The position numbers and the translations under genes were made by a program. The notes below the pieces were generated by a model, which had not been told where the DNA came from, did not search any database, and saw only the letters and a program-made list of their open reading frames with translations. From an uncultured Bacteroidales bacterium (lineage in GTDB: Bacteria; Bacteroidota; Bacteroidia; Bacteroidales; Muribaculaceae): a stretch of 54,173 bases of DNA. The stretch lies in contig CAMWNF010000005.1 in assembly GCA_947175535.1 (NCBI GenBank), positions 1-54,173 on the forward strand, in the 5' to 3' direction. Numbering within the stretch: position 1 is the stretch's first letter; every line of letters starts with the position of its first letter. This document shows positions 1 through 54,173 of the stretch, piece after piece.

Positions 1-133
1 CTTTAGCACCGGCAATATCCATTCTTGAAACTCTCATTTTACCATAGTCAGGACCATCGTCTGAGCAACTGTTGAGAGCCGCAATACTGGCAATAATAAC
101 TATAGCTCTTAAAATATTTCTAAATGCTTTCAT
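1..133 (-). CDS. Partial lipoprotein (truncated by window start)
   Basis: Minus-strand translation from ATG at 133: MKAFRNILRAIVIIASIAALNSCSDDGPDYGKMRVSRMDIAGAK; signal peptide with lipobox-like LNSC. Runs off the window edge, so absent from the ORF track. Confidence 0.6.
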   Translation of the reverse strand, partial: MKAFRNILRAIVIIASIAALNSCSDDGPDYGKMRVSRMDIAGAK

Positions 134-146
134 GTTTATAAAAATA

Positions 147-587
147 TTAGTGATTGATTATTTCAGAAATCTTGTAAAGCAAATCAAACGCAATAAGGTT
201 TTCATTACTATTCATTTCTTCTGGGTCAGCACCTTTGTCAAGTGTCAACCAGAAGAAGTCTTTCTCACAAGTTAAATCTTCAAGAGTTTCGTTGTAGTGA
301 GTGTGATACCTTACCGCTGATATCAGTAAATCGCACCCCCTGGTTTGCCCAAACTCCCTCGCAGCCAAAAGGTGCTGTTTCTCATCTCCGGCTGAGTAAA
401 TAGCTATTTTCACGCCATTGAGAGTCAGTATCGACTTGAAATCTCCCCATTCGAAGCGTTCATAATAATCTATAGTAGCATCCAAATAATCTATAGTAGC
501 ATCCAATCCTTTCAGTGCGGAAAACAGGCGACGACATACAGTCGACTTACCGGTATCTTGCTCACCATAAATCAAAAAGATTTTCAT
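147..587 (-). CDS. Small P-loop NTP-binding protein
   Basis: 146 aa ORF with N-terminal Walker A motif GEQDTGKST; contains an in-frame 21-bp tandem duplication. Confidence 0.6.
   Translation of the reverse strand: MKIFLIYGEQDTGKSTVCRRLFSALKGLDATIDYLDATIDYYERFEWGDFKSILTLNGVKIAIYSAGDEKQHLLAAREFGQTRGCDLLISAVRYHTHYNETLEDLTCEKDFFWLTLDKGADPEEMNSNENLIAFDLLYKISEIINH
464..506. repeat. 21-bp in-frame tandem duplication (2 copies)
   Basis: ATAATCTATAGTAGCATCCAA present twice back to back; gives DATIDYLDATIDY in the minus-strand P-loop protein. Confidence 0.9.
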
Positions 588-590
588 AAA

Positions 591-934
591 TTATACAGTT
601 GCCGCGGTCATCCTCTCGTTGGCGTTAGGTCGGTTCACGAAAAAAGCGTAGGAATCTGTATCTCTTGCCGTCCTACTGGTCGAGGCTTCTCGCATTGCCC
701 TATCAAAGTCGGACGGCAACGCAGAAGCCCACGCCAGTATATGCAATCAAAGCGTCCGGCTATATTTCTCACGAAACATCGTGCCGAATGCAAGATAATC
801 ACATATCCACGGGCATCTACCGTTGCTCAATCCCTGACTTTGATATGAAAGTTTGCGAGACATTTCGACCAGTCAAGAATCAGCGCGGATAAACGCTTTC
901 TATGTATTTATTCGGTCACTCAATCGAGCGACCG
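591..934 (-). repeat. Leader-like repeat element, copy 1
   Basis: Conserved blocks shared with 41454-41762: CGTTGGC.TTAG, AGCGT.(G)A.TCTGTATCT, CCGTCC.AC, GAGGCT, GGCATCTA, GATAAACGCTT, then a hairpin. Minus-strand reading contains ARDTDSYAFFVNRPNANE, matching RVEDTDSHALIFLSKANE of copy 2; copy 1 has an in-frame stop upstream. Confidence 0.6.
913..934 (-). other. Hairpin at the 5' end of repeat element copy 1
   Basis: Minus-strand RNA CGGUCGCUC-GAUU-GAGUGACCG: 9-bp stem with one G-U. The plus strand would have an A-C mismatch, so it is directional. Confidence 0.6.
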
Positions 935-1029
935 TGATACATCCCGCTCCGCTCAACCCCGGACGGCGGGGTTGGCTCAATTAAGAACCCTCACCCTACT
1001 GGCGTGGTCTGCATTGCGGTCTGCAACAA

Positions 1030-1037
1030 CAAAGTTA
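1030..1037 (-). promoter_or_regulatory. Candidate promoter reading into element copy 1 and the P-loop gene
   Basis: Minus-strand TAACTTTG matches the Bacteroidetes TAnnTTTG -7 motif; ATTG lies 20 bp upstream (plus 1058-1061), one mismatch from TTTG. Confidence 0.4.
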
Positions 1038-1109
1038 GTAAAAGTTTTTATTTCAGGCAATAGCCGCGATTTTTCTCCCGATAGCATCAAAAGTAATTAC
1101 GATTTTGAG

Positions 1110-1117
1110 TAACTTTG
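1110..1117 (+). promoter_or_regulatory. Candidate -7 box for the RhuM-like remnant
   Basis: TAACTTTG immediately upstream of ATG at 1121. Confidence 0.4.
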
Positions 1118-1120
1118 TGT

Positions 1121-1504
1121 ATGGAAATGTCACATGTAAATGAAATCATTCTTTACCAACCGGATGACACCCTTGCTCTTGACGTAAGGGTCGAAGATGA
1201 TACGGTGTGGTTGACTCAGACGCAGATAGTAGAATTGTTCACTTCAAGTAAAGCTAATATCAGCGAACATTTAAAACATATATTTGAGTCCGGAGAATTG
1301 GAGCGGGAAGCAACTGTTCGGAAATTCCGAACAGTTCGAAAGGAAGGAAATAGGAACGTCTGTCGAACTCTCGAATTCTTTAATCTTGATGTAATTATAT
1401 CTGTGGTATATATCCTATCACTATTTATAAGAAAAGCGTTGTGCCTCAGACGCAACGCTTCTCTTAGTTTCTATGGGAGTGGAAGGGTTATTTCTTTTGG
1501 TTGA
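1121..1504 (+). pseudogene. Truncated RhuM-family (virulence RhuM-like) protein
   Basis: Translation ..NEIILYQPDDTLALDVRVEDDTVWLTQTQIVELFTSSKANISEHLKHIFESGELEREATVRKFRTVRKEGNRNVCRTLEFFNLDVIISV.. matches the family N-terminus, then diverges into unrelated sequence and ends; the rest of the domain is missing. Confidence 0.6.
1434..1460 (-). terminator. Intrinsic terminator downstream of the SGNH hydrolase
   Basis: AAGCGTTG-N11-CAACGCTT perfect 8-bp stem followed on the minus strand by TTCTTATAAA after the AAGCGTTG.. arm; lies just 3' of the gene ending at 1488. Confidence 0.55.
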
Positions 1505-2615
1505 GGATGTCGCGGAGGACGGGGGTGAGTTTGGCGGCGTAGTATTTGAAACCGAGGTCGGTGAGGTGTATGCCGTCGACCGTTCCGTCATCTTCGACGC
1601 CATCGAGGTTTTCTGACGTCACATAGTAGAGATTTTCGGGATTCTCGGCTTTCAGACGTTCGTAATTACGGCGGTAAGCTGCATTTTTCTTGGGAAGATA
1701 GTTCCCGAAATAGGAATCGTAGCGGGCGTAGGGGTAGATTGGACCTTCGACCATTACGATGGGCACTTCGGGACGGAGTGTGCGGAGTATGTTGACGAAG
1801 TCGTAGGTGAGTGTGTCGCACATCATTTCGGTGCAGTTCGGCACGGGGTCGAGCACATAGCAGTCGACATCGGGAATTTTGGCAAGTGCGCGAGCCATGG
1901 CGAAATCCATCTTACCTTCGCCGCTGAAACCGAGGTTGACGACTTCGCAGTTGAGGTCGCGGCTGATGATATTTGTCGATGCCATGCCCGTACGCGATGC
2001 GCAACCGCCCTGAAGGATACTTGTGCCGTAAGCGACGATTTTTTTATTCTTGTCAATTATCGACGGATTGCCTGGAGTGATGACAGCTCCGCTGTCGACA
2101 ACGATATCCATGCTCGTAACGCCGTCGTAGAGCGGAAGGTAGACCATAAATTCCTTCATGCCTGGCGCAAGATTTTCAACATAAGTCGCCTCGCATGTTT
2201 TTTCGGTATCTTTCTTTATAAACGGACGGTTAGTGTTGACATGGCGCCAAACTGAGTCACCCTCGAAAATATAAAGGTCGGTTCCTTTCAGACCGGTGTC
2301 TGCCATGTGAATCATGTGGGTGTTCCAGAGCAGGTCGTAGCGGACTCCAACGCTCTTCGAATCGGTGGCGAAGCGTATGCCCATACCTGCCGAGCATTGC
2401 TGGCGGTCCCAGAGTCCTTCGCGCAGTGAGTCCTGAAGATTGGCGGGCAGGCGTGAGAACACGCGCTCGGAGTCATCGAAACCTTTATTGATTATGCGCA
2501 ACGAAGTAGCGTCGACATATTGTTTGGGAGTGGCTTTCTTCTCCTGAGCATTCATAGCCGGAATACCGAGCATCATCACTGCCGACAGAGCGAAAAGGGT
2601 CAGTTTTTTTGTCAT
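1488..2615 (-). CDS. Secreted SGNH/GDSL-family hydrolase (esterase)
   Basis: Signal peptide MTKKLTLFALSAVMMLGIPAMNAQ; motifs AYGTSILQGG and C-terminal DGIHLTDLG. Start set at the Met at 2615 rather than the 5'-most one. Confidence 0.75.
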   Translation of the reverse strand: MTKKLTLFALSAVMMLGIPAMNAQEKKATPKQYVDATSLRIINKGFDDSERVFSRLPANLQDSLREGLWDRQQCSAGMGIRFATDSKSVGVRYDLLWNTHMIHMADTGLKGTDLYIFEGDSVWRHVNTNRPFIKKDTEKTCEATYVENLAPGMKEFMVYLPLYDGVTSMDIVVDSGAVITPGNPSIIDKNKKIVAYGTSILQGGCASRTGMASTNIISRDLNCEVVNLGFSGEGKMDFAMARALAKIPDVDCYVLDPVPNCTEMMCDTLTYDFVNILRTLRPEVPIVMVEGPIYPYARYDSYFGNYLPKKNAAYRRNYERLKAENPENLYYVTSENLDGVEDDGTVDGIHLTDLGFKYYAAKLTPVLRDILNQKK

Positions 2616-2702
2616 AGACTTAAAGCGTTTGAATTGGTTATTTTGTTTTGCTTCAAAGTTAATACAAAACCCTTGTTCTGACAACAAAAACGGTAATAGA
2701 AA

Positions 2703-2742
2703 AGTCCGGGATAAGCGTTAAAGCGATTGCTTACTCCGGACT
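2703..2742 (-). terminator. Hairpin terminator between the GH3 and SGNH hydrolase genes
   Basis: Minus strand AGTCCGGAGTAAGC-N12-GCTTATCCCGGACT followed by TTTTCT; 14-bp stem with one mismatch and one G-U. Confidence 0.6.
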
Positions 2743-2777
2743 ATGATGTTGGCGGACTAAAAGGGACGGCGTATGCC

Positions 2778-5123
2778 CTATTGTCGTTTTAGCGTATTTA
2801 TCTGATTTTTTGGAGCGAATAATCTTTGGGTAGCTTCATGGCTCTCGTCAACATCGATGTCGAGTTTATGACGGATATCGCGGCTTGACGCGCCGATAAG
2901 AAGCTGATATTTACCTGGAGTCACAATCCATTCCGAACTGTTGTCGTCGAATGATGCAAGGTCTTTGCCGCGTACATTCAATGTCACAGTCTGCATTTCG
3001 CCGGGTTGGAGTTCGGTTGTCTTGGCGAATGCCTTGAGTTCTTTTTCCGGCTTGTTGTTGAACTTTGCGGCGGGAGCTGAAGCATAGAGCTGAACGATTT
3101 CCTTGCCGGCATGCTTACCGATGTTTCTGATATCCACAGTGACAATGTAGTTGCCGTTTTCAGCCTTGACAGTCGGGTTGCTGTATTCGAAATCAGTATA
3201 TGACAGACCATAACCGAACGGATAGCTGACCGCTTTGTCGAAGCTGTCGAAATAGCGGTAGCCGACATAGATGTCCTCCTCATAAGGAGTGTAGTGATAG
3301 GTGCGTACGGGTTCGGGAACGCTATCGTTGTTACCTCCGAGACGGATTTCCTCTTTGATGTCGAGAGGGAAGTTTGCCGAAGAAGCGTGGTCAGCAAAAG
3401 CAATAGGGAAGGTCATGGTCAGTTTTCCCGACGGGTAAGCCTTTCCAGATAGCACGTCAGCGACAGAGTTGCCTCCTTCCTGCCCGCCCTGCCAGGCGCA
3501 CAATATGGCGTCGGGCAGTTTCTTCCAGGAAGCGGTTTCGACTGCGCCGCCGATATTCATGATTACGATAACTCTCTTGCCTTTGGCGTGGAAAGCGCGA
3601 GTGACATCGTCAAGCAGACGTTTGTTGGCTTCGCTGAGATTGAAATCAGCAGTCGTGCGGTCATAGAACTCGCCAGAGTTGCGACCGATAGTGACAATGG
3701 CGACATCTGCTTCCTGAGCATGGCGGCTGAGTTCATCGGCACCGAAAACAATCTCTTCGGCCGGAGGAATGGGATAAAACGACTTGTTCTTTAGGTCTTT
3801 GGGCGTGTTGCGTTCGTTTTCCTCCTCGATGTGTTTGGCATATCTTGTCTCAAGATTGGGGTCTATCAACTCATAACCTGCGTTTTTGAGTCCGTCAAGT
3901 AGCGAAACGGTGTATGCGCGGTTAACGTTACCGCTGCCTGTGCCGCCGGGAATCCAGTTGTAAGACGTGCAACCGTAGAGAGCCACTTTTTTGGTATCGG
4001 CAGGGAGGGGGAGTGTCGCGCTGTCGTTCTTGAGGAGAACCATGCCGTCAGCTGCACTTGTCCGGGTCAGCTTGGCATGCTCCTCGAGGTCGGGATGGTT
4101 GCCGGGTACATGTCCGTTGAAGCGGGGAGTGCGGACGATAAGTTCGAGAATGCGGCGCACATTCCTGTCGACCACAGCTTCGTCAAGCGTTCCGACTTGA
4201 ACACCGGCTATTATAGCTTCATACTGTTTCGGCAGACCCGGCTGGAGCATATCGTTGCCGGCTTTCATCTGAGCGACAGCGTCGCTACCGCCGAACCAGT
4301 CGGACATGACCATGCCGTCATATCCCCATTCATCGCGGAGCAGGGTCTGGAGGAGTTCTTCGCTTTCGGAAGTGTATGTGCCGTCGACACGGTTATATGA
4401 ACTCATGACAGTCCATGGATTGCCTTCTTTTACAGCTGTTTCAAACCCTTTAAGATAGATTTCACGAAGCGCGCGCGGAGAAACCTGTGCGTCGTTACCC
4501 ATGCGGTTGGTCTCCTGATTGTTGACTGCGAAGTGCTTGATAGAAGTGCCGACACCGTTGCTCTGCACACCGCGAACGTAGGCAGCGGCAATCTTGCCCG
4601 CTACAACAGGGTCTTCTGAGTAATATTCGAAGTTTCTGCCGCAGAGAGGATTACGGTGGATGTTGAGTGCCGGAGCGAGAAGGACATCAGCGCCATATTC
4701 AAGAACTTCGTTACCGATAGCCTTACCGACTTCAGAAACAAGAGTTGTGTCCCATGTGCAAGCAAGAAGAGTGCCGATTGGGAAGTGAGTACAGTAATAT
4801 GTCGCCGAATCACCTTCACGGGTCGGGCTGATACGCAAACCCGCAGGTCCGTCGGCGAGTACGATGGCTGGAATGCCGAGACGTTCGATTGGGAAAGTTG
4901 TTCCTGCAGCACCGGGTACTATCTTACGGGTTTCACCGACAACCGCACTGTCGCCCTCGGTATATCCCGCCATGCCTGTTCCGACGATAAGATGGACTTT
5001 CTCCTCAAGGGTCATAGCCGCGATGACATCATCGATTGGGTCTTTTCCCAGCTGAGGAGTTCTGTTGCCGCATCCGGCAAATAAAAAGCAGCTGACAGCC
5101 ATACAGATAATATACTTTTTCAT
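2778..5123 (-). CDS. GH3 family beta-glycosidase lipoprotein
   Basis: Lipoprotein signal MKKYIICMAVSCFLFAGC; GH3 nucleophile context GYDGMVMSDWFGG; C-terminal Fn3-like domain. Confidence 0.9.
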   Translation of the reverse strand: MKKYIICMAVSCFLFAGCGNRTPQLGKDPIDDVIAAMTLEEKVHLIVGTGMAGYTEGDSAVVGETRKIVPGAAGTTFPIERLGIPAIVLADGPAGLRISPTREGDSATYYCTHFPIGTLLACTWDTTLVSEVGKAIGNEVLEYGADVLLAPALNIHRNPLCGRNFEYYSEDPVVAGKIAAAYVRGVQSNGVGTSIKHFAVNNQETNRMGNDAQVSPRALREIYLKGFETAVKEGNPWTVMSSYNRVDGTYTSESEELLQTLLRDEWGYDGMVMSDWFGGSDAVAQMKAGNDMLQPGLPKQYEAIIAGVQVGTLDEAVVDRNVRRILELIVRTPRFNGHVPGNHPDLEEHAKLTRTSAADGMVLLKNDSATLPLPADTKKVALYGCTSYNWIPGGTGSGNVNRAYTVSLLDGLKNAGYELIDPNLETRYAKHIEEENERNTPKDLKNKSFYPIPPAEEIVFGADELSRHAQEADVAIVTIGRNSGEFYDRTTADFNLSEANKRLLDDVTRAFHAKGKRVIVIMNIGGAVETASWKKLPDAILCAWQGGQEGGNSVADVLSGKAYPSGKLTMTFPIAFADHASSANFPLDIKEEIRLGGNNDSVPEPVRTYHYTPYEEDIYVGYRYFDSFDKAVSYPFGYGLSYTDFEYSNPTVKAENGNYIVTVDIRNIGKHAGKEIVQLYASAPAAKFNNKPEKELKAFAKTTELQPGEMQTVTLNVRGKDLASFDDNSSEWIVTPGKYQLLIGASSRDIRHKLDIDVDESHEATQRLFAPKNQINTLKRQ

Positions 5124-5132
5124 TTCCGTAGT

Positions 5133-6293
<1,161 letters not shown>

Positions 6294-6394
6294 TTAAATT
6301 TTGAAGGAATTATAATATAATTTCATGTTGCAAAAATGCCAAAATTTTCACTAAAAAGCAAATATAAAAAGCTACGACCGGTTTGAGAAAAGTT

Positions 6395-6422
6395 GAGCGC
6401 CGACAGGTGTCTGCCGACGCTC
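6395..6422 (-). terminator. Hairpin terminator downstream of the GH29 gene
   Basis: Minus-strand RNA GAGCGUCGGCAG-ACAC-CUGUCGGCGCUC: 12 bp with two G-U pairs, followed by AACTTTTCTC. The plus strand would have C-A mismatches. Confidence 0.6.
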
Positions 6423-6460
6423 GTTTGTTGCATTAAGCAACGACCCTTACAAATAAAAAC

Positions 6461-8341
6461 CTATTGGGGAATGAGTATTGATATTTCTCCGACTGTCACG
6501 TAGGGGCGTGAGTCAATTTCGTCGAGAGCCGTCAGGCGCAGGAAACGAGCTTTCTCAACTGCGGGGAAATAGATTTTCTGCGGAATGGGATTGTGCATTA
6601 TGTTGCTGAATTCGCCCGACAGCGGCAACTGACGCCATGTCTTGCCGTCGTTGCTGAGTTCAAAGGTATAGTGGTAGATTGTGCCGCTCTTGTCGTCTCC
6701 GTCTTTCGGCTCGTAGACAAAGCCGGCTACGGGCATTTCACGACCCATGTCGACAGCAAGCACTTTGGGTTCGTCGCCAGATTCAGAGGTCCAGAAAGTA
6801 GCGGCATCACCGTCGAACGCGGCTTTTGCTGATTCTCCGTCGCCGGTCGCCTCAATGACAGTCCATGAGTCAGTGGGGGCTTTTTCGTAGCCGGGTAAAT
6901 CGACGTTCATTTCTGCGGGCATCACGATATCGTATGCTTCGAAACGGTCGAGGTAAACATCGCCGCGCGAAGAGACGATGTTGAGTCTGAGCGCTTCCGG
7001 CGTAACGGCAGGAAATGTCAGGATACGTTTGTGTCCTATCGTAGTGGCATTGGCGACAGGCTGCCATTTGCCGTCTATCAATGCTTCAACGCAGAATTCC
7101 TCGACATGCTGTCCGCGCGATATATCTTCGCCCAACACAACGGTGTTGACCGGCTCGCCGTTTCTGACTGCGACCTGCATGTTTTTGTCGGGTTTGCCTG
7201 CCTTGTTATCGGTGAAATTATCGTCAATCCACCTGCGAAGCTCTGCGAGGCGTACTACATCTTCGTCGGCGATAAGTCCGCGACGGTCGGGAGGAATATT
7301 AAGGAGCAGAACCGAGTTACGACCAACTGAGTTGATATAAATCTCTGCAAGCTGACGGAGCGATTTCGGTTGCTCTTTGTCGTGGTAGAACCATCCGGGA
7401 CGGATGGATACGTCGACTTCTGACGGCCACCAATAGAGTTTGTCGGCTTTAGCGATTAGTTCGCGGCTACCGAGGTCAGGGGCCTTCGGAAATAGCTCCA
7501 GCGATTTGTTAATCTCGTCGGCTCCGGGTAAAATGCCGGGAACAAGTGCGGTCACGCTCCACTCTGTCTCGCGTCCGAGACCTTTCTCATTGCCGACCCA
7601 GCGGACATCGTCGCCCATGATTGCCATTACTGCATCGGGTTGGAGTGTTTCGATTACCTCGCGGAAGCGAGCCCAGTCATATTCCTGTTTCTTTCCGTTG
7701 GGACCTTCACCGCATGCACCGTCGAACCACACTTCGTCAACGCGACCGTAATTGGAAAGCAGTTCTGTGAGCTGGGCGACAAACATATCATTATATTTCG
7801 GGGAGTCTCCATAGCACTCGGCGTTGCGGTCCCACGGCGAGAGATAGAGGCCGAGTTTCATGCCGTATTTGTCGCATGCTTTGCGTAAATCGGCAACAAC
7901 ATCTCCTTTGCCGTCGCACCAAGGCGAAGATGCGACAGAATGAGCGGTGGTTTCGGTCTGCCACAGGCAGAAGCCATCGTGATGCTTGGCGGTGAGGATA
8001 ACCATTTTGAATCCTGCGTCGCTAAGAGCTTTGACCCATTGGTCAGCGTCAAGGCTATCCGGATTGAAAATCTCAGGCGACTCTTTTCCGTCGCCCCATT
8101 CGCGTCCGGTGAAAGTATTGACTCCGAAGTGAAGAAAGGCTGTCAGTTCAAGATTCTGCCAGTCAATCTGCTTCTGAGACGGTACGAGATTGGCTGCCAT
8201 CTCGACCTTCTGTTCCGGGGTGGTACCTTCAGGAAATGTGACGGATTTGACGTAAGTCTCTTTATGTGAGCAAGACATGGTGGTTGCGGTTGCGATAACA
8301 ACCGCAGCGGCAATCCAAAGTGATTTTATATTTTTTCTCAT
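6461..8341 (-). CDS. GH29 alpha-L-fucosidase with C-terminal F5/8-type (CBM32-like) domain
   Basis: LTAKHHDGFCLWQTETTAHSV, VDEVWFDGACGEGPNG (nucleophile Asp context); lipoprotein-like signal TTMSC. Confidence 0.88.
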   Translation of the reverse strand: MRKNIKSLWIAAAVVIATATTMSCSHKETYVKSVTFPEGTTPEQKVEMAANLVPSQKQIDWQNLELTAFLHFGVNTFTGREWGDGKESPEIFNPDSLDADQWVKALSDAGFKMVILTAKHHDGFCLWQTETTAHSVASSPWCDGKGDVVADLRKACDKYGMKLGLYLSPWDRNAECYGDSPKYNDMFVAQLTELLSNYGRVDEVWFDGACGEGPNGKKQEYDWARFREVIETLQPDAVMAIMGDDVRWVGNEKGLGRETEWSVTALVPGILPGADEINKSLELFPKAPDLGSRELIAKADKLYWWPSEVDVSIRPGWFYHDKEQPKSLRQLAEIYINSVGRNSVLLLNIPPDRRGLIADEDVVRLAELRRWIDDNFTDNKAGKPDKNMQVAVRNGEPVNTVVLGEDISRGQHVEEFCVEALIDGKWQPVANATTIGHKRILTFPAVTPEALRLNIVSSRGDVYLDRFEAYDIVMPAEMNVDLPGYEKAPTDSWTVIEATGDGESAKAAFDGDAATFWTSESGDEPKVLAVDMGREMPVAGFVYEPKDGDDKSGTIYHYTFELSNDGKTWRQLPLSGEFSNIMHNPIPQKIYFPAVEKARFLRLTALDEIDSRPYVTVGEISILIPQ

Positions 8342-8351
8342 TCAGAAGAGC

Positions 8352-13693
<5,342 letters not shown>

Positions 13694-13700
13694 TCCTGAT

Positions 13701-15296
13701 TTATTTAATGGGGAAAGTAAAGCGGATGGGGTCGTCGTATTGTTCCTGAAGGTCCTTGAGTTTCGCCATCATTACAGAGGTGACGCTGTCGGTGCCTTCC
13801 TGACCATAGAGGTTATGCATCTCGGTAGGGTCGTTCGCGAGGTCGTAAAGTTCCCATTCGTCGATGTCGTTGTAGAAATGAATGAGCTTGTAGCGACCGT
13901 CACGTACGCCGTAATGGCGTTTTACGCTGTGTTCGGCAGGATATTCATAGAAGTGGTAATACAGAGCTTCGCGCCAGTCCTCGGGATTTTCACCCTTGAG
14001 CAGCGGGACGAGCGAAACGCCTTGCATGTCTTCGGGAACTTCAACACCGGCGAGGTCGAGGAAGGTCGGTCCATAGTCGATGTTCTGAACCATCTGGTCG
14101 ATGTCGCCGCGGCGGTCCATGCCTGCAGGCAGATGCATGATGAGCGGAGTGTGGAACGACTCCTCGTACATGAAGCGTTTGTCAAACCATCCGTGTTCAC
14201 CCATGTAGAAACCCTGGTCGGAGGTGTAGACTACAAGTGTGTTGTCAAGCATGTCGTGGGCTTCGAGATAGTCGAGCACACGACCGACATTGTCGTCAAG
14301 ACTCTTCACGACTTTGAGATAATCGCGCATGTAGCGCTGATATTTCCACTCCGCGAGTTCCTTGCCTGTCATATTGCGTGCATAGAAATCTTCGGTGATG
14401 GGGTCGTAGAACGCATCCCAGGCGGCGCGCTGAGCGGAGTCCATCCTGCCTACATAAGACTCATAGCGGGCTTTAAGACGACTGTCTTTGTCAGCGCGGT
14501 TCATCTTCAGGTCATAGATGAGATCCATGTCTTCGATGATGCTCATCTCCTGTTCGGCGGCAGCTTTGCGACCGCTGTAGTCGTCGTAGTAGTTCTCGGG
14601 AAGTTCGAACACCTTATCCTCGAAAAGGGTTAGATGTGCGGTGTCGGCAAGCCAGTTGCGGTGGATTGCCTTATGATGGATGAGGAGACAGAATGGTTTC
14701 GACTTGTCACGCTCGTTTTCGAGCCAGTCGAGACTCTTGTCGGTTATGAGGTCGGTGAGATAGCCGTGGACCTGAACGGTATCGCCTGATTCAACGATAA
14801 AGTCAGGATTGTAATAGTCTCCTTGACCGGGGACGATTTCCCAACGGTCGAAGCCTTGCGGAAGGCTTTCAAGATGCCATTTGCCGAAAAGGGCGGTCTG
14901 ATAGCCCGCTTCCTGGAGATATTTTGGGAATGTCGGTTGAGAACTGTCGAAAACGCAGGTTGTATTGTCGGTAAAGCCGTTTTTGTGGCTGTGTTTACCG
15001 GTTAGCATGCATGCTCGGCTGGGTCCGGACAGAGAATTGGCGACAAAACTGTTGGTGAAACGCACGCCGTCGTTTGCAATGCGGTCAAGATTGGGCGTGT
15101 TGGCAAAACGTTTGTCATAGCAGCTCATCATCTGTGCCGTATGGTCATCGGTCATAATGTAGACGATGTTGAGCGGTTTCTGCTGTATGCCAGCAGCTTT
15201 TGCTTTGACGCAGGACTGGTTGGCAAGCACACATGCGGCAGCCGCAGCCGAAGAAAGGGTAGTATATATTATGGCTTTGCTATATTGCTTAGTCAT
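13701..15296 (-). CDS. S1 family sulfatase, Ser-type
   Basis: IMTDDHTAQMMSCYDKR and sulfatase signature NSLSGPSRACMLTGKHSHKNG (S-x-P-S-R). N-acetylglucosamine-6-sulfatase-like overall, subfamily not verified. Confidence 0.9.
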   Translation of the reverse strand: MTKQYSKAIIYTTLSSAAAAACVLANQSCVKAKAAGIQQKPLNIVYIMTDDHTAQMMSCYDKRFANTPNLDRIANDGVRFTNSFVANSLSGPSRACMLTGKHSHKNGFTDNTTCVFDSSQPTFPKYLQEAGYQTALFGKWHLESLPQGFDRWEIVPGQGDYYNPDFIVESGDTVQVHGYLTDLITDKSLDWLENERDKSKPFCLLIHHKAIHRNWLADTAHLTLFEDKVFELPENYYDDYSGRKAAAEQEMSIIEDMDLIYDLKMNRADKDSRLKARYESYVGRMDSAQRAAWDAFYDPITEDFYARNMTGKELAEWKYQRYMRDYLKVVKSLDDNVGRVLDYLEAHDMLDNTLVVYTSDQGFYMGEHGWFDKRFMYEESFHTPLIMHLPAGMDRRGDIDQMVQNIDYGPTFLDLAGVEVPEDMQGVSLVPLLKGENPEDWREALYYHFYEYPAEHSVKRHYGVRDGRYKLIHFYNDIDEWELYDLANDPTEMHNLYGQEGTDSVTSVMMAKLKDLQEQYDDPIRFTFPIK

Positions 15297-15363
15297 GGTT
15301 CGGAGATAGGCAGAAGATAATTATAAGGTTGATTACAAGGGAGAAGTTGCAGAAAGATTAAGA

Positions 15364-15398
15364 GTTACCGTCAGAACCGATTAGGCTCTGACGGTAAC
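15364..15398 (-). terminator. Intercistronic hairpin 3' of susD
   Basis: Perfect 12-bp inverted repeat GTTACCGTCAGA-N11-TCTGACGGTAAC between the susD stop and the sulfatase start. Confidence 0.55.
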
Positions 15399-15409
15399 AG
15401 AGAGTTGAA

Positions 15410-17314
15410 TTAGTCGCAGTCGTAGCTGTAGTCAGCCGTACCGTCGATTCTGTCGGGCCATCCGGGATTCTGATAGATGGTCGATTGTCCGTAACCACCT
15501 GTCAGATTGAAGTCTTCCAGAGGAATGGGCTCGAGGTAGTGCTGTTTCGGGAAGTTGTAGCCGTCGTATGCGACAGATGTAGCAGAGCTCTGGAGCGGGC
15601 GGATATAGTTAGATACGCCAGGCTGAGAAACGGCAGTGCTGTTCTCGATTGAGGCACCCCAGATTTCGTATTGCTTTTCCCAGAGATTTATGCCTTCAGG
15701 CTGATAGTTGACCATTTTGTCGAGCGCGCGCCAGCGTTTGAGGTCATCAAGGCGCATGCCTTCGGCGAAGAATTCACAACGACGTTCGCGACGGATGTTA
15801 TAAAGAGTCGGGTCAATCATCTGACCTTTTGACCACACGGCGAGGTCGTTTTCTTTAGTAAGGTCGGTAGCGGCGATAGTCTTGTTGTAGTCTTCTTCGA
15901 CGCCTGCACGTTTACGGAGGGCACGCCAGTATTTGTCGGCAGTGTCATCGATGCGGTTGTTGCGCAGATATGATGCTTCCATGTAGACAAGGTAGCATTC
16001 AGCCGAGCGGAAGAGGGGCACAGCAGAGGTGTTACCGCTCTGAACAGCCTGGCTTACATCGTTAGTTGTAACCCATTTCAACAAGTCATAACCGGTGCTT
16101 GATCTCTGCTGACCTGAACCCAGCAGGTTCGGACGATAGAAATAGATAGTGTCATTTTTGATTTTACCGTCGACTTCAACGGGATTGATGACGCGACCGC
16201 AGGGACGGATTGAAGCAGTCAGACGGCCGTCGCGGTCCTGGAATTCGTAGTAGCTTTCAGTATCGCCTTTATAGTTGGCGTCAGCGTAGATTGGAAGACC
16301 GTTTGCCATCACGTAGCTGTTGACGAGTGCGCGGGTTGCGCCGCAGTTACCACCAGAATTAAGGTGAGAGGTGCTGTTGTGCATCAGGACACCTGCTTTA
16401 TAATAGCGTGCAAGGATGACTTCGTCCTTATCGCCGAAAGGTTTCTCCCAGTTGTTGAACAGTGACTGATAGTCATCGTTGAGAGGATGATTGTCAGCGG
16501 CTTCTTTGGCAGCTTTCATTGCCTCGTCGAGGAAGAAGTTGATTTCAGCATCGGCTGAACCTGCCTTGAAAGCGAAGTCCGACCACATTTTAGCACCAAC
16601 CCACTTGCTGTTGCCCGGCACGAAGCAAGTGCCTGCGTGATATTTTTCCCAAGTTGCTTCGTAGAGAGCCACGCGTGCTTTGAGTGCGAGAGCTGCGTCG
16701 CGGGTCACACGACCGCTTTCGGGAGCTGTTTCCTTCAGCATCGATGCTGCCTTGTCGAGGTCTTCGAGGATAAAGCGTGCGACTTCGTTGCGGGGGTAGC
16801 GTTTGCTTTTGTCTGCAAGTACAGCCTGATTATCGGGAAGCATTTCGGTCAGGATGGGAGCGTCGCCGAAGTTTCTGAGCAGACGGAAATGTTCGTATGC
16901 ACGGAAGAAGTAACCTTCACCGATATAATGATTAAGATTTTCTTCAGAACCCTGAGCATGACCTGATGCCATAGCACCTTCTGCAGTGTTGATAAAGAAA
17001 TTGATAGAGCGGAGGTGTTCAAAATTCCATTCGGAATTGGTTTTGTCTACCGTTTTCTTTTCTCCTCTATAGAAAAGACTTTGTGCTCCGACTGTTGACT
17101 GGTTGTCGCTGTTGACATCTATATTGTAGGTGCCGACATAGTAGTCGTTGTTCTTGGGCAGATATTCATAGAACTGGTTGCACGACATAGCGAAATCCTC
17201 GGGAGATCTGAAATATGCCGTCTGGTCACCGAAGTCGAGAGGCTGACGGTCAAGGAAGTCGTTGCATGATGCGAGCGAAACGGCTGCGACTGCTAATGCA
17301 ATATATTTTTTCAT
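15410..17314 (-). CDS. susD: SusD/RagB family nutrient-binding outer membrane lipoprotein
   Basis: Lipoprotein signal MKKYIALAVAAVSLASCNDFLDRQPLD; C-terminal RRERRCEFFAEGMRLDDLKRWR typical of SusD. Confidence 0.93.
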   Translation of the reverse strand: MKKYIALAVAAVSLASCNDFLDRQPLDFGDQTAYFRSPEDFAMSCNQFYEYLPKNNDYYVGTYNIDVNSDNQSTVGAQSLFYRGEKKTVDKTNSEWNFEHLRSINFFINTAEGAMASGHAQGSEENLNHYIGEGYFFRAYEHFRLLRNFGDAPILTEMLPDNQAVLADKSKRYPRNEVARFILEDLDKAASMLKETAPESGRVTRDAALALKARVALYEATWEKYHAGTCFVPGNSKWVGAKMWSDFAFKAGSADAEINFFLDEAMKAAKEAADNHPLNDDYQSLFNNWEKPFGDKDEVILARYYKAGVLMHNSTSHLNSGGNCGATRALVNSYVMANGLPIYADANYKGDTESYYEFQDRDGRLTASIRPCGRVINPVEVDGKIKNDTIYFYRPNLLGSGQQRSSTGYDLLKWVTTNDVSQAVQSGNTSAVPLFRSAECYLVYMEASYLRNNRIDDTADKYWRALRKRAGVEEDYNKTIAATDLTKENDLAVWSKGQMIDPTLYNIRRERRCEFFAEGMRLDDLKRWRALDKMVNYQPEGINLWEKQYEIWGASIENSTAVSQPGVSNYIRPLQSSATSVAYDGYNFPKQHYLEPIPLEDFNLTGGYGQSTIYQNPGWPDRIDGTADYSYDCD

Positions 17315-17337
17315 CGTTGAAATTCGAGGTTAAGTAA

Positions 17338-20300
17338 TTAGAATGTGAGTTCAAGACCGATAGAGAATGTGCGGTACTGAGGATAACACTTTCCGGCACC
17401 CCAATCGCCGTTGCTGTCGAGAGCTTCAGGGTCGAAGGTCTTGATTTTGGAATGGGTGAAGAGGTTTTCAGCAGAGAAGTAGAGACGGGCTTTCTGCACG
17501 TAGCGTGAAATTTTTGTTGTCTCTGGGAGGCTGAAACCGATTGTGAGGTTCTTCAGACGGAGATATGAAGCATCCTGAAGGAAGCGGTCACAGTATTGTA
17601 CGTTGTTACCGTCAGTACGCAGACGACCGAAGTAGGGGTCTTCATAGTTTGCACCGAGTTCACTGCCGGCATAGCGGAAGTAATCGAGGTGGTCATAGAA
17701 GAGTGTTGTCTGCCACGGACGACCGCCATATCCGGCGAACGTAGCAGTACAAGTGTTGCCATCGCCGATGAAGTAGTCGCGTTTTCCAATGCCCTGGAAA
17801 TATGCGCGGAAATCGATGAATTTCCATTTAGCCTCGAGAGTGAAGCTGTATGCGTAGCGGGGAGTGGTGTTACCGATTACCACGAGGTCACCATGGTCAT
17901 CTACGGTCTGTGCGCCCTTGTTGATGGCGGGGTCGTTGTCCTGGTTCTTGTACATCAAGTCACCGCCGCCCCATTTCGAGCCGATTGCTGTTTGTGAGTG
18001 CTGAGCGAGATATTGAGCCATTTCGCGGTCGCTCTTGGCGATGCCTACGACTTCATAACCCCAGATTTCACCGTAGTTTTTACCCTGATACCAACCTGTG
18101 ATTTTGTTGTCGGAGCTCTGGTATTTAGTAACGACGCTTTTATAGTCGGAGATAGAGCCGCTGATGCTGTAACTGAAGTCTTTGCCGATGCGGTCGCGCC
18201 ATGCGAGTTCGAATTCCCAACCGCGTGTGCGGAGTTCGGCGTTGTTGGTCTTAGGTGCTTTCGCACCGAATACACCGGGGAGCGAGAGTGCGGGACCTAC
18301 CATGTCTTTGGTCGTGCGCTGATACCAGTCGAACGCACCGGTCAGACGTGAGTTGAGGAAACCGAAGTCGATACCTGCGCCGACGTTCTCGATTTTTTCC
18401 CAGGTAAGGCTGCTTGAGAAAGGAGTGTATGCGGGAAGGATGGTAACCTGCTGACCTCCGATAACGACCTGACCGGCGTTGGTTGCCATTTTTTCGTAGT
18501 AGGGATAGAACGAAGTGGTGTTCTGGTTGCCGAGTTCGCTGTAGCTACCACGGAGTTTCAGATAGTTGCAGACGGTTGTCAGGCTTTCCCAGAATTTTTC
18601 CTGGGCGATGTTCCAGCCGATTGAAACAGCGGGGAAGTAGCCCCAACGCTGGTTTTTCGGGAAACGTGAAGCACCGTCACCGCGCATATTGACTTCAAGC
18701 ATATAGCGGTCATCGAAGTTGTAGTTGACGCGACCGAATACGCCGACTGTCGACCACTCTTCGTTGACTTCTGAAATCATGGTGCTTTCGCCACCGATTT
18801 CTGAGGGGAAGAACGGACGGTCGGGAAGCACGATGTTGGTTGAAGCTACGCGGTCATAGTTGCGGTGATAACGTTCTGTCTGCATACCGACCATGAATTT
18901 GAAGTTGTGTTTGTCGTTGAAGGTCAGCTTATAGTCTGTGTAGAAGTTGGTAGAGAAGAAGTTGATAGAGCGGTTAGCCTTTTCATAGTAAGCTTCTTCA
19001 AGTTCGGGCTGTACATTGAATGTACCGTTATTATTGTCAATTTTGTGTCTACCGGTATCACCGAAAGAAATTGGTTGACGTGAGCCGTCAGGAGCCGTTA
19101 CATAAACCGGATTGAACTGACGGGTGTAGGGATTGTGTTCGATGCGGGAGTTGAGTTCTGCGTGGATTTGCCAGTCTTTGATAGGCTCGATGACGAGGTT
19201 AGCCTGGTTGTAGAACTGCTGGGTTTTGTCTTTCACACGACCGCCTTCTTCCATCGGCTGTATAAGAGAGTTGGGATGATATTCGCCGTTGGGGAGATAT
19301 ACGGGTTCGGTTGCATAGCGGCGACCGAGGTTGTGGAAGAAGAGGTTATTGAGAAGAGAAGGCTTATTGTTTTCTGTAGCGATGATACGGCTGGTCCATG
19401 TGAACTGCACGTAGTCGTTGAATTTCACGTTCACGCGACCCGAAAGAGCGAGACGTTTGTATTTTTCGTCGGCATGACGGAAAATACCAGCCTGATCAAG
19501 GTAGTTGCCCGAGAAGTAGTATTTTGTCTTCTGGTTACCGCCTGATACGGTCGCGTTGTGTTCCTGAGAAACAGCGACTTTCTTGATATATTCTGAATAC
19601 CAGTCAGTGTTGCCCCAGCTTGCGTAAGTTCCTTTCCACTGCAAATCGCTCTGAGCTTCGGTTGCATAAGGGAGTTCGCCGCGCTGATATGCGAGGAGCC
19701 TTTCAAGGGCAGCCTTGCCGAACTGAGCACCGCCTCCGGCATTGGTCCATGCATCATTCACCATGAGAGCCATAGTGTATGAGTCAACCATCTTGGGCAC
19801 GTTGATAGGCTGCTGGAAACGGACGTTACCGGTGTAATTGACACGGGTTCCCATTTCACCGCTTTTGGTGGTCACGAGGATTACACCGAACGGAGCACGC
19901 GAACCGTAGATGGCTGCCGAAGCACCGTCCTTGAGGACAGAGATGCTTTCGATATCGTTGGGGTTGATAGTGCTGAGGTCACCTTCCATGCCGTCGATAA
20001 GTACGAGCGGGTTCGAGTCAGAACCGTCGCCGATTGAACCGATACCACGGATGTTGATGTTCATTTCAGCTCCGGGAGCACCACCGGCGTCGTTGGTGAT
20101 ATTAAGACCGGCGACTGCACCTTGAAGACCTTGAACAGCATTGCTGATAGGACGGCTTTCGAGGACTTCGTTGTCGATAGTCTTTACTGCGCCTGTGGCA
20201 TTGATTTTTTTCTGCGTGCCGTAACCTACGACCACGACTTCGTTAAGAACGTTTGGAGCTTCTTTAAGATGAACGTCGACATGGTTGCGTCCGTCGAGCG

Positions 20301-20544
20301 CGATTTCCTGAGTCTCAAGACCGATGTAAGAGACGATGATAGTCGCTTTATCCGAGCTGACTTTGAGTGTGAAGTTGCCGTCTATGTCGGTGACGACACC
20401 TTTGCCGTCTTTACCCTTTTCATAAACTGATGCACCGATTGCAGTATCGCCGGTGGGCTCGTAGACGGTGCCGGTGACAGTCACCTGAGCCATTGTCACA
20501 AGCGCTGCCAGCATTGAAAATAATGCTATGATATATCTTTTCAT
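17338..20544 (-). CDS. susC: SusC/RagA family TonB-dependent receptor
   Basis: CarboxypepD_reg-like N-terminus; plug motifs NEVVVVGYGTQKK, VLIDGMEGDLSTINPNDIESISVLKDGASAAIYGSRAPFGVILVTTK; C-terminal beta-barrel ending TFSIGLELTF. Confidence 0.95.
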   Translation of the reverse strand: MKRYIIALFSMLAALVTMAQVTVTGTVYEPTGDTAIGASVYEKGKDGKGVVTDIDGNFTLKVSSDKATIIVSYIGLETQEIALDGRNHVDVHLKEAPNVLNEVVVVGYGTQKKINATGAVKTIDNEVLESRPISNAVQGLQGAVAGLNITNDAGGAPGAEMNINIRGIGSIGDGSDSNPLVLIDGMEGDLSTINPNDIESISVLKDGASAAIYGSRAPFGVILVTTKSGEMGTRVNYTGNVRFQQPINVPKMVDSYTMALMVNDAWTNAGGGAQFGKAALERLLAYQRGELPYATEAQSDLQWKGTYASWGNTDWYSEYIKKVAVSQEHNATVSGGNQKTKYYFSGNYLDQAGIFRHADEKYKRLALSGRVNVKFNDYVQFTWTSRIIATENNKPSLLNNLFFHNLGRRYATEPVYLPNGEYHPNSLIQPMEEGGRVKDKTQQFYNQANLVIEPIKDWQIHAELNSRIEHNPYTRQFNPVYVTAPDGSRQPISFGDTGRHKIDNNNGTFNVQPELEEAYYEKANRSINFFSTNFYTDYKLTFNDKHNFKFMVGMQTERYHRNYDRVASTNIVLPDRPFFPSEIGGESTMISEVNEEWSTVGVFGRVNYNFDDRYMLEVNMRGDGASRFPKNQRWGYFPAVSIGWNIAQEKFWESLTTVCNYLKLRGSYSELGNQNTTSFYPYYEKMATNAGQVVIGGQQVTILPAYTPFSSSLTWEKIENVGAGIDFGFLNSRLTGAFDWYQRTTKDMVGPALSLPGVFGAKAPKTNNAELRTRGWEFELAWRDRIGKDFSYSISGSISDYKSVVTKYQSSDNKITGWYQGKNYGEIWGYEVVGIAKSDREMAQYLAQHSQTAIGSKWGGGDLMYKNQDNDPAINKGAQTVDDHGDLVVIGNTTPRYAYSFTLEAKWKFIDFRAYFQGIGKRDYFIGDGNTCTATFAGYGGRPWQTTLFYDHLDYFRYAGSELGANYEDPYFGRLRTDGNNVQYCDRFLQDASYLRLKNLTIGFSLPETTKISRYVQKARLYFSAENLFTHSKIKTFDPEALDSNGDWGAGKCYPQYRTFSIGLELTF

Positions 20545-20573
20545 TGCAGTGTTATTCTTGGTTAGTAATTAGG

Positions 20574-21182
20574 TTATTCGCCGGTATATTTCAGGCCTGT
20601 GTGACCTAACTGAATACGGTACATCAGAGCACTGTCGGCAGTCAGCATAATCTGGTTGACGATATTTTTTGAAGTCGTTCCCGAGAATTGTTTGATTGTA
20701 AACGACAGTGTGCCGTCGCCGCCGCCCGTTGTGGTGCTGATGACGTTATACCAGTTCACATCTTCTTTGATTTTTGGAGCAAGCCATTTGGCGTTTGAGT
20801 TTACTTCGAGGTCGAAGGTGTCAAGTTCAACGTCGACATAAGACGGAAGTGTGATTCTCTCAAATTCGACATATTTTGCAGTGATATGACTGAAATAATA
20901 GTCGACGGTGGTTGTAATCTGGAGTTTGCCGTCTTTATCAAGAATGGCTTCACCGCTCGCATCTTTCAATGTGTCATATACATTATAGGAATAGCGGTAG
21001 GTTGAGTCGATGCTCCGTGCTACTGTCAGAGGATAAGACTCCCCGGTGACCCTTGAGCGAAGCTGAGCGATTTCAAGTTCTGATTTTACGTTGAAGTCGC
21101 CCGGATTTGTCGGGTCGTTGTCGCAAGACGCAATGGCTGCCATTGCGAGACCAAGCGCCGATAAATAGAACAGTTGTTTCAT
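20574..21182 (-). CDS. BACON/DUF1735-like surface lipoprotein, candidate glycan-binding protein
   Basis: Lipoprotein signal MKQLFYLSALGLAMAAIASC; followed by beta-rich domain; encoded between the GH18 and SusC genes. Confidence 0.55.
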   Translation of the reverse strand: MKQLFYLSALGLAMAAIASCDNDPTNPGDFNVKSELEIAQLRSRVTGESYPLTVARSIDSTYRYSYNVYDTLKDASGEAILDKDGKLQITTTVDYYFSHITAKYVEFERITLPSYVDVELDTFDLEVNSNAKWLAPKIKEDVNWYNVISTTTGGGDGTLSFTIKQFSGTTSKNIVNQIMLTADSALMYRIQLGHTGLKYTGE

Positions 21183-21204
21183 TTAATAGGTATTTGTTTT
21201 AGGG

Positions 21205-23721
21205 TTATTTTGTAAGTTTCAGAGTTGAATGGCTACCGTCTGCAGTGATAGCTTTGGCGATATATATGCCCGGAGCAAGAGAGCTGATGTCTGCCTTTCC
21301 GTCGTTTGCCGCAACTACAGCGATGCCGGAAAGCGTGTAAACGGTGATGGAGGAAGCTCCTGCTGCCGAAACACAATCTCCTTCGACTTTTATAGAGATT
21401 TCACCGCGTTTGTTACAGGCGATATCCTCGATGCCTGTTGTACGAATGACGGGTACTTCTGTCACACGTGGTTCGACGTTTGAGTTGAGACCGTAGGCAC
21501 ACCATTTAGCCATATTGTATTTATGGTCGAAAGGAACGTCGTTGCCCATGTCCCAGTAGAAGATACCGCCGAAATCGTTGTCGACCGTATGACGGGCTCG
21601 TTTATATGTCTGAAGCGGGCCGTCGTAATAGTATGTATATCCGTTGATTTCTTTTGAATCCAATTCCTCATCGGGAACGTAATCTTCATCGAAAAAGTCA
21701 TTACGGACACCTTTTATGTCAACTTTAGGAGTACCATCCTGATATCCTTTTGAGGTCGTAGTAGCGTAAGATGTTATGATTTTAGACGGTTCAAAACCGT
21801 ATTTTACGAATGCATCACACATATCAACGAAGTGACTGTATCTGCTGTGTTCGTTCTGAGGTCCGTATTGCTGGAATGTGAAGCCGTCGACATACTGCAT
21901 CTTGTCTTTGGGGAAGCTGTATGCGACATTGTGACAGGAGATATTGAATGATTTCCCTTCGGGAAGGGCATTACGGATTTCTTCAGCAAGAAGTCCCAGA
22001 GTAGTCTGAGGTCCGTAGAGCCATTCAAGGTCGAGTTCCACACCGTCGTAGCCTTCTGAGAGTTTTGCCAGATCGGCAGCGAAAATCTTGCGTTTAGCCG
22101 CATCAGCGATGGTATTTTCCCAGCCGCTGTGACTCTTTACGGAAATACGCACTTCATAACCTTCCATACCCTCATATGCGGTAAGCATTATGTCGCGCCA
22201 ATGGTCCTGAGAGTAACTGTCATAGCCGATTCGGTCAGCTTTGTCGTAGAGGTATGCTGCGTGGGCCTTCATCATTATTCCGGCAGTCTGGATTACGTCG
22301 AAACCGGGCATCCATAGTCCCTTGTTCATATGCGATTTGATATTGTCGGCATTGAAAGCGTTATACAACCAGAATGCAGTTTCATCAAGTTTTCCTTTGA
22401 ACCCTTTACCCAGTATCATTTTCTCTCCGCTGTTTCCGGTGGGAACCTGAACAAGTTCTTGACTTGACTCACTCTTACGTGCCGGCTTAAGCTCTCCGTC
22501 GATTATGAAGGTAAAATTATAACGCACGTCGCTCGGACTTCCAGATGGCCAGATTGCTATATGATGCCATTTTTTCGCTTCAATTGCATTTATGACTCTG
22601 TAGCGGTTACCGTCCACAATCACGTCAATAGATTTGTTGTCAGGGTTGCCGAGGCGCATCGATATGCCGTTCTTGCCGTCGGCGGTTTCTTTTGCGAATA
22701 TAATGGCACCTTCAGTCCACTCGTCTATGTAGAACCATGTCTCGGCAGTGTAAATGTTGTTGGACACATTAAGGGTTTCAGTGCCGCAGTCAAGCCATGA
22801 GTTTCCGTCAAATGATGCGACGCCTTTACGACCTTCGAATTCGGCAAGCATCTTTACCTCCCCGTTAGCTGTCGCATGATTATTGGGAGTAGCGTAATTT
22901 AGATGTCCGTCGTTGTTACTCTCGATGCCGAGTATGATAAGGTCATTGCTGAGAAGATACTGGTTTTTGGGAATGGCGCGGTCGTAGAAGCGTTCATTTG
23001 CGGTGTAAGCACCGTTGATACGGTATTTCATGGCGATGTTGTCGCTGGCATTAAGACTTGCCGTGCCGGTTATGACACCGTGATTATTGGCTTCCGTCGT
23101 ATTTTCGTCCCATATAGCGGTCTGCTCTACGATATTCGGGCAGTCCTTGTGGTCGAATTTATAATATGCCACTAATGCCTCGCGCTCCGGGCACCAGCGG
23201 TTAAGGGTATTCTTGATAAAATAGTTGAATTCATCGTTGAGTGCGGTATTCCAGATTCTCACTTCATCAATTCGTCCTTCATACCTGCCGCCGATAGTGA
23301 ATTCGCCGCATTTGGCGGGCATTGCGCCGAGAGAGTTGACGTCGGTTGTGTTACCGTTGACGAGAACAGTGGTTTTGTCTCCGTCAGTAACGATTGTAAG
23401 TTGAGCCCATTTTCCATGAGCCATATTACCTGACTTTATTTCAGCAGTGTTATTGCCGACCTTTGCCACGATTGTTCCTTCTTTGCCTAATGAGACGCTC
23501 CAGCTGTCGGCAGCCGACAGTAAAGTTGCTCCTTCGGTCCAGACGGTTGGGTTGAACCATAGCTGTATTGTGTAATTCTGAGCACCGTCGAGTTTTGTAA
23601 GACGGTCACATGTCACGCGTGCGTCGCCCGCAAGCGTGAGGTCGTAGTTTGTAGCTACGCCGTAGGCGCTGCCTATAGAGCCTGCGCATAGTGCCAAGGC
23701 GAGCAAAAGCTCTTTTCGCAT
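21205..23721 (-). CDS. Secreted GH18 glycosidase with N-terminal LamG-like domains and T9SS-like C-terminal sorting domain
   Basis: Signal peptide MRKELLLALALCAGSIGSAYG; two LamG-like repeats (..GRYEGRIDEVRIWNTAL.., ..GKGFKGKLDETAFWLYNAF..); GH18 motif YDGVELDLEW; C-term ITVYTLSGIAVVAANDGKADISSLAPGIYIAKAITADGSHSTLKLTK. Start reassigned to the Met at 23721. Confidence 0.8.
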   Translation of the reverse strand: MRKELLLALALCAGSIGSAYGVATNYDLTLAGDARVTCDRLTKLDGAQNYTIQLWFNPTVWTEGATLLSAADSWSVSLGKEGTIVAKVGNNTAEIKSGNMAHGKWAQLTIVTDGDKTTVLVNGNTTDVNSLGAMPAKCGEFTIGGRYEGRIDEVRIWNTALNDEFNYFIKNTLNRWCPEREALVAYYKFDHKDCPNIVEQTAIWDENTTEANNHGVITGTASLNASDNIAMKYRINGAYTANERFYDRAIPKNQYLLSNDLIILGIESNNDGHLNYATPNNHATANGEVKMLAEFEGRKGVASFDGNSWLDCGTETLNVSNNIYTAETWFYIDEWTEGAIIFAKETADGKNGISMRLGNPDNKSIDVIVDGNRYRVINAIEAKKWHHIAIWPSGSPSDVRYNFTFIIDGELKPARKSESSQELVQVPTGNSGEKMILGKGFKGKLDETAFWLYNAFNADNIKSHMNKGLWMPGFDVIQTAGIMMKAHAAYLYDKADRIGYDSYSQDHWRDIMLTAYEGMEGYEVRISVKSHSGWENTIADAAKRKIFAADLAKLSEGYDGVELDLEWLYGPQTTLGLLAEEIRNALPEGKSFNISCHNVAYSFPKDKMQYVDGFTFQQYGPQNEHSRYSHFVDMCDAFVKYGFEPSKIITSYATTTSKGYQDGTPKVDIKGVRNDFFDEDYVPDEELDSKEINGYTYYYDGPLQTYKRARHTVDNDFGGIFYWDMGNDVPFDHKYNMAKWCAYGLNSNVEPRVTEVPVIRTTGIEDIACNKRGEISIKVEGDCVSAAGASSITVYTLSGIAVVAANDGKADISSLAPGIYIAKAITADGSHSTLKLTK

Positions 23722-23779
23722 AGGGATTAGTTTTTGGTATTTAGTTGATAATAAGGCGGAGAGATGTAATGGATGCTTA

Positions 23780-23819
23780 ATAATTCCGCGACGCCCCGGA
23801 TTGAGCGTCACGGAATTAT
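23780..23819 (-). promoter_or_regulatory. Intercistronic RNA hairpin between the 363-aa gene and the GH18 gene
   Basis: Minus-strand RNA AUAAUUCCGUGACGC-N10-GCGUCGCGGAAUUAU: 15-bp stem with one G-U; no strong T-tract. Confidence 0.55.
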
Positions 23820-23848
23820 AACCTATTCAATAAAAATCTTATGCTTGC

Positions 23849-24940
23849 TTATTTGATAGCGAACTTGACAGCCTTTTCGCCGATGCGGGCAACATAGATG
23901 CCCTTGGCAAGTGTAGCTTCTGTTCCTGCGGCAACCTGTGCGCCGGTGAGATTGTAAACCATTGCAGGTGCGCTGAATGTTACGGTGTTACCGTTAACGT
24001 TTACGCTGGCTTCTTCAGTAACGACATCATTGATACCGGTAGTCTTGGTGGGGTCGCCCATTGCCAAAACGAGATTTTCGCGTTTGCGTTCACCATAAGT
24101 GGTTTCGTCCTGAGTCTTGTGGAAGGTGATTTCCTTGATGAAGAGGGTAGAACCGCCGTCAAGCCAGTTGTTGAATTCGCAGTTCAGGTAAACAGGCTTG
24201 TATGTGATGCCATCTTCGTCGTCAGCAGGGCAAGAAACTACGAATTCGTAAGTTTTCCACATTGAAGGATTATAGATATCTTCTTCTTCATCTTCGTCAT
24301 AATCAAAGCAGGGTTCAAAAGGAAGAGCTGCTGCATTTTCTACAGCTCCGCCAAGTGAGTTACCCTGGTCACCCTTGACATAAGCGACCTTAATCATGGG
24401 TTTTGCTTTTTCTTTGCTCAAATTTTTAGAGTAAAGATTGTAGACAACTTTTACTCTTATGTTAGCGTTGTCTGCTGTGGGTTCTTCTTCAGCAGGAGCA
24501 GCAGTAGGAGTGTTGTCTGGGTGAAGGAAGAAGTTCATCTTAAAGAATGGACCGCCAGAAAGACCGGGTACGATTCCGTAATCATAACCTGTTTTTTCAA
24601 GGAGAACATCGTTTACGTCGGTGCCGTTATGAGCATAGCAGAAAACTTTGCCTACTTCACCACCGAGGTTTACAAGCTGGATGCCAGAGGTGAGATTTTT
24701 TGAGTTACCGTCATTTCGGTTGAAAATCACCATGTTTATGAGACCGTTATCCCATTTTTCAGCTCCATTGACTTGATCCCAGCTCTTTATTTCAAGGTTC
24801 GAGCCTGCATAAGTCTGTTCGTCGAAGGGGAGTTTTTCGCAATTGTTGAAATAGTAGTTAGACGGAGTGATATCCACATCTTCCGCCATAGCAGAGAAGC
24901 CGAGAACGGCTGCACTTAAAAGAAGTAAAGTTTTCTTCAT
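23849..24940 (-). CDS. Secreted protein of unknown function with T9SS-like C-terminal domain; promoter-proximal gene of the PUL
   Basis: Signal peptide MKKTLLLLSAAVLGFSAMA; C-term TGINDVVTEEASVNVNGNTVTFSAPAMVYNLTGAQVAAGTEATLAKGIYVARIGEKAVKFAIK; middle region unassigned by eye. Confidence 0.65.
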   Translation of the reverse strand: MKKTLLLLSAAVLGFSAMAEDVDITPSNYYFNNCEKLPFDEQTYAGSNLEIKSWDQVNGAEKWDNGLINMVIFNRNDGNSKNLTSGIQLVNLGGEVGKVFCYAHNGTDVNDVLLEKTGYDYGIVPGLSGGPFFKMNFFLHPDNTPTAAPAEEEPTADNANIRVKVVYNLYSKNLSKEKAKPMIKVAYVKGDQGNSLGGAVENAAALPFEPCFDYDEDEEEDIYNPSMWKTYEFVVSCPADDEDGITYKPVYLNCEFNNWLDGGSTLFIKEITFHKTQDETTYGERKRENLVLAMGDPTKTTGINDVVTEEASVNVNGNTVTFSAPAMVYNLTGAQVAAGTEATLAKGIYVARIGEKAVKFAIK

Positions 24941-25060
24941 GTTGATTTAATTAAGGTTTGTAAATAGTTTTGTTGTTATTTGTTTGTTAGACGTTTTTGA
25001 ATTTAGGTCGGGGAGGGCGAGCGCGCATCTGATTATATGTGAACTGCCTCGAATGCGATG

Positions 25061-25068
25061 CAAAATTA
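25061..25068 (-). promoter_or_regulatory. Candidate -7 box for the minus-strand PUL operon
   Basis: Minus-strand TAATTTTG (TAnnTTTG) in the divergent intergenic region; no clear -33 TTTG at the canonical distance. Confidence 0.3.
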
Positions 25069-25342
25069 TGTTTAGAAATAATTATGCGATGTTCGATTTT
25101 TTACAAATAATATCTAAATTTGTCCAACAATTGCGTTGAAAAATGATTTTTGCTCAATTTGGAGCTTTTTTGAACATTGCGCACCCGATTTATTTTGTAA
25201 ATTCGCATTGCAGTCAGAGTTAGGCTGATAGCGTTGCTAAAAATTACTTCGGACAATTTCGTACAATGTCTGTTTTTGTTTAATTTAATCCGGAAATCCG
25301 CTTTGAAAGCTGTTCCGACCGATAAATCAACCATAAATCAAC

Positions 25343-26485
25343 ATGAATAAATACAAATTCTTTTCAGCGCGTCTCGTTATCTTGTTGTCGGCAAGTTTTA
25401 CTGCCTGTATCCCGGCATTATCGCAGGCGGCTTTTCTTGACAGCTGTTTCGAAACACGGACAATGCTTTTTTCGGGAGGCGACGGCATATCGAAGAATTA
25501 CCGTATTCCTGCGCTTGCAACGACAGCTGACGGCACAATCGTCGCCGTTGCAGACCGACGTCTTGATTCTAACAAGGATTTGCCGGGAAGGATTGATGTC
25601 GTTTGCCGCACATCTTCCGACGGAGGCTATACATGGAGTCCGGTTTATGAAGTCGTTGTCCATGACGACGGAGGTGGTTACGGAGACCCTGCCCTCGGCT
25701 ACGACCCGAAATCTGGCGATTTGGTCTGTGTCGTCACCCACGGCAACGGTCTGTGGGAGTCGGTAATCGGCGATCACCCTTATATTAATGTATTACGGAG
25801 TTCTGATGACGGCAGGACATGGAGCGCGCCGGTCGACATAACTCCTTCACTTTTCTCTCAGACCGAAGGCGAGGCGCCTGTGACGGCTGTCAGTGCATTC
25901 GCCACGTCGGGCAGGATTCTGACCGACTCGCTCGGTGACATGTGGTTTGTGCTTATAGTGCGACCTGAAATAAAGAAATGGACAAACTTAAACTGTTATG
26001 CGTGCCGCAGTACTGACGGCGGGCATACATGGTCGGCGCTACCGGTCTGTGTAGACAAAAATGCCGACGAGTCGAAGCTTGTCGAACTTCCCGATGGCTC
26101 GCTGCTGATGAGTATCCGCAACCGCGACAAAGTCAACCGCAAGTTCGCCGTGAGCCATGACCGGGGACTGACTTGGTCTGAGCCGTCAACGGTTTCGACT
26201 CTCCCCGACCCGAACTGCAACGGAGATATAATGCTGATGCCCGACGGCTCGCTTATCCACAGTATTCCCAACCATGCGAAAAACCGCACGAATATATCGC
26301 TCTTCAAATCGACCGACAACGGAGCGACCTGGTCGAAAATAGTGGAAATGTGTCCGGTTCACAGTGCTTATTCGGCATTGACGCAGATTGACGGTTCGAC
26401 AATCGGTGTTCTGACAGAGGAAGCGTCCTCGTTAGGAGGTCTGCGACTGTGGTTTTCACGAATCAATCTTGATAAAATCAAATGA
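25343..26485 (+). CDS. GH33 exo-alpha-sialidase
   Basis: YRIPAL (FRIP-like) motif plus five Asp-box repeats: SSDGGYTWSP, SSDDGRTWSA, STDGGHTWSA, SHDRGLTWSE, STDNGATWSK; signal peptide. Confidence 0.93.
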   Translation: MNKYKFFSARLVILLSASFTACIPALSQAAFLDSCFETRTMLFSGGDGISKNYRIPALATTADGTIVAVADRRLDSNKDLPGRIDVVCRTSSDGGYTWSPVYEVVVHDDGGGYGDPALGYDPKSGDLVCVVTHGNGLWESVIGDHPYINVLRSSDDGRTWSAPVDITPSLFSQTEGEAPVTAVSAFATSGRILTDSLGDMWFVLIVRPEIKKWTNLNCYACRSTDGGHTWSALPVCVDKNADESKLVELPDGSLLMSIRNRDKVNRKFAVSHDRGLTWSEPSTVSTLPDPNCNGDIMLMPDGSLIHSIPNHAKNRTNISLFKSTDNGATWSKIVEMCPVHSAYSALTQIDGSTIGVLTEEASSLGGLRLWFSRINLDKIK

Positions 26486-29400
26486 GTAAGCGTTCGCTCG
26501 CCGCTGTCGTACTTGTGGCGTTCGCCTTTTTGACTCAGGCGGCAGAATATCTGTGGCGCAACATTTCTCTTGACGCAGGTCTGTCGCACAGCAACGTTAC
26601 GGCTATCACACGCGACAATCGCGGTTTCATCTGGATTGGCACACGCTTCGGTCTCAACCGTTACGATTTTGAAAACGTCGTCAACTTCTATCATGACCCT
26701 GACAATGCGAAGACAATTCCTGATAATTCAATACGTGCGCTTTTCACCGACAGCCGAGGCAACATATGGGTCGCAGGCGAGTCAGGTGTAGCGGTGAGTC
26801 GCGACGGCAGGACTTTCGAACGAATCACAATCGATGGCACTCCCATTAATGCCCGCTCGTTTCACGAAGAGGGTGACGGTCTGCTTATGGGCAGTGCCGG
26901 CGTGATTTATTACTATGATTACAATTCGGGAGCTATCGCCCCCTTGCAGACCCGCGGAGGCTCGTCTTATTTTTACACCGATATAATAAGCCGCGGAAAT
27001 AATTTCTATGTACTTGTGACGCGGTGGGACGGTCTGTGGCTGTTCGACCGTACACGTGCATCGATTTCGAGGCTCGCCGGAGTCGACAGTAAGAATATAA
27101 TGTCTGCCTGCATAGACTCGCGCGGCACACTGTGGATGTCGCCTTACGGTCAGGGTGTGAAGGCATATGACCGCGCAGGCTCGCAGATTTTTGATTTTAC
27201 ATCTTCCAGCAGCGAGTTGCCGAGCGACATAGTGCTTGACATAGCCGAGTATGACAACAATATCTGGTTTGCGACCGACGGCGGAGGGGTCGCCATATTT
27301 CATCCCGATACTGAAACTCTTGAGCGGAGTCCGGCGCGCACTAACTCCGGACAAATAGCGTCAGTGACGACCCTCTACACTGATGACCACAATAATCTTT
27401 TCGCGGGAACCGTACGCGATGGAGCTGCATCCGTGCTACCGGTCGCCATGCACACATTTCACAGCAGCCGTCATTCTCTTTCGGCTATAACCTCGGCATG
27501 GATTGATGAAGCCGATGATATAATATGGCTCGGTGACGACGGGAACGGTGTCATACGTTACAACCTCGATGATGAGACCCTGACTCCGGTAGCAACCACG
27601 TCGGGGCTGAAAGTCATAGACCTGGTGGGTCACGACAATGCCACCCTCCTCGTCACGACTTTTGACAAAGGATTTTTTCTGATGGATAAGAAGACGGGGA
27701 AAATCACCCCGGCTCCAGCCGACCTCGAACGCCTCAGACAGCGCATCGGCAATCAGGCTCTCGGCATACATACACGCCGGCTTGCTGATAATGTAATCGC
27801 TCTTGTAAGCGACCGAATTTCTCTCTATGACCCTGCGACGAGAACAATCACCGGAGAGAGCGAGCAGCCTCAGGGACTCACAGGTTCGCTTCTGCCGTTT
27901 TTCAATCGCGATGGCAGATTGCTCTGCTACGGAACAAATTATGTCACCGAGTATGACCCTGTGACTGATGCTCACAGCTGCCTGTTCAGACTCCCGCGCG
28001 GAGAACGCATAAACTGCGCTGTTTTCGATGGCGCACATACGATTTTTGTTGCTACCGACCGCGGTATCAAGGCGTTTGATACAGTATCGGGCGAAATGTC
28101 AGCAATGTCGGATATCAATGAACGTGTGTCGGCACTCGCCTGCGATGGTGATGCACGTCTTTATATCGCCACCACACGTGCTATTTATCTAAAAGACCGT
28201 ACGACCGGCAACATAGTGGGTTTTGATGTCAATGACGGTGTTACGCCCAATGAATATCTACCAAATGCCACATTATTCCATGACAACTGCTTGCTTTTCG
28301 GAGGAATATATGGACTGCTGCGCATCCATCCCGATGAAGTCGACGATTTGCTCAGTGTTCAGAATGATCCGGCTATTAATCTTGCGGAGATAAAAATCGA
28401 CGGTATCGACTCAGGCGCGTCAATCACCGACGGTGCCCTGACAGTTCCTGCCAAACACTCCTTCGTGACGCTCTCGGTAATCGACAACGGCACTAACTCG
28501 CATCATCGTCATAAATTCCGTTACTACATCAGTCACCCCGGTGAGACAAAGATGATAGAGACCTTCGCGAGAACTGTCGACCTCAATTTTCTCGAAAGTG
28601 GAAAAAAATATGATATATCCGTCAGTGCCATGAGACCTGACGGCAGCTGGATTGACCCCCCCTATCATCTTGTTACAGTGGATGTTATGAGTTTGTGGTG
28701 GATGTCTCCGTTTTTATGGTTAGCCGTTGGATTACTGTTGGTTGCAGTTCTGGGCGGCCTGTGGATAAGGGTCTATCACAGGCGGAAAGCCCGTCTTGCC
28801 GCCCGTCTTGACACATACCGCCGCAACACTCTCGAAAAAGAACTGTCGTTCTTCGTCAACACAAACTATGCTCTCCGCACGCCCCTGACCTTGATATATG
28901 CTCCCGTGAAACTTCTTATCGAGCAGCTCCATGACGGGAAAGAAGTTGAGATTGTTCCGGCTCTCGAAATGATTTACCGCAACACGAAAAAGATGCGTGA
29001 CTCGATTGATATGGCTCTTCAGCTCCATCGTGTGACTGATATTAAGGATGATTCCCAGCTTTCGACTCATGATATCAATCGTTCGGTTTCGGAAGTGATA
29101 GCCACTCTGAAACATGAACTTGACATTAAGCATATCTCTTGCCGTCACACACGTTCGCAGGAGATGTTTCCCGCGTTATACGACCGCGACCGTCTCCGTG
29201 CGGTCATCGAGACTCTGATTCGTAATGCCATCGAACGGTCGTCAGACAATGCCGTAATAGAAATCCGGACCGAACTCCATGGAAATTTCATCCGCGTTTC
29301 TGTGTCAGACTCCGGAGAGCATCTTGACAATGATACTCTTGAAGGTCTGTTCTCGAAATATTTTCATGACGACAATTCAAAATTCGGTAATAGTCTCGGC

Positions 29401-30381
29401 TTTGCGTATGTACGCAATATAATTGATATGATGGACGGTAATACCGGAGTCGAAAACAATGCCGGTGACACCGGTATAACCGTGTGGTTCGAGTTTCCGG
29501 CAGCTCCGTCGCATGATGTCGAGAAATACATCTCACGTCGCCGCAGTGAGCTTGAGATTCCGAAAACCGGAGGAGAGGCTATCGTGGCTGACGTCGACAC
29601 CTCGGCACTGACGGCTGTTGTCGTCGAAGCTGATAATGACCTCGCGATATTCATCGCCGACCAACTTTCCGTTCATTTCGGCAAAGTACTTCATGCCTTC
29701 AATGGTAAAGATGCATTGATGCTGGTGAGACAATATCAGCCCGACATTGTCATTTCCTCACTTATGCTGCCCGTCATGAGCGGTCTTGACTTATGTCAGA
29801 CCTTAAAGAAATCTCCGGAAACGAGCCATATTCCCGTCATATTGCTTACCGCACTGAAAGATGATCCGCAGATTGCTGATGCATACGGCGCCGGAGCTGA
29901 TTCATATATTTCCAAACCATTCGACTTAAACGTGTTGCTTACGCGCTGCCGCAACATACTTCACTCCCGTTCGGTGATAAAGCAGCGTTACAGTTCGCAG
30001 CATGCGCCCGCGACAGGAGCGAAGCAATTGTCAAATGTCGATGAGTCTTTCCTCTTGAAAGTTAATAAGATAATCGCAGAAAACCTGTCAAATCCGGCGT
30101 TCAGTGTCGAAACAATAGTGGAAATGATGGCTTTCAGCCGTTCTGCTCTTTATGCTAAATTCAAGGAAGTGACCGGTCAATCCATAGGTTCGTATATCTC
30201 GGACTATCGTCTGCGCCGTGCGAAGGAACTGCTACGCGACAATACACTTTCAATAAGCGACATATCCGAGGCGTTGGGTTTCAGTTCGCAACGTTACTTC
30301 AGCACATTCTTCCGCGAACGCACTGGCATGTCGCCCTCCGCATTCCGCAATAATCCAAACTTGTCAGTTGACAATGAATGA
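26482..30381 (+). CDS. Hybrid two-component system-type regulator (propeller sensor/Y_Y_Y/histidine-kinase-like/receiver-like/AraC HTH) with degenerate phosphoacceptor sites
   Basis: Reg_prop-like repeats (GFIWIGTRFGLNRYD), TM segment, HK-like SFFVNTNYALRTPLTLI (canonical His replaced by Tyr), REC-like PDIVISSLMLPVMSG (canonical Asp replaced by Ser), AraC HTH ending RYFSTFFRERTGMSPSAFR. Confidence 0.92.
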   Translation: MSKRSLAAVVLVAFAFLTQAAEYLWRNISLDAGLSHSNVTAITRDNRGFIWIGTRFGLNRYDFENVVNFYHDPDNAKTIPDNSIRALFTDSRGNIWVAGESGVAVSRDGRTFERITIDGTPINARSFHEEGDGLLMGSAGVIYYYDYNSGAIAPLQTRGGSSYFYTDIISRGNNFYVLVTRWDGLWLFDRTRASISRLAGVDSKNIMSACIDSRGTLWMSPYGQGVKAYDRAGSQIFDFTSSSSELPSDIVLDIAEYDNNIWFATDGGGVAIFHPDTETLERSPARTNSGQIASVTTLYTDDHNNLFAGTVRDGAASVLPVAMHTFHSSRHSLSAITSAWIDEADDIIWLGDDGNGVIRYNLDDETLTPVATTSGLKVIDLVGHDNATLLVTTFDKGFFLMDKKTGKITPAPADLERLRQRIGNQALGIHTRRLADNVIALVSDRISLYDPATRTITGESEQPQGLTGSLLPFFNRDGRLLCYGTNYVTEYDPVTDAHSCLFRLPRGERINCAVFDGAHTIFVATDRGIKAFDTVSGEMSAMSDINERVSALACDGDARLYIATTRAIYLKDRTTGNIVGFDVNDGVTPNEYLPNATLFHDNCLLFGGIYGLLRIHPDEVDDLLSVQNDPAINLAEIKIDGIDSGASITDGALTVPAKHSFVTLSVIDNGTNSHHRHKFRYYISHPGETKMIETFARTVDLNFLESGKKYDISVSAMRPDGSWIDPPYHLVTVDVMSLWWMSPFLWLAVGLLLVAVLGGLWIRVYHRRKARLAARLDTYRRNTLEKELSFFVNTNYALRTPLTLIYAPVKLLIEQLHDGKEVEIVPALEMIYRNTKKMRDSIDMALQLHRVTDIKDDSQLSTHDINRSVSEVIATLKHELDIKHISCRHTRSQEMFPALYDRDRLRAVIETLIRNAIERSSDNAVIEIRTELHGNFIRVSVSDSGEHLDNDTLEGLFSKYFHDDNSKFGNSLGFAYVRNIIDMMDGNTGVENNAGDTGITVWFEFPAAPSHDVEKYISRRRSELEIPKTGGEAIVADVDTSALTAVVVEADNDLAIFIADQLSVHFGKVLHAFNGKDALMLVRQYQPDIVISSLMLPVMSGLDLCQTLKKSPETSHIPVILLTALKDDPQIADAYGAGADSYISKPFDLNVLLTRCRNILHSRSVIKQRYSSQHAPATGAKQLSNVDESFLLKVNKIIAENLSNPAFSVETIVEMMAFSRSALYAKFKEVTGQSIGSYISDYRLRRAKELLRDNTLSISDISEALGFSSQRYFSTFFRERTGMSPSAFRNNPNLSVDNE

Positions 30382-31600
30382 ACAGTCATTTTATCCGACC
30401 CCTTTCGGCTATCCGGTCTATATAATGGCAAAACCTGCCGGTCCCGGGTGTAATCTCGCTTGCGAATACTGTTATTACCTCGAAAAAAACGGACTTTTCG
30501 AGAATAGAGGCGCGAAAAATATGTCTGATGCCACACTCGAACGATATATCCGCACCTACATTGAGTCACAGTCGCTTCCGTCGGTTCAATTTACTTGGCA
30601 TGGAGGAGAGGCGATGATGAGACCTCTCGATTTCTACAGAAAGGCTATGGATTTGCAGCGTCGTTATGCCGGAGGTCGCCACATCGAGAATTGTCTTCAG
30701 ACAAACGGAACGCTGCTGACAGAGGAGTGGTGCCGTTTCCTACGCGACAACGATTGGCTCGTGGGTGTTTCGATTGACGGTCCGCAGGAATTCCATGACG
30801 AATATCGTCGCACGCGCGACCATCGCCCCTCGTTCATGAAAGTAATGCGAGGCATACGCATGTTGCAACGTTATGGCGTCGAATGGAACGCTCTGGCTGT
30901 GATCAATGACTATAATGCCGACTTTCCCGATGATTTCTATAATTTTTTCAAGGAGATAGATTGTCAGTACATTCAGTTTACCCCTGTCGTCGAACGACTC
31001 CGTGACTCCGGAGCGTTGGCACATGTTGCGGCTGAAGGAACGCTCGCACCCTTTTCGGTGACACCCCGGCAGTGGGGCGATTTTCTATGCCGGATTTTCG
31101 ATTTATGGGTGCGCGAGGATGTAGGTCGCGTTTTCGTTCAGATTTTCGATGCGACCCTTGCAAACTATATGGGCGTCGAACCCGGATTATGCACTCTCGC
31201 TAAAAATTGCGGGCATGCAGGAGTCATGGAGCATAACGGCGATGTCTATTCCTGCGACCACTTCGTTTTCCCCGAATATTATCTCGGAAATATTCATTCG
31301 TCGTCTGCCGTAGAACTGATGTACAGTCCCCGTCAGATAGCTTTCGGTCAAGCAAAGTCACAGTCTCTTCCCCAGCAATGCCGTGCTTGCCGCCATCTTT
31401 CGCTATGTCACGGTGAATGCCCCCGCAACCGTTTCGCCATTACAGCCGATGGCGAAGCCGGTCTTAATTATCTTTGCGAAGGGTATCGCCAATTCTTTGA
31501 CCACTCTGCGCCATACTTCCGCTTCATGGCGGAGGAACTGCGCAACGAGCGACCGCCATCCAATGTCATGGAGGCAATCCGACGCGGCATTTTACCCTGA
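30374..31600 (+). CDS. Anaerobic sulfatase-maturating enzyme (radical SAM, SPASM-type)
   Basis: GPGCNLACEYCYYLEK (CxxxCxxC) and C-terminal Cys-rich CRACRHLSLCHGECPRNRF. ATG at 30374 preferred over the TTG at 30368; overlaps the upstream stop by 8 bp. Confidence 0.9.
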   Translation: MNEQSFYPTPFGYPVYIMAKPAGPGCNLACEYCYYLEKNGLFENRGAKNMSDATLERYIRTYIESQSLPSVQFTWHGGEAMMRPLDFYRKAMDLQRRYAGGRHIENCLQTNGTLLTEEWCRFLRDNDWLVGVSIDGPQEFHDEYRRTRDHRPSFMKVMRGIRMLQRYGVEWNALAVINDYNADFPDDFYNFFKEIDCQYIQFTPVVERLRDSGALAHVAAEGTLAPFSVTPRQWGDFLCRIFDLWVREDVGRVFVQIFDATLANYMGVEPGLCTLAKNCGHAGVMEHNGDVYSCDHFVFPEYYLGNIHSSSAVELMYSPRQIAFGQAKSQSLPQQCRACRHLSLCHGECPRNRFAITADGEAGLNYLCEGYRQFFDHSAPYFRFMAEELRNERPPSNVMEAIRRGILP

Positions 31601-31608
31601 TGTCAGGG
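31595..31608. other. Palindrome containing both convergent stop codons
   Basis: CCCTGA-TG-TCAGGG; plus-strand TGA 31598-31600 and minus-strand TGA (plus TCA 31603-31605). Confidence 0.8.
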
Positions 31609-33081
31609 GATTGTCACCTTGAAATGAGGATTGTCGACATGCTGTGACCTTACTATTTCAATCATCGCATTGACCTTCTCCGGATGTTTGGCGGCGATGT
31701 TGTTGTCTTCGTGGATGTCGGTCGCGAGATTGTATAGCTCCGGAGTGCCTTTCTTCACCACAAGTTTCCAGTCGCCCTGCCGTAATCCTATCTGGTCGGT
31801 CTCGTTGAACTCCCAGTATAGGAAGTCATGCTTTTTCTGCTCACCCTTGCCGAGTAGTTCGGACAGAAAAGAAATTCCATCCTCTTCTCGCGGAGAGTCT
31901 TCTCCGAGCAGGTCCTTGAGCGTCGGCATGACATCATAGAATGCCAGTTGATGGTCGCTCTCGCTTCCTTCTGCAATATGTCCGCGCCAGCTAACGATGT
32001 ACGGCACGCGGATTCCACCCTCGTGACATGAGCGCTTCAGACCGCGCAGTTTGCCATCGCGTCCGAAGAATGTCGGGTCGGCGCCACCTTCTTCATGAGG
32101 ACCGTTGTCGCTGGTGAATACGACAATCGTGTTGTCCTCCAATCCCTTTTCTTCCAACTTTGCCATGATTTCGCCGACGTAAGCGTCGAGGCGGCTTATC
32201 ATCGCTGCGAATTGTGCGTGGGTGTGGATTGTGGGATTATAGCGTGATGCTTTCTGTCCGCCCCAGGTCTTGTCTTCGAAAAATTTCTTTTTGTAACCGT
32301 TGAGCAGAGAGTCGGCGGGCTGTACAAGCTCGGCGTGGGGTAGGGTGTAAGTCAGTATTCCGAAAAACGGGGTCTCGCCGTCCTGGCGGTCGAGCCATTT
32401 CATCGCTTCCTGATGAATCATGTCTGCCGAATACTGAGGACGCTTCAGATAATCGTCGCCGAACATCGGATACTTAATGTTTTCTTCCATTATCACTCTC
32501 ACGGTAGCCGTGTCACCCTCTTCAGGGTAATAACGGTTGAGGAAGTTGGGATAGTAGAGATGTGCCTGAAACTGGCAGATATAGCCGTAGAAATCATCGA
32601 CTCCGCGTTTATCGGGCGTTGATGCTGAACCTTCGTATCCTCCCGCCCATTTGCCGAACATTGCCGTGCGGTAGCCGTGGCGTTTCATCATTTCCGGCAG
32701 AATTTCGCGGTCAGTGCTGTAGGGATGCTGTCCTACACGTGAAAAATCTTCGTTTTCGCCGTATTTCACCGTCGGCGTATTGCGCCAATATTCCTTGTTG
32801 CCGCGTACCTCACCGTGACCCGAGTGCTGCCCGGTCATAAGCGATGCGCGCGACGGCGCGCTCACCGGACTGCCGGCGTAAGCCTGGGTGAAGCGCATTC
32901 CTCGTCTTGCGAGCGAGTCGATGTTAGGTGTGGAGATATATGGTTGTCCATAGCATCCGAGATCGCCGTAACCCATATCATCACACATTATATATATGAT
33001 ATTCGGTCGTTCGGGTGATGCGCCTGAAAGAGTGGCGGCGGTTGCCAGCAACGGAAGGGTGAAGATATTACGTTTCATCAT
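31603..33081 (-). CDS. S1 family sulfatase, Ser-type
   Basis: IMCDDMGYGDLGCYGQ and AGSPVSAPSRASLMTGQHSGH (S-x-P-S-R); signal peptide. Confidence 0.9.
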   Translation of the reverse strand: MMKRNIFTLPLLATAATLSGASPERPNIIYIMCDDMGYGDLGCYGQPYISTPNIDSLARRGMRFTQAYAGSPVSAPSRASLMTGQHSGHGEVRGNKEYWRNTPTVKYGENEDFSRVGQHPYSTDREILPEMMKRHGYRTAMFGKWAGGYEGSASTPDKRGVDDFYGYICQFQAHLYYPNFLNRYYPEEGDTATVRVIMEENIKYPMFGDDYLKRPQYSADMIHQEAMKWLDRQDGETPFFGILTYTLPHAELVQPADSLLNGYKKKFFEDKTWGGQKASRYNPTIHTHAQFAAMISRLDAYVGEIMAKLEEKGLEDNTIVVFTSDNGPHEEGGADPTFFGRDGKLRGLKRSCHEGGIRVPYIVSWRGHIAEGSESDHQLAFYDVMPTLKDLLGEDSPREEDGISFLSELLGKGEQKKHDFLYWEFNETDQIGLRQGDWKLVVKKGTPELYNLATDIHEDNNIAAKHPEKVNAMIEIVRSQHVDNPHFKVTIP

Positions 33082-33196
33082 ATTTGATTTAAGGCAGACA
33101 CAATCTGAGTCCGCTTACAAACATACAGATTTTTTCGCGACTCGGCAAAAAATTCTTATCATACTTGCGATTAGGCTGCATTTATAATTTTATTCG

Positions 33197-33204
33197 TATC
33201 TTTG
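33197..33204 (+). promoter_or_regulatory. Candidate -7 box for lysA
   Basis: TATCTTTG (TAnnTTTG) 31 bp upstream of the lysA ATG. Confidence 0.4.
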
Positions 33205-33235
33205 CGTCGTTTTTCCTACATTCTCTTACACAGCA

Positions 33236-34384
33236 ATGGATTTTCCGCTACATAAATTCGATAAACTCGACACTCCTTTCTATTATTACGACCTCAACTT
33301 GCTGCGCGCGACTCTCGGTGAAATCAATGACCGGGCGGCTATCAGCAAGAATTTTCGTGTTCACTACGCTATAAAGGCAAACACTAATCCGACTGTTCTT
33401 CATACAATCGCGCAGGCGGGTCTGGGGGCTGACTGTGTGTCGGGTGGAGAGATTATGGCGGCGGTCGCTGCCGGGTTTCCGGCTGAAAAAATCATGTTTG
33501 CAGGAGTCGGTAAGACCGATAAGGAAATAAATATCGCCCTTGATAATGATATCCTTTGCTTCAATGTCGAGTCGGTTCCCGAACTTGAAGTTATCGACAA
33601 ACTGGCAGCTGCGAAAGGCAAGTGTGCCCGCGTAGCCTTGCGTGTCAATCCCGACGTGGACGCCCATACTCACACTAACATCACTACCGGCAGGGCAGAA
33701 GACAAGTTCGGTATCGACTTAAAGATTATAGATGAAGTCGTCGACCTCGTAGGTCGGCTGAACAATGTCGAGCTGTTCGGACTTCATTTCCACATTGGCT
33801 CGCAAATCCTCGACATGAATGATTTCGTCAGATTATGCGACCGCATCAATCCTCTCATCAGCGATATAGAAGCAAAAGGGATTATCATCCGCCACATCAA
33901 TGTCGGAGGAGGATTAGGCATAGACTACGTCGACCCCGACCGTCATCCTATCCCTGATTTTGCAGCCTACTTCGGAACATTCATGCGTCATCTGGCTCTC
34001 AAACCTTATCAAACTGTTCATTTCGAGCTCGGACGTGCAGTCGTGGCGCAGTGTGGCACACTTGTCAGCCGTGTAGTCTTCGTCAAAGAAGGCATGGTGA
34101 AAAAGTTCGTCATCATCGATGCCGGCATGAATGACCTTATCCGTCCGGCTCTCTACGGAGCTTATCACAAAATCGAAAATCTGACGTCGAAAGCCGACGA
34201 GAGCGAAGTTTACGATGTGGTCGGACCGGTTTGCGAGTCTTCCGATGTGTTTGGAAAAGATGTAGAACTGCCGGTGACCGCCCGCGGAGACCTTATCGCA
34301 ATCCGCTCTGCAGGCGCCTACGGAGAAATAATGGCGTCCCAGTACAACTGCCGTCCCTTCCCCCGTTCGGTTATCTCCGACTGA
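33236..34384 (+). CDS. lysA: Diaminopimelate decarboxylase
   Basis: HYAIKANTNPTVL (PLP Lys), GLHFHIGSQ, NVGGGLGIDY, Fold-III decarboxylase layout, C-terminal SAGAYGEIMASQYN. Confidence 0.93.
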   Translation: MDFPLHKFDKLDTPFYYYDLNLLRATLGEINDRAAISKNFRVHYAIKANTNPTVLHTIAQAGLGADCVSGGEIMAAVAAGFPAEKIMFAGVGKTDKEINIALDNDILCFNVESVPELEVIDKLAAAKGKCARVALRVNPDVDAHTHTNITTGRAEDKFGIDLKIIDEVVDLVGRLNNVELFGLHFHIGSQILDMNDFVRLCDRINPLISDIEAKGIIIRHINVGGGLGIDYVDPDRHPIPDFAAYFGTFMRHLALKPYQTVHFELGRAVVAQCGTLVSRVVFVKEGMVKKFVIIDAGMNDLIRPALYGAYHKIENLTSKADESEVYDVVGPVCESSDVFGKDVELPVTARGDLIAIRSAGAYGEIMASQYNCRPFPRSVISD

Positions 34385-34452
34385 TATTATTGCTGCAAAA
34401 CCGTCGCTCTTGTCAAACCGTCTCTAATTTGTAAAAGAATTAAATCGTGGTT

Positions 34453-34484
34453 TTTGGTGATTAGTGGGGTAATGGTTAAATTTG
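34453..34484 (+). promoter_or_regulatory. Bacteroidetes-type promoter TTTG-N20-TAAATTTG, predicted leaderless
   Basis: TTTG 34453-34456, 20-bp spacer, TAAATTTG 34477-34484, ATG of the GT4 gene at 34491. Confidence 0.55.
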
Positions 34485-34490
34485 CAGATA

Positions 34491-35639
34491 ATGGAAGGAT
34501 TAATAATTGGATATGACGGAAAGCGGGCTGTGGCTAATAATACCGGACTGGGCAACTACAGCCGATATGTGATTGACACCCTGTCGATTGGTTTTCCGAG
34601 AAATACTTACAGACTATATTCGCCGACGCTTCGCGAAAATCCCCGTCTCGAACCTTTACTGATGCGCGCCAATGTCGAACTGAGCGGACCTTCGTCTGCT
34701 TTCGGCAGACGTTTCGGCTCTTTGTGGCGCTCTGTCGGAATAACACGCCAGCTTAATGCTGACGATATTTCGCTCTATCACGGTCTTAGCAATGAATTGC
34801 CGCTGAACATCGCCCGTGCGGCGTTTCCTTCGGTAGTGACAATCCATGACCTTATCTACCGTCGTGTTCCTGAGGATTATAAGCCTGTCGACCGGGCTAT
34901 GTATGATTATAAATATAGACGAGCTGCAGAGAACGCGACGCGAGTCATAGCCATCAGCCGCAAGACTCGCGACGACCTTGTCGAGGATTATCAGATTGAC
35001 CCCGCCAAAATCGACATAATCTATCAGGGCTGCGATCCCCGTTTCGGTCTGTCTGTGGTATTTGAGGAAAAAGAGCGCGTCAGAGCTGCATATCGACTTC
35101 CGAAAAGATATTTCATAAGTGTCGGCACTGTCCAGAGCCGCAAAAATCAGATGCTTGCCGTTAAAGCTCTCGAACGCCTTGACCTGCCTCTGGTCATCGT
35201 CGGCAACCGTAAGAGTGACTACGCAGCTGAAGTCGCTGCATATATAACGTCTCACGGCTTGACAGACAAAGTGCTGTGGCTTGACAATGTGCCCTTTGCC
35301 GATTTGCCGGCACTGTATGCCATGGCTGAGTTTTCGTCTTACACTTCGCGATACGAAGGCTTCGGCATTCCGGTCATAGAGTCTTTGTCGACCGGTACTC
35401 CTGTCATTGCCGCCACCGGTTCATGCCTTGAAGAGGCTGGCGGTCCGGGAGCGGTTTATGTCGACCCTGACGATGTCGACGGATTTGTCGAAAATGCCCG
35501 TCGCATGTCCGGCGACCGTATTTTCCATGATAAATATGCTGAAAAAGGTCGTCATTATGTCAAACGTTTCTCTGCCGACGAATTCGCGCGTCTTACCATG
35601 GCATGCTATCGTAAGGCGATAATTGAAAAAATAATCTGA
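34491..35639 (+). CDS. GT4-type glycosyltransferase
   Basis: SVGTVQSRKNQMLAVKAL, EFSSYTSRYEGFGIPVIESLSTGTPVIAA motifs. Confidence 0.88.
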   Translation: MEGLIIGYDGKRAVANNTGLGNYSRYVIDTLSIGFPRNTYRLYSPTLRENPRLEPLLMRANVELSGPSSAFGRRFGSLWRSVGITRQLNADDISLYHGLSNELPLNIARAAFPSVVTIHDLIYRRVPEDYKPVDRAMYDYKYRRAAENATRVIAISRKTRDDLVEDYQIDPAKIDIIYQGCDPRFGLSVVFEEKERVRAAYRLPKRYFISVGTVQSRKNQMLAVKALERLDLPLVIVGNRKSDYAAEVAAYITSHGLTDKVLWLDNVPFADLPALYAMAEFSSYTSRYEGFGIPVIESLSTGTPVIAATGSCLEEAGGPGAVYVDPDDVDGFVENARRMSGDRIFHDKYAEKGRHYVKRFSADEFARLTMACYRKAIIEKII

Positions 35640-35643
35640 ACAA

Positions 35644-36687
35644 ATGGATAAAAGCATTCTTATTATCGGTGCCGGCGGCTTTATCGGCGGCTTTATCGCG
35701 AAAGCTGCGCTCGAACGCGGCTATGACACTTGGGTCGGCGTCCGCGAATCAACCTCCCGCCGCTACCTCAATGACGAACGTCTGAAATTTGTCGTTCTCG
35801 ACTATGACGACACCGATGCGATGGCGAAAGCGCTGAAAGATGCCGCTCCCTCAGCCGGAAAGTGGGATTATATTATATGGAATTTGGGTGCGACCAAGTG
35901 TGCCAACTTCACCGATTTCAACCGCATCAATTATCTATATGTCCGCGACTTCGTGCTGATGCTCCAGCGTGAGGATATGGTACCCTCCCGCTTCCTGTTC
36001 ATGAGTTCGCTGAGCGCGCTCGGAGCTGCCGACGAAAAGGGCTACACGCCGATGACCTCGTCGACCGTCCCCAATCCGAACACCCGCTACGGTCTGTCGA
36101 AAATCAAAGCCGAGACTTTCCTTGAGACTCAGACTGATTTCCCTTGGATTATTTTCCGACCGACAGGTGTCTACGGTCCCCACGAGCGTGATTATCTGAT
36201 GATGATTAAGTCGATAGATGCTCACTGGGATTTCGGAGTCGGCTATCGCAAACAGGTGCTCACCTTCATCTATGTCGACGACCTTGTCAACGCGATGTTC
36301 GATGCTCTTGCAGCGGGCGTCGTCCACAAGAAATATATCATCAGCGAGCAACGCGCATATACCCAGGCTGAGTTCCGCAAGATAGTTGCCCAAACGCTTG
36401 GCAGGAAGTTTGTGATTCCCGTCAAATTGCCGCTATGGACGGCTTATATTGCGTCTGTGGTTGCAGAGAAGTGGGGCGTCGCCCGCATGAAGGCTTCGAC
36501 TCTCAACCGCGATAAATTCAAAATCATGCGTCAGCGCAACTGGAATTGTGACGTCTCCGACGCCGTCCGTGATTTCGGTTTCAAGACCCGCTTCCCCCTT
36601 CAGCGTGGAATTGAAGAGACCGTCAAGGCTTATCTTGCCGAAAAAACTGAGCAGAAGAAAAATAAAAAACAAGCTAAGAAATCATGA
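35644..36687 (+). CDS. NAD(P)-dependent epimerase/dehydratase (extended SDR)
   Basis: ILIIGAGGFIGGFIAKAAL, YGLSKIKAE, FRPTGVYGPHERD. Confidence 0.85.
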   Translation: MDKSILIIGAGGFIGGFIAKAALERGYDTWVGVRESTSRRYLNDERLKFVVLDYDDTDAMAKALKDAAPSAGKWDYIIWNLGATKCANFTDFNRINYLYVRDFVLMLQREDMVPSRFLFMSSLSALGAADEKGYTPMTSSTVPNPNTRYGLSKIKAETFLETQTDFPWIIFRPTGVYGPHERDYLMMIKSIDAHWDFGVGYRKQVLTFIYVDDLVNAMFDALAAGVVHKKYIISEQRAYTQAEFRKIVAQTLGRKFVIPVKLPLWTAYIASVVAEKWGVARMKASTLNRDKFKIMRQRNWNCDVSDAVRDFGFKTRFPLQRGIEETVKAYLAEKTEQKKNKKQAKKS

Positions 36688-36974
36688 GCGATTATAATTC
36701 AGCCCGTCGTCAGAAAGTTCCGGCATGGGTGACCGTGGTCATAATAATCTGTATGCTCCCGGTTCTCGCGTTTCCGACGATGCTTTCGATGACAATGCCC
36801 GATAGTCCGGCGCGCACGTTTGTCTGGTTCTATCCGTTCTATGTCATAGCCTCGGGAGTCTGTGCCCGCATATGCTGGCGTCAGCGTCGAGATGTGACGT
36901 GGATACTTCTGGCTCTTATGGTTCTGTCCCATCTTGCTATGTGGATGCTTGTCCTTAACGGAAATATCATTTGA
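36684..36974 (+). CDS. Small hydrophobic membrane protein
   Basis: 96 aa, three hydrophobic segments; ATGA overlap with the upstream gene and in operon with the downstream one. Confidence 0.65.
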   Translation: MSDYNSARRQKVPAWVTVVIIICMLPVLAFPTMLSMTMPDSPARTFVWFYPFYVIASGVCARICWRQRRDVTWILLALMVLSHLAMWMLVLNGNII

Positions 36975-36976
36975 CA

Positions 36977-37600
36977 ATGGAGCTCGACGAGTATATCGAA
37001 TCACATATCGACCGTGAGCCTTACCATCTCCACGAGCTGTACCGTCGCACCAATCTGACGCGGCTCTATGCCCGCATGTGCTCGGGTCACACTCAAGGGC
37101 GTCTGCTTGCGATGCTTTCGAAGATGATTTCGCCCCGCCGCGTCCTTGAACTCGGCACGTTTACAGGCTATTCCGCCCTGTGTCTGGCTGAAGGAATTCC
37201 TGCCGGAGGTGAACTTCACACTGTCGAGATTGACGACGAGTCGGAAGACGAACTGCTCGAACTGTTCGCTTCTGCTCCCGGCGGCGAGAAAATCACGCTT
37301 CATATCGGCGACGCCCTGCAACTGATACCTGAGATTGCGGGTGAGTGGGATTTGGTGTTTATCGACGCCAACAAACGCCACTATTGCGAATATTATGAGG
37401 CGGTTTTCCCCGTGGTGCGCCCCGGAGCTTACATCATCGCCGATAACACGCTGTGGGACGGCAAAGTGGTCGACCCTTCGGCACACGATGCCCAGACCGA
37501 AGGCATTCTCGCATTCAACGACATGATTGCTGCCGACGACCGTGTCGAAAAAGTCATTCTCCCCATCCGCGACGGCATGACTATCATCAGAAAGAAATAA
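36977..37600 (+). CDS. Class I SAM-dependent O-methyltransferase (YrrM/caffeoyl-CoA OMT-like)
   Basis: VLELGTFTGYSALCLAEGIPAGGELHTVEID, DLVFIDANKRHYCEYYE, IIADNTLWDGKV. Confidence 0.88.
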   Translation: MELDEYIESHIDREPYHLHELYRRTNLTRLYARMCSGHTQGRLLAMLSKMISPRRVLELGTFTGYSALCLAEGIPAGGELHTVEIDDESEDELLELFASAPGGEKITLHIGDALQLIPEIAGEWDLVFIDANKRHYCEYYEAVFPVVRPGAYIIADNTLWDGKVVDPSAHDAQTEGILAFNDMIAADDRVEKVILPIRDGMTIIRKK

Positions 37601-37609
37601 TTATAAACA

Positions 37610-38149
37610 ATGATTAAAGAAATACTTGAACATAATCGTCGCTTCGTAGAAGAGAAAGGCTACGAGCGTTTCCGCACTGATAAATATCCCAACAAGAAAA
37701 TTGCGATTGTGACCTGCATGGACACGCGTCTTGTCGAACTGCTCCCTGCCGCACTCGGCTTCCGCAATGGCGACGTGAAAGTCATCAAAAACGCCGGCGC
37801 AACGATTACCAATCCCTTTGACAGCACGATGCGTAGCCTGCTTGTCGCTGTCTATGAGCTTGGCGTAGAGGAAATAATGGTTATAGGTCATACGGGCTGC
37901 GGCGTCCAGGGCATGGACAGCGCAGAGATGCAACATCTTATGAAAGAACGCGGTATTCCCGAAAGCAATATCAACCTGATGAAGCACTGTGGCATCGACC
38001 TTGACAGCTGGCTTCACGGATTCGACGACACCGACGAAGCAATCCGCGAAACTGTCGACCTCATCCGAAACCATCCCCTTATGACCCACGACATCACCGT
38101 CAAAGGCTACATAATGGACTCCGAAACCGGTACCCTCCGCCCCCTTTGA
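37610..38149 (+). CDS. Beta-class carbonic anhydrase
   Basis: Zn/catalytic motifs CMDTR and GHTGCG; RNAGATI-like KNAGATI. Confidence 0.9.
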   Translation: MIKEILEHNRRFVEEKGYERFRTDKYPNKKIAIVTCMDTRLVELLPAALGFRNGDVKVIKNAGATITNPFDSTMRSLLVAVYELGVEEIMVIGHTGCGVQGMDSAEMQHLMKERGIPESNINLMKHCGIDLDSWLHGFDDTDEAIRETVDLIRNHPLMTHDITVKGYIMDSETGTLRPL

Positions 38150-38193
38150 AAGGATCAAAACCGTTTTCACTTGGCTGATAATGGCGAGTTGTT

Positions 38194-38201
38194 TATCTTT
38201 G
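38194..38201 (+). promoter_or_regulatory. Candidate -7 box for the acyltransferase, predicted leaderless
   Basis: TATCTTTG ends 7 nt before ATG at 38209; CTTG 20 bp upstream. Confidence 0.4.
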
Positions 38202-38208
38202 CATTGAT

Positions 38209-39381
38209 ATGTCTACAACAACGTTCAATCCTATAGCAGAGAGCGGCAGGGCAGCCCGTCGGGAGGGATGGGTCGACGCTCTCCGCATTGTCGCTTGTGC
38301 GATGGTCGTACTCAGCCATTGCTGCGACCATTTCACGGCTGCATTTGACTCGAATTACTCGTTTTTCCTCACAGGCACGGCTATCGGCAGCATTGTTCGC
38401 CCTTGTGTGCCGTTGTTCGTGATGATGTCAGGTGTGCTTCTGCTCCCAATCAATAATAATGTAAGCCTGAGCGGATTTTACAAGAAAAGAGTGTCGCGCG
38501 TTTTGATTGCGCTGATTTTCTGGTCTCTGCTGCTACCTGTAGCTTGCTACTTCTACTTTAATTCTGTCGGCGGAAGCTCGGTCAACCCAGCGGTCGACCT
38601 TACGGCTTACACTCGGTCAGGATTAGTCAATCGCCTGTGGAGCTGGATATTCAACTTTAACTATGATACAACTCCGCTGTGGTATCTTTATATGCTGCTC
38701 GGTCTATATTTAGCCATGCCGATTGTCAACGCATGGCTTGCCACTGCCAGCCGCAAAGATTTACGCGCAGTGCTGATTGTTTGGATTGCAACCCTTTTTA
38801 TTCCGATTATAAAAATCGTCGCTCCCCTTTGTGGCTATGCCGGTAATTACGGCAATCTCGATATATGGGGCGGCTGCGATTGGAATGTCTACGGCACGTT
38901 TTACTATATGTCGGGGTTTATGGGTTATATTCTACTCGCATATTACATGGTAAAATACCCGCTGTCGTGGAGCAACCGCAAACTGGCGGTCATCGGTAGC
39001 CTTATGTTTGCCGCAGGATTTGTATTGACTTTCGGCGGCTATGTATTGCTGCAGAAATATTTCCCCGGTAATTATTCATATCTGGAAATAGCGTGGTGGT
39101 TTACAGGTATCAACGTATTCATTATGACATGGCCGATATTCGAGTGGTTCAGACGTTCGTCAATCAGACCTCGAAAAGTGTTGACATATCTTGCCGGTCT
39201 GACGTTCGGCATATACCTTTGTCACTTTTTCTTTGTGATGGTGGGATATGACCTCTTTAACATTGCGTCGCTCCCCGCAGTTGTGAGGATTGCATTAAAC
39301 CTGATTTTCACTTTCAGTTGCGCCGCCATCCTCGCCGCTCTCCTAAAAAGCTGGAAAGTCACCCGGAAATTTGTGTCATAG
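38209..39381 (+). CDS. Acyltransferase family 3 integral membrane protein
   Basis: N-terminal REGWVDALRIVACAMVVLSHCCDHF, VRPCVPLFVMMSGVLLL, multiple TM helices, TPLWYLYMLLGLYLAMP. Confidence 0.87.
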   Translation: MSTTTFNPIAESGRAARREGWVDALRIVACAMVVLSHCCDHFTAAFDSNYSFFLTGTAIGSIVRPCVPLFVMMSGVLLLPINNNVSLSGFYKKRVSRVLIALIFWSLLLPVACYFYFNSVGGSSVNPAVDLTAYTRSGLVNRLWSWIFNFNYDTTPLWYLYMLLGLYLAMPIVNAWLATASRKDLRAVLIVWIATLFIPIIKIVAPLCGYAGNYGNLDIWGGCDWNVYGTFYYMSGFMGYILLAYYMVKYPLSWSNRKLAVIGSLMFAAGFVLTFGGYVLLQKYFPGNYSYLEIAWWFTGINVFIMTWPIFEWFRRSSIRPRKVLTYLAGLTFGIYLCHFFFVMVGYDLFNIASLPAVVRIALNLIFTFSCAAILAALLKSWKVTRKFVS

Positions 39382-39474
39382 CTCGAATAGGCTGATGACC
39401 GAAGTTGTTTTTTCTCGAAACTACGCGATTTTAACAATATTGCACGACGGCGTAGAGTCGCGTTATCAACGGCT

Positions 39475-39508
39475 CACCATCAACGGCTACATAATAGACT
39501 CCGAAACC
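39475..39508 (+). repeat. Partial duplicate of the carbonic anhydrase 3' end
   Basis: CACCATCAACGGCTACATAATAGACTCCGAAACC vs 38095-38128 CACCGTCAAAGGCTACATAATGGACTCCGAAACC: 31/34 identical by hand. Confidence 0.7.
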
Positions 39509-39533
39509 TGCGCTCCCTGTAACAAAAGAGTAG

Positions 39534-39553
39534 GGGCGTACCCTGGTGCGCCC
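39534..39553. repeat. Small intergenic inverted repeat GGGCG-N10-CGCCC
   Basis: GGGCGTACCCTGGTGCGCCC within a non-coding region. Confidence 0.4.
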
Positions 39554-39737
39554 GAAACAAACAGTTGCCAATAGTTACAGACTCGGCTTTAGCCGGGTGT
39601 AAATGTAAGCCTATGGCAAATCTCGCGTAGCAGATGCAGCCATAGGATACAATCCAACCCCAAAGCAAAGAGTTCCGCCAACTAAACGTGGCTTGTAATA
39701 TTCCTCTGATGCGGTTTATTCACGGCTATAAAGTTGA

Positions 39738-39777
39738 AATGCACTCCAAAAATTATACCCAATTTTTGGAGTGCATT
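39738..39777. repeat. Perfect 17-bp inverted repeat with 6-nt loop
   Basis: AATGCACTCCAAAAATT-ATACCC-AATTTTTGGAGTGCATT. Confidence 0.85.
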
Positions 39778-39855
39778 GTAGGAAAAATACATTTAATATT
39801 ATTGTAAATACTAAAGTATAATAAAAGGCTAACCTATTGTAAATAATATTGATAT

Positions 39856-40953
39856 TTATTGGATTCTATTAATTTCAGCTTGTATTTCAGATTCTGAAAA
39901 GAATGGTCTACATAGAAATGTTGTAAAACTATTTAAATTTGAGCTAAATACAGGAATTTTACTTCCCTTTTGTTTAATAGTGTCCCCTATGATACGTCTT
40001 CTATAATATAAATTACTTCCACTATAAACTTGAATTTCCCAGTTACCCAGTTCCTTTGACCGATTATAATTTGAACCTCTAACTGGGGATGCTCCCGGCA
40101 CAACGAAATATAGACCAGGAATGTCAAAATTTTTGAGTCTATTATTTGATATTGCTCGCAATATTGTTTCATCGGCCATCTCCCAACCGTATGGAATTGG
40201 ATTGGCTATAACTACTTTACCTTTAGCTGCGTCAAACTCAAATCGAAAATCATATACATCGTTTCTTATAATGTATCCAGCTACTTGAAACGTCGAAACA
40301 CCTAATTTATTCAATAGATTCTGGATTGCTTGGTTGCGTAACTGACTGCGTTTGAATTGCTCTCTTCTTTCAGCTTCCTCTCTAGCTGCCAGTTCTTCCC
40401 TTCTGGTCCGCTCGATTTGTTCTCTCTTTTCGCGCTCAATTCGTTCCTCTTCAGACTTTATCCTTGCCCTTTCTTCTTCTTTTGGTTTAATTATAAGACC
40501 TTCCGCAACTTTCTGCGAGAGTGAAACTAAATGATTCATATTCTGGACTGGAGATGAAGTATCAAAAGAATAAACTATTACTGCACTCTGAACGTCAATA
40601 AGGCGAGAAGACACGAATATTTCGTCGAGCAATTCGTTTGCATCTACCACCGCAACATATCTCACGCCAAATTGCTGTCCGATTTTGGCGATTTGACTGT
40701 CAGATACATTTCCAGAAACTTGGTAATCTTGTTCCGAGGAAATGGCATTGAGAAAATCATTAGTTCTTTCAATGGCAATGTAGTCTGGTGATGCAGCTAT
40801 CTCCGAAACCATTTTAGAGCCAATGACTTTTTTATATGCCTCATCGATATCGCCAATCATGTAAACAGCGAGTTTTTGTTTGAAATTATTATTTTGTCCA
40901 TCTACCGTCGTAAACGAAACAGCTAATAATAGCATGATGAATATTGTACGCAT
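39856..40953 (-). CDS. Secreted CsgG/TolB-like protein with charged coiled-coil linker and extra C-terminal domain; unknown function
   Basis: Signal peptide; N-terminal domain paralogous to 40965-41444; EEERARIKSEEERIEREKREQIERTRREELAAREEAERREQ coiled coil. Confidence 0.65.
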   Translation of the reverse strand: MRTIFIMLLLAVSFTTVDGQNNNFKQKLAVYMIGDIDEAYKKVIGSKMVSEIAASPDYIAIERTNDFLNAISSEQDYQVSGNVSDSQIAKIGQQFGVRYVAVVDANELLDEIFVSSRLIDVQSAVIVYSFDTSSPVQNMNHLVSLSQKVAEGLIIKPKEEERARIKSEEERIEREKREQIERTRREELAAREEAERREQFKRSQLRNQAIQNLLNKLGVSTFQVAGYIIRNDVYDFRFEFDAAKGKVVIANPIPYGWEMADETILRAISNNRLKNFDIPGLYFVVPGASPVRGSNYNRSKELGNWEIQVYSGSNLYYRRRIIGDTIKQKGSKIPVFSSNLNSFTTFLCRPFFSESEIQAEINRIQ

Positions 40954-40964
40954 ATACCAAAGAT

Positions 40965-41444
40965 TTATTTAGACTTATTATTAAGAAGACGATATGCGAG
41001 ATTATTTGCCATGGTGGATATAATCTCCGATCCAGTGTATTCCCGTTTGAGATTCACTGTTTTGAGAATCTCCCCGGATACCAAGTCGATCAACTTAGCA
41101 AACATATGGCATTGGTCGTCTGCGGATATTACGGTGTGGACTACAATGACATAATCAACACCTAAACGTTGTCCCACGGAACGAATTTCTTTTTCGGGAA
41201 GGTCTCCAGATGTCTGATAGTCTTGTTCTTTATCAAGAGCGTTGACAAATGACGAGTTTCTTTCAAATGCCTTGTAATCTTTATTCCCAGAAAGTCGTGC
41301 AAGGACCGATGAACAAACAATTGATTTGGTAGATTTGGAGATTTCGCCTTCTGCGTACACGGCAACCTTTTTAGCCGCCATAGCTTCACTTGCGAACATG
41401 GTACTAGTAACCATAATGAAAAGAAGTAAATATAACCTTTTCAT
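40965..41444 (-). CDS. Secreted CsgG/TolB-like protein, paralogue of the downstream gene
   Basis: Signal peptide; KVAVYAEGEISKSTKSIV..DYKAFERNSSFVNALDKEQDYQTSGDLPEKEIRSVGQRLGVDYVIVV..AKLIDLVSGEI parallels the 39856-40953 N-terminus. Confidence 0.65.
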   Translation of the reverse strand: MKRLYLLLFIMVTSTMFASEAMAAKKVAVYAEGEISKSTKSIVCSSVLARLSGNKDYKAFERNSSFVNALDKEQDYQTSGDLPEKEIRSVGQRLGVDYVIVVHTVISADDQCHMFAKLIDLVSGEILKTVNLKREYTGSEIISTMANNLAYRLLNNKSK

Positions 41445-41603
41445 AAATACATTTTATGCCTCTGGACTCTCCTCGTTGGCTTTAGATAAAAAAATAAGAG
41501 CGTGAGAGTCTGTATCTTCTACCCGTCCCACAAACTGAGGCTCTGGAATGCCTTTCAAGATGAAACGAGCAGTTAGAGCCTCACGCAGATATGTGAATAT
41601 AAT

Positions 41604-41623
41604 ATATCTCCTCGCGGAGATAT
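41604..41623 (-). other. Hairpin with GNRA-type tetraloop inside element copy 2
   Basis: Minus-strand RNA AUAUCUCC-GCGA-GGAGAUAU, 8-bp perfect stem. Confidence 0.6.
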
Positions 41624-41744
41624 GGGATATATCACAATCGAAAGGCATCTATCACTGCAACATTTGACCTTGATAAGAAATTTTCCAGATTTCAGTTTGT
41701 CAAATGAGCGTCGATAAACGCTTCATAATAATTAGTATGTCTTT

Positions 41745-41762
41745 GTCAATCGTTTAATTGAC
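41745..41762 (-). other. Hairpin at the 5' end of repeat element copy 2
   Basis: GTCAAT-N6-ATTGAC, at the position equivalent to hairpin 913-934 but with different stem sequence. Confidence 0.5.
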
Positions 41763-41996
41763 GGTGCTAATTTACGAAATATTATTAAATTAAACAATAA
41801 AACTGCGATTATTTAGATTTATTGCTATACACAGAACCCCAGATAGATTTGCATAAACCTCTGTGTGTTCATTCCACCTTTATCTACAATAATACATAGC
41901 AATGGCGTCAGAGCGTAAGGTTCAGACGTACATTCCTTTTTTCTGTTTCTGCGTGGTTTTATTCATCCGGAGACGGACGCAAAAATTGCCTTACTA

Positions 41997-43568
41997 TTAT
42001 TTCGCCGTTGGCGGATAGTCGAGGGTGTAGTGGAGGCCGCGGGATTCTTTGCGCTCTTTAGCTTGTCGCATAATGAGATAGCCGACGTTGATGATGTTGC
42101 GCAGTTCGCAGATTTCGCGCGAGGCTTTTGAGCATTTGAACAGGGGTTCGGTCTCTTCATAGAGTATGTCGAGTCGGTTCCATGCGCGGTCGAGTCGCAG
42201 ATTGCTGCGGACGATGCCGACATATGTTCCCATTATCTGGTTTACCTCTTTGATGCTCTGAGTGATAAGCACCATTTCTTCAGGATGGCGCGTGCCCTCG
42301 TCGTTCCATTCAGGCACGTCAGTGCGGAACGACAGATGTTTCACCTCCTCGCGGGCGTGGCGTGCGGCTGCGTCGGCATAAACGACGGCTTCAATCAGCG
42401 AGTTAGATGCCAAACGGTTACCGCCGTGCAGACCGGTGCACGAACATTCGCCGAGAGCATATAGCCGCTTGATTGACGACTCGCCGTTGCCGTCGACCTT
42501 GATGCCCCCGCAGAGATAGTGGGCTGCCGGAGCGACGGGAATGTAATCTTTTGTTATGTCGATGCCGAGCGACAGACATTTGCGGTAGATGTTGGGGAAG
42601 TGGCGTTTGGTCTCTTCCGGGTCTTTGTGTGTAACGTCGAGATAGACATGGTCGTCGCCGTGAAGTTTCATTTCGCTGTCGATTGCGCGGGCGACGATGT
42701 CGCGCGGAGCAAGTGACAGACGAGGGTCGTATTTGTGCATGAACTCCTCGCCCTTGAGGTTGCGGAGCACGGCGCCATAGCCTCGCATGGCTTCGGTGAT
42801 GAGGAATGACGGACGGTCGCCGGGATGATATAGTGCCGTCGGGTGGAACTGAATGAATTCCATGTCCTTTACCGTGCCCTTTGCGCGATATACCATTGCG
42901 ATACCGTCGCCTGTGGCTACGAGCGGATTGGTCGTGGTCTGATAGACAGCTCCGACGCCTCCGGTAGCCATGACCGTCACTTTCGACAGGAAAGTGTCGA
43001 CCTTGCCGGTGTCGGGATTGAGCACATAGGCGCCGTAGCATGTGATGTCGGGCGTGCGACGGGTGACGATTTTGCCGAGATGGTGTTGAGTGATTATCTC
43101 GATGGCGAAGCGACCTTCGAATACATCGATATTGGGGTTCGAGCGCACCGCCTTGATAAGACTTTCCTGAATTTCGAAACCTGTGTTGTCGGCGTGGTGA
43201 AGAATGCGGAACTCGCTGTGACCGCCTTCGCGATGAAGGTCAAACGACCCGTCGTCTTTCTTGTCGAAGTCAACACCCCAGTCGATTAGCTGTCTGATTT
43301 GCTCCGGTGCACCTTTGACGACCTTTTCGACTGCCTCAGGGTCGCTGAGCCAGTCGCCGGCGACCATGGTGTCGTGGATATGCTTGTCGAAATCGTCGAC
43401 CATAAGATTTGTAACCGATGCCACGCCGCCCTGAGCGAGAGCCGTATTTGCTTCGTCGATAGTGGTTTTGCATATAAGAGCCACCTTCCCGGTGGCTGCT
43501 ACTTTGAGCGCGAAACTCATTCCGGCAATGCCGGAACCGATCACGAGGTAATCGTATTTATAAGTCAT
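41997..43568 (-). CDS. nadB: L-aspartate oxidase
   Basis: DYLVIGSGIAGMSFALKVA FAD motif; HREGGHSEFRILHHADNTG; GGIKVDGNGESSIKRLYALGECSCTGLHGGNRLASNSLIEAVVYA. Confidence 0.93.
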   Translation of the reverse strand: MTYKYDYLVIGSGIAGMSFALKVAATGKVALICKTTIDEANTALAQGGVASVTNLMVDDFDKHIHDTMVAGDWLSDPEAVEKVVKGAPEQIRQLIDWGVDFDKKDDGSFDLHREGGHSEFRILHHADNTGFEIQESLIKAVRSNPNIDVFEGRFAIEIITQHHLGKIVTRRTPDITCYGAYVLNPDTGKVDTFLSKVTVMATGGVGAVYQTTTNPLVATGDGIAMVYRAKGTVKDMEFIQFHPTALYHPGDRPSFLITEAMRGYGAVLRNLKGEEFMHKYDPRLSLAPRDIVARAIDSEMKLHGDDHVYLDVTHKDPEETKRHFPNIYRKCLSLGIDITKDYIPVAPAAHYLCGGIKVDGNGESSIKRLYALGECSCTGLHGGNRLASNSLIEAVVYADAAARHAREEVKHLSFRTDVPEWNDEGTRHPEEMVLITQSIKEVNQIMGTYVGIVRSNLRLDRAWNRLDILYEETEPLFKCSKASREICELRNIINVGYLIMRQAKERKESRGLHYTLDYPPTAK

Positions 43569-43881
43569 GTCTTTTTACGAAGTTATGCGCCGCAAAATAA
43601 CTAAAAATCGCCGAAACAGCCAAGAAAATCCCCCACATAACCGCAAAAATCCATCGCTATCGCTTTCACCCGTCTCACATCGGTTATGTGACCTGTCATC
43701 CCGAACCGCCTTCTGATGTTTATTTATGAATTGTTAAATCTGTGTGGCTAATCGGTTATAAGATAATCATATATCGGCGATAGAATGTGTTAAATCGCTT
43801 TCTCGTCTGAAATCACTGTCACCCGTAATGATTTCCTATATAACTTTGCAACCGTAAAAACCGGGGGCGGGTTTTTATGAT

Positions 43882-45102
43882 TTAAGCAAGCATCGGAGCG
43901 ATGCGGCGCAATGCGGCAATGAATGCGTCAGCCTCGTCAAAGGTGTTGTATGCGGCGAAAGAGGCTCTGACTGTGCCTTCGACACCAAGTGCGTCCATAA
44001 GGGGCTGGGCGCAGTGGTGACCGGTGCGCACGGCGATGCCGAGTTTGTCAAGCAACATGCCTGTGTCGTAATGGTGTGCGTTGCCGATGAGGAACGATAT
44101 GATAGCGCACTTTCCCGGAGCGGTGCCGAAAATCCGCATACCCGGTATTTCCATCATGCGTTCGGTGGTGTAGCGTAGCAACTCTTCTTCGTGGGCGGCT
44201 ACAGCGTCGATGCCGAGACCGGTGAGATAGTCGATAGCTGTGCGGAAAGCGGCTGCATCGACATAGTCTGGCGTTCCGGCTTCGAATTTGAATGGCAGTT
44301 CAGCCCACGTCGTGCCGCTGAAACTTACGTGACCAATCATCTCTCCGCCACCTTGATAGGGAGGCATTTGCTCAAGGAGCGATTTGCGCCCGTAAAGCAC
44401 ACCTATGCCTGTAGGTCCGTACATTTTGTGCGAAGAAAACACGTAGAAATCGGCGTCGAGCGCGCGGACATCGACTGCGGTATGTGCGACAGCCTGCGCG
44501 CCGTCAATCAGGGCGACAGCTCCGTGACGATGGGCTTCGGCGATGATTTCAGCGACCGGATTGACTGTGCCGAGCACGTTGGAGATGTGTGTGACGGCGA
44601 CAACGCGGGTGCGGTCAGTGAACAACGCGCGGTAAGCTTCCAGGTCAAGACACCCTGCACTGTCAATCGGCACGACTTTTATCGTCAGCCCTTTGCGGGA
44701 TGCCAGCATCTGCCAGGGAACTATGTTGGAGTGATGCTCCATCACGGTTAGGATTATCTCGTCGCCTTCGGAAAGCAGGGAGCCGTAAGACGACGCCACA
44801 AGATTGATGGCCTCGGTCGTTCCGCGGGTGAAGACAATCTCTTCGACCGACGAAGCGTTGATGAACTGACGTACACGTTCGCGGGCTGCCTCCATCGCGT
44901 CGGTTGCTTCCTGCGAAAGACAATGGACGCCACGGTGGACGTTGGCCTTATGCTGATAGTACATGTCAGTCACCGCATCGACGACCGCGCGCGGAGTCTG
45001 CGAAGTCGCGGTGTTGTCGAGATAAATCAGCGGTTTGCCGTAGACTTTGCGGTCGAGTATCGGGAAGTCGGCGCGGACGGCTTGAACATCGAATTGTGGC
45101 AT
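43882..45102 (-). CDS. sufS: SufS-type cysteine desulfurase
   Basis: FPILDRKVYGKPLIYLDNTATSQTP; PLP-Lys region FSSHKMYGPTGIGVLYG; RTGHHCAQPLMDALGV. Start set at 45102, after the sufD stop at 45119. Confidence 0.92.
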   Translation of the reverse strand: MPQFDVQAVRADFPILDRKVYGKPLIYLDNTATSQTPRAVVDAVTDMYYQHKANVHRGVHCLSQEATDAMEAARERVRQFINASSVEEIVFTRGTTEAINLVASSYGSLLSEGDEIILTVMEHHSNIVPWQMLASRKGLTIKVVPIDSAGCLDLEAYRALFTDRTRVVAVTHISNVLGTVNPVAEIIAEAHRHGAVALIDGAQAVAHTAVDVRALDADFYVFSSHKMYGPTGIGVLYGRKSLLEQMPPYQGGGEMIGHVSFSGTTWAELPFKFEAGTPDYVDAAAFRTAIDYLTGLGIDAVAAHEEELLRYTTERMMEIPGMRIFGTAPGKCAIISFLIGNAHHYDTGMLLDKLGIAVRTGHHCAQPLMDALGVEGTVRASFAAYNTFDEADAFIAALRRIAPMLA

Positions 45103-45118
45103 GTGGCGGGAGCGTTGG

Positions 45119-46471
45119 TTATTTATGACATGAAGCGGCGCAGTCACCGCATACGGCGTGTTCGCCTGACAGGCGACGTTCGACAAGATGACGCAGACGG
45201 TCGCGAAGTCCTTCGATTGGGACTCGGTCGATAACGTCTGACATGAACGCCTGCATCAGCATCATCCGTGCCTCGGCTTCAGGAACGCCGCGGGTCTGCA
45301 TGTAGAACAGCGCGTTGCGGTCGAGCTGACCCGTAGCCGCTCCGTGGCTGCACTTGACATCGTCGCAATAGATTTCAAGCTGAGGGGCGGTGTGCATGCG
45401 GGCGTCAGCCGACGCAAGCATGTTGCGGTCTGACTGATATGCCTCGGTGTGGACGGCATCCTGAGCGACGTATATCAGTCCTTCGAATGCTCCATGCGAC
45501 TTATCGTCGAGGAGGTATTTGAACAACTGGTTGCTGCGGCTGCGCGGTGCGTTATGATTGATGCGCGAAGAGTTGTCGATGACCTGACTGCCGTCGGCTA
45601 TAGCCATGGCGGCAAGTTCAGTGTCGCATCCTTCGCCGTTGATGTCGATGTGGTATTCGTTGCGTGTATGACCTACGGTCAGCGATGTGCCGTTGACTGT
45701 CAGTCGGCTGTCGCTTGCCTGCGATACGAAAAGCTGGGCGATGCGCGAGGTCTTTTCCGATGACTCCTCGATGTCGCAATAGTCGAGGGTGGCGCCATCG
45801 CCGAGAAAGACCTCAGCGACCTGACTGGAAAGATACTGATAGTCCGATGATTGGCTATGGTCGCAGACAAGAATGCGAGCCGAAGCGTTCTCTTCAATCA
45901 CTATCAGCAGACGGCGTACACTCATCAGCGGAGCGGCGGCATTGAATATGTTGACAATCTGGATTGCCTTGTCGAGTTTCACTCCTTTGCGGACACGGAT
46001 GACAACGCCGTCCTGCATCAGCAGGGTGTTAAGCGCCGACGCCGCATCGCGGTCGGCTGAGAGATGTCCGAGATATTTTTCAACGAACTCCGGGTCGGAA
46101 GCTGCCACGGCGGCAAGCGAATCGACGGTAACGCCTTCCGGGCAATTTTTCAGCAATGTTGCCGACGGACGGAACTCATCATTGACGACGACTCCGAGCA
46201 AAGTGCTGACATTGGGAACATCGCACTTGAACGACTGAGCGACATCGACCGGAAAAGTCACCCGGCTGATGTTTACGCCGAAGTCGGGCGCGAACATCTC
46301 TTCGAGCGATGTTTTGCTGTAGCCTTCGTCGCGTTTGCCTGGCAGTCTGCCGAACTGCTTCAGAGCCGACAACGCCGCCGGACGCAATCGGTTGAGCGCT
46401 TCAGGAGAAGCGGCATATATAGTGGCGCGGTTCTGCTCGAAAAGCGAGATATATTGATTTAGTGAACTCAT
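45119..46471 (-). CDS. sufD: Fe-S cluster assembly protein SufD
   Basis: SufBD-family C-terminal core DDVKCSHGAATGQLDRNALFYMQTRGVPEAEARMMLMQAF; position between sufC and sufS. Confidence 0.92.
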   Translation of the reverse strand: MSSLNQYISLFEQNRATIYAASPEALNRLRPAALSALKQFGRLPGKRDEGYSKTSLEEMFAPDFGVNISRVTFPVDVAQSFKCDVPNVSTLLGVVVNDEFRPSATLLKNCPEGVTVDSLAAVAASDPEFVEKYLGHLSADRDAASALNTLLMQDGVVIRVRKGVKLDKAIQIVNIFNAAAPLMSVRRLLIVIEENASARILVCDHSQSSDYQYLSSQVAEVFLGDGATLDYCDIEESSEKTSRIAQLFVSQASDSRLTVNGTSLTVGHTRNEYHIDINGEGCDTELAAMAIADGSQVIDNSSRINHNAPRSRSNQLFKYLLDDKSHGAFEGLIYVAQDAVHTEAYQSDRNMLASADARMHTAPQLEIYCDDVKCSHGAATGQLDRNALFYMQTRGVPEAEARMMLMQAFMSDVIDRVPIEGLRDRLRHLVERRLSGEHAVCGDCAASCHK

Positions 46472-46480
46472 TTTTTATCG

Positions 46481-47248
46481 TTATTGATTGTCAACCTGCT
46501 GCTTTATCCAGTCGTAACCCTTCTCCTCGAGTTCGAGGGCAAGCTCCGGTCCGCCCGAGTAGACGATACGGCCTTTGTAGAGGATGTGGACGAAATCCGG
46601 TTTGATATAGTCGAGCAGACGCTGATAGTGGGTGATGACGATAGTTGCGTTTCGCTCGGTCTTGAGGCGGTTGACACCACCGGCGACGATGCGCAGGGCG
46701 TCGATGTCAAGACCGCTGTCCGTCTCGTCGAGTATCGACAGACGCGGTTCGAGCACAGCCATCTGGAAAATCTCGTTGCGCTTCTTCTCACCACCCGAGA
46801 AACCTTCGTTGACTGACCTCGAAGCAAGCTTGTTGTCGAGTTCTACAATCTCGCGTTTCTGGCGCATGAGTTTCAGGAAATCTCCGGCTGACAGCGGCGC
46901 TTCGTTGAAATATTTGCGCTTGGCGTTGACTGCCGCACGCATGAAATTGACCATCGACACGCCGGGTATCTCGACCGGATACTGAAACGAGAGGAACAGT
47001 CCTTCATGCGAACGGTCCTCTGGCGAGAGAGCGAGAAGGTCGACGCCGTGAAAGTCGGCTGAGCCGCCTGTGACAGTGAATTTCGGGTCTCCCGCGAGAA
47101 CCCCCGAGAGAGTGCTTTTACCCGAGCCGTTAGGACCCATGATTGCGTGAACCTCACCCGGACGGACAGTAAGGTTGATGCCTTTCAATATTTCTTTGCC
47201 TTCGATGCCGGCATGTAGATTGTCGACTTTTAGCAGGATGTCTTCCAT
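46481..47248 (-). CDS. sufC: Fe-S cluster assembly ATPase SufC
   Basis: MGPNGSGKSTLSGVLAG Walker A, FSGGEKKRNEIFQ signature, LSILDETDSGLDIDAL Walker B. Confidence 0.95.
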   Translation of the reverse strand: MEDILLKVDNLHAGIEGKEILKGINLTVRPGEVHAIMGPNGSGKSTLSGVLAGDPKFTVTGGSADFHGVDLLALSPEDRSHEGLFLSFQYPVEIPGVSMVNFMRAAVNAKRKYFNEAPLSAGDFLKLMRQKREIVELDNKLASRSVNEGFSGGEKKRNEIFQMAVLEPRLSILDETDSGLDIDALRIVAGGVNRLKTERNATIVITHYQRLLDYIKPDFVHILYKGRIVYSGGPELALELEEKGYDWIKQQVDNQ

Positions 47249-47282
47249 TTTTGTATGCAGGGTTTTGTGTTACAGTTTTAGT

Positions 47283-48764
47283 TTAGCCTACCGAACCTTC
47301 GAGGGTGATTGACAGAAGTTTCTGAGCTTCTACGGCGAACTCCATCGGCAGTTTGTTCATCACTTCCTTTGCGTAGCCGTTGACAATAAGCGCGACCGCT
47401 TCTTCGGTCGGAATGCCGCGCTGGTTGCAGTAGAAGAGCTGGTCTTCAGATATTTTCGACGTTGTCGCCTCATGTTCGACGATAGCCGTGTCGTTCTTGA
47501 CATCTATGTAAGGGAACGTGTGCGCACCGCAGGTCGAGCTGAGTAGAAGCGAGTCACATTGGGTGTAGTTTCTCACACCCGATGCGTCGGGAGCGACGCT
47601 GACAAGACCGCGGTAGGAGTTTTGGCTGTGTCCTGCCGATATACCCTTCGACACGATTGTCGAACGCGAGTTTTTGCCGATATGTATCATTTTGGTACCG
47701 GTGTCTGCCTGTTGGAAATTATTGGTGACGGCGACCGAATAAAATTCGCCGACCGAGCCTTCCCCGGCGAGAATGCAGCCGGGATATTTCCATGTTATCG
47801 CCGAACCGGTCTCGACCTGAGTCCATGACAACTTCGAGAAATCGCCGCGGCACAGACCGCGCTTGGTCACGAAGTTATACACACCGCCCTTGCCCTCCTT
47901 GTCACCGGCATACCAGTTCTGGACGGTCGAATATTTCACCTCGGCGCGTTCCTCGACGATAATCTCGACGATTGCGGCGTGGAGTTGGTTTTCATCGCGC
48001 ATCGGCGCTGTGCAGCCTTCGAGATAACTGACATAGCTTTCGTCATCGGCGACTATGAGTGTACGTTCGAACTGACCTGTACCCGAAGCGTTTATGCGGA
48101 AATATGTCGATAATTCCATCGGGCAGCGCACGCCTTTCGGAATGTAGACGAACGAACCGTCGCTGAACACTGCCGAATTGAGCGCGGCAAAGAAATTATC
48201 ACGGTAGCTGACCACTTTGCCGAGATATTTGCGCACGAGGTCGGGATAGTCTTTGACAGCTTCGCTGAACGAGCAGAAGATAATGCCGAGTTCGGCGAGC
48301 TTCTCGCGGTGGGTGGTCTTGACCGACACCGAGTCCATCACGGCGTCGACAGCCATGCCGCTCAGGGCTTTCTGTTCCTCAAGCGGGATGCCGAGTCGGT
48401 TGAAGGTGTCGAGCAGTTGCGGGTCGACTTCGTCGAGGCTCTTGGGCGACTCCTTTTTCTTCGGAGCTGCGTAATAGCTGATTGCCTGATAGTCTATGGG
48501 TGGAATATCAAGATGCGCCCAGTCGGGCATCTTCAGCGTCTCCCAGTAGCGGAAAGCCTTCAGACGGAAGTCGAGCAGCCACTCAGGTTCGCCTTTCTTC
48601 TTGGAAATCAGACGGACAACGTCTTCGTTGAGGCCGCGCGCGATTATGTCGCTGTCGATGTCCGACACAAAGCCGTACTTGTAGTCCGAGCCTGTGACAT
48701 CGCGCAACACGTCGTCGCTCGAAGCGTTGTCCGTGGAGTTTATATTTTTATTATCGTTTGCCAT
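47283..48764 (-). CDS. sufB: Fe-S cluster assembly protein SufB
   Basis: [77 protein letters not shown]. Confidence 0.95.
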
Positions 48765-48804
48765 TGAAGGGTTGATGATTATTCGCTATTGCAATAAACG
48801 GTTT

Positions 48805-49299
48805 TCAGGTGTGAGAAGTTCTGATTTGCCACATATCGAGCAACGCTGGAGCGACGCGGTAGGTCGTACGTTCGAGCCAGTAATCGTTGCGGTCAGGTGC
48901 CGAACATATGCCGACCGACACGCAGAAATTATAGACCAGACTGAGTATCAGCACCCATTTGACCAATTTGAATATCGCTCCGGCTAAGCGGTCGAGCACG
49001 CCCAGGCAAGCCACCTTGACAGCGAGTTTTATCATGCGGGCGAGCAGAACGACGGCGAAATAGCCGACGAAGAACACCAGCGTGTAGCACATGACAATCG
49101 TAACCATCGACGCTGTCTCGACACCGGCATCGACGCGCAACATCGTGAGCAACTGAGGCGTAAGCGCTCTTGCGGCAAGCACACCGATGATAAGTCCTGC
49201 AATCTGACCGATCTGCGAGAGCAAGCCCTTGATATAACCGCTGATTACAGCATAAAGCAGTGTCGCCCCGATAATTATAATCCAGATATATGGAGTCAT
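48805..49299 (-). CDS. CvpA family membrane protein
   Basis: 164 aa with four TM-like segments in a CvpA-like arrangement (GYIKGLLSQIGQIAGLIIGVLAA). Confidence 0.65.
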   Translation of the reverse strand: MTPYIWIIIIGATLLYAVISGYIKGLLSQIGQIAGLIIGVLAARALTPQLLTMLRVDAGVETASMVTIVMCYTLVFFVGYFAVVLLARMIKLAVKVACLGVLDRLAGAIFKLVKWVLILSLVYNFCVSVGICSAPDRNDYWLERTTYRVAPALLDMWQIRTSHT

Positions 49300-49445
49300 A
49301 TCAATAAACGTTCGTTAAGACCTACAAAATTAATCAATTTTTACGAGTTCCCGCCACCCTACAGTAATTTGGAATGCAGAAGTAATCAGAAACCGCGAAA
49401 CATCTAAGAACTTAAAAATGCTACTATAAAGAAATAATATATTTT

Positions 49446-50639
49446 TCAATATAGAAAACCAAAAAGCCACAATGGAATCTTATTTCCGAAACCAAATTCA
49501 ATGTCATCGGCAGCGACAAAACTATCAGGAATATCTCGTATCTGTGCGAAGCCTTTCCCTTTACCTCCAATCTCAAACAAATATCGGTTGTCAATTATAA
49601 AGTCTCCATCTTTTGCGAAATTTACCCTATGACAGACGCTAAGGAAAGATGCGAATATTGATTCTCGTTCCGCCCCTATCTTCGTAGCTTCAAGAGCGTG
49701 CATAAGAGTTGGATTGTCAAGAAGTACTTTCTGCGGCTTTGCAAGGCTCTGTGCATTACCAAGTGAAGTAAAAATTTGACGGATTATACCGGCTCGATTA
49801 AGTAAATCTAACAGTTTCAGTAACTGACTTCGATTTGTACCCATTAAGCCAGCAAGTGTGGACATGTTTGGCTGATATGGTTGAGAGCCGGCTATTATGC
49901 TAATCAGACGTTTGGCTTTAATGAGCGTTTCATAATCAATCCTGTTTTCAACTGCAGGTATATCAGAATCTATAACGGTTGAGATTGTTTGAACCAATCT
50001 GCTGTAATAGTCATCCTTTCCCATAGATTTATAGAACGGATAATATCCTTTCGCCAGATATCTGTGAAAATATGACAATATGTCAACCCCGGAAGATATT
50101 GATGGGGCAATGGTTTCATGGGAGTACAATATGTCTGGCAGTGTTAGTCGGTCGAATGAATTTATACCTTCAAACATAAGAAATTCCCTGAATGACAGAC
50201 CGGGCAGACTATACATTGACGCTCGTCTTGAAAGATCTGCGATTGAATGGTCAATAACAAGTAGCGAGGAACTTGTAAAGACAATATGTAATTCAGGATA
50301 GGAATCATATAGATTTTTTATCTGTCGTTCCCACCCCGGTAGACGATGAACCTCATCGAGATACAGATTTGAAACCCCTTGCTTGATAAGGATTTCAGCT
50401 AAATCGATTAGACTATGCTCCGCGAACCATAGATTATCAAGGGACGCATAAAACGATGATTCTCCTAAAGGGTCAGAGTTTTTGATTTTTTGAAGCATTA
50501 GAGTTGTCTTTCCAACTCCTCGCTGACCTTTGATGCCAATCAGAGGTTGAGTCCAATCTATCTCATAATATAAAAAACGGTGAATGTCGTTTTTTACATC
50601 AGAAAGGAGTTTTTTGTATCTCCGTCTTAAAATTTCCAT
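49446..50639 (-). CDS. AAA family ATPase (AAA_14/DUF4143-type)
   Basis: IGIKGQRGVGKTTLMLQKI Walker A; VSNLYLDEVHRLPGWERQIKNLYD; C-terminal DUF4143-like region. Confidence 0.85.
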   Translation of the reverse strand: MEILRRRYKKLLSDVKNDIHRFLYYEIDWTQPLIGIKGQRGVGKTTLMLQKIKNSDPLGESSFYASLDNLWFAEHSLIDLAEILIKQGVSNLYLDEVHRLPGWERQIKNLYDSYPELHIVFTSSSLLVIDHSIADLSRRASMYSLPGLSFREFLMFEGINSFDRLTLPDILYSHETIAPSISSGVDILSYFHRYLAKGYYPFYKSMGKDDYYSRLVQTISTVIDSDIPAVENRIDYETLIKAKRLISIIAGSQPYQPNMSTLAGLMGTNRSQLLKLLDLLNRAGIIRQIFTSLGNAQSLAKPQKVLLDNPTLMHALEATKIGAERESIFASFLSVCHRVNFAKDGDFIIDNRYLFEIGGKGKGFAQIRDIPDSFVAADDIEFGFGNKIPLWLFGFLY

Positions 50640-50877
50640 ATAATACAATTATTTTCACAAAGGTAATAAAAATGTTCCAATAGATGAACATTTTTTAATA
50701 TTAGACCATCGAAGGAACATTTTGGTGCTTTGTGCCATGTGAGGAACACTTCATATTTTGTGTTTGTAGAACCGACTCTTATAACAAAGCACTTGAGCTT
50801 ATTCACGAGCAGGCCAATGAGTTAAGAGGGATGGAGAAAAGAAAAGAGGACTCTCGCGGTGAGAATCCTCAGTTCAG

Positions 50878-50959
50878 TACCCGGACCCGGGATCGAACCG
50901 GGATGGGTCGCCCCACCGGTGTTTGAGACCGGCGCGTCTACCGATTCCGCCATCCGGGC
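50878..50959 (-). tRNA. tRNA-Leu (anticodon CAA)
   Basis: Minus strand GCCCGGATGGCGGAATCGGTAGACGCGCCGGTCTCAAACACCGGTGGGGCGACCCATCCCGGTTCGATCCCGGGTCCGGGTA: acceptor, anticodon loop CTCAAAC, T-arm GGTTCGATCCC. CCA not encoded. Confidence 0.93.
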
Positions 50960-51095
50960 GAATGGTGGCACAAAGTTAAGCGTTTTTTTTGTTTTTTACA
51001 ATAGCGAACGTGCTCTCGGACGGTTTAATTGGATAACGAACGGCGAAACAGCGATTAAAATGTGTTAAATGGTCGGTAGTTCATCGCATTTTCGC

Positions 51096-51103
51096 TAAGT
51101 TTG
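51096..51103 (+). promoter_or_regulatory. Candidate -7 box for glgB
   Basis: TAAGTTTG upstream of ATG at 51131. Confidence 0.4.
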
Positions 51104-51130
51104 TAAAAATATTAACCAACATCCAAGTCT

Positions 51131-53245
51131 ATGAGCCCGAAAGATAAACAGCCGAAGTCAAAGGCGACAGCCAAGACGGCAGCCGCCAAACCCCGTCAGA
51201 CGCGTCGCAAACCGGCAGCCAAAGTGTTACCTATAATAAAGAATGACCCCTGGCTCGAGCCTTATGCCGACGCCATCAACGGTCGTCACGACGATGCCGC
51301 ACGCAAACGCAAGGAGTTGGGTGGCAATCTTGTAGACTTTGCCAACGCTCATCATTATTTCGGACTGCAGCATAACGTCGACGGAACGTGGACTTTCCGC
51401 GAGTGGGCTCCCAACGCGACGGCGGTCACTCTCATCGGCGATTTTTCCGGTTGGAAAGAAGAGGCGATGTACTCGCTCATCAAGGGCGAGAACGGTGTGT
51501 GGGAAGCGACATTCCCGGCATCGGCAATCAAGCACGGCGACTTATATAAGATGATGGTTCATTGGGACGGTGGCGAAGGCCAGCGCATCCCGGCTTACGC
51601 CATCCGCGTGGTCCAGGACCCGCAGACGGCGATTTTCTCGGCGCAGGTGTGGGAACCGGAGAACGGCGGCTACCGCTGGACGACGGATGATTTTACGCCC
51701 GACACCCGTCCGCTGCTTATCTATGAATGTCATATCGGCATGGCACAGGAGCGCGAAGGCGTCGGAACTTACAACGAATTCCGCGAGAACGTGCTGCCGC
51801 GCATCGCAGCCGACGGCTACAACGCCATACAGATTATGGCCATTCAGGAGCACCCTTACTACGGCTCGTTCGGCTACCATGTGTCGAGCTTCTTCGCCGC
51901 TTCGAGCCGTTTCGGTACACCCGAGGACCTCAAGGCTCTTATCGACGCGGCTCACGCCGAGGGCATCGCCGTCATTATGGATATCGTCCACAGCCACGCA
52001 GTCAAAAACGAAGTCGAAGGTCTCGGACGTCTCGACGGCAGCTATGACCTCTATTTCTATGGCGACGGACGCCGCGAGCATCCCGCGTGGGACTCGCTCT
52101 GCTTCGACTACGGCAAGAACGAAGTGCTTCATTTCCTGCTGTCTAACTGCAAATACTGGATGGAAGAATATCACTTCGACGGTTTCCGCTTCGACGGCGT
52201 CACATCGATGCTCTACTATAATCACGGACTCGGACAGGCGTTCGGCGGCTACGGCGACTACTACAACGGCGCGCAGGACACCAACGCCATCACCTATCTC
52301 ACCCTCGCCAACGAACTTATACATGAATATAATCCCCGCGCAATCACCATCGCCGAAGAGATGAGCGGCATGCCCGGTCTGGCATTGCCCGTCAAGGACG
52401 GCGGCATCGGCTTCGACTACCGTATGGCGATGGGCATTCCCGACTACTGGATTAAGACCCTCAAAGAGAAGAAAGACGAAGACTGGCATCCGACCTCGAT
52501 ATTCTGGGAACTCACCAACCGTCGCGCCGACGAAAAGACCATAAGCTATGTCGAGAGCCACGACCAGGCTCTCGTCGGCGACAAGACCGTCATATTCCGT
52601 CTGATTGACAAGGAAATGTACTGGCACATGGAGAAAGACGACGACAACATGACCGTCGCCCGCGGCATGGCGCTCCACAAGATGATACGCCTCGTCACCC
52701 TCGCGACCATCAACGGCGGCTACCTCAACTTCATGGGCAACGAGTTCGGTCACCCCGAATGGATTGATTTCCCCCGCGAAGGCAACGGCTGGAGCTATAA
52801 ATATGCCCGCCGCCAATGGGACCTTGTAGACCGCGATGACCTCAAATATCAATATCTCAACGACTTCGACAACGCCATGGTTGAGCTCGTCAGCTCGCAG
52901 TACGATTTTCAGGCACTCCCGATAAGAAAACTATGGGAAAAGGACGACGACCAGGTGCTCGCATTCATGCGCGGCGACCTTGTCTTCGTGTTCAACTTCA
53001 ATCCCTTCAAATCGTTCGACGGTTACGGCATCCTCGCTCCCGGCGGAAGCTACGAAGCCGTGCTGTCGACCGACCGTCCCGAGTTCGGCGGCTACGGCAA
53101 CATCGACGAAAGCGTCGAGCATCTGACGGCCACCGACCCGCTCTACAAGCCGCATGGTGTCGAATGGCTCAAGCTCTATCTCCCCGCACGCTCCGCCATG
53201 GTTCTCCGCAAACGCACCGGGCGGAAGTCACAGAAAGCCAAATGA
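51131..53245 (+). CDS. glgB: GH13 1,4-alpha-glucan branching enzyme
   Basis: CBM48-like ATAVTLIGDFSGWKEEAM; FDGFRFDGVTSMLYYNHG; ITIAEEMSGMPGL; ISYVESHDQALVGDKT. Confidence 0.93.
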   Translation: MSPKDKQPKSKATAKTAAAKPRQTRRKPAAKVLPIIKNDPWLEPYADAINGRHDDAARKRKELGGNLVDFANAHHYFGLQHNVDGTWTFREWAPNATAVTLIGDFSGWKEEAMYSLIKGENGVWEATFPASAIKHGDLYKMMVHWDGGEGQRIPAYAIRVVQDPQTAIFSAQVWEPENGGYRWTTDDFTPDTRPLLIYECHIGMAQEREGVGTYNEFRENVLPRIAADGYNAIQIMAIQEHPYYGSFGYHVSSFFAASSRFGTPEDLKALIDAAHAEGIAVIMDIVHSHAVKNEVEGLGRLDGSYDLYFYGDGRREHPAWDSLCFDYGKNEVLHFLLSNCKYWMEEYHFDGFRFDGVTSMLYYNHGLGQAFGGYGDYYNGAQDTNAITYLTLANELIHEYNPRAITIAEEMSGMPGLALPVKDGGIGFDYRMAMGIPDYWIKTLKEKKDEDWHPTSIFWELTNRRADEKTISYVESHDQALVGDKTVIFRLIDKEMYWHMEKDDDNMTVARGMALHKMIRLVTLATINGGYLNFMGNEFGHPEWIDFPREGNGWSYKYARRQWDLVDRDDLKYQYLNDFDNAMVELVSSQYDFQALPIRKLWEKDDDQVLAFMRGDLVFVFNFNPFKSFDGYGILAPGGSYEAVLSTDRPEFGGYGNIDESVEHLTATDPLYKPHGVEWLKLYLPARSAMVLRKRTGRKSQKAK

Positions 53246-53277
53246 TTTTAACATTGCCTTTAACAAAGTTTAACGCT

Positions 53278-53286
53278 GGGGGGGGG
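53278..53286. repeat. G9 homopolymer tract
   Basis: CTGGGGGGGGGTAATC between glgB and the following gene. Confidence 0.85.
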
Positions 53287-53305
53287 TAATCATTTAAAAA
53301 ATCTT

Positions 53306-53313
53306 TAATTTTG
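53306..53313 (+). promoter_or_regulatory. Candidate -7 box upstream of the OmpA-like gene
   Basis: TAATTTTG (TAnnTTTG). Confidence 0.4.
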
Positions 53314-53314
53314 C

Positions 53315-53348
53315 GTCGCGACAGGTTGAAAACCGGACCTGTCGCGAC
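53315..53348 (+). terminator. Perfect 12-bp hairpin with T-tract
   Basis: GTCGCGACAGGT-N10-ACCTGTCGCGAC followed by TTTTATTTTTAT. Confidence 0.75.
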
Positions 53349-53416
53349 TTTTATTTTTATAGCAGAAATAAAACCTAAAAATACGCCTTCCCCCTCTGTC
53401 CCAAGGGAATATGTCT

Positions 53417-54173
53417 ATGAAAAAGTTAATAGCGTACGTTCTATCGTTTTTATCCGTCGTCGCCGTCGCCGCTCAGGATCGTGCCGATTCGACCAAGATA
53501 TATTTTGAGATTGGTCACCGCCAGTTCAATCCTCGTCTGGGTGATAACGGTCGCTCTATGGACCACTTTGTCAACTCCGTGCGCAAGGCTCACGAAGCTG
53601 ACGACGTCGACCACATCCTTATACGTGCTTTCGCGTCGCCCGACGGTCAGAACGCCGCCAACGAGCGCCTCACACGCTATCGCTGTGATGAAGTCACCAA
53701 TTATATAGTACGCGCCACAGGCATCGAGCCCTCAGTCGTGAAAGCCGTGCCCGAAGGCATTGCTTGGGACGAACTCCGCGCCCTTGTCGCCCGTACTCCT
53801 GACGTTCCCGACCGCGAAGCCGTCCTCAACATCCTCGACAACACCCCCGTGTGGGTCTACGACGAGCAGGGCAAAGTCATCGACGGTCGCAAGAAGCAAC
53901 TGATGCAGGTAGCCGCCGGAGTGCCTTACCGCTGGATGTTCACCAACCTCTTCCCGCAGCTGCGCAACGCCGTTGCCGTTTCGCTTTTCTTGAAGAGCGA
54001 CATCCGCGCAGCCCGTGATGCAGCCGTCGCCGCCGCCCGCGCCGCTGCCGATGCTGCAGTTGCTGCTTCAAAAGCCGCCCGCGCAGCCGCCGATGCCTCT
54101 CAGGTCGCCTCCGAAGCAACCTCCGATATAGCCGAAGCCATTCGCGCCGCGCAAGAAGCTGCCGAGACTGCCG
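53417..54173 (+). CDS. OmpA-like/DUF3868-type outer membrane or fimbrial-associated protein with Ala-rich region (truncated by window end)
   Basis: MKKLIAYVLSFLSVVAVAAQDRADSTKIYFEIGHRQFNPRLGDNGRSMDHFVNSV..ILIRAFASPDGQNAANERLTRYRCDEVTNYI..; then AARDAAVAAARAAADAAVAASKAARAAADASQVASEATSDIAEAIRAAQEAAETA. Confidence 0.65.
   Translation, partial: MKKLIAYVLSFLSVVAVAAQDRADSTKIYFEIGHRQFNPRLGDNGRSMDHFVNSVRKAHEADDVDHILIRAFASPDGQNAANERLTRYRCDEVTNYIVRATGIEPSVVKAVPEGIAWDELRALVARTPDVPDREAVLNILDNTPVWVYDEQGKVIDGRKKQLMQVAAGVPYRWMFTNLFPQLRNAVAVSLFLKSDIRAARDAAVAAARAAADAAVAASKAARAAADASQVASEATSDIAEAIRAAQEAAETA

Follow-up and report, generated by a model that had tools for sequence, protein, structure and literature searches.

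The window analysed here, a stretch of 54,173 nucleotides from an uncultured member of the Muribaculaceae (Bacteroidales), contains two copies of a structured element, each located on the minus strand directly upstream of coding genes. Copy 1 precedes a single gene for a P-loop-like protein, and copy 2 is followed by two related genes. A truncated RhuM-family ORF (E = 5.5e-6) is orientated divergently beside the promoter of copy 1 (1121-1504, +). The initial annotation had noticed blocks common to 591-1037 and to the second copy; both copies were found to align over their whole length. The features of the two copies are as follows.

1030-1063 (-): promoter of copy 1, with a -33 TTG and the -7 sequence TAACTTTG, Bacteroidetes sigma-ABfr type; full sequence CTATTGCCTGAAATAAAAACTTTTACTAACTTTG at 1063-1030
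601-1024 (-): structured leader of copy 1, from the predicted transcription start, placed according to the promoter, to the start-proximal hairpin
901-1024 (-): 5' domain of copy 1, beginning with GCAGACCGC; less conserved; contains a 9-bp hairpin at 913-934 (CGGUCGCUC-GAUU-GAGUGACCG)
882-897 (-): P1 hairpin, AGCG-UUUAUCCG-CGCU; 96.8% of cells paired
831-879 (-): P2 region, 872-879 pairing with 831-838 and enclosing X, P3, K, and Y
865-871 (-): X; 847-866: P3 hairpin; 854-860: K, in the P3 loop; 836-845: Y; all with covariation
809-823 (-): P4, ACGG-UAGAUGC-CCGU; loop highly conserved, 93.9% paired with little variation
739-806 (-): P6, a variable stem; P6c at 762-779 (AUGUUUC-GUGA-GAAAUAU) under a GUGA (GNRA-like) loop
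646-734 (-): second domain; P5, 728-734 with 646-652; P7, 723-729 with 684-690; P8, 711-720 with 665-673
701-710, 688-694, and 677-683 (-): the complementary strands Y', K', and X' in the second domain
640-646 (-): terminator-like U-run directly after P5; at least five U in six positions in 123/141 copies
601-623 (-): start-proximal hairpin, GCC-AACGAGAGGAUGACCGC-GGC, 13 nt before the ATG (587)
147-587 (-): cargo gene of copy 1, encoding a P-loop-like protein of 146 aa; Pfam matches weak and below the cut-off
41767-41797 (-): promoter of copy 2, TTG ... TAAATTAG, with an imperfect -7 box
41458-41762 (-): structured leader of copy 2, with the parts in the same order as in copy 1
41707-41722 (-): P1 of copy 2; K, 41683-41689, with K', 41542-41548 (UCUGGAA/UUCCAGA); P5, 41580-41586 with 41500-41506
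41488-41499 (-): U-rich tract of copy 2; start-proximal hairpin at 41458-41480
40965-41444 (-): first cargo gene of copy 2, encoding an exported-looking protein of 159 aa without Pfam match
39856-40953 (-): second gene behind copy 2, a relative of the first (32% identity over 129 aa)

The element had been described as ending just before the gene, which agrees with the position of the last conserved hairpin relative to the start codon. Its extent, initially given as about 330 bp, has to be enlarged to a conserved unit of some 420 nt that begins at the predicted transcription start (~1024) and ends at 601. The 9-bp hairpin contains one G-U pair and hence pairs better on the minus strand, as had been pointed out; it is a variable hairpin of the 5' domain and is not universal among the copies. 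An internal hairpin previously proposed at 770-783 (CACGA/UCGUG) can pair in copy 1, but the comparative data back P6c over the same bases, with compensatory changes in all seven pairs.

The proposed structure was examined in 70 aligned copies, in which 94.9% of its cells were standard pairs. Cells changed on both sides amounted to 332, compared to a mean of 104 after shuffling, and pairing fell to 36-49% when the partner strand was slid by one to three columns. In a second structure tested, which included Y, 98.0% of the cells were paired. The minus strand of copy 1 folds with a z-score of -6.05 (plus strand, -4.28), which, together with the strong covariation, places the structure suggested for the element beyond chance. 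Two wobble pairs are conserved (U-G in 65/70 and G-U in 57/70 copies), which fits an RNA of the minus strand. P6c is capped by GNRA-type loops, and P5 (5-7 bp) closes the second domain by pairing of GCGUGGG with CCUACGC or of GCGUGAG with CUCACGC. Many conserved bases of the leader are unpaired. The existence of a conserved RNA structure is nearly certain, and sequence comparison establishes the helices P2, P3, P5, P6, P8, X, K, and Y as well as the location, the promoter, and the U-run.

X, K, and Y form a long-range duplex between the 5' and 3' halves of the leader. Both X (97% paired, compensatory change in 5/5 pairs) and Y (94% paired, 7/7 pairs) are hypervariable, and K occurs as UCUCGCA/UGCGAGA, CUUCGCA/UGCGAAG, UCUGGUA/UACCAGA, or CUACCAC/GUGGUAG in different copies. 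In an alignment-free test, the X-K-Y strands of the same copy reached a median of -34 kcal/mol, compared to -17 kcal/mol with strands of other copies, and 89% of the copies preferred their own partner over all 25 foreign ones tried. Because X, K, and Y, which are mutually nested, cross P2 and P8, the fold is either pseudoknotted or alternates between two states. The duplex might also serve as a copy-specific address, the hypervariable complementary loops mediating self-recognition within or between molecules, so that the many co-expressed leaders of one cell do not interfere with each other in folding, assembly, or action and the module is an exchangeable expression cassette for the accessory surface-protein repertoire in gut Bacteroidales; we give this idea a small chance.

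A peptide frame shared by the two copies (ARDTDSYAFF...) had also been reported, and the same peptide is indeed readable in both. A conserved leader peptide as the reason for the conservation is nevertheless barely credible: the spacing of the conserved blocks is even over the three frames (17/16/14, n = 47), the alignment shows the frames interrupted at the U-run, and the conserved bases are positions of P8, P5, and the U-run. The peptide was rejected as a by-product, since its reading frame is not kept across copies.

The minus-strand promoter claimed for copy 1 was recovered at 1063-1030 and is general among the copies. A -7 box (TAnnTTYG) was present at the matching place in 156/166 copies, compared to 12.7% of shuffled sequences, and the full -33 TTG/-7 pair with the right spacing in 67%, compared to 1.3% of shuffles. 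The sequence around the boxes is not common to the copies, which indicates that the promoter is kept by selection and was not copied with the repeat. Placement was analysed for 176 copies with an intact 3' part, counting ORFs of at least 60 aa that start no more than 60 nt from the core end. Such an ORF followed 136 of the 176 copies at a median distance of 14 nt, in line with the consistent location 5' of genes that had been anticipated. Judged by the promoter position and the covariation, leader and downstream gene would be transcribed together.

The 3' domain was modelled from 58 copies, copy 1 among them, and the resulting covariance model (R1) recovered 14 copies in the genome of the window. 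In this whole-genome search, the second copy (41494-41603, minus strand) scored 75 bits (E = 1.4e-17). BLAST with copy 1 gave 11 matches in the same genome at a loose cut-off and matches in 28 of 61 genomes, namely 27 of 37 from the same genus (the own genome included) and 1 of 24 from other families of the order. Among 147 sampled Bacteroidales genomes, 27 contained further copies according to the covariance model. In a class-wide sample (194 genomes), one genome outside the order scored with R1, weakly, and in a phylum-wide sample (247 genomes), none scored besides the own genome. An exact 19-base pattern retrieved at least 115 loci in other genomes of another collection, nearly all titled Bacteroidales and nearly all scoring as real elements. 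Judged by record title, the leader is found in Muribaculaceae, Bacteroidaceae, Prevotellaceae, Barnesiella, Paraprevotella, Parabacteroides, and Paludibacteraceae. Cultured carriers are Duncaniella muris, Paraprevotella clara, P. xylaniphila, Heminiphilus faecis, Phocaeicola oris, Hallella mizrahii, and Xylanibacter rodentium.

Leaders were also detected on records titled Clostridium, Clostridia, Pseudoflavonifractor, and Clostridiales (L185, L187, L085, L164, L150); at least the title of L185 is wrong, because this record matches L046, from a genome of the same genus as the window, with full identity along its length. One copy lies on a viral-classed IMG/VR contig, which may be bacterial, before an elongation factor Tu-like frame (L190:393-700, +). 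On L220, two leaders with identical model scores are located 1.1 kb apart (1322-1416 and 2447-2541, +), each before a paralogous exported ORF. Contigs often start or end inside the leader core (e.g., L002, L005, L028, L044, L054), as would result from assembly breaks at near-identical copies or at alternative cargo. The 20 divergent weak matches (L220-L239) were each inspected; a promoter-like start, P1, X, Y, and P5 with the U-run recur, and the ORFs behind them are mostly exported-looking.

A dispersed repeat with 14 copies per genome and palindromic self-matches could also be a small non-autonomous mobile element (a MITE, an IS end, or an intron-like ribozyme) that inserts upstream of genes by chance. 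However, the element begins at the transcription start and ends in the start-codon region, nothing outside the promoter boxes is common to the copies, Rfam gave no intron, IS-associated, or HEARO-type match, and no transposase family is found among the 25 commonest cargo families. Such an origin is very improbable. Membership in an IS or MITE family was rejected, as the boundaries follow the transcription start and the start codon and the flanks have only the promoter boxes in common. An integron attC cassette was discarded, too: the element lies 5' of the gene together with a promoter, and no conserved element follows the cargo.

The cargo is diverse. The 120 first ORFs tested fell into 77 clusters, 59 of them with a single member. 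A crude sequence rule assigned a hydrophobic N-terminus to 84 of the 120 (about 70% exported-looking) and a lipobox to 18 of these. The commonest domain was the BspA-type leucine-rich repeat (18/120). PADLOC assigned four families with one protein each among the 120, and anti-phage defence was rejected as a cargo theme. A downstream stretch common to several cargo genes turned out to be coding, namely the N-terminus of BspA-type genes, and was dismissed as a 3' end of the element. The P-loop cargo recurs behind the leader at L001, L127, and L172, and had no relative in 24 sampled genomes of the same genus. The cargo gene of copy 2 recurs behind the leader at L006, L011, L078, L099, and L138, and an exported protein of 225 aa at L247, L251, and L259. 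Orthologues of the latter keep the leader in three genomes in which the model detects it (L272, L273, L275) and in a fourth in which it was seen by eye. At this fourth locus (L274:1040-1500, +), the model gave no match, and the order of X, K, Y, and P5 with the U-run is kept before the orthologous gene with nearly all of the sequence changed. The R1 copy counts are lower bounds, because the model misses this leader. Orthologues beyond the closest four were mostly without a recognisable leader. We count the retention of the leader by orthologous genes in favour of regulation in cis; the lack of a common pathway among the cargo genes, which is unusual for a metabolite riboswitch, counts against it.

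Comparison of loci revealed mosaics of flank, leader, and cargo. L075 and L147 match at 96% identity over 4.9 kb that extend through the 5' domain; beyond this point, they differ in X, Y, P6, and cargo. Three further pairs (L107/L140, L084/L180, L059/L184) have the upstream flank and the leader in common but not the cargo, and three others (L006/L078, L018/L021, L125/L160) the leader and the cargo but not the flank. X alleles were shared by 89 pairs of copies, compared to 18 in column shuffles, and Y alleles by 82, compared to 8, counts that are inflated by shared descent; the linkage of X and Y was weak (8 pairs vs. 2.3 expected). X alleles recur across species and even twice in one genome (L019, L046). 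The mosaics, the sharing of alleles, and the weak X-Y linkage fit recombination between copies. The loci are mostly metagenome assemblies, in which misjoins at repeats are possible at single loci. At the nadB locus, the window carries the leader with both of its cargo genes and a gene for an acyltransferase-like protein, none of which is present in a genome with a 95% identical NadB (G001), where nadB lies directly beside the following gene; most loci were too rearranged for this comparison, and G001 alone provided a clean empty site. The 3' end of the next gene (carbonic-anhydrase-like, 37601-38170) recurs in part at 39460-39500, next to the acyltransferase-like gene (38209-39381) and beside the inserted segment; this partial duplication is possibly a trace of the segment's arrival.

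These data would also be explained if the DNA itself acts as shared homology or as a site for the exchange of cargo, the module being an expression cassette for accessory surface proteins and the structure secondary. The near identity of L075 and L147 through the 5' domain, both types of mosaic pairs, the nearly independent sharing of X and Y alleles far above that in column shuffles, and the nadB locus of G001 all speak for such a platform. We see a slim chance for it, as there are no terminal repeats, no target duplication, and no conserved 3' end after the cargo. In addition, the promoter boxes are kept and the surrounding sequence is not, which points to selection for transcription; the conserved G-U wobbles are a sign of RNA; and many loci stem from metagenome assemblies, in which repeats can lead to misjoins.

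At the 3' end, a further helix (T) is formed in the divergent groups by the bases just before P5 and the loop of the hairpin adjacent to the start codon, e.g., CAGACUCCCG with CGGGAGUCUG. A helix T score of at least 7 was reached by 50/105 divergent copies, compared to a mean of 16 and a maximum of 24 with permuted partners, which shows helix T in these groups by comparison. The same permuted-partner test gave no signal in family A, the family of copy 1. As helix T spans the U-run, it supports one continuous leader; being completed 3' of the U-run, it cannot itself decide termination there. At L226, a DUF805 RNA (Rfam RF03081, 79 bits; 2971-3039, -) is located between the U-run of the leader and a lipoprotein gene, so that two cis-regulatory RNAs appear to be arranged in series.

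The position of the U-run right after the closing stem, the large size, and the many conserved unpaired bases would also suit an ornate structural or trans-acting RNA that starts at the promoter of the gene and ends at the U-run, the gene being expressed only by read-through. X-K-Y would then be a self-recognition code of each copy, e.g., for homo-oligomers as in ROOL and GOLLD; within a copy, X and Y pair strictly with their counterparts despite their hypervariability, and homo-oligomeric large RNAs are known (PMC12286853). However, the tight conserved spacing to the start codon, the conserved hairpin after the U-run, and helix T across it in the divergent groups speak for a unit that extends into the mRNA. 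X-K-Y pairing is possible within a single molecule, and the recurrence of X alleles across species and within one genome argues against a unique code. An RNA of this kind is unlikely.

The reading that we favour as the probable one is that the element is a 5' untranslated leader, a large, conserved, pseudoknotted RNA that controls the downstream gene in cis. Its location, its own promoter, the covarying fold, and the U-run make a cis-regulatory leader the best explanation, and a new family of riboswitch- or attenuator-like regulatory leaders is the best reading of the sequence data. The position 5' of the gene in the transcribed orientation and the covarying structure are those of a cis-regulatory RNA. 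Candidate features of an expression platform are the U-run after P5 (123/141 copies), helix T, restricted to the divergent groups, and competing pairings. The length of about 420 nt, which exceeds that of most riboswitches, counts against regulation in cis.

In the proposed mechanism, the leader would be transcribed from its own promoter and fold into two domains joined by the long X-K-Y duplex, P5 closing the second domain directly before the U-run. P5 and the U-run may together constitute an intrinsic terminator or a pause site. A conserved strand (GGGCUUCUGCGUUGC) has several possible partners, namely P7, P8, a local alternative (alt8), and GCAGAAGCC in the 5' domain, which suggests a conditional switch; the pairings of this hub would be mutually exclusive. 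Comparison of own and foreign partners supported only P8 and, weakly, P2, and gave no signal for P9, an alternative helix proximal to P4. The pairing of the 5' domain with the hub covaries in few cases (L006, L026, L059). Helix T could couple the fold to the translation start. We infer each of these specific switching steps. The leader would have spread onto many accessory genes, mostly for exported proteins, by descent and by recombination between copies.

The initial statement that the element belongs to no known family was corroborated. In a search of Rfam 15 with family A and divergent members, no family was matched by the element at its gathering score, the only hits being a tRNA and the adjacent DUF805 RNA; one sub-threshold match was on the other strand. 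Phage and plasmid records gave no match by DNA similarity, and an origin from a phage or plasmid was rejected on this basis. The part of the literature that was accessible to the search contained no description of the leader. In the HMP2 survey (PMC8040213), unnamed motifs number in the thousands and reach 219 bp; a fragment of the leader could be among them. OLE, ROOL, and GOLLD (PMC12286853) resemble the leader in their length of hundreds of nucleotides, elaborate fold, conserved loops, and long-range pairing; in contrast to them, it is an mRNA leader with a promoter, a fixed distance to the start codon, and many copies per genome. No match that would point to these families was obtained in the search of Rfam 15 as a whole. 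The Soda Lake RNA/smtA motif (PMC11109978), compared by its description, is likewise longer than 350 nt, located upstream of a gene, and of complex covarying structure, but it is restricted to Thioalkalivibrio and to one gene there. The DUF805 RNA and orphan riboswitch candidates of the Bacteroidota are, like the leader, conserved structured RNAs of the same phylum that immediately precede genes. Compared to the DUF805 RNA, the leader is about six times longer, differs in structure, is pseudoknotted, and is found on dozens of unrelated gene families. With transcription attenuators and terminator riboswitches it shares a stable stem and a U-run between promoter and gene as well as a strand with several partners; it differs in that the stem resembling a terminator encloses a domain of about 100 nt with a pseudoknot and in that the cargo genes have no pathway in common.

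Large complex RNAs outside the known classes are rare. The leader described here is abundant in common gut bacteria, with up to 14 recognisable copies per genome, and its hypervariable yet self-complementary segments raise a question of RNA folding and specificity that experiments can address directly. It looks like a control device that gut Bacteroidales reuse for accessory surface genes. If it is regulatory, one shared control circuit would cover dozens of accessory proteins, most of them exported (BspA-type repeat proteins, lipoproteins, and proteins of unknown function), which belong to the host-facing part of these bacteria.

Follow-up and report, generated by a model that had tools for sequence, protein, structure and literature searches.

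A probably phosphate-independent PUL regulator from an HTCS clade without the phospho-acceptor His

INTRODUCTION

The canonical HTCS of Bacteroides (BT4663, BT4124, BT1754 and others) have in common a domain order, an AraC HTH, a PUL setting and the SHIP-DK clamp, and most of them have a propeller sensor. An S/CHIP-DK interface allows unphosphorylated HTCS receivers to restrain the HTH; altering that interface frees DNA binding without phosphate (PMC11253607). According to work cited in that paper, two AraC DNA-binding domains activate transcription when dimerisation domains fused to them bring them next to each other. Most non-consensus HTCS are tied to host-glycan PULs (PMC11253607). BT4236 of B. 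thetaiotaomicron has Gln848 in place of the His, and a phosphorylation-independent mechanism has been suggested for it (PMC11253607, 2024).

There are also precedents among other signalling proteins. DivL of Caulobacter has a Tyr for the DHp His and has lost kinase activity while keeping its function; it retains its ATPase boxes, senses DivK~P, and is described as PAS domains plus a histidine kinase module, with no receiver or HTH (PMC4211667). In Asp-less receivers or pseudo-receivers the phospho-Asp is replaced while the Lys and the T/Y pair are kept, and those with DNA-binding outputs are mostly of the OmpR/PhoB or LuxR types (PMC4395418, PMC12632262). ChrS of Corynebacterium glutamicum is a histidine-kinase pseudokinase with a reported function; it is presented as the sensor kinase of ChrSA and is no HTCS (PMC9491836).

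Here we analyse a regulator encoded on a 54,173-nucleotide stretch (hereafter the window) of contig CAMWNF010000005.1 (assembly GCA_947175535.1), from an uncultured Bacteroidales bacterium of the Muribaculaceae. The window protein has the canonical domain order, propeller included, but is without both phospho-acceptors and has degraded ATPase boxes. It resembles BT4236 as an HTCS without the phospho-acceptor His, a likeness of description and not of sequence; BT4236 is a single protein mentioned in passing, with a CSIP-EK motif, whereas here there is a clade, the Asp is lost too and the clamp motif is intact. With DivL, of which it is not an ortholog, it shares the Tyr at the His site, and its degraded G1 and G2 boxes place it outside the DivL type. 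Its receiver has the features of the known Asp-less receivers but belongs to an HTCS in which the kinase, too, is degraded. Individual precedents are known (BT4236, DivL, pseudo-receivers); in the part of the literature that was searched, we found no description of a clade without both acceptors, of a stepwise loss order or of DHp-HTH remnants.

RESULTS

The regulator and its acceptor sites

The regulator gene (26482..30381, + strand) is open in frame over 1299 codons by translation, and encodes in order a propeller sensor, a membrane helix, a DHp, a degenerate ATPase domain, a receiver and an AraC HTH. Pfam matched the propeller, HATPase_c, Response_reg and the AraC HTH in the 1299-aa protein, with no HisKA match at E<=1e-3. 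The protein has the periplasmic propeller, membrane segment and AraC HTH of an HTCS on a single polypeptide; trees give it common descent with intact HTCS, and synteny places it in a PUL. What it does not have is the phospho-acceptor His in the DHp or the phospho-acceptor Asp in the receiver.

The periplasmic sensor (aa 25-640; 26554..28401, + strand) matches Pfam Reg_prop, retains constraint as judged by conservation, and has solved structural relatives in 3v9f and 4a2l. A hydrophobic stretch at about aa 741-763 (28702..28770, + strand) is a predicted membrane helix, which in the AlphaFold model runs on into DHp helix 1. Alignment and model both delimit a DHp dimerisation hairpin (aa 787-866; 28840..29079, + strand) that is kept without its His. 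An earlier note on this DNA had claimed from the sequence that both acceptors are replaced, and this is borne out: codon, alignment and model place Tyr796 (TAT, 28867..28869, + strand) at the His position, where the H-box aligns to its homologs without gaps, and Ser1093 (TCA, 29758..29760, + strand) at the Asp position. In the model both residues occupy the locations expected of phospho-acceptors: Tyr796 is part of DHp helix 1, a long helix, and Ser1093 is found where receiver strand beta-3 ends on its C-terminal side. The model has a mean pLDDT of 72, with the receiver core at about 90, and by fold it matches histidine kinases in the PDB, including DivL (4q20). The possibility that another His or Asp occupies either site in register was rejected on the ungapped alignment and the model.

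The ATPase domain (aa 870-1015; 29089..29526, + strand) is degenerate by Pfam, alignment and conservation. It still gives an HATPase_c match of 55.7 bits and keeps the N-box Asn; the G1 box reads DSGEHLD, degraded as the earlier note had read it, and G2 (GNSLGF) is degraded as well. The receiver (aa 1043-1160; 29608..29961, + strand; Pfam and alignment) has the make-up of a pseudo-receiver, that is, a receiver fold without phospho-Asp in which the T1123/Y1142 switch pair and K1145 are kept. Its acidic pocket does read VVEADND as first reported, but only one of the two acidic residues is lost and not both, the first being retained as E and the second changed to A. The SHIP motif of the receiver-HTH inhibitory clamp is found at aa 1115-1118 (29824..29835, + strand; alignment, with the motif as defined in PMC11253607), and since the partners D1187 and K1226 are present too, the whole SHIP-DK motif is retained. 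The AraC-type HTH (aa 1190-1291; 30049..30354, + strand; Pfam and conservation) is the slowest-evolving domain of the clade. The intact frame and the preservation of propeller, receiver Lys and HTH thus stand as originally described.

The PUL and its promoter region

To the left of the regulator, in the PUL presumed to be its target, lie genes for SusC and SusD (15410..20544, - strand), a sulfatase, GH20, GH2, GH29 and other enzymes. Inside the PUL, 21205-23811 encodes a large protein that is LamG/GH18-like and ends in a weak T9SS sorting tail. The right-hand operon consists of a GH33-type sialidase (25343..26485, + strand), the regulator, an anaerobic sulfatase-maturing enzyme (anSME; 30368..31600, + strand) and then a second sulfatase. 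The sialidase gene and the HTCS start share a 4-base ATGA overlap, and the anSME start codon (ATG, 30374) overlaps the stop of the HTCS. G058 has the same operon with the same GH33-regulator overlap, its regulator being 37-38% identical. The gene content suggests that the glycans are sulfated, sialylated, fucosylated and of mucin type; the sialylated mucin glycans of the earlier note are likewise deduced solely from the PUL enzymes.

By gene layout, the 24941..25342 interval, which separates the PUL operon from the GH33-HTCS-anSME operon, is a divergent promoter region. It contains the pair TCGGACAAT/TCGTACAAT (25249..25267, + strand), two copies of TCGKACAAW spaced 10 bp apart and the sole two in the 54 kb. 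As candidate half-sites for the regulator they are suggestive only, the choice of this pair of sequence matches being partly post hoc. A search for a promoter motif conserved across genera found none; only a 21-bp repeat in G045, described below, stands out.

A single clade without the His

Ortholog searches took in the genus, family and order of the window together with further genera; a scan of genome contigs yielded only distantly related kinases. The named hits of the window, to Bacteroides plasmids, agree with an origin in the Bacteroidales. Six members of the ortholog group, window included, are without the His in the alignment. The states at the His and Asp positions are Tyr/Ser in the window, Leu/Ser in G006, Tyr/Asp in L056, Tyr/Glu in L060, Asn/deleted in L062 and Glu/Asp in L063, so that every close ortholog across five genera is His-less (Tyr, Tyr, Asn, Glu, Leu). 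Both residues are intact in L057-L059 (genus g28), in L061 and in orthologs from other families of the order; g25 also has orthologs with His and Asp intact. His, Asp and N-box Asn are all kept in 80/80 further HTCS sampled from the window's genus and family, and likewise in the full-length HTCS outside the clade in our alignments.

In a whole-protein tree built without the acceptor columns, the His-less proteins group as a single clade (support 99), and G006 pairs with the window (90). They do so again on a sensor-only tree of 730 columns (99/98), from which the sensor-less G006 is absent. Adding one intact sister to the clade is rejected (AU p=2e-4), and the clade holds after the longest rows are dropped (98/95). 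A convergent grouping through kinase decay is ruled out by the sensor-only tree and the omission of long rows. The sister group is the intact L057-L059. Parsimony gives one His loss followed by one Asp loss in a subclade of L060, the window and L062 (97/92). On this reading the phospho-acceptor His was lost, most likely to Tyr, before five or more genera diverged. Because the His-less state is common to independent genomes, we discard a sequencing error or strain-specific lesion; the earlier note had held that intact orthologs in the same clade would point to such a lesion, and the intact ones fall in the sister clade and farther out.

Constraint after the loss

If the His was lost once, the paths between His-less members fall after the loss. 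Identities along them are close to those of intact pairs in the sensor (29-34%), DHp (45-49%), receiver (38-53%, L062 having the lowest value, 38%) and HTH (51-59%), whereas the surviving ATPase domains are 17-27% identical against 38-46% in intact pairs. On a fixed tree, root-to-tip rates relative to the intact sister are raised about 2-8x in the ATPase domain, 1.2-2x in the sensor and 1.3-1.9x in the HTH. Between the window and L056 the sensor dN is 0.74 with a dS of 3.9, which is near saturation; dS is high or saturated between clade members generally. These comparisons are between members, as a search for strains of the same species found none. In the membrane-proximal YYY region, 6/15 conserved positions are kept. 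A collapse of the ATPase domain with the other domains constrained is the pattern expected if only phosphotransfer chemistry became useless.

Two members have gone further. In L062 (G177, an open frame of 1240 aa) an in-frame deletion has joined DHp and receiver by removing the whole ATPase domain, and the segment with the receiver Asp is missing also, with sensor, DHp, receiver and HTH retained. L063 (G159, 1154-1157 aa) has lost the HTH, and has Glu at the His position and Arg in place of the receiver Lys. Both are orphans without a PUL; L063, which has no HTH either, looks like a case of genuine decay.

Reduced and missing forms in the genus

Within the window's genus there are several shortened forms. 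The orthologous PUL of G045 encodes a 197-aa protein (L089:9773-10366) in which a DHp-like hairpin is fused to an AraC HTH, in the order SusC (76%), hyp202, DHp-HTH gene and anSME (70%); the DHp remnant scores 16.1 bits in hmmsearch against 10.8 for the best of 2000 shuffles. Upstream of this gene is an exact 21-bp direct repeat, TCGTACAA, at 9584 and 9605 of L089, a layout that matches known HTCS sites (PMC3878776). The G006 protein consists of a membrane segment, DHp, degenerate ATPase, receiver and HTH, the sensor being absent. Elsewhere in its genome, G021 encodes an AraC HTH protein (L090:9445-10185) that is anchored in the membrane and has neither receiver nor kinase; its HTH is about 50% identical to that of the window. 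The HTHs of these three forms fall in the clade on an HTH tree (96/99) and are set off from other HTHs by their identity (49-55%, compared with at most 36-37%). Since the G045 and G021 proteins have no receiver, they have no receiver-HTH clamp. A receiver-HTH protein of G030 (C97) was rejected as a reduced form, as its phospho-Asp motif is intact and it is located where the contig ends.

In other genomes of the genus the regulator is gone from this locus. G035 has a GH33-anSME operon (L105:1005-3499) with the same flanking sulfatases and the same GH33-anSME-sulfatase2 order as the window, with no regulator between, and G007 has the PUL and anSME with the regulator absent. The best reading of these gene contents is that in the window's genus domains are being shed and dependence on sensing is weakening.

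DISCUSSION

Phosphotransfer by the canonical route is impossible for the window regulator. Nor is the gene simply dead, because the His-less state belongs to a five-genus clade in which sensor, DHp, receiver and HTH were constrained after the inferred loss of the His. The earlier note's proposal of signalling without phosphotransfer therefore holds as regards both the missing chemistry and the living gene, while ligand-driven switching, its third element, is a deduction. The regulator probably works free of phosphate or as an unswitched activator. We put at about 60% the probability that it is an HTCS by descent that became a phosphate-independent, membrane-anchored transcription factor of its PUL after a staged loss of the phosphorelay. 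We infer its binding to the PUL promoter, its activity without phosphate and its control by ligand.

The proposed course of events would begin with loss of the phospho-acceptor His, followed by loss of the receiver Asp in a subclade; the ATPase domain, thereby freed, would have decayed and in one genome been deleted. Purifying selection would meanwhile have held the sensor, the dimerising DHp hairpin, the receiver fold and the AraC HTH, with the hairpin holding two HTH domains as a pair. With the SHIP-DK clamp retained, a receiver that cannot be phosphorylated is predicted to be OFF unless the clamp is opened otherwise. It might be opened by a trigger other than phosphate, loosened by the Asp loss itself, or shut; we prefer the first, a sensor-driven movement of the DHp, in which the propeller, if it is still in use, would on binding glycan shift the DHp helices and open the receiver-HTH clamp directly. 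The more specific picture of a clade of glycan-controlled, phosphate-free membrane transcription factors, with a mechanical signal passing from propeller to DHp to clamp and with relatives that trace a path to a minimal DHp-HTH activator, is tentative, and we would not bet on it at even odds. Besides the retained clamp, what speaks against the preferred explanation is that the sensor evolves somewhat faster than in intact sisters, that the YYY region is poorly kept, that the gene is repeatedly reduced or lost in the genus, and that L062 and L063 have no PUL, L063 being without an HTH as well.

The most serious rival is a constitutive or dosage-controlled activator, in which sensing is a mere vestige, the HTH, paired through the DHp, is permanently on and output follows expression of the GH33-HTCS-anSME operon. 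It owes its standing to the relatives in the genus that are sensor-less (G006), reduced to DHp and HTH (G045) or without the regulator, and it would fit the translational coupling of the operon in G000 and G058 and the adjacency of HTH and anSME genes in G045; but in the window protein and in distant His-less relatives the complete sensor remains under constraint, and the inhibitory clamp is retained, so that we consider this reading unlikely, at something over one chance in five. Given the repeated reduction and loss in the genus, the window copy could also be on its way out, with PUL regulation moved elsewhere and the gene early in loss, its frame open mainly by chance or for the sake of the HTH. 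The accelerated evolution and the regulator-free loci of G035 and G007 agree with such decay, which we nevertheless hold to be rather improbable in view of the intact 1299-codon frame, the conservation of sensor, receiver and HTH across deep divergence and the five genera that have the His-less state in common.

We give still less credence to a repressor or DNA-bound competitor, whose clamp or DNA binding would be fixed without phosphate so as to hold the PUL off or antagonise another regulator. An HTCS whose motifs deviate can act as a repressor (BT2391, PMC11253607), but the window protein, unlike that repressor, has the consensus clamp motif, and no competitor was identified. Finally, a Ser/Thr/Tyr kinase might act on Ser1093 or Tyr796, or phosphate might come from a partner HTCS. 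Ser is a common substitute in Asp-less receivers, and modification of this kind has been speculated upon (PMC4395418). With the Asp position varying in the clade (S, E, deleted, D), the His position likewise (Y/N/E/L) and the Mg pocket short of one Asp, such alternative phosphorylation is very improbable.

It is hard to test whether HTCS need phosphotransfer to signal or could rely on mechanical coupling via the DHp helices, since an intact HTCS may use the two together. The His-less clade is a natural experiment on this point, having lost the chemistry and retained the remainder. The series of losses, from the His and the Asp through erosion or deletion of the ATPase domain to the shedding of sensor and receiver, reveals what a regulator of a PUL can do without. 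An annotation of these genes as active histidine kinases would, by the same token, seem mistaken.
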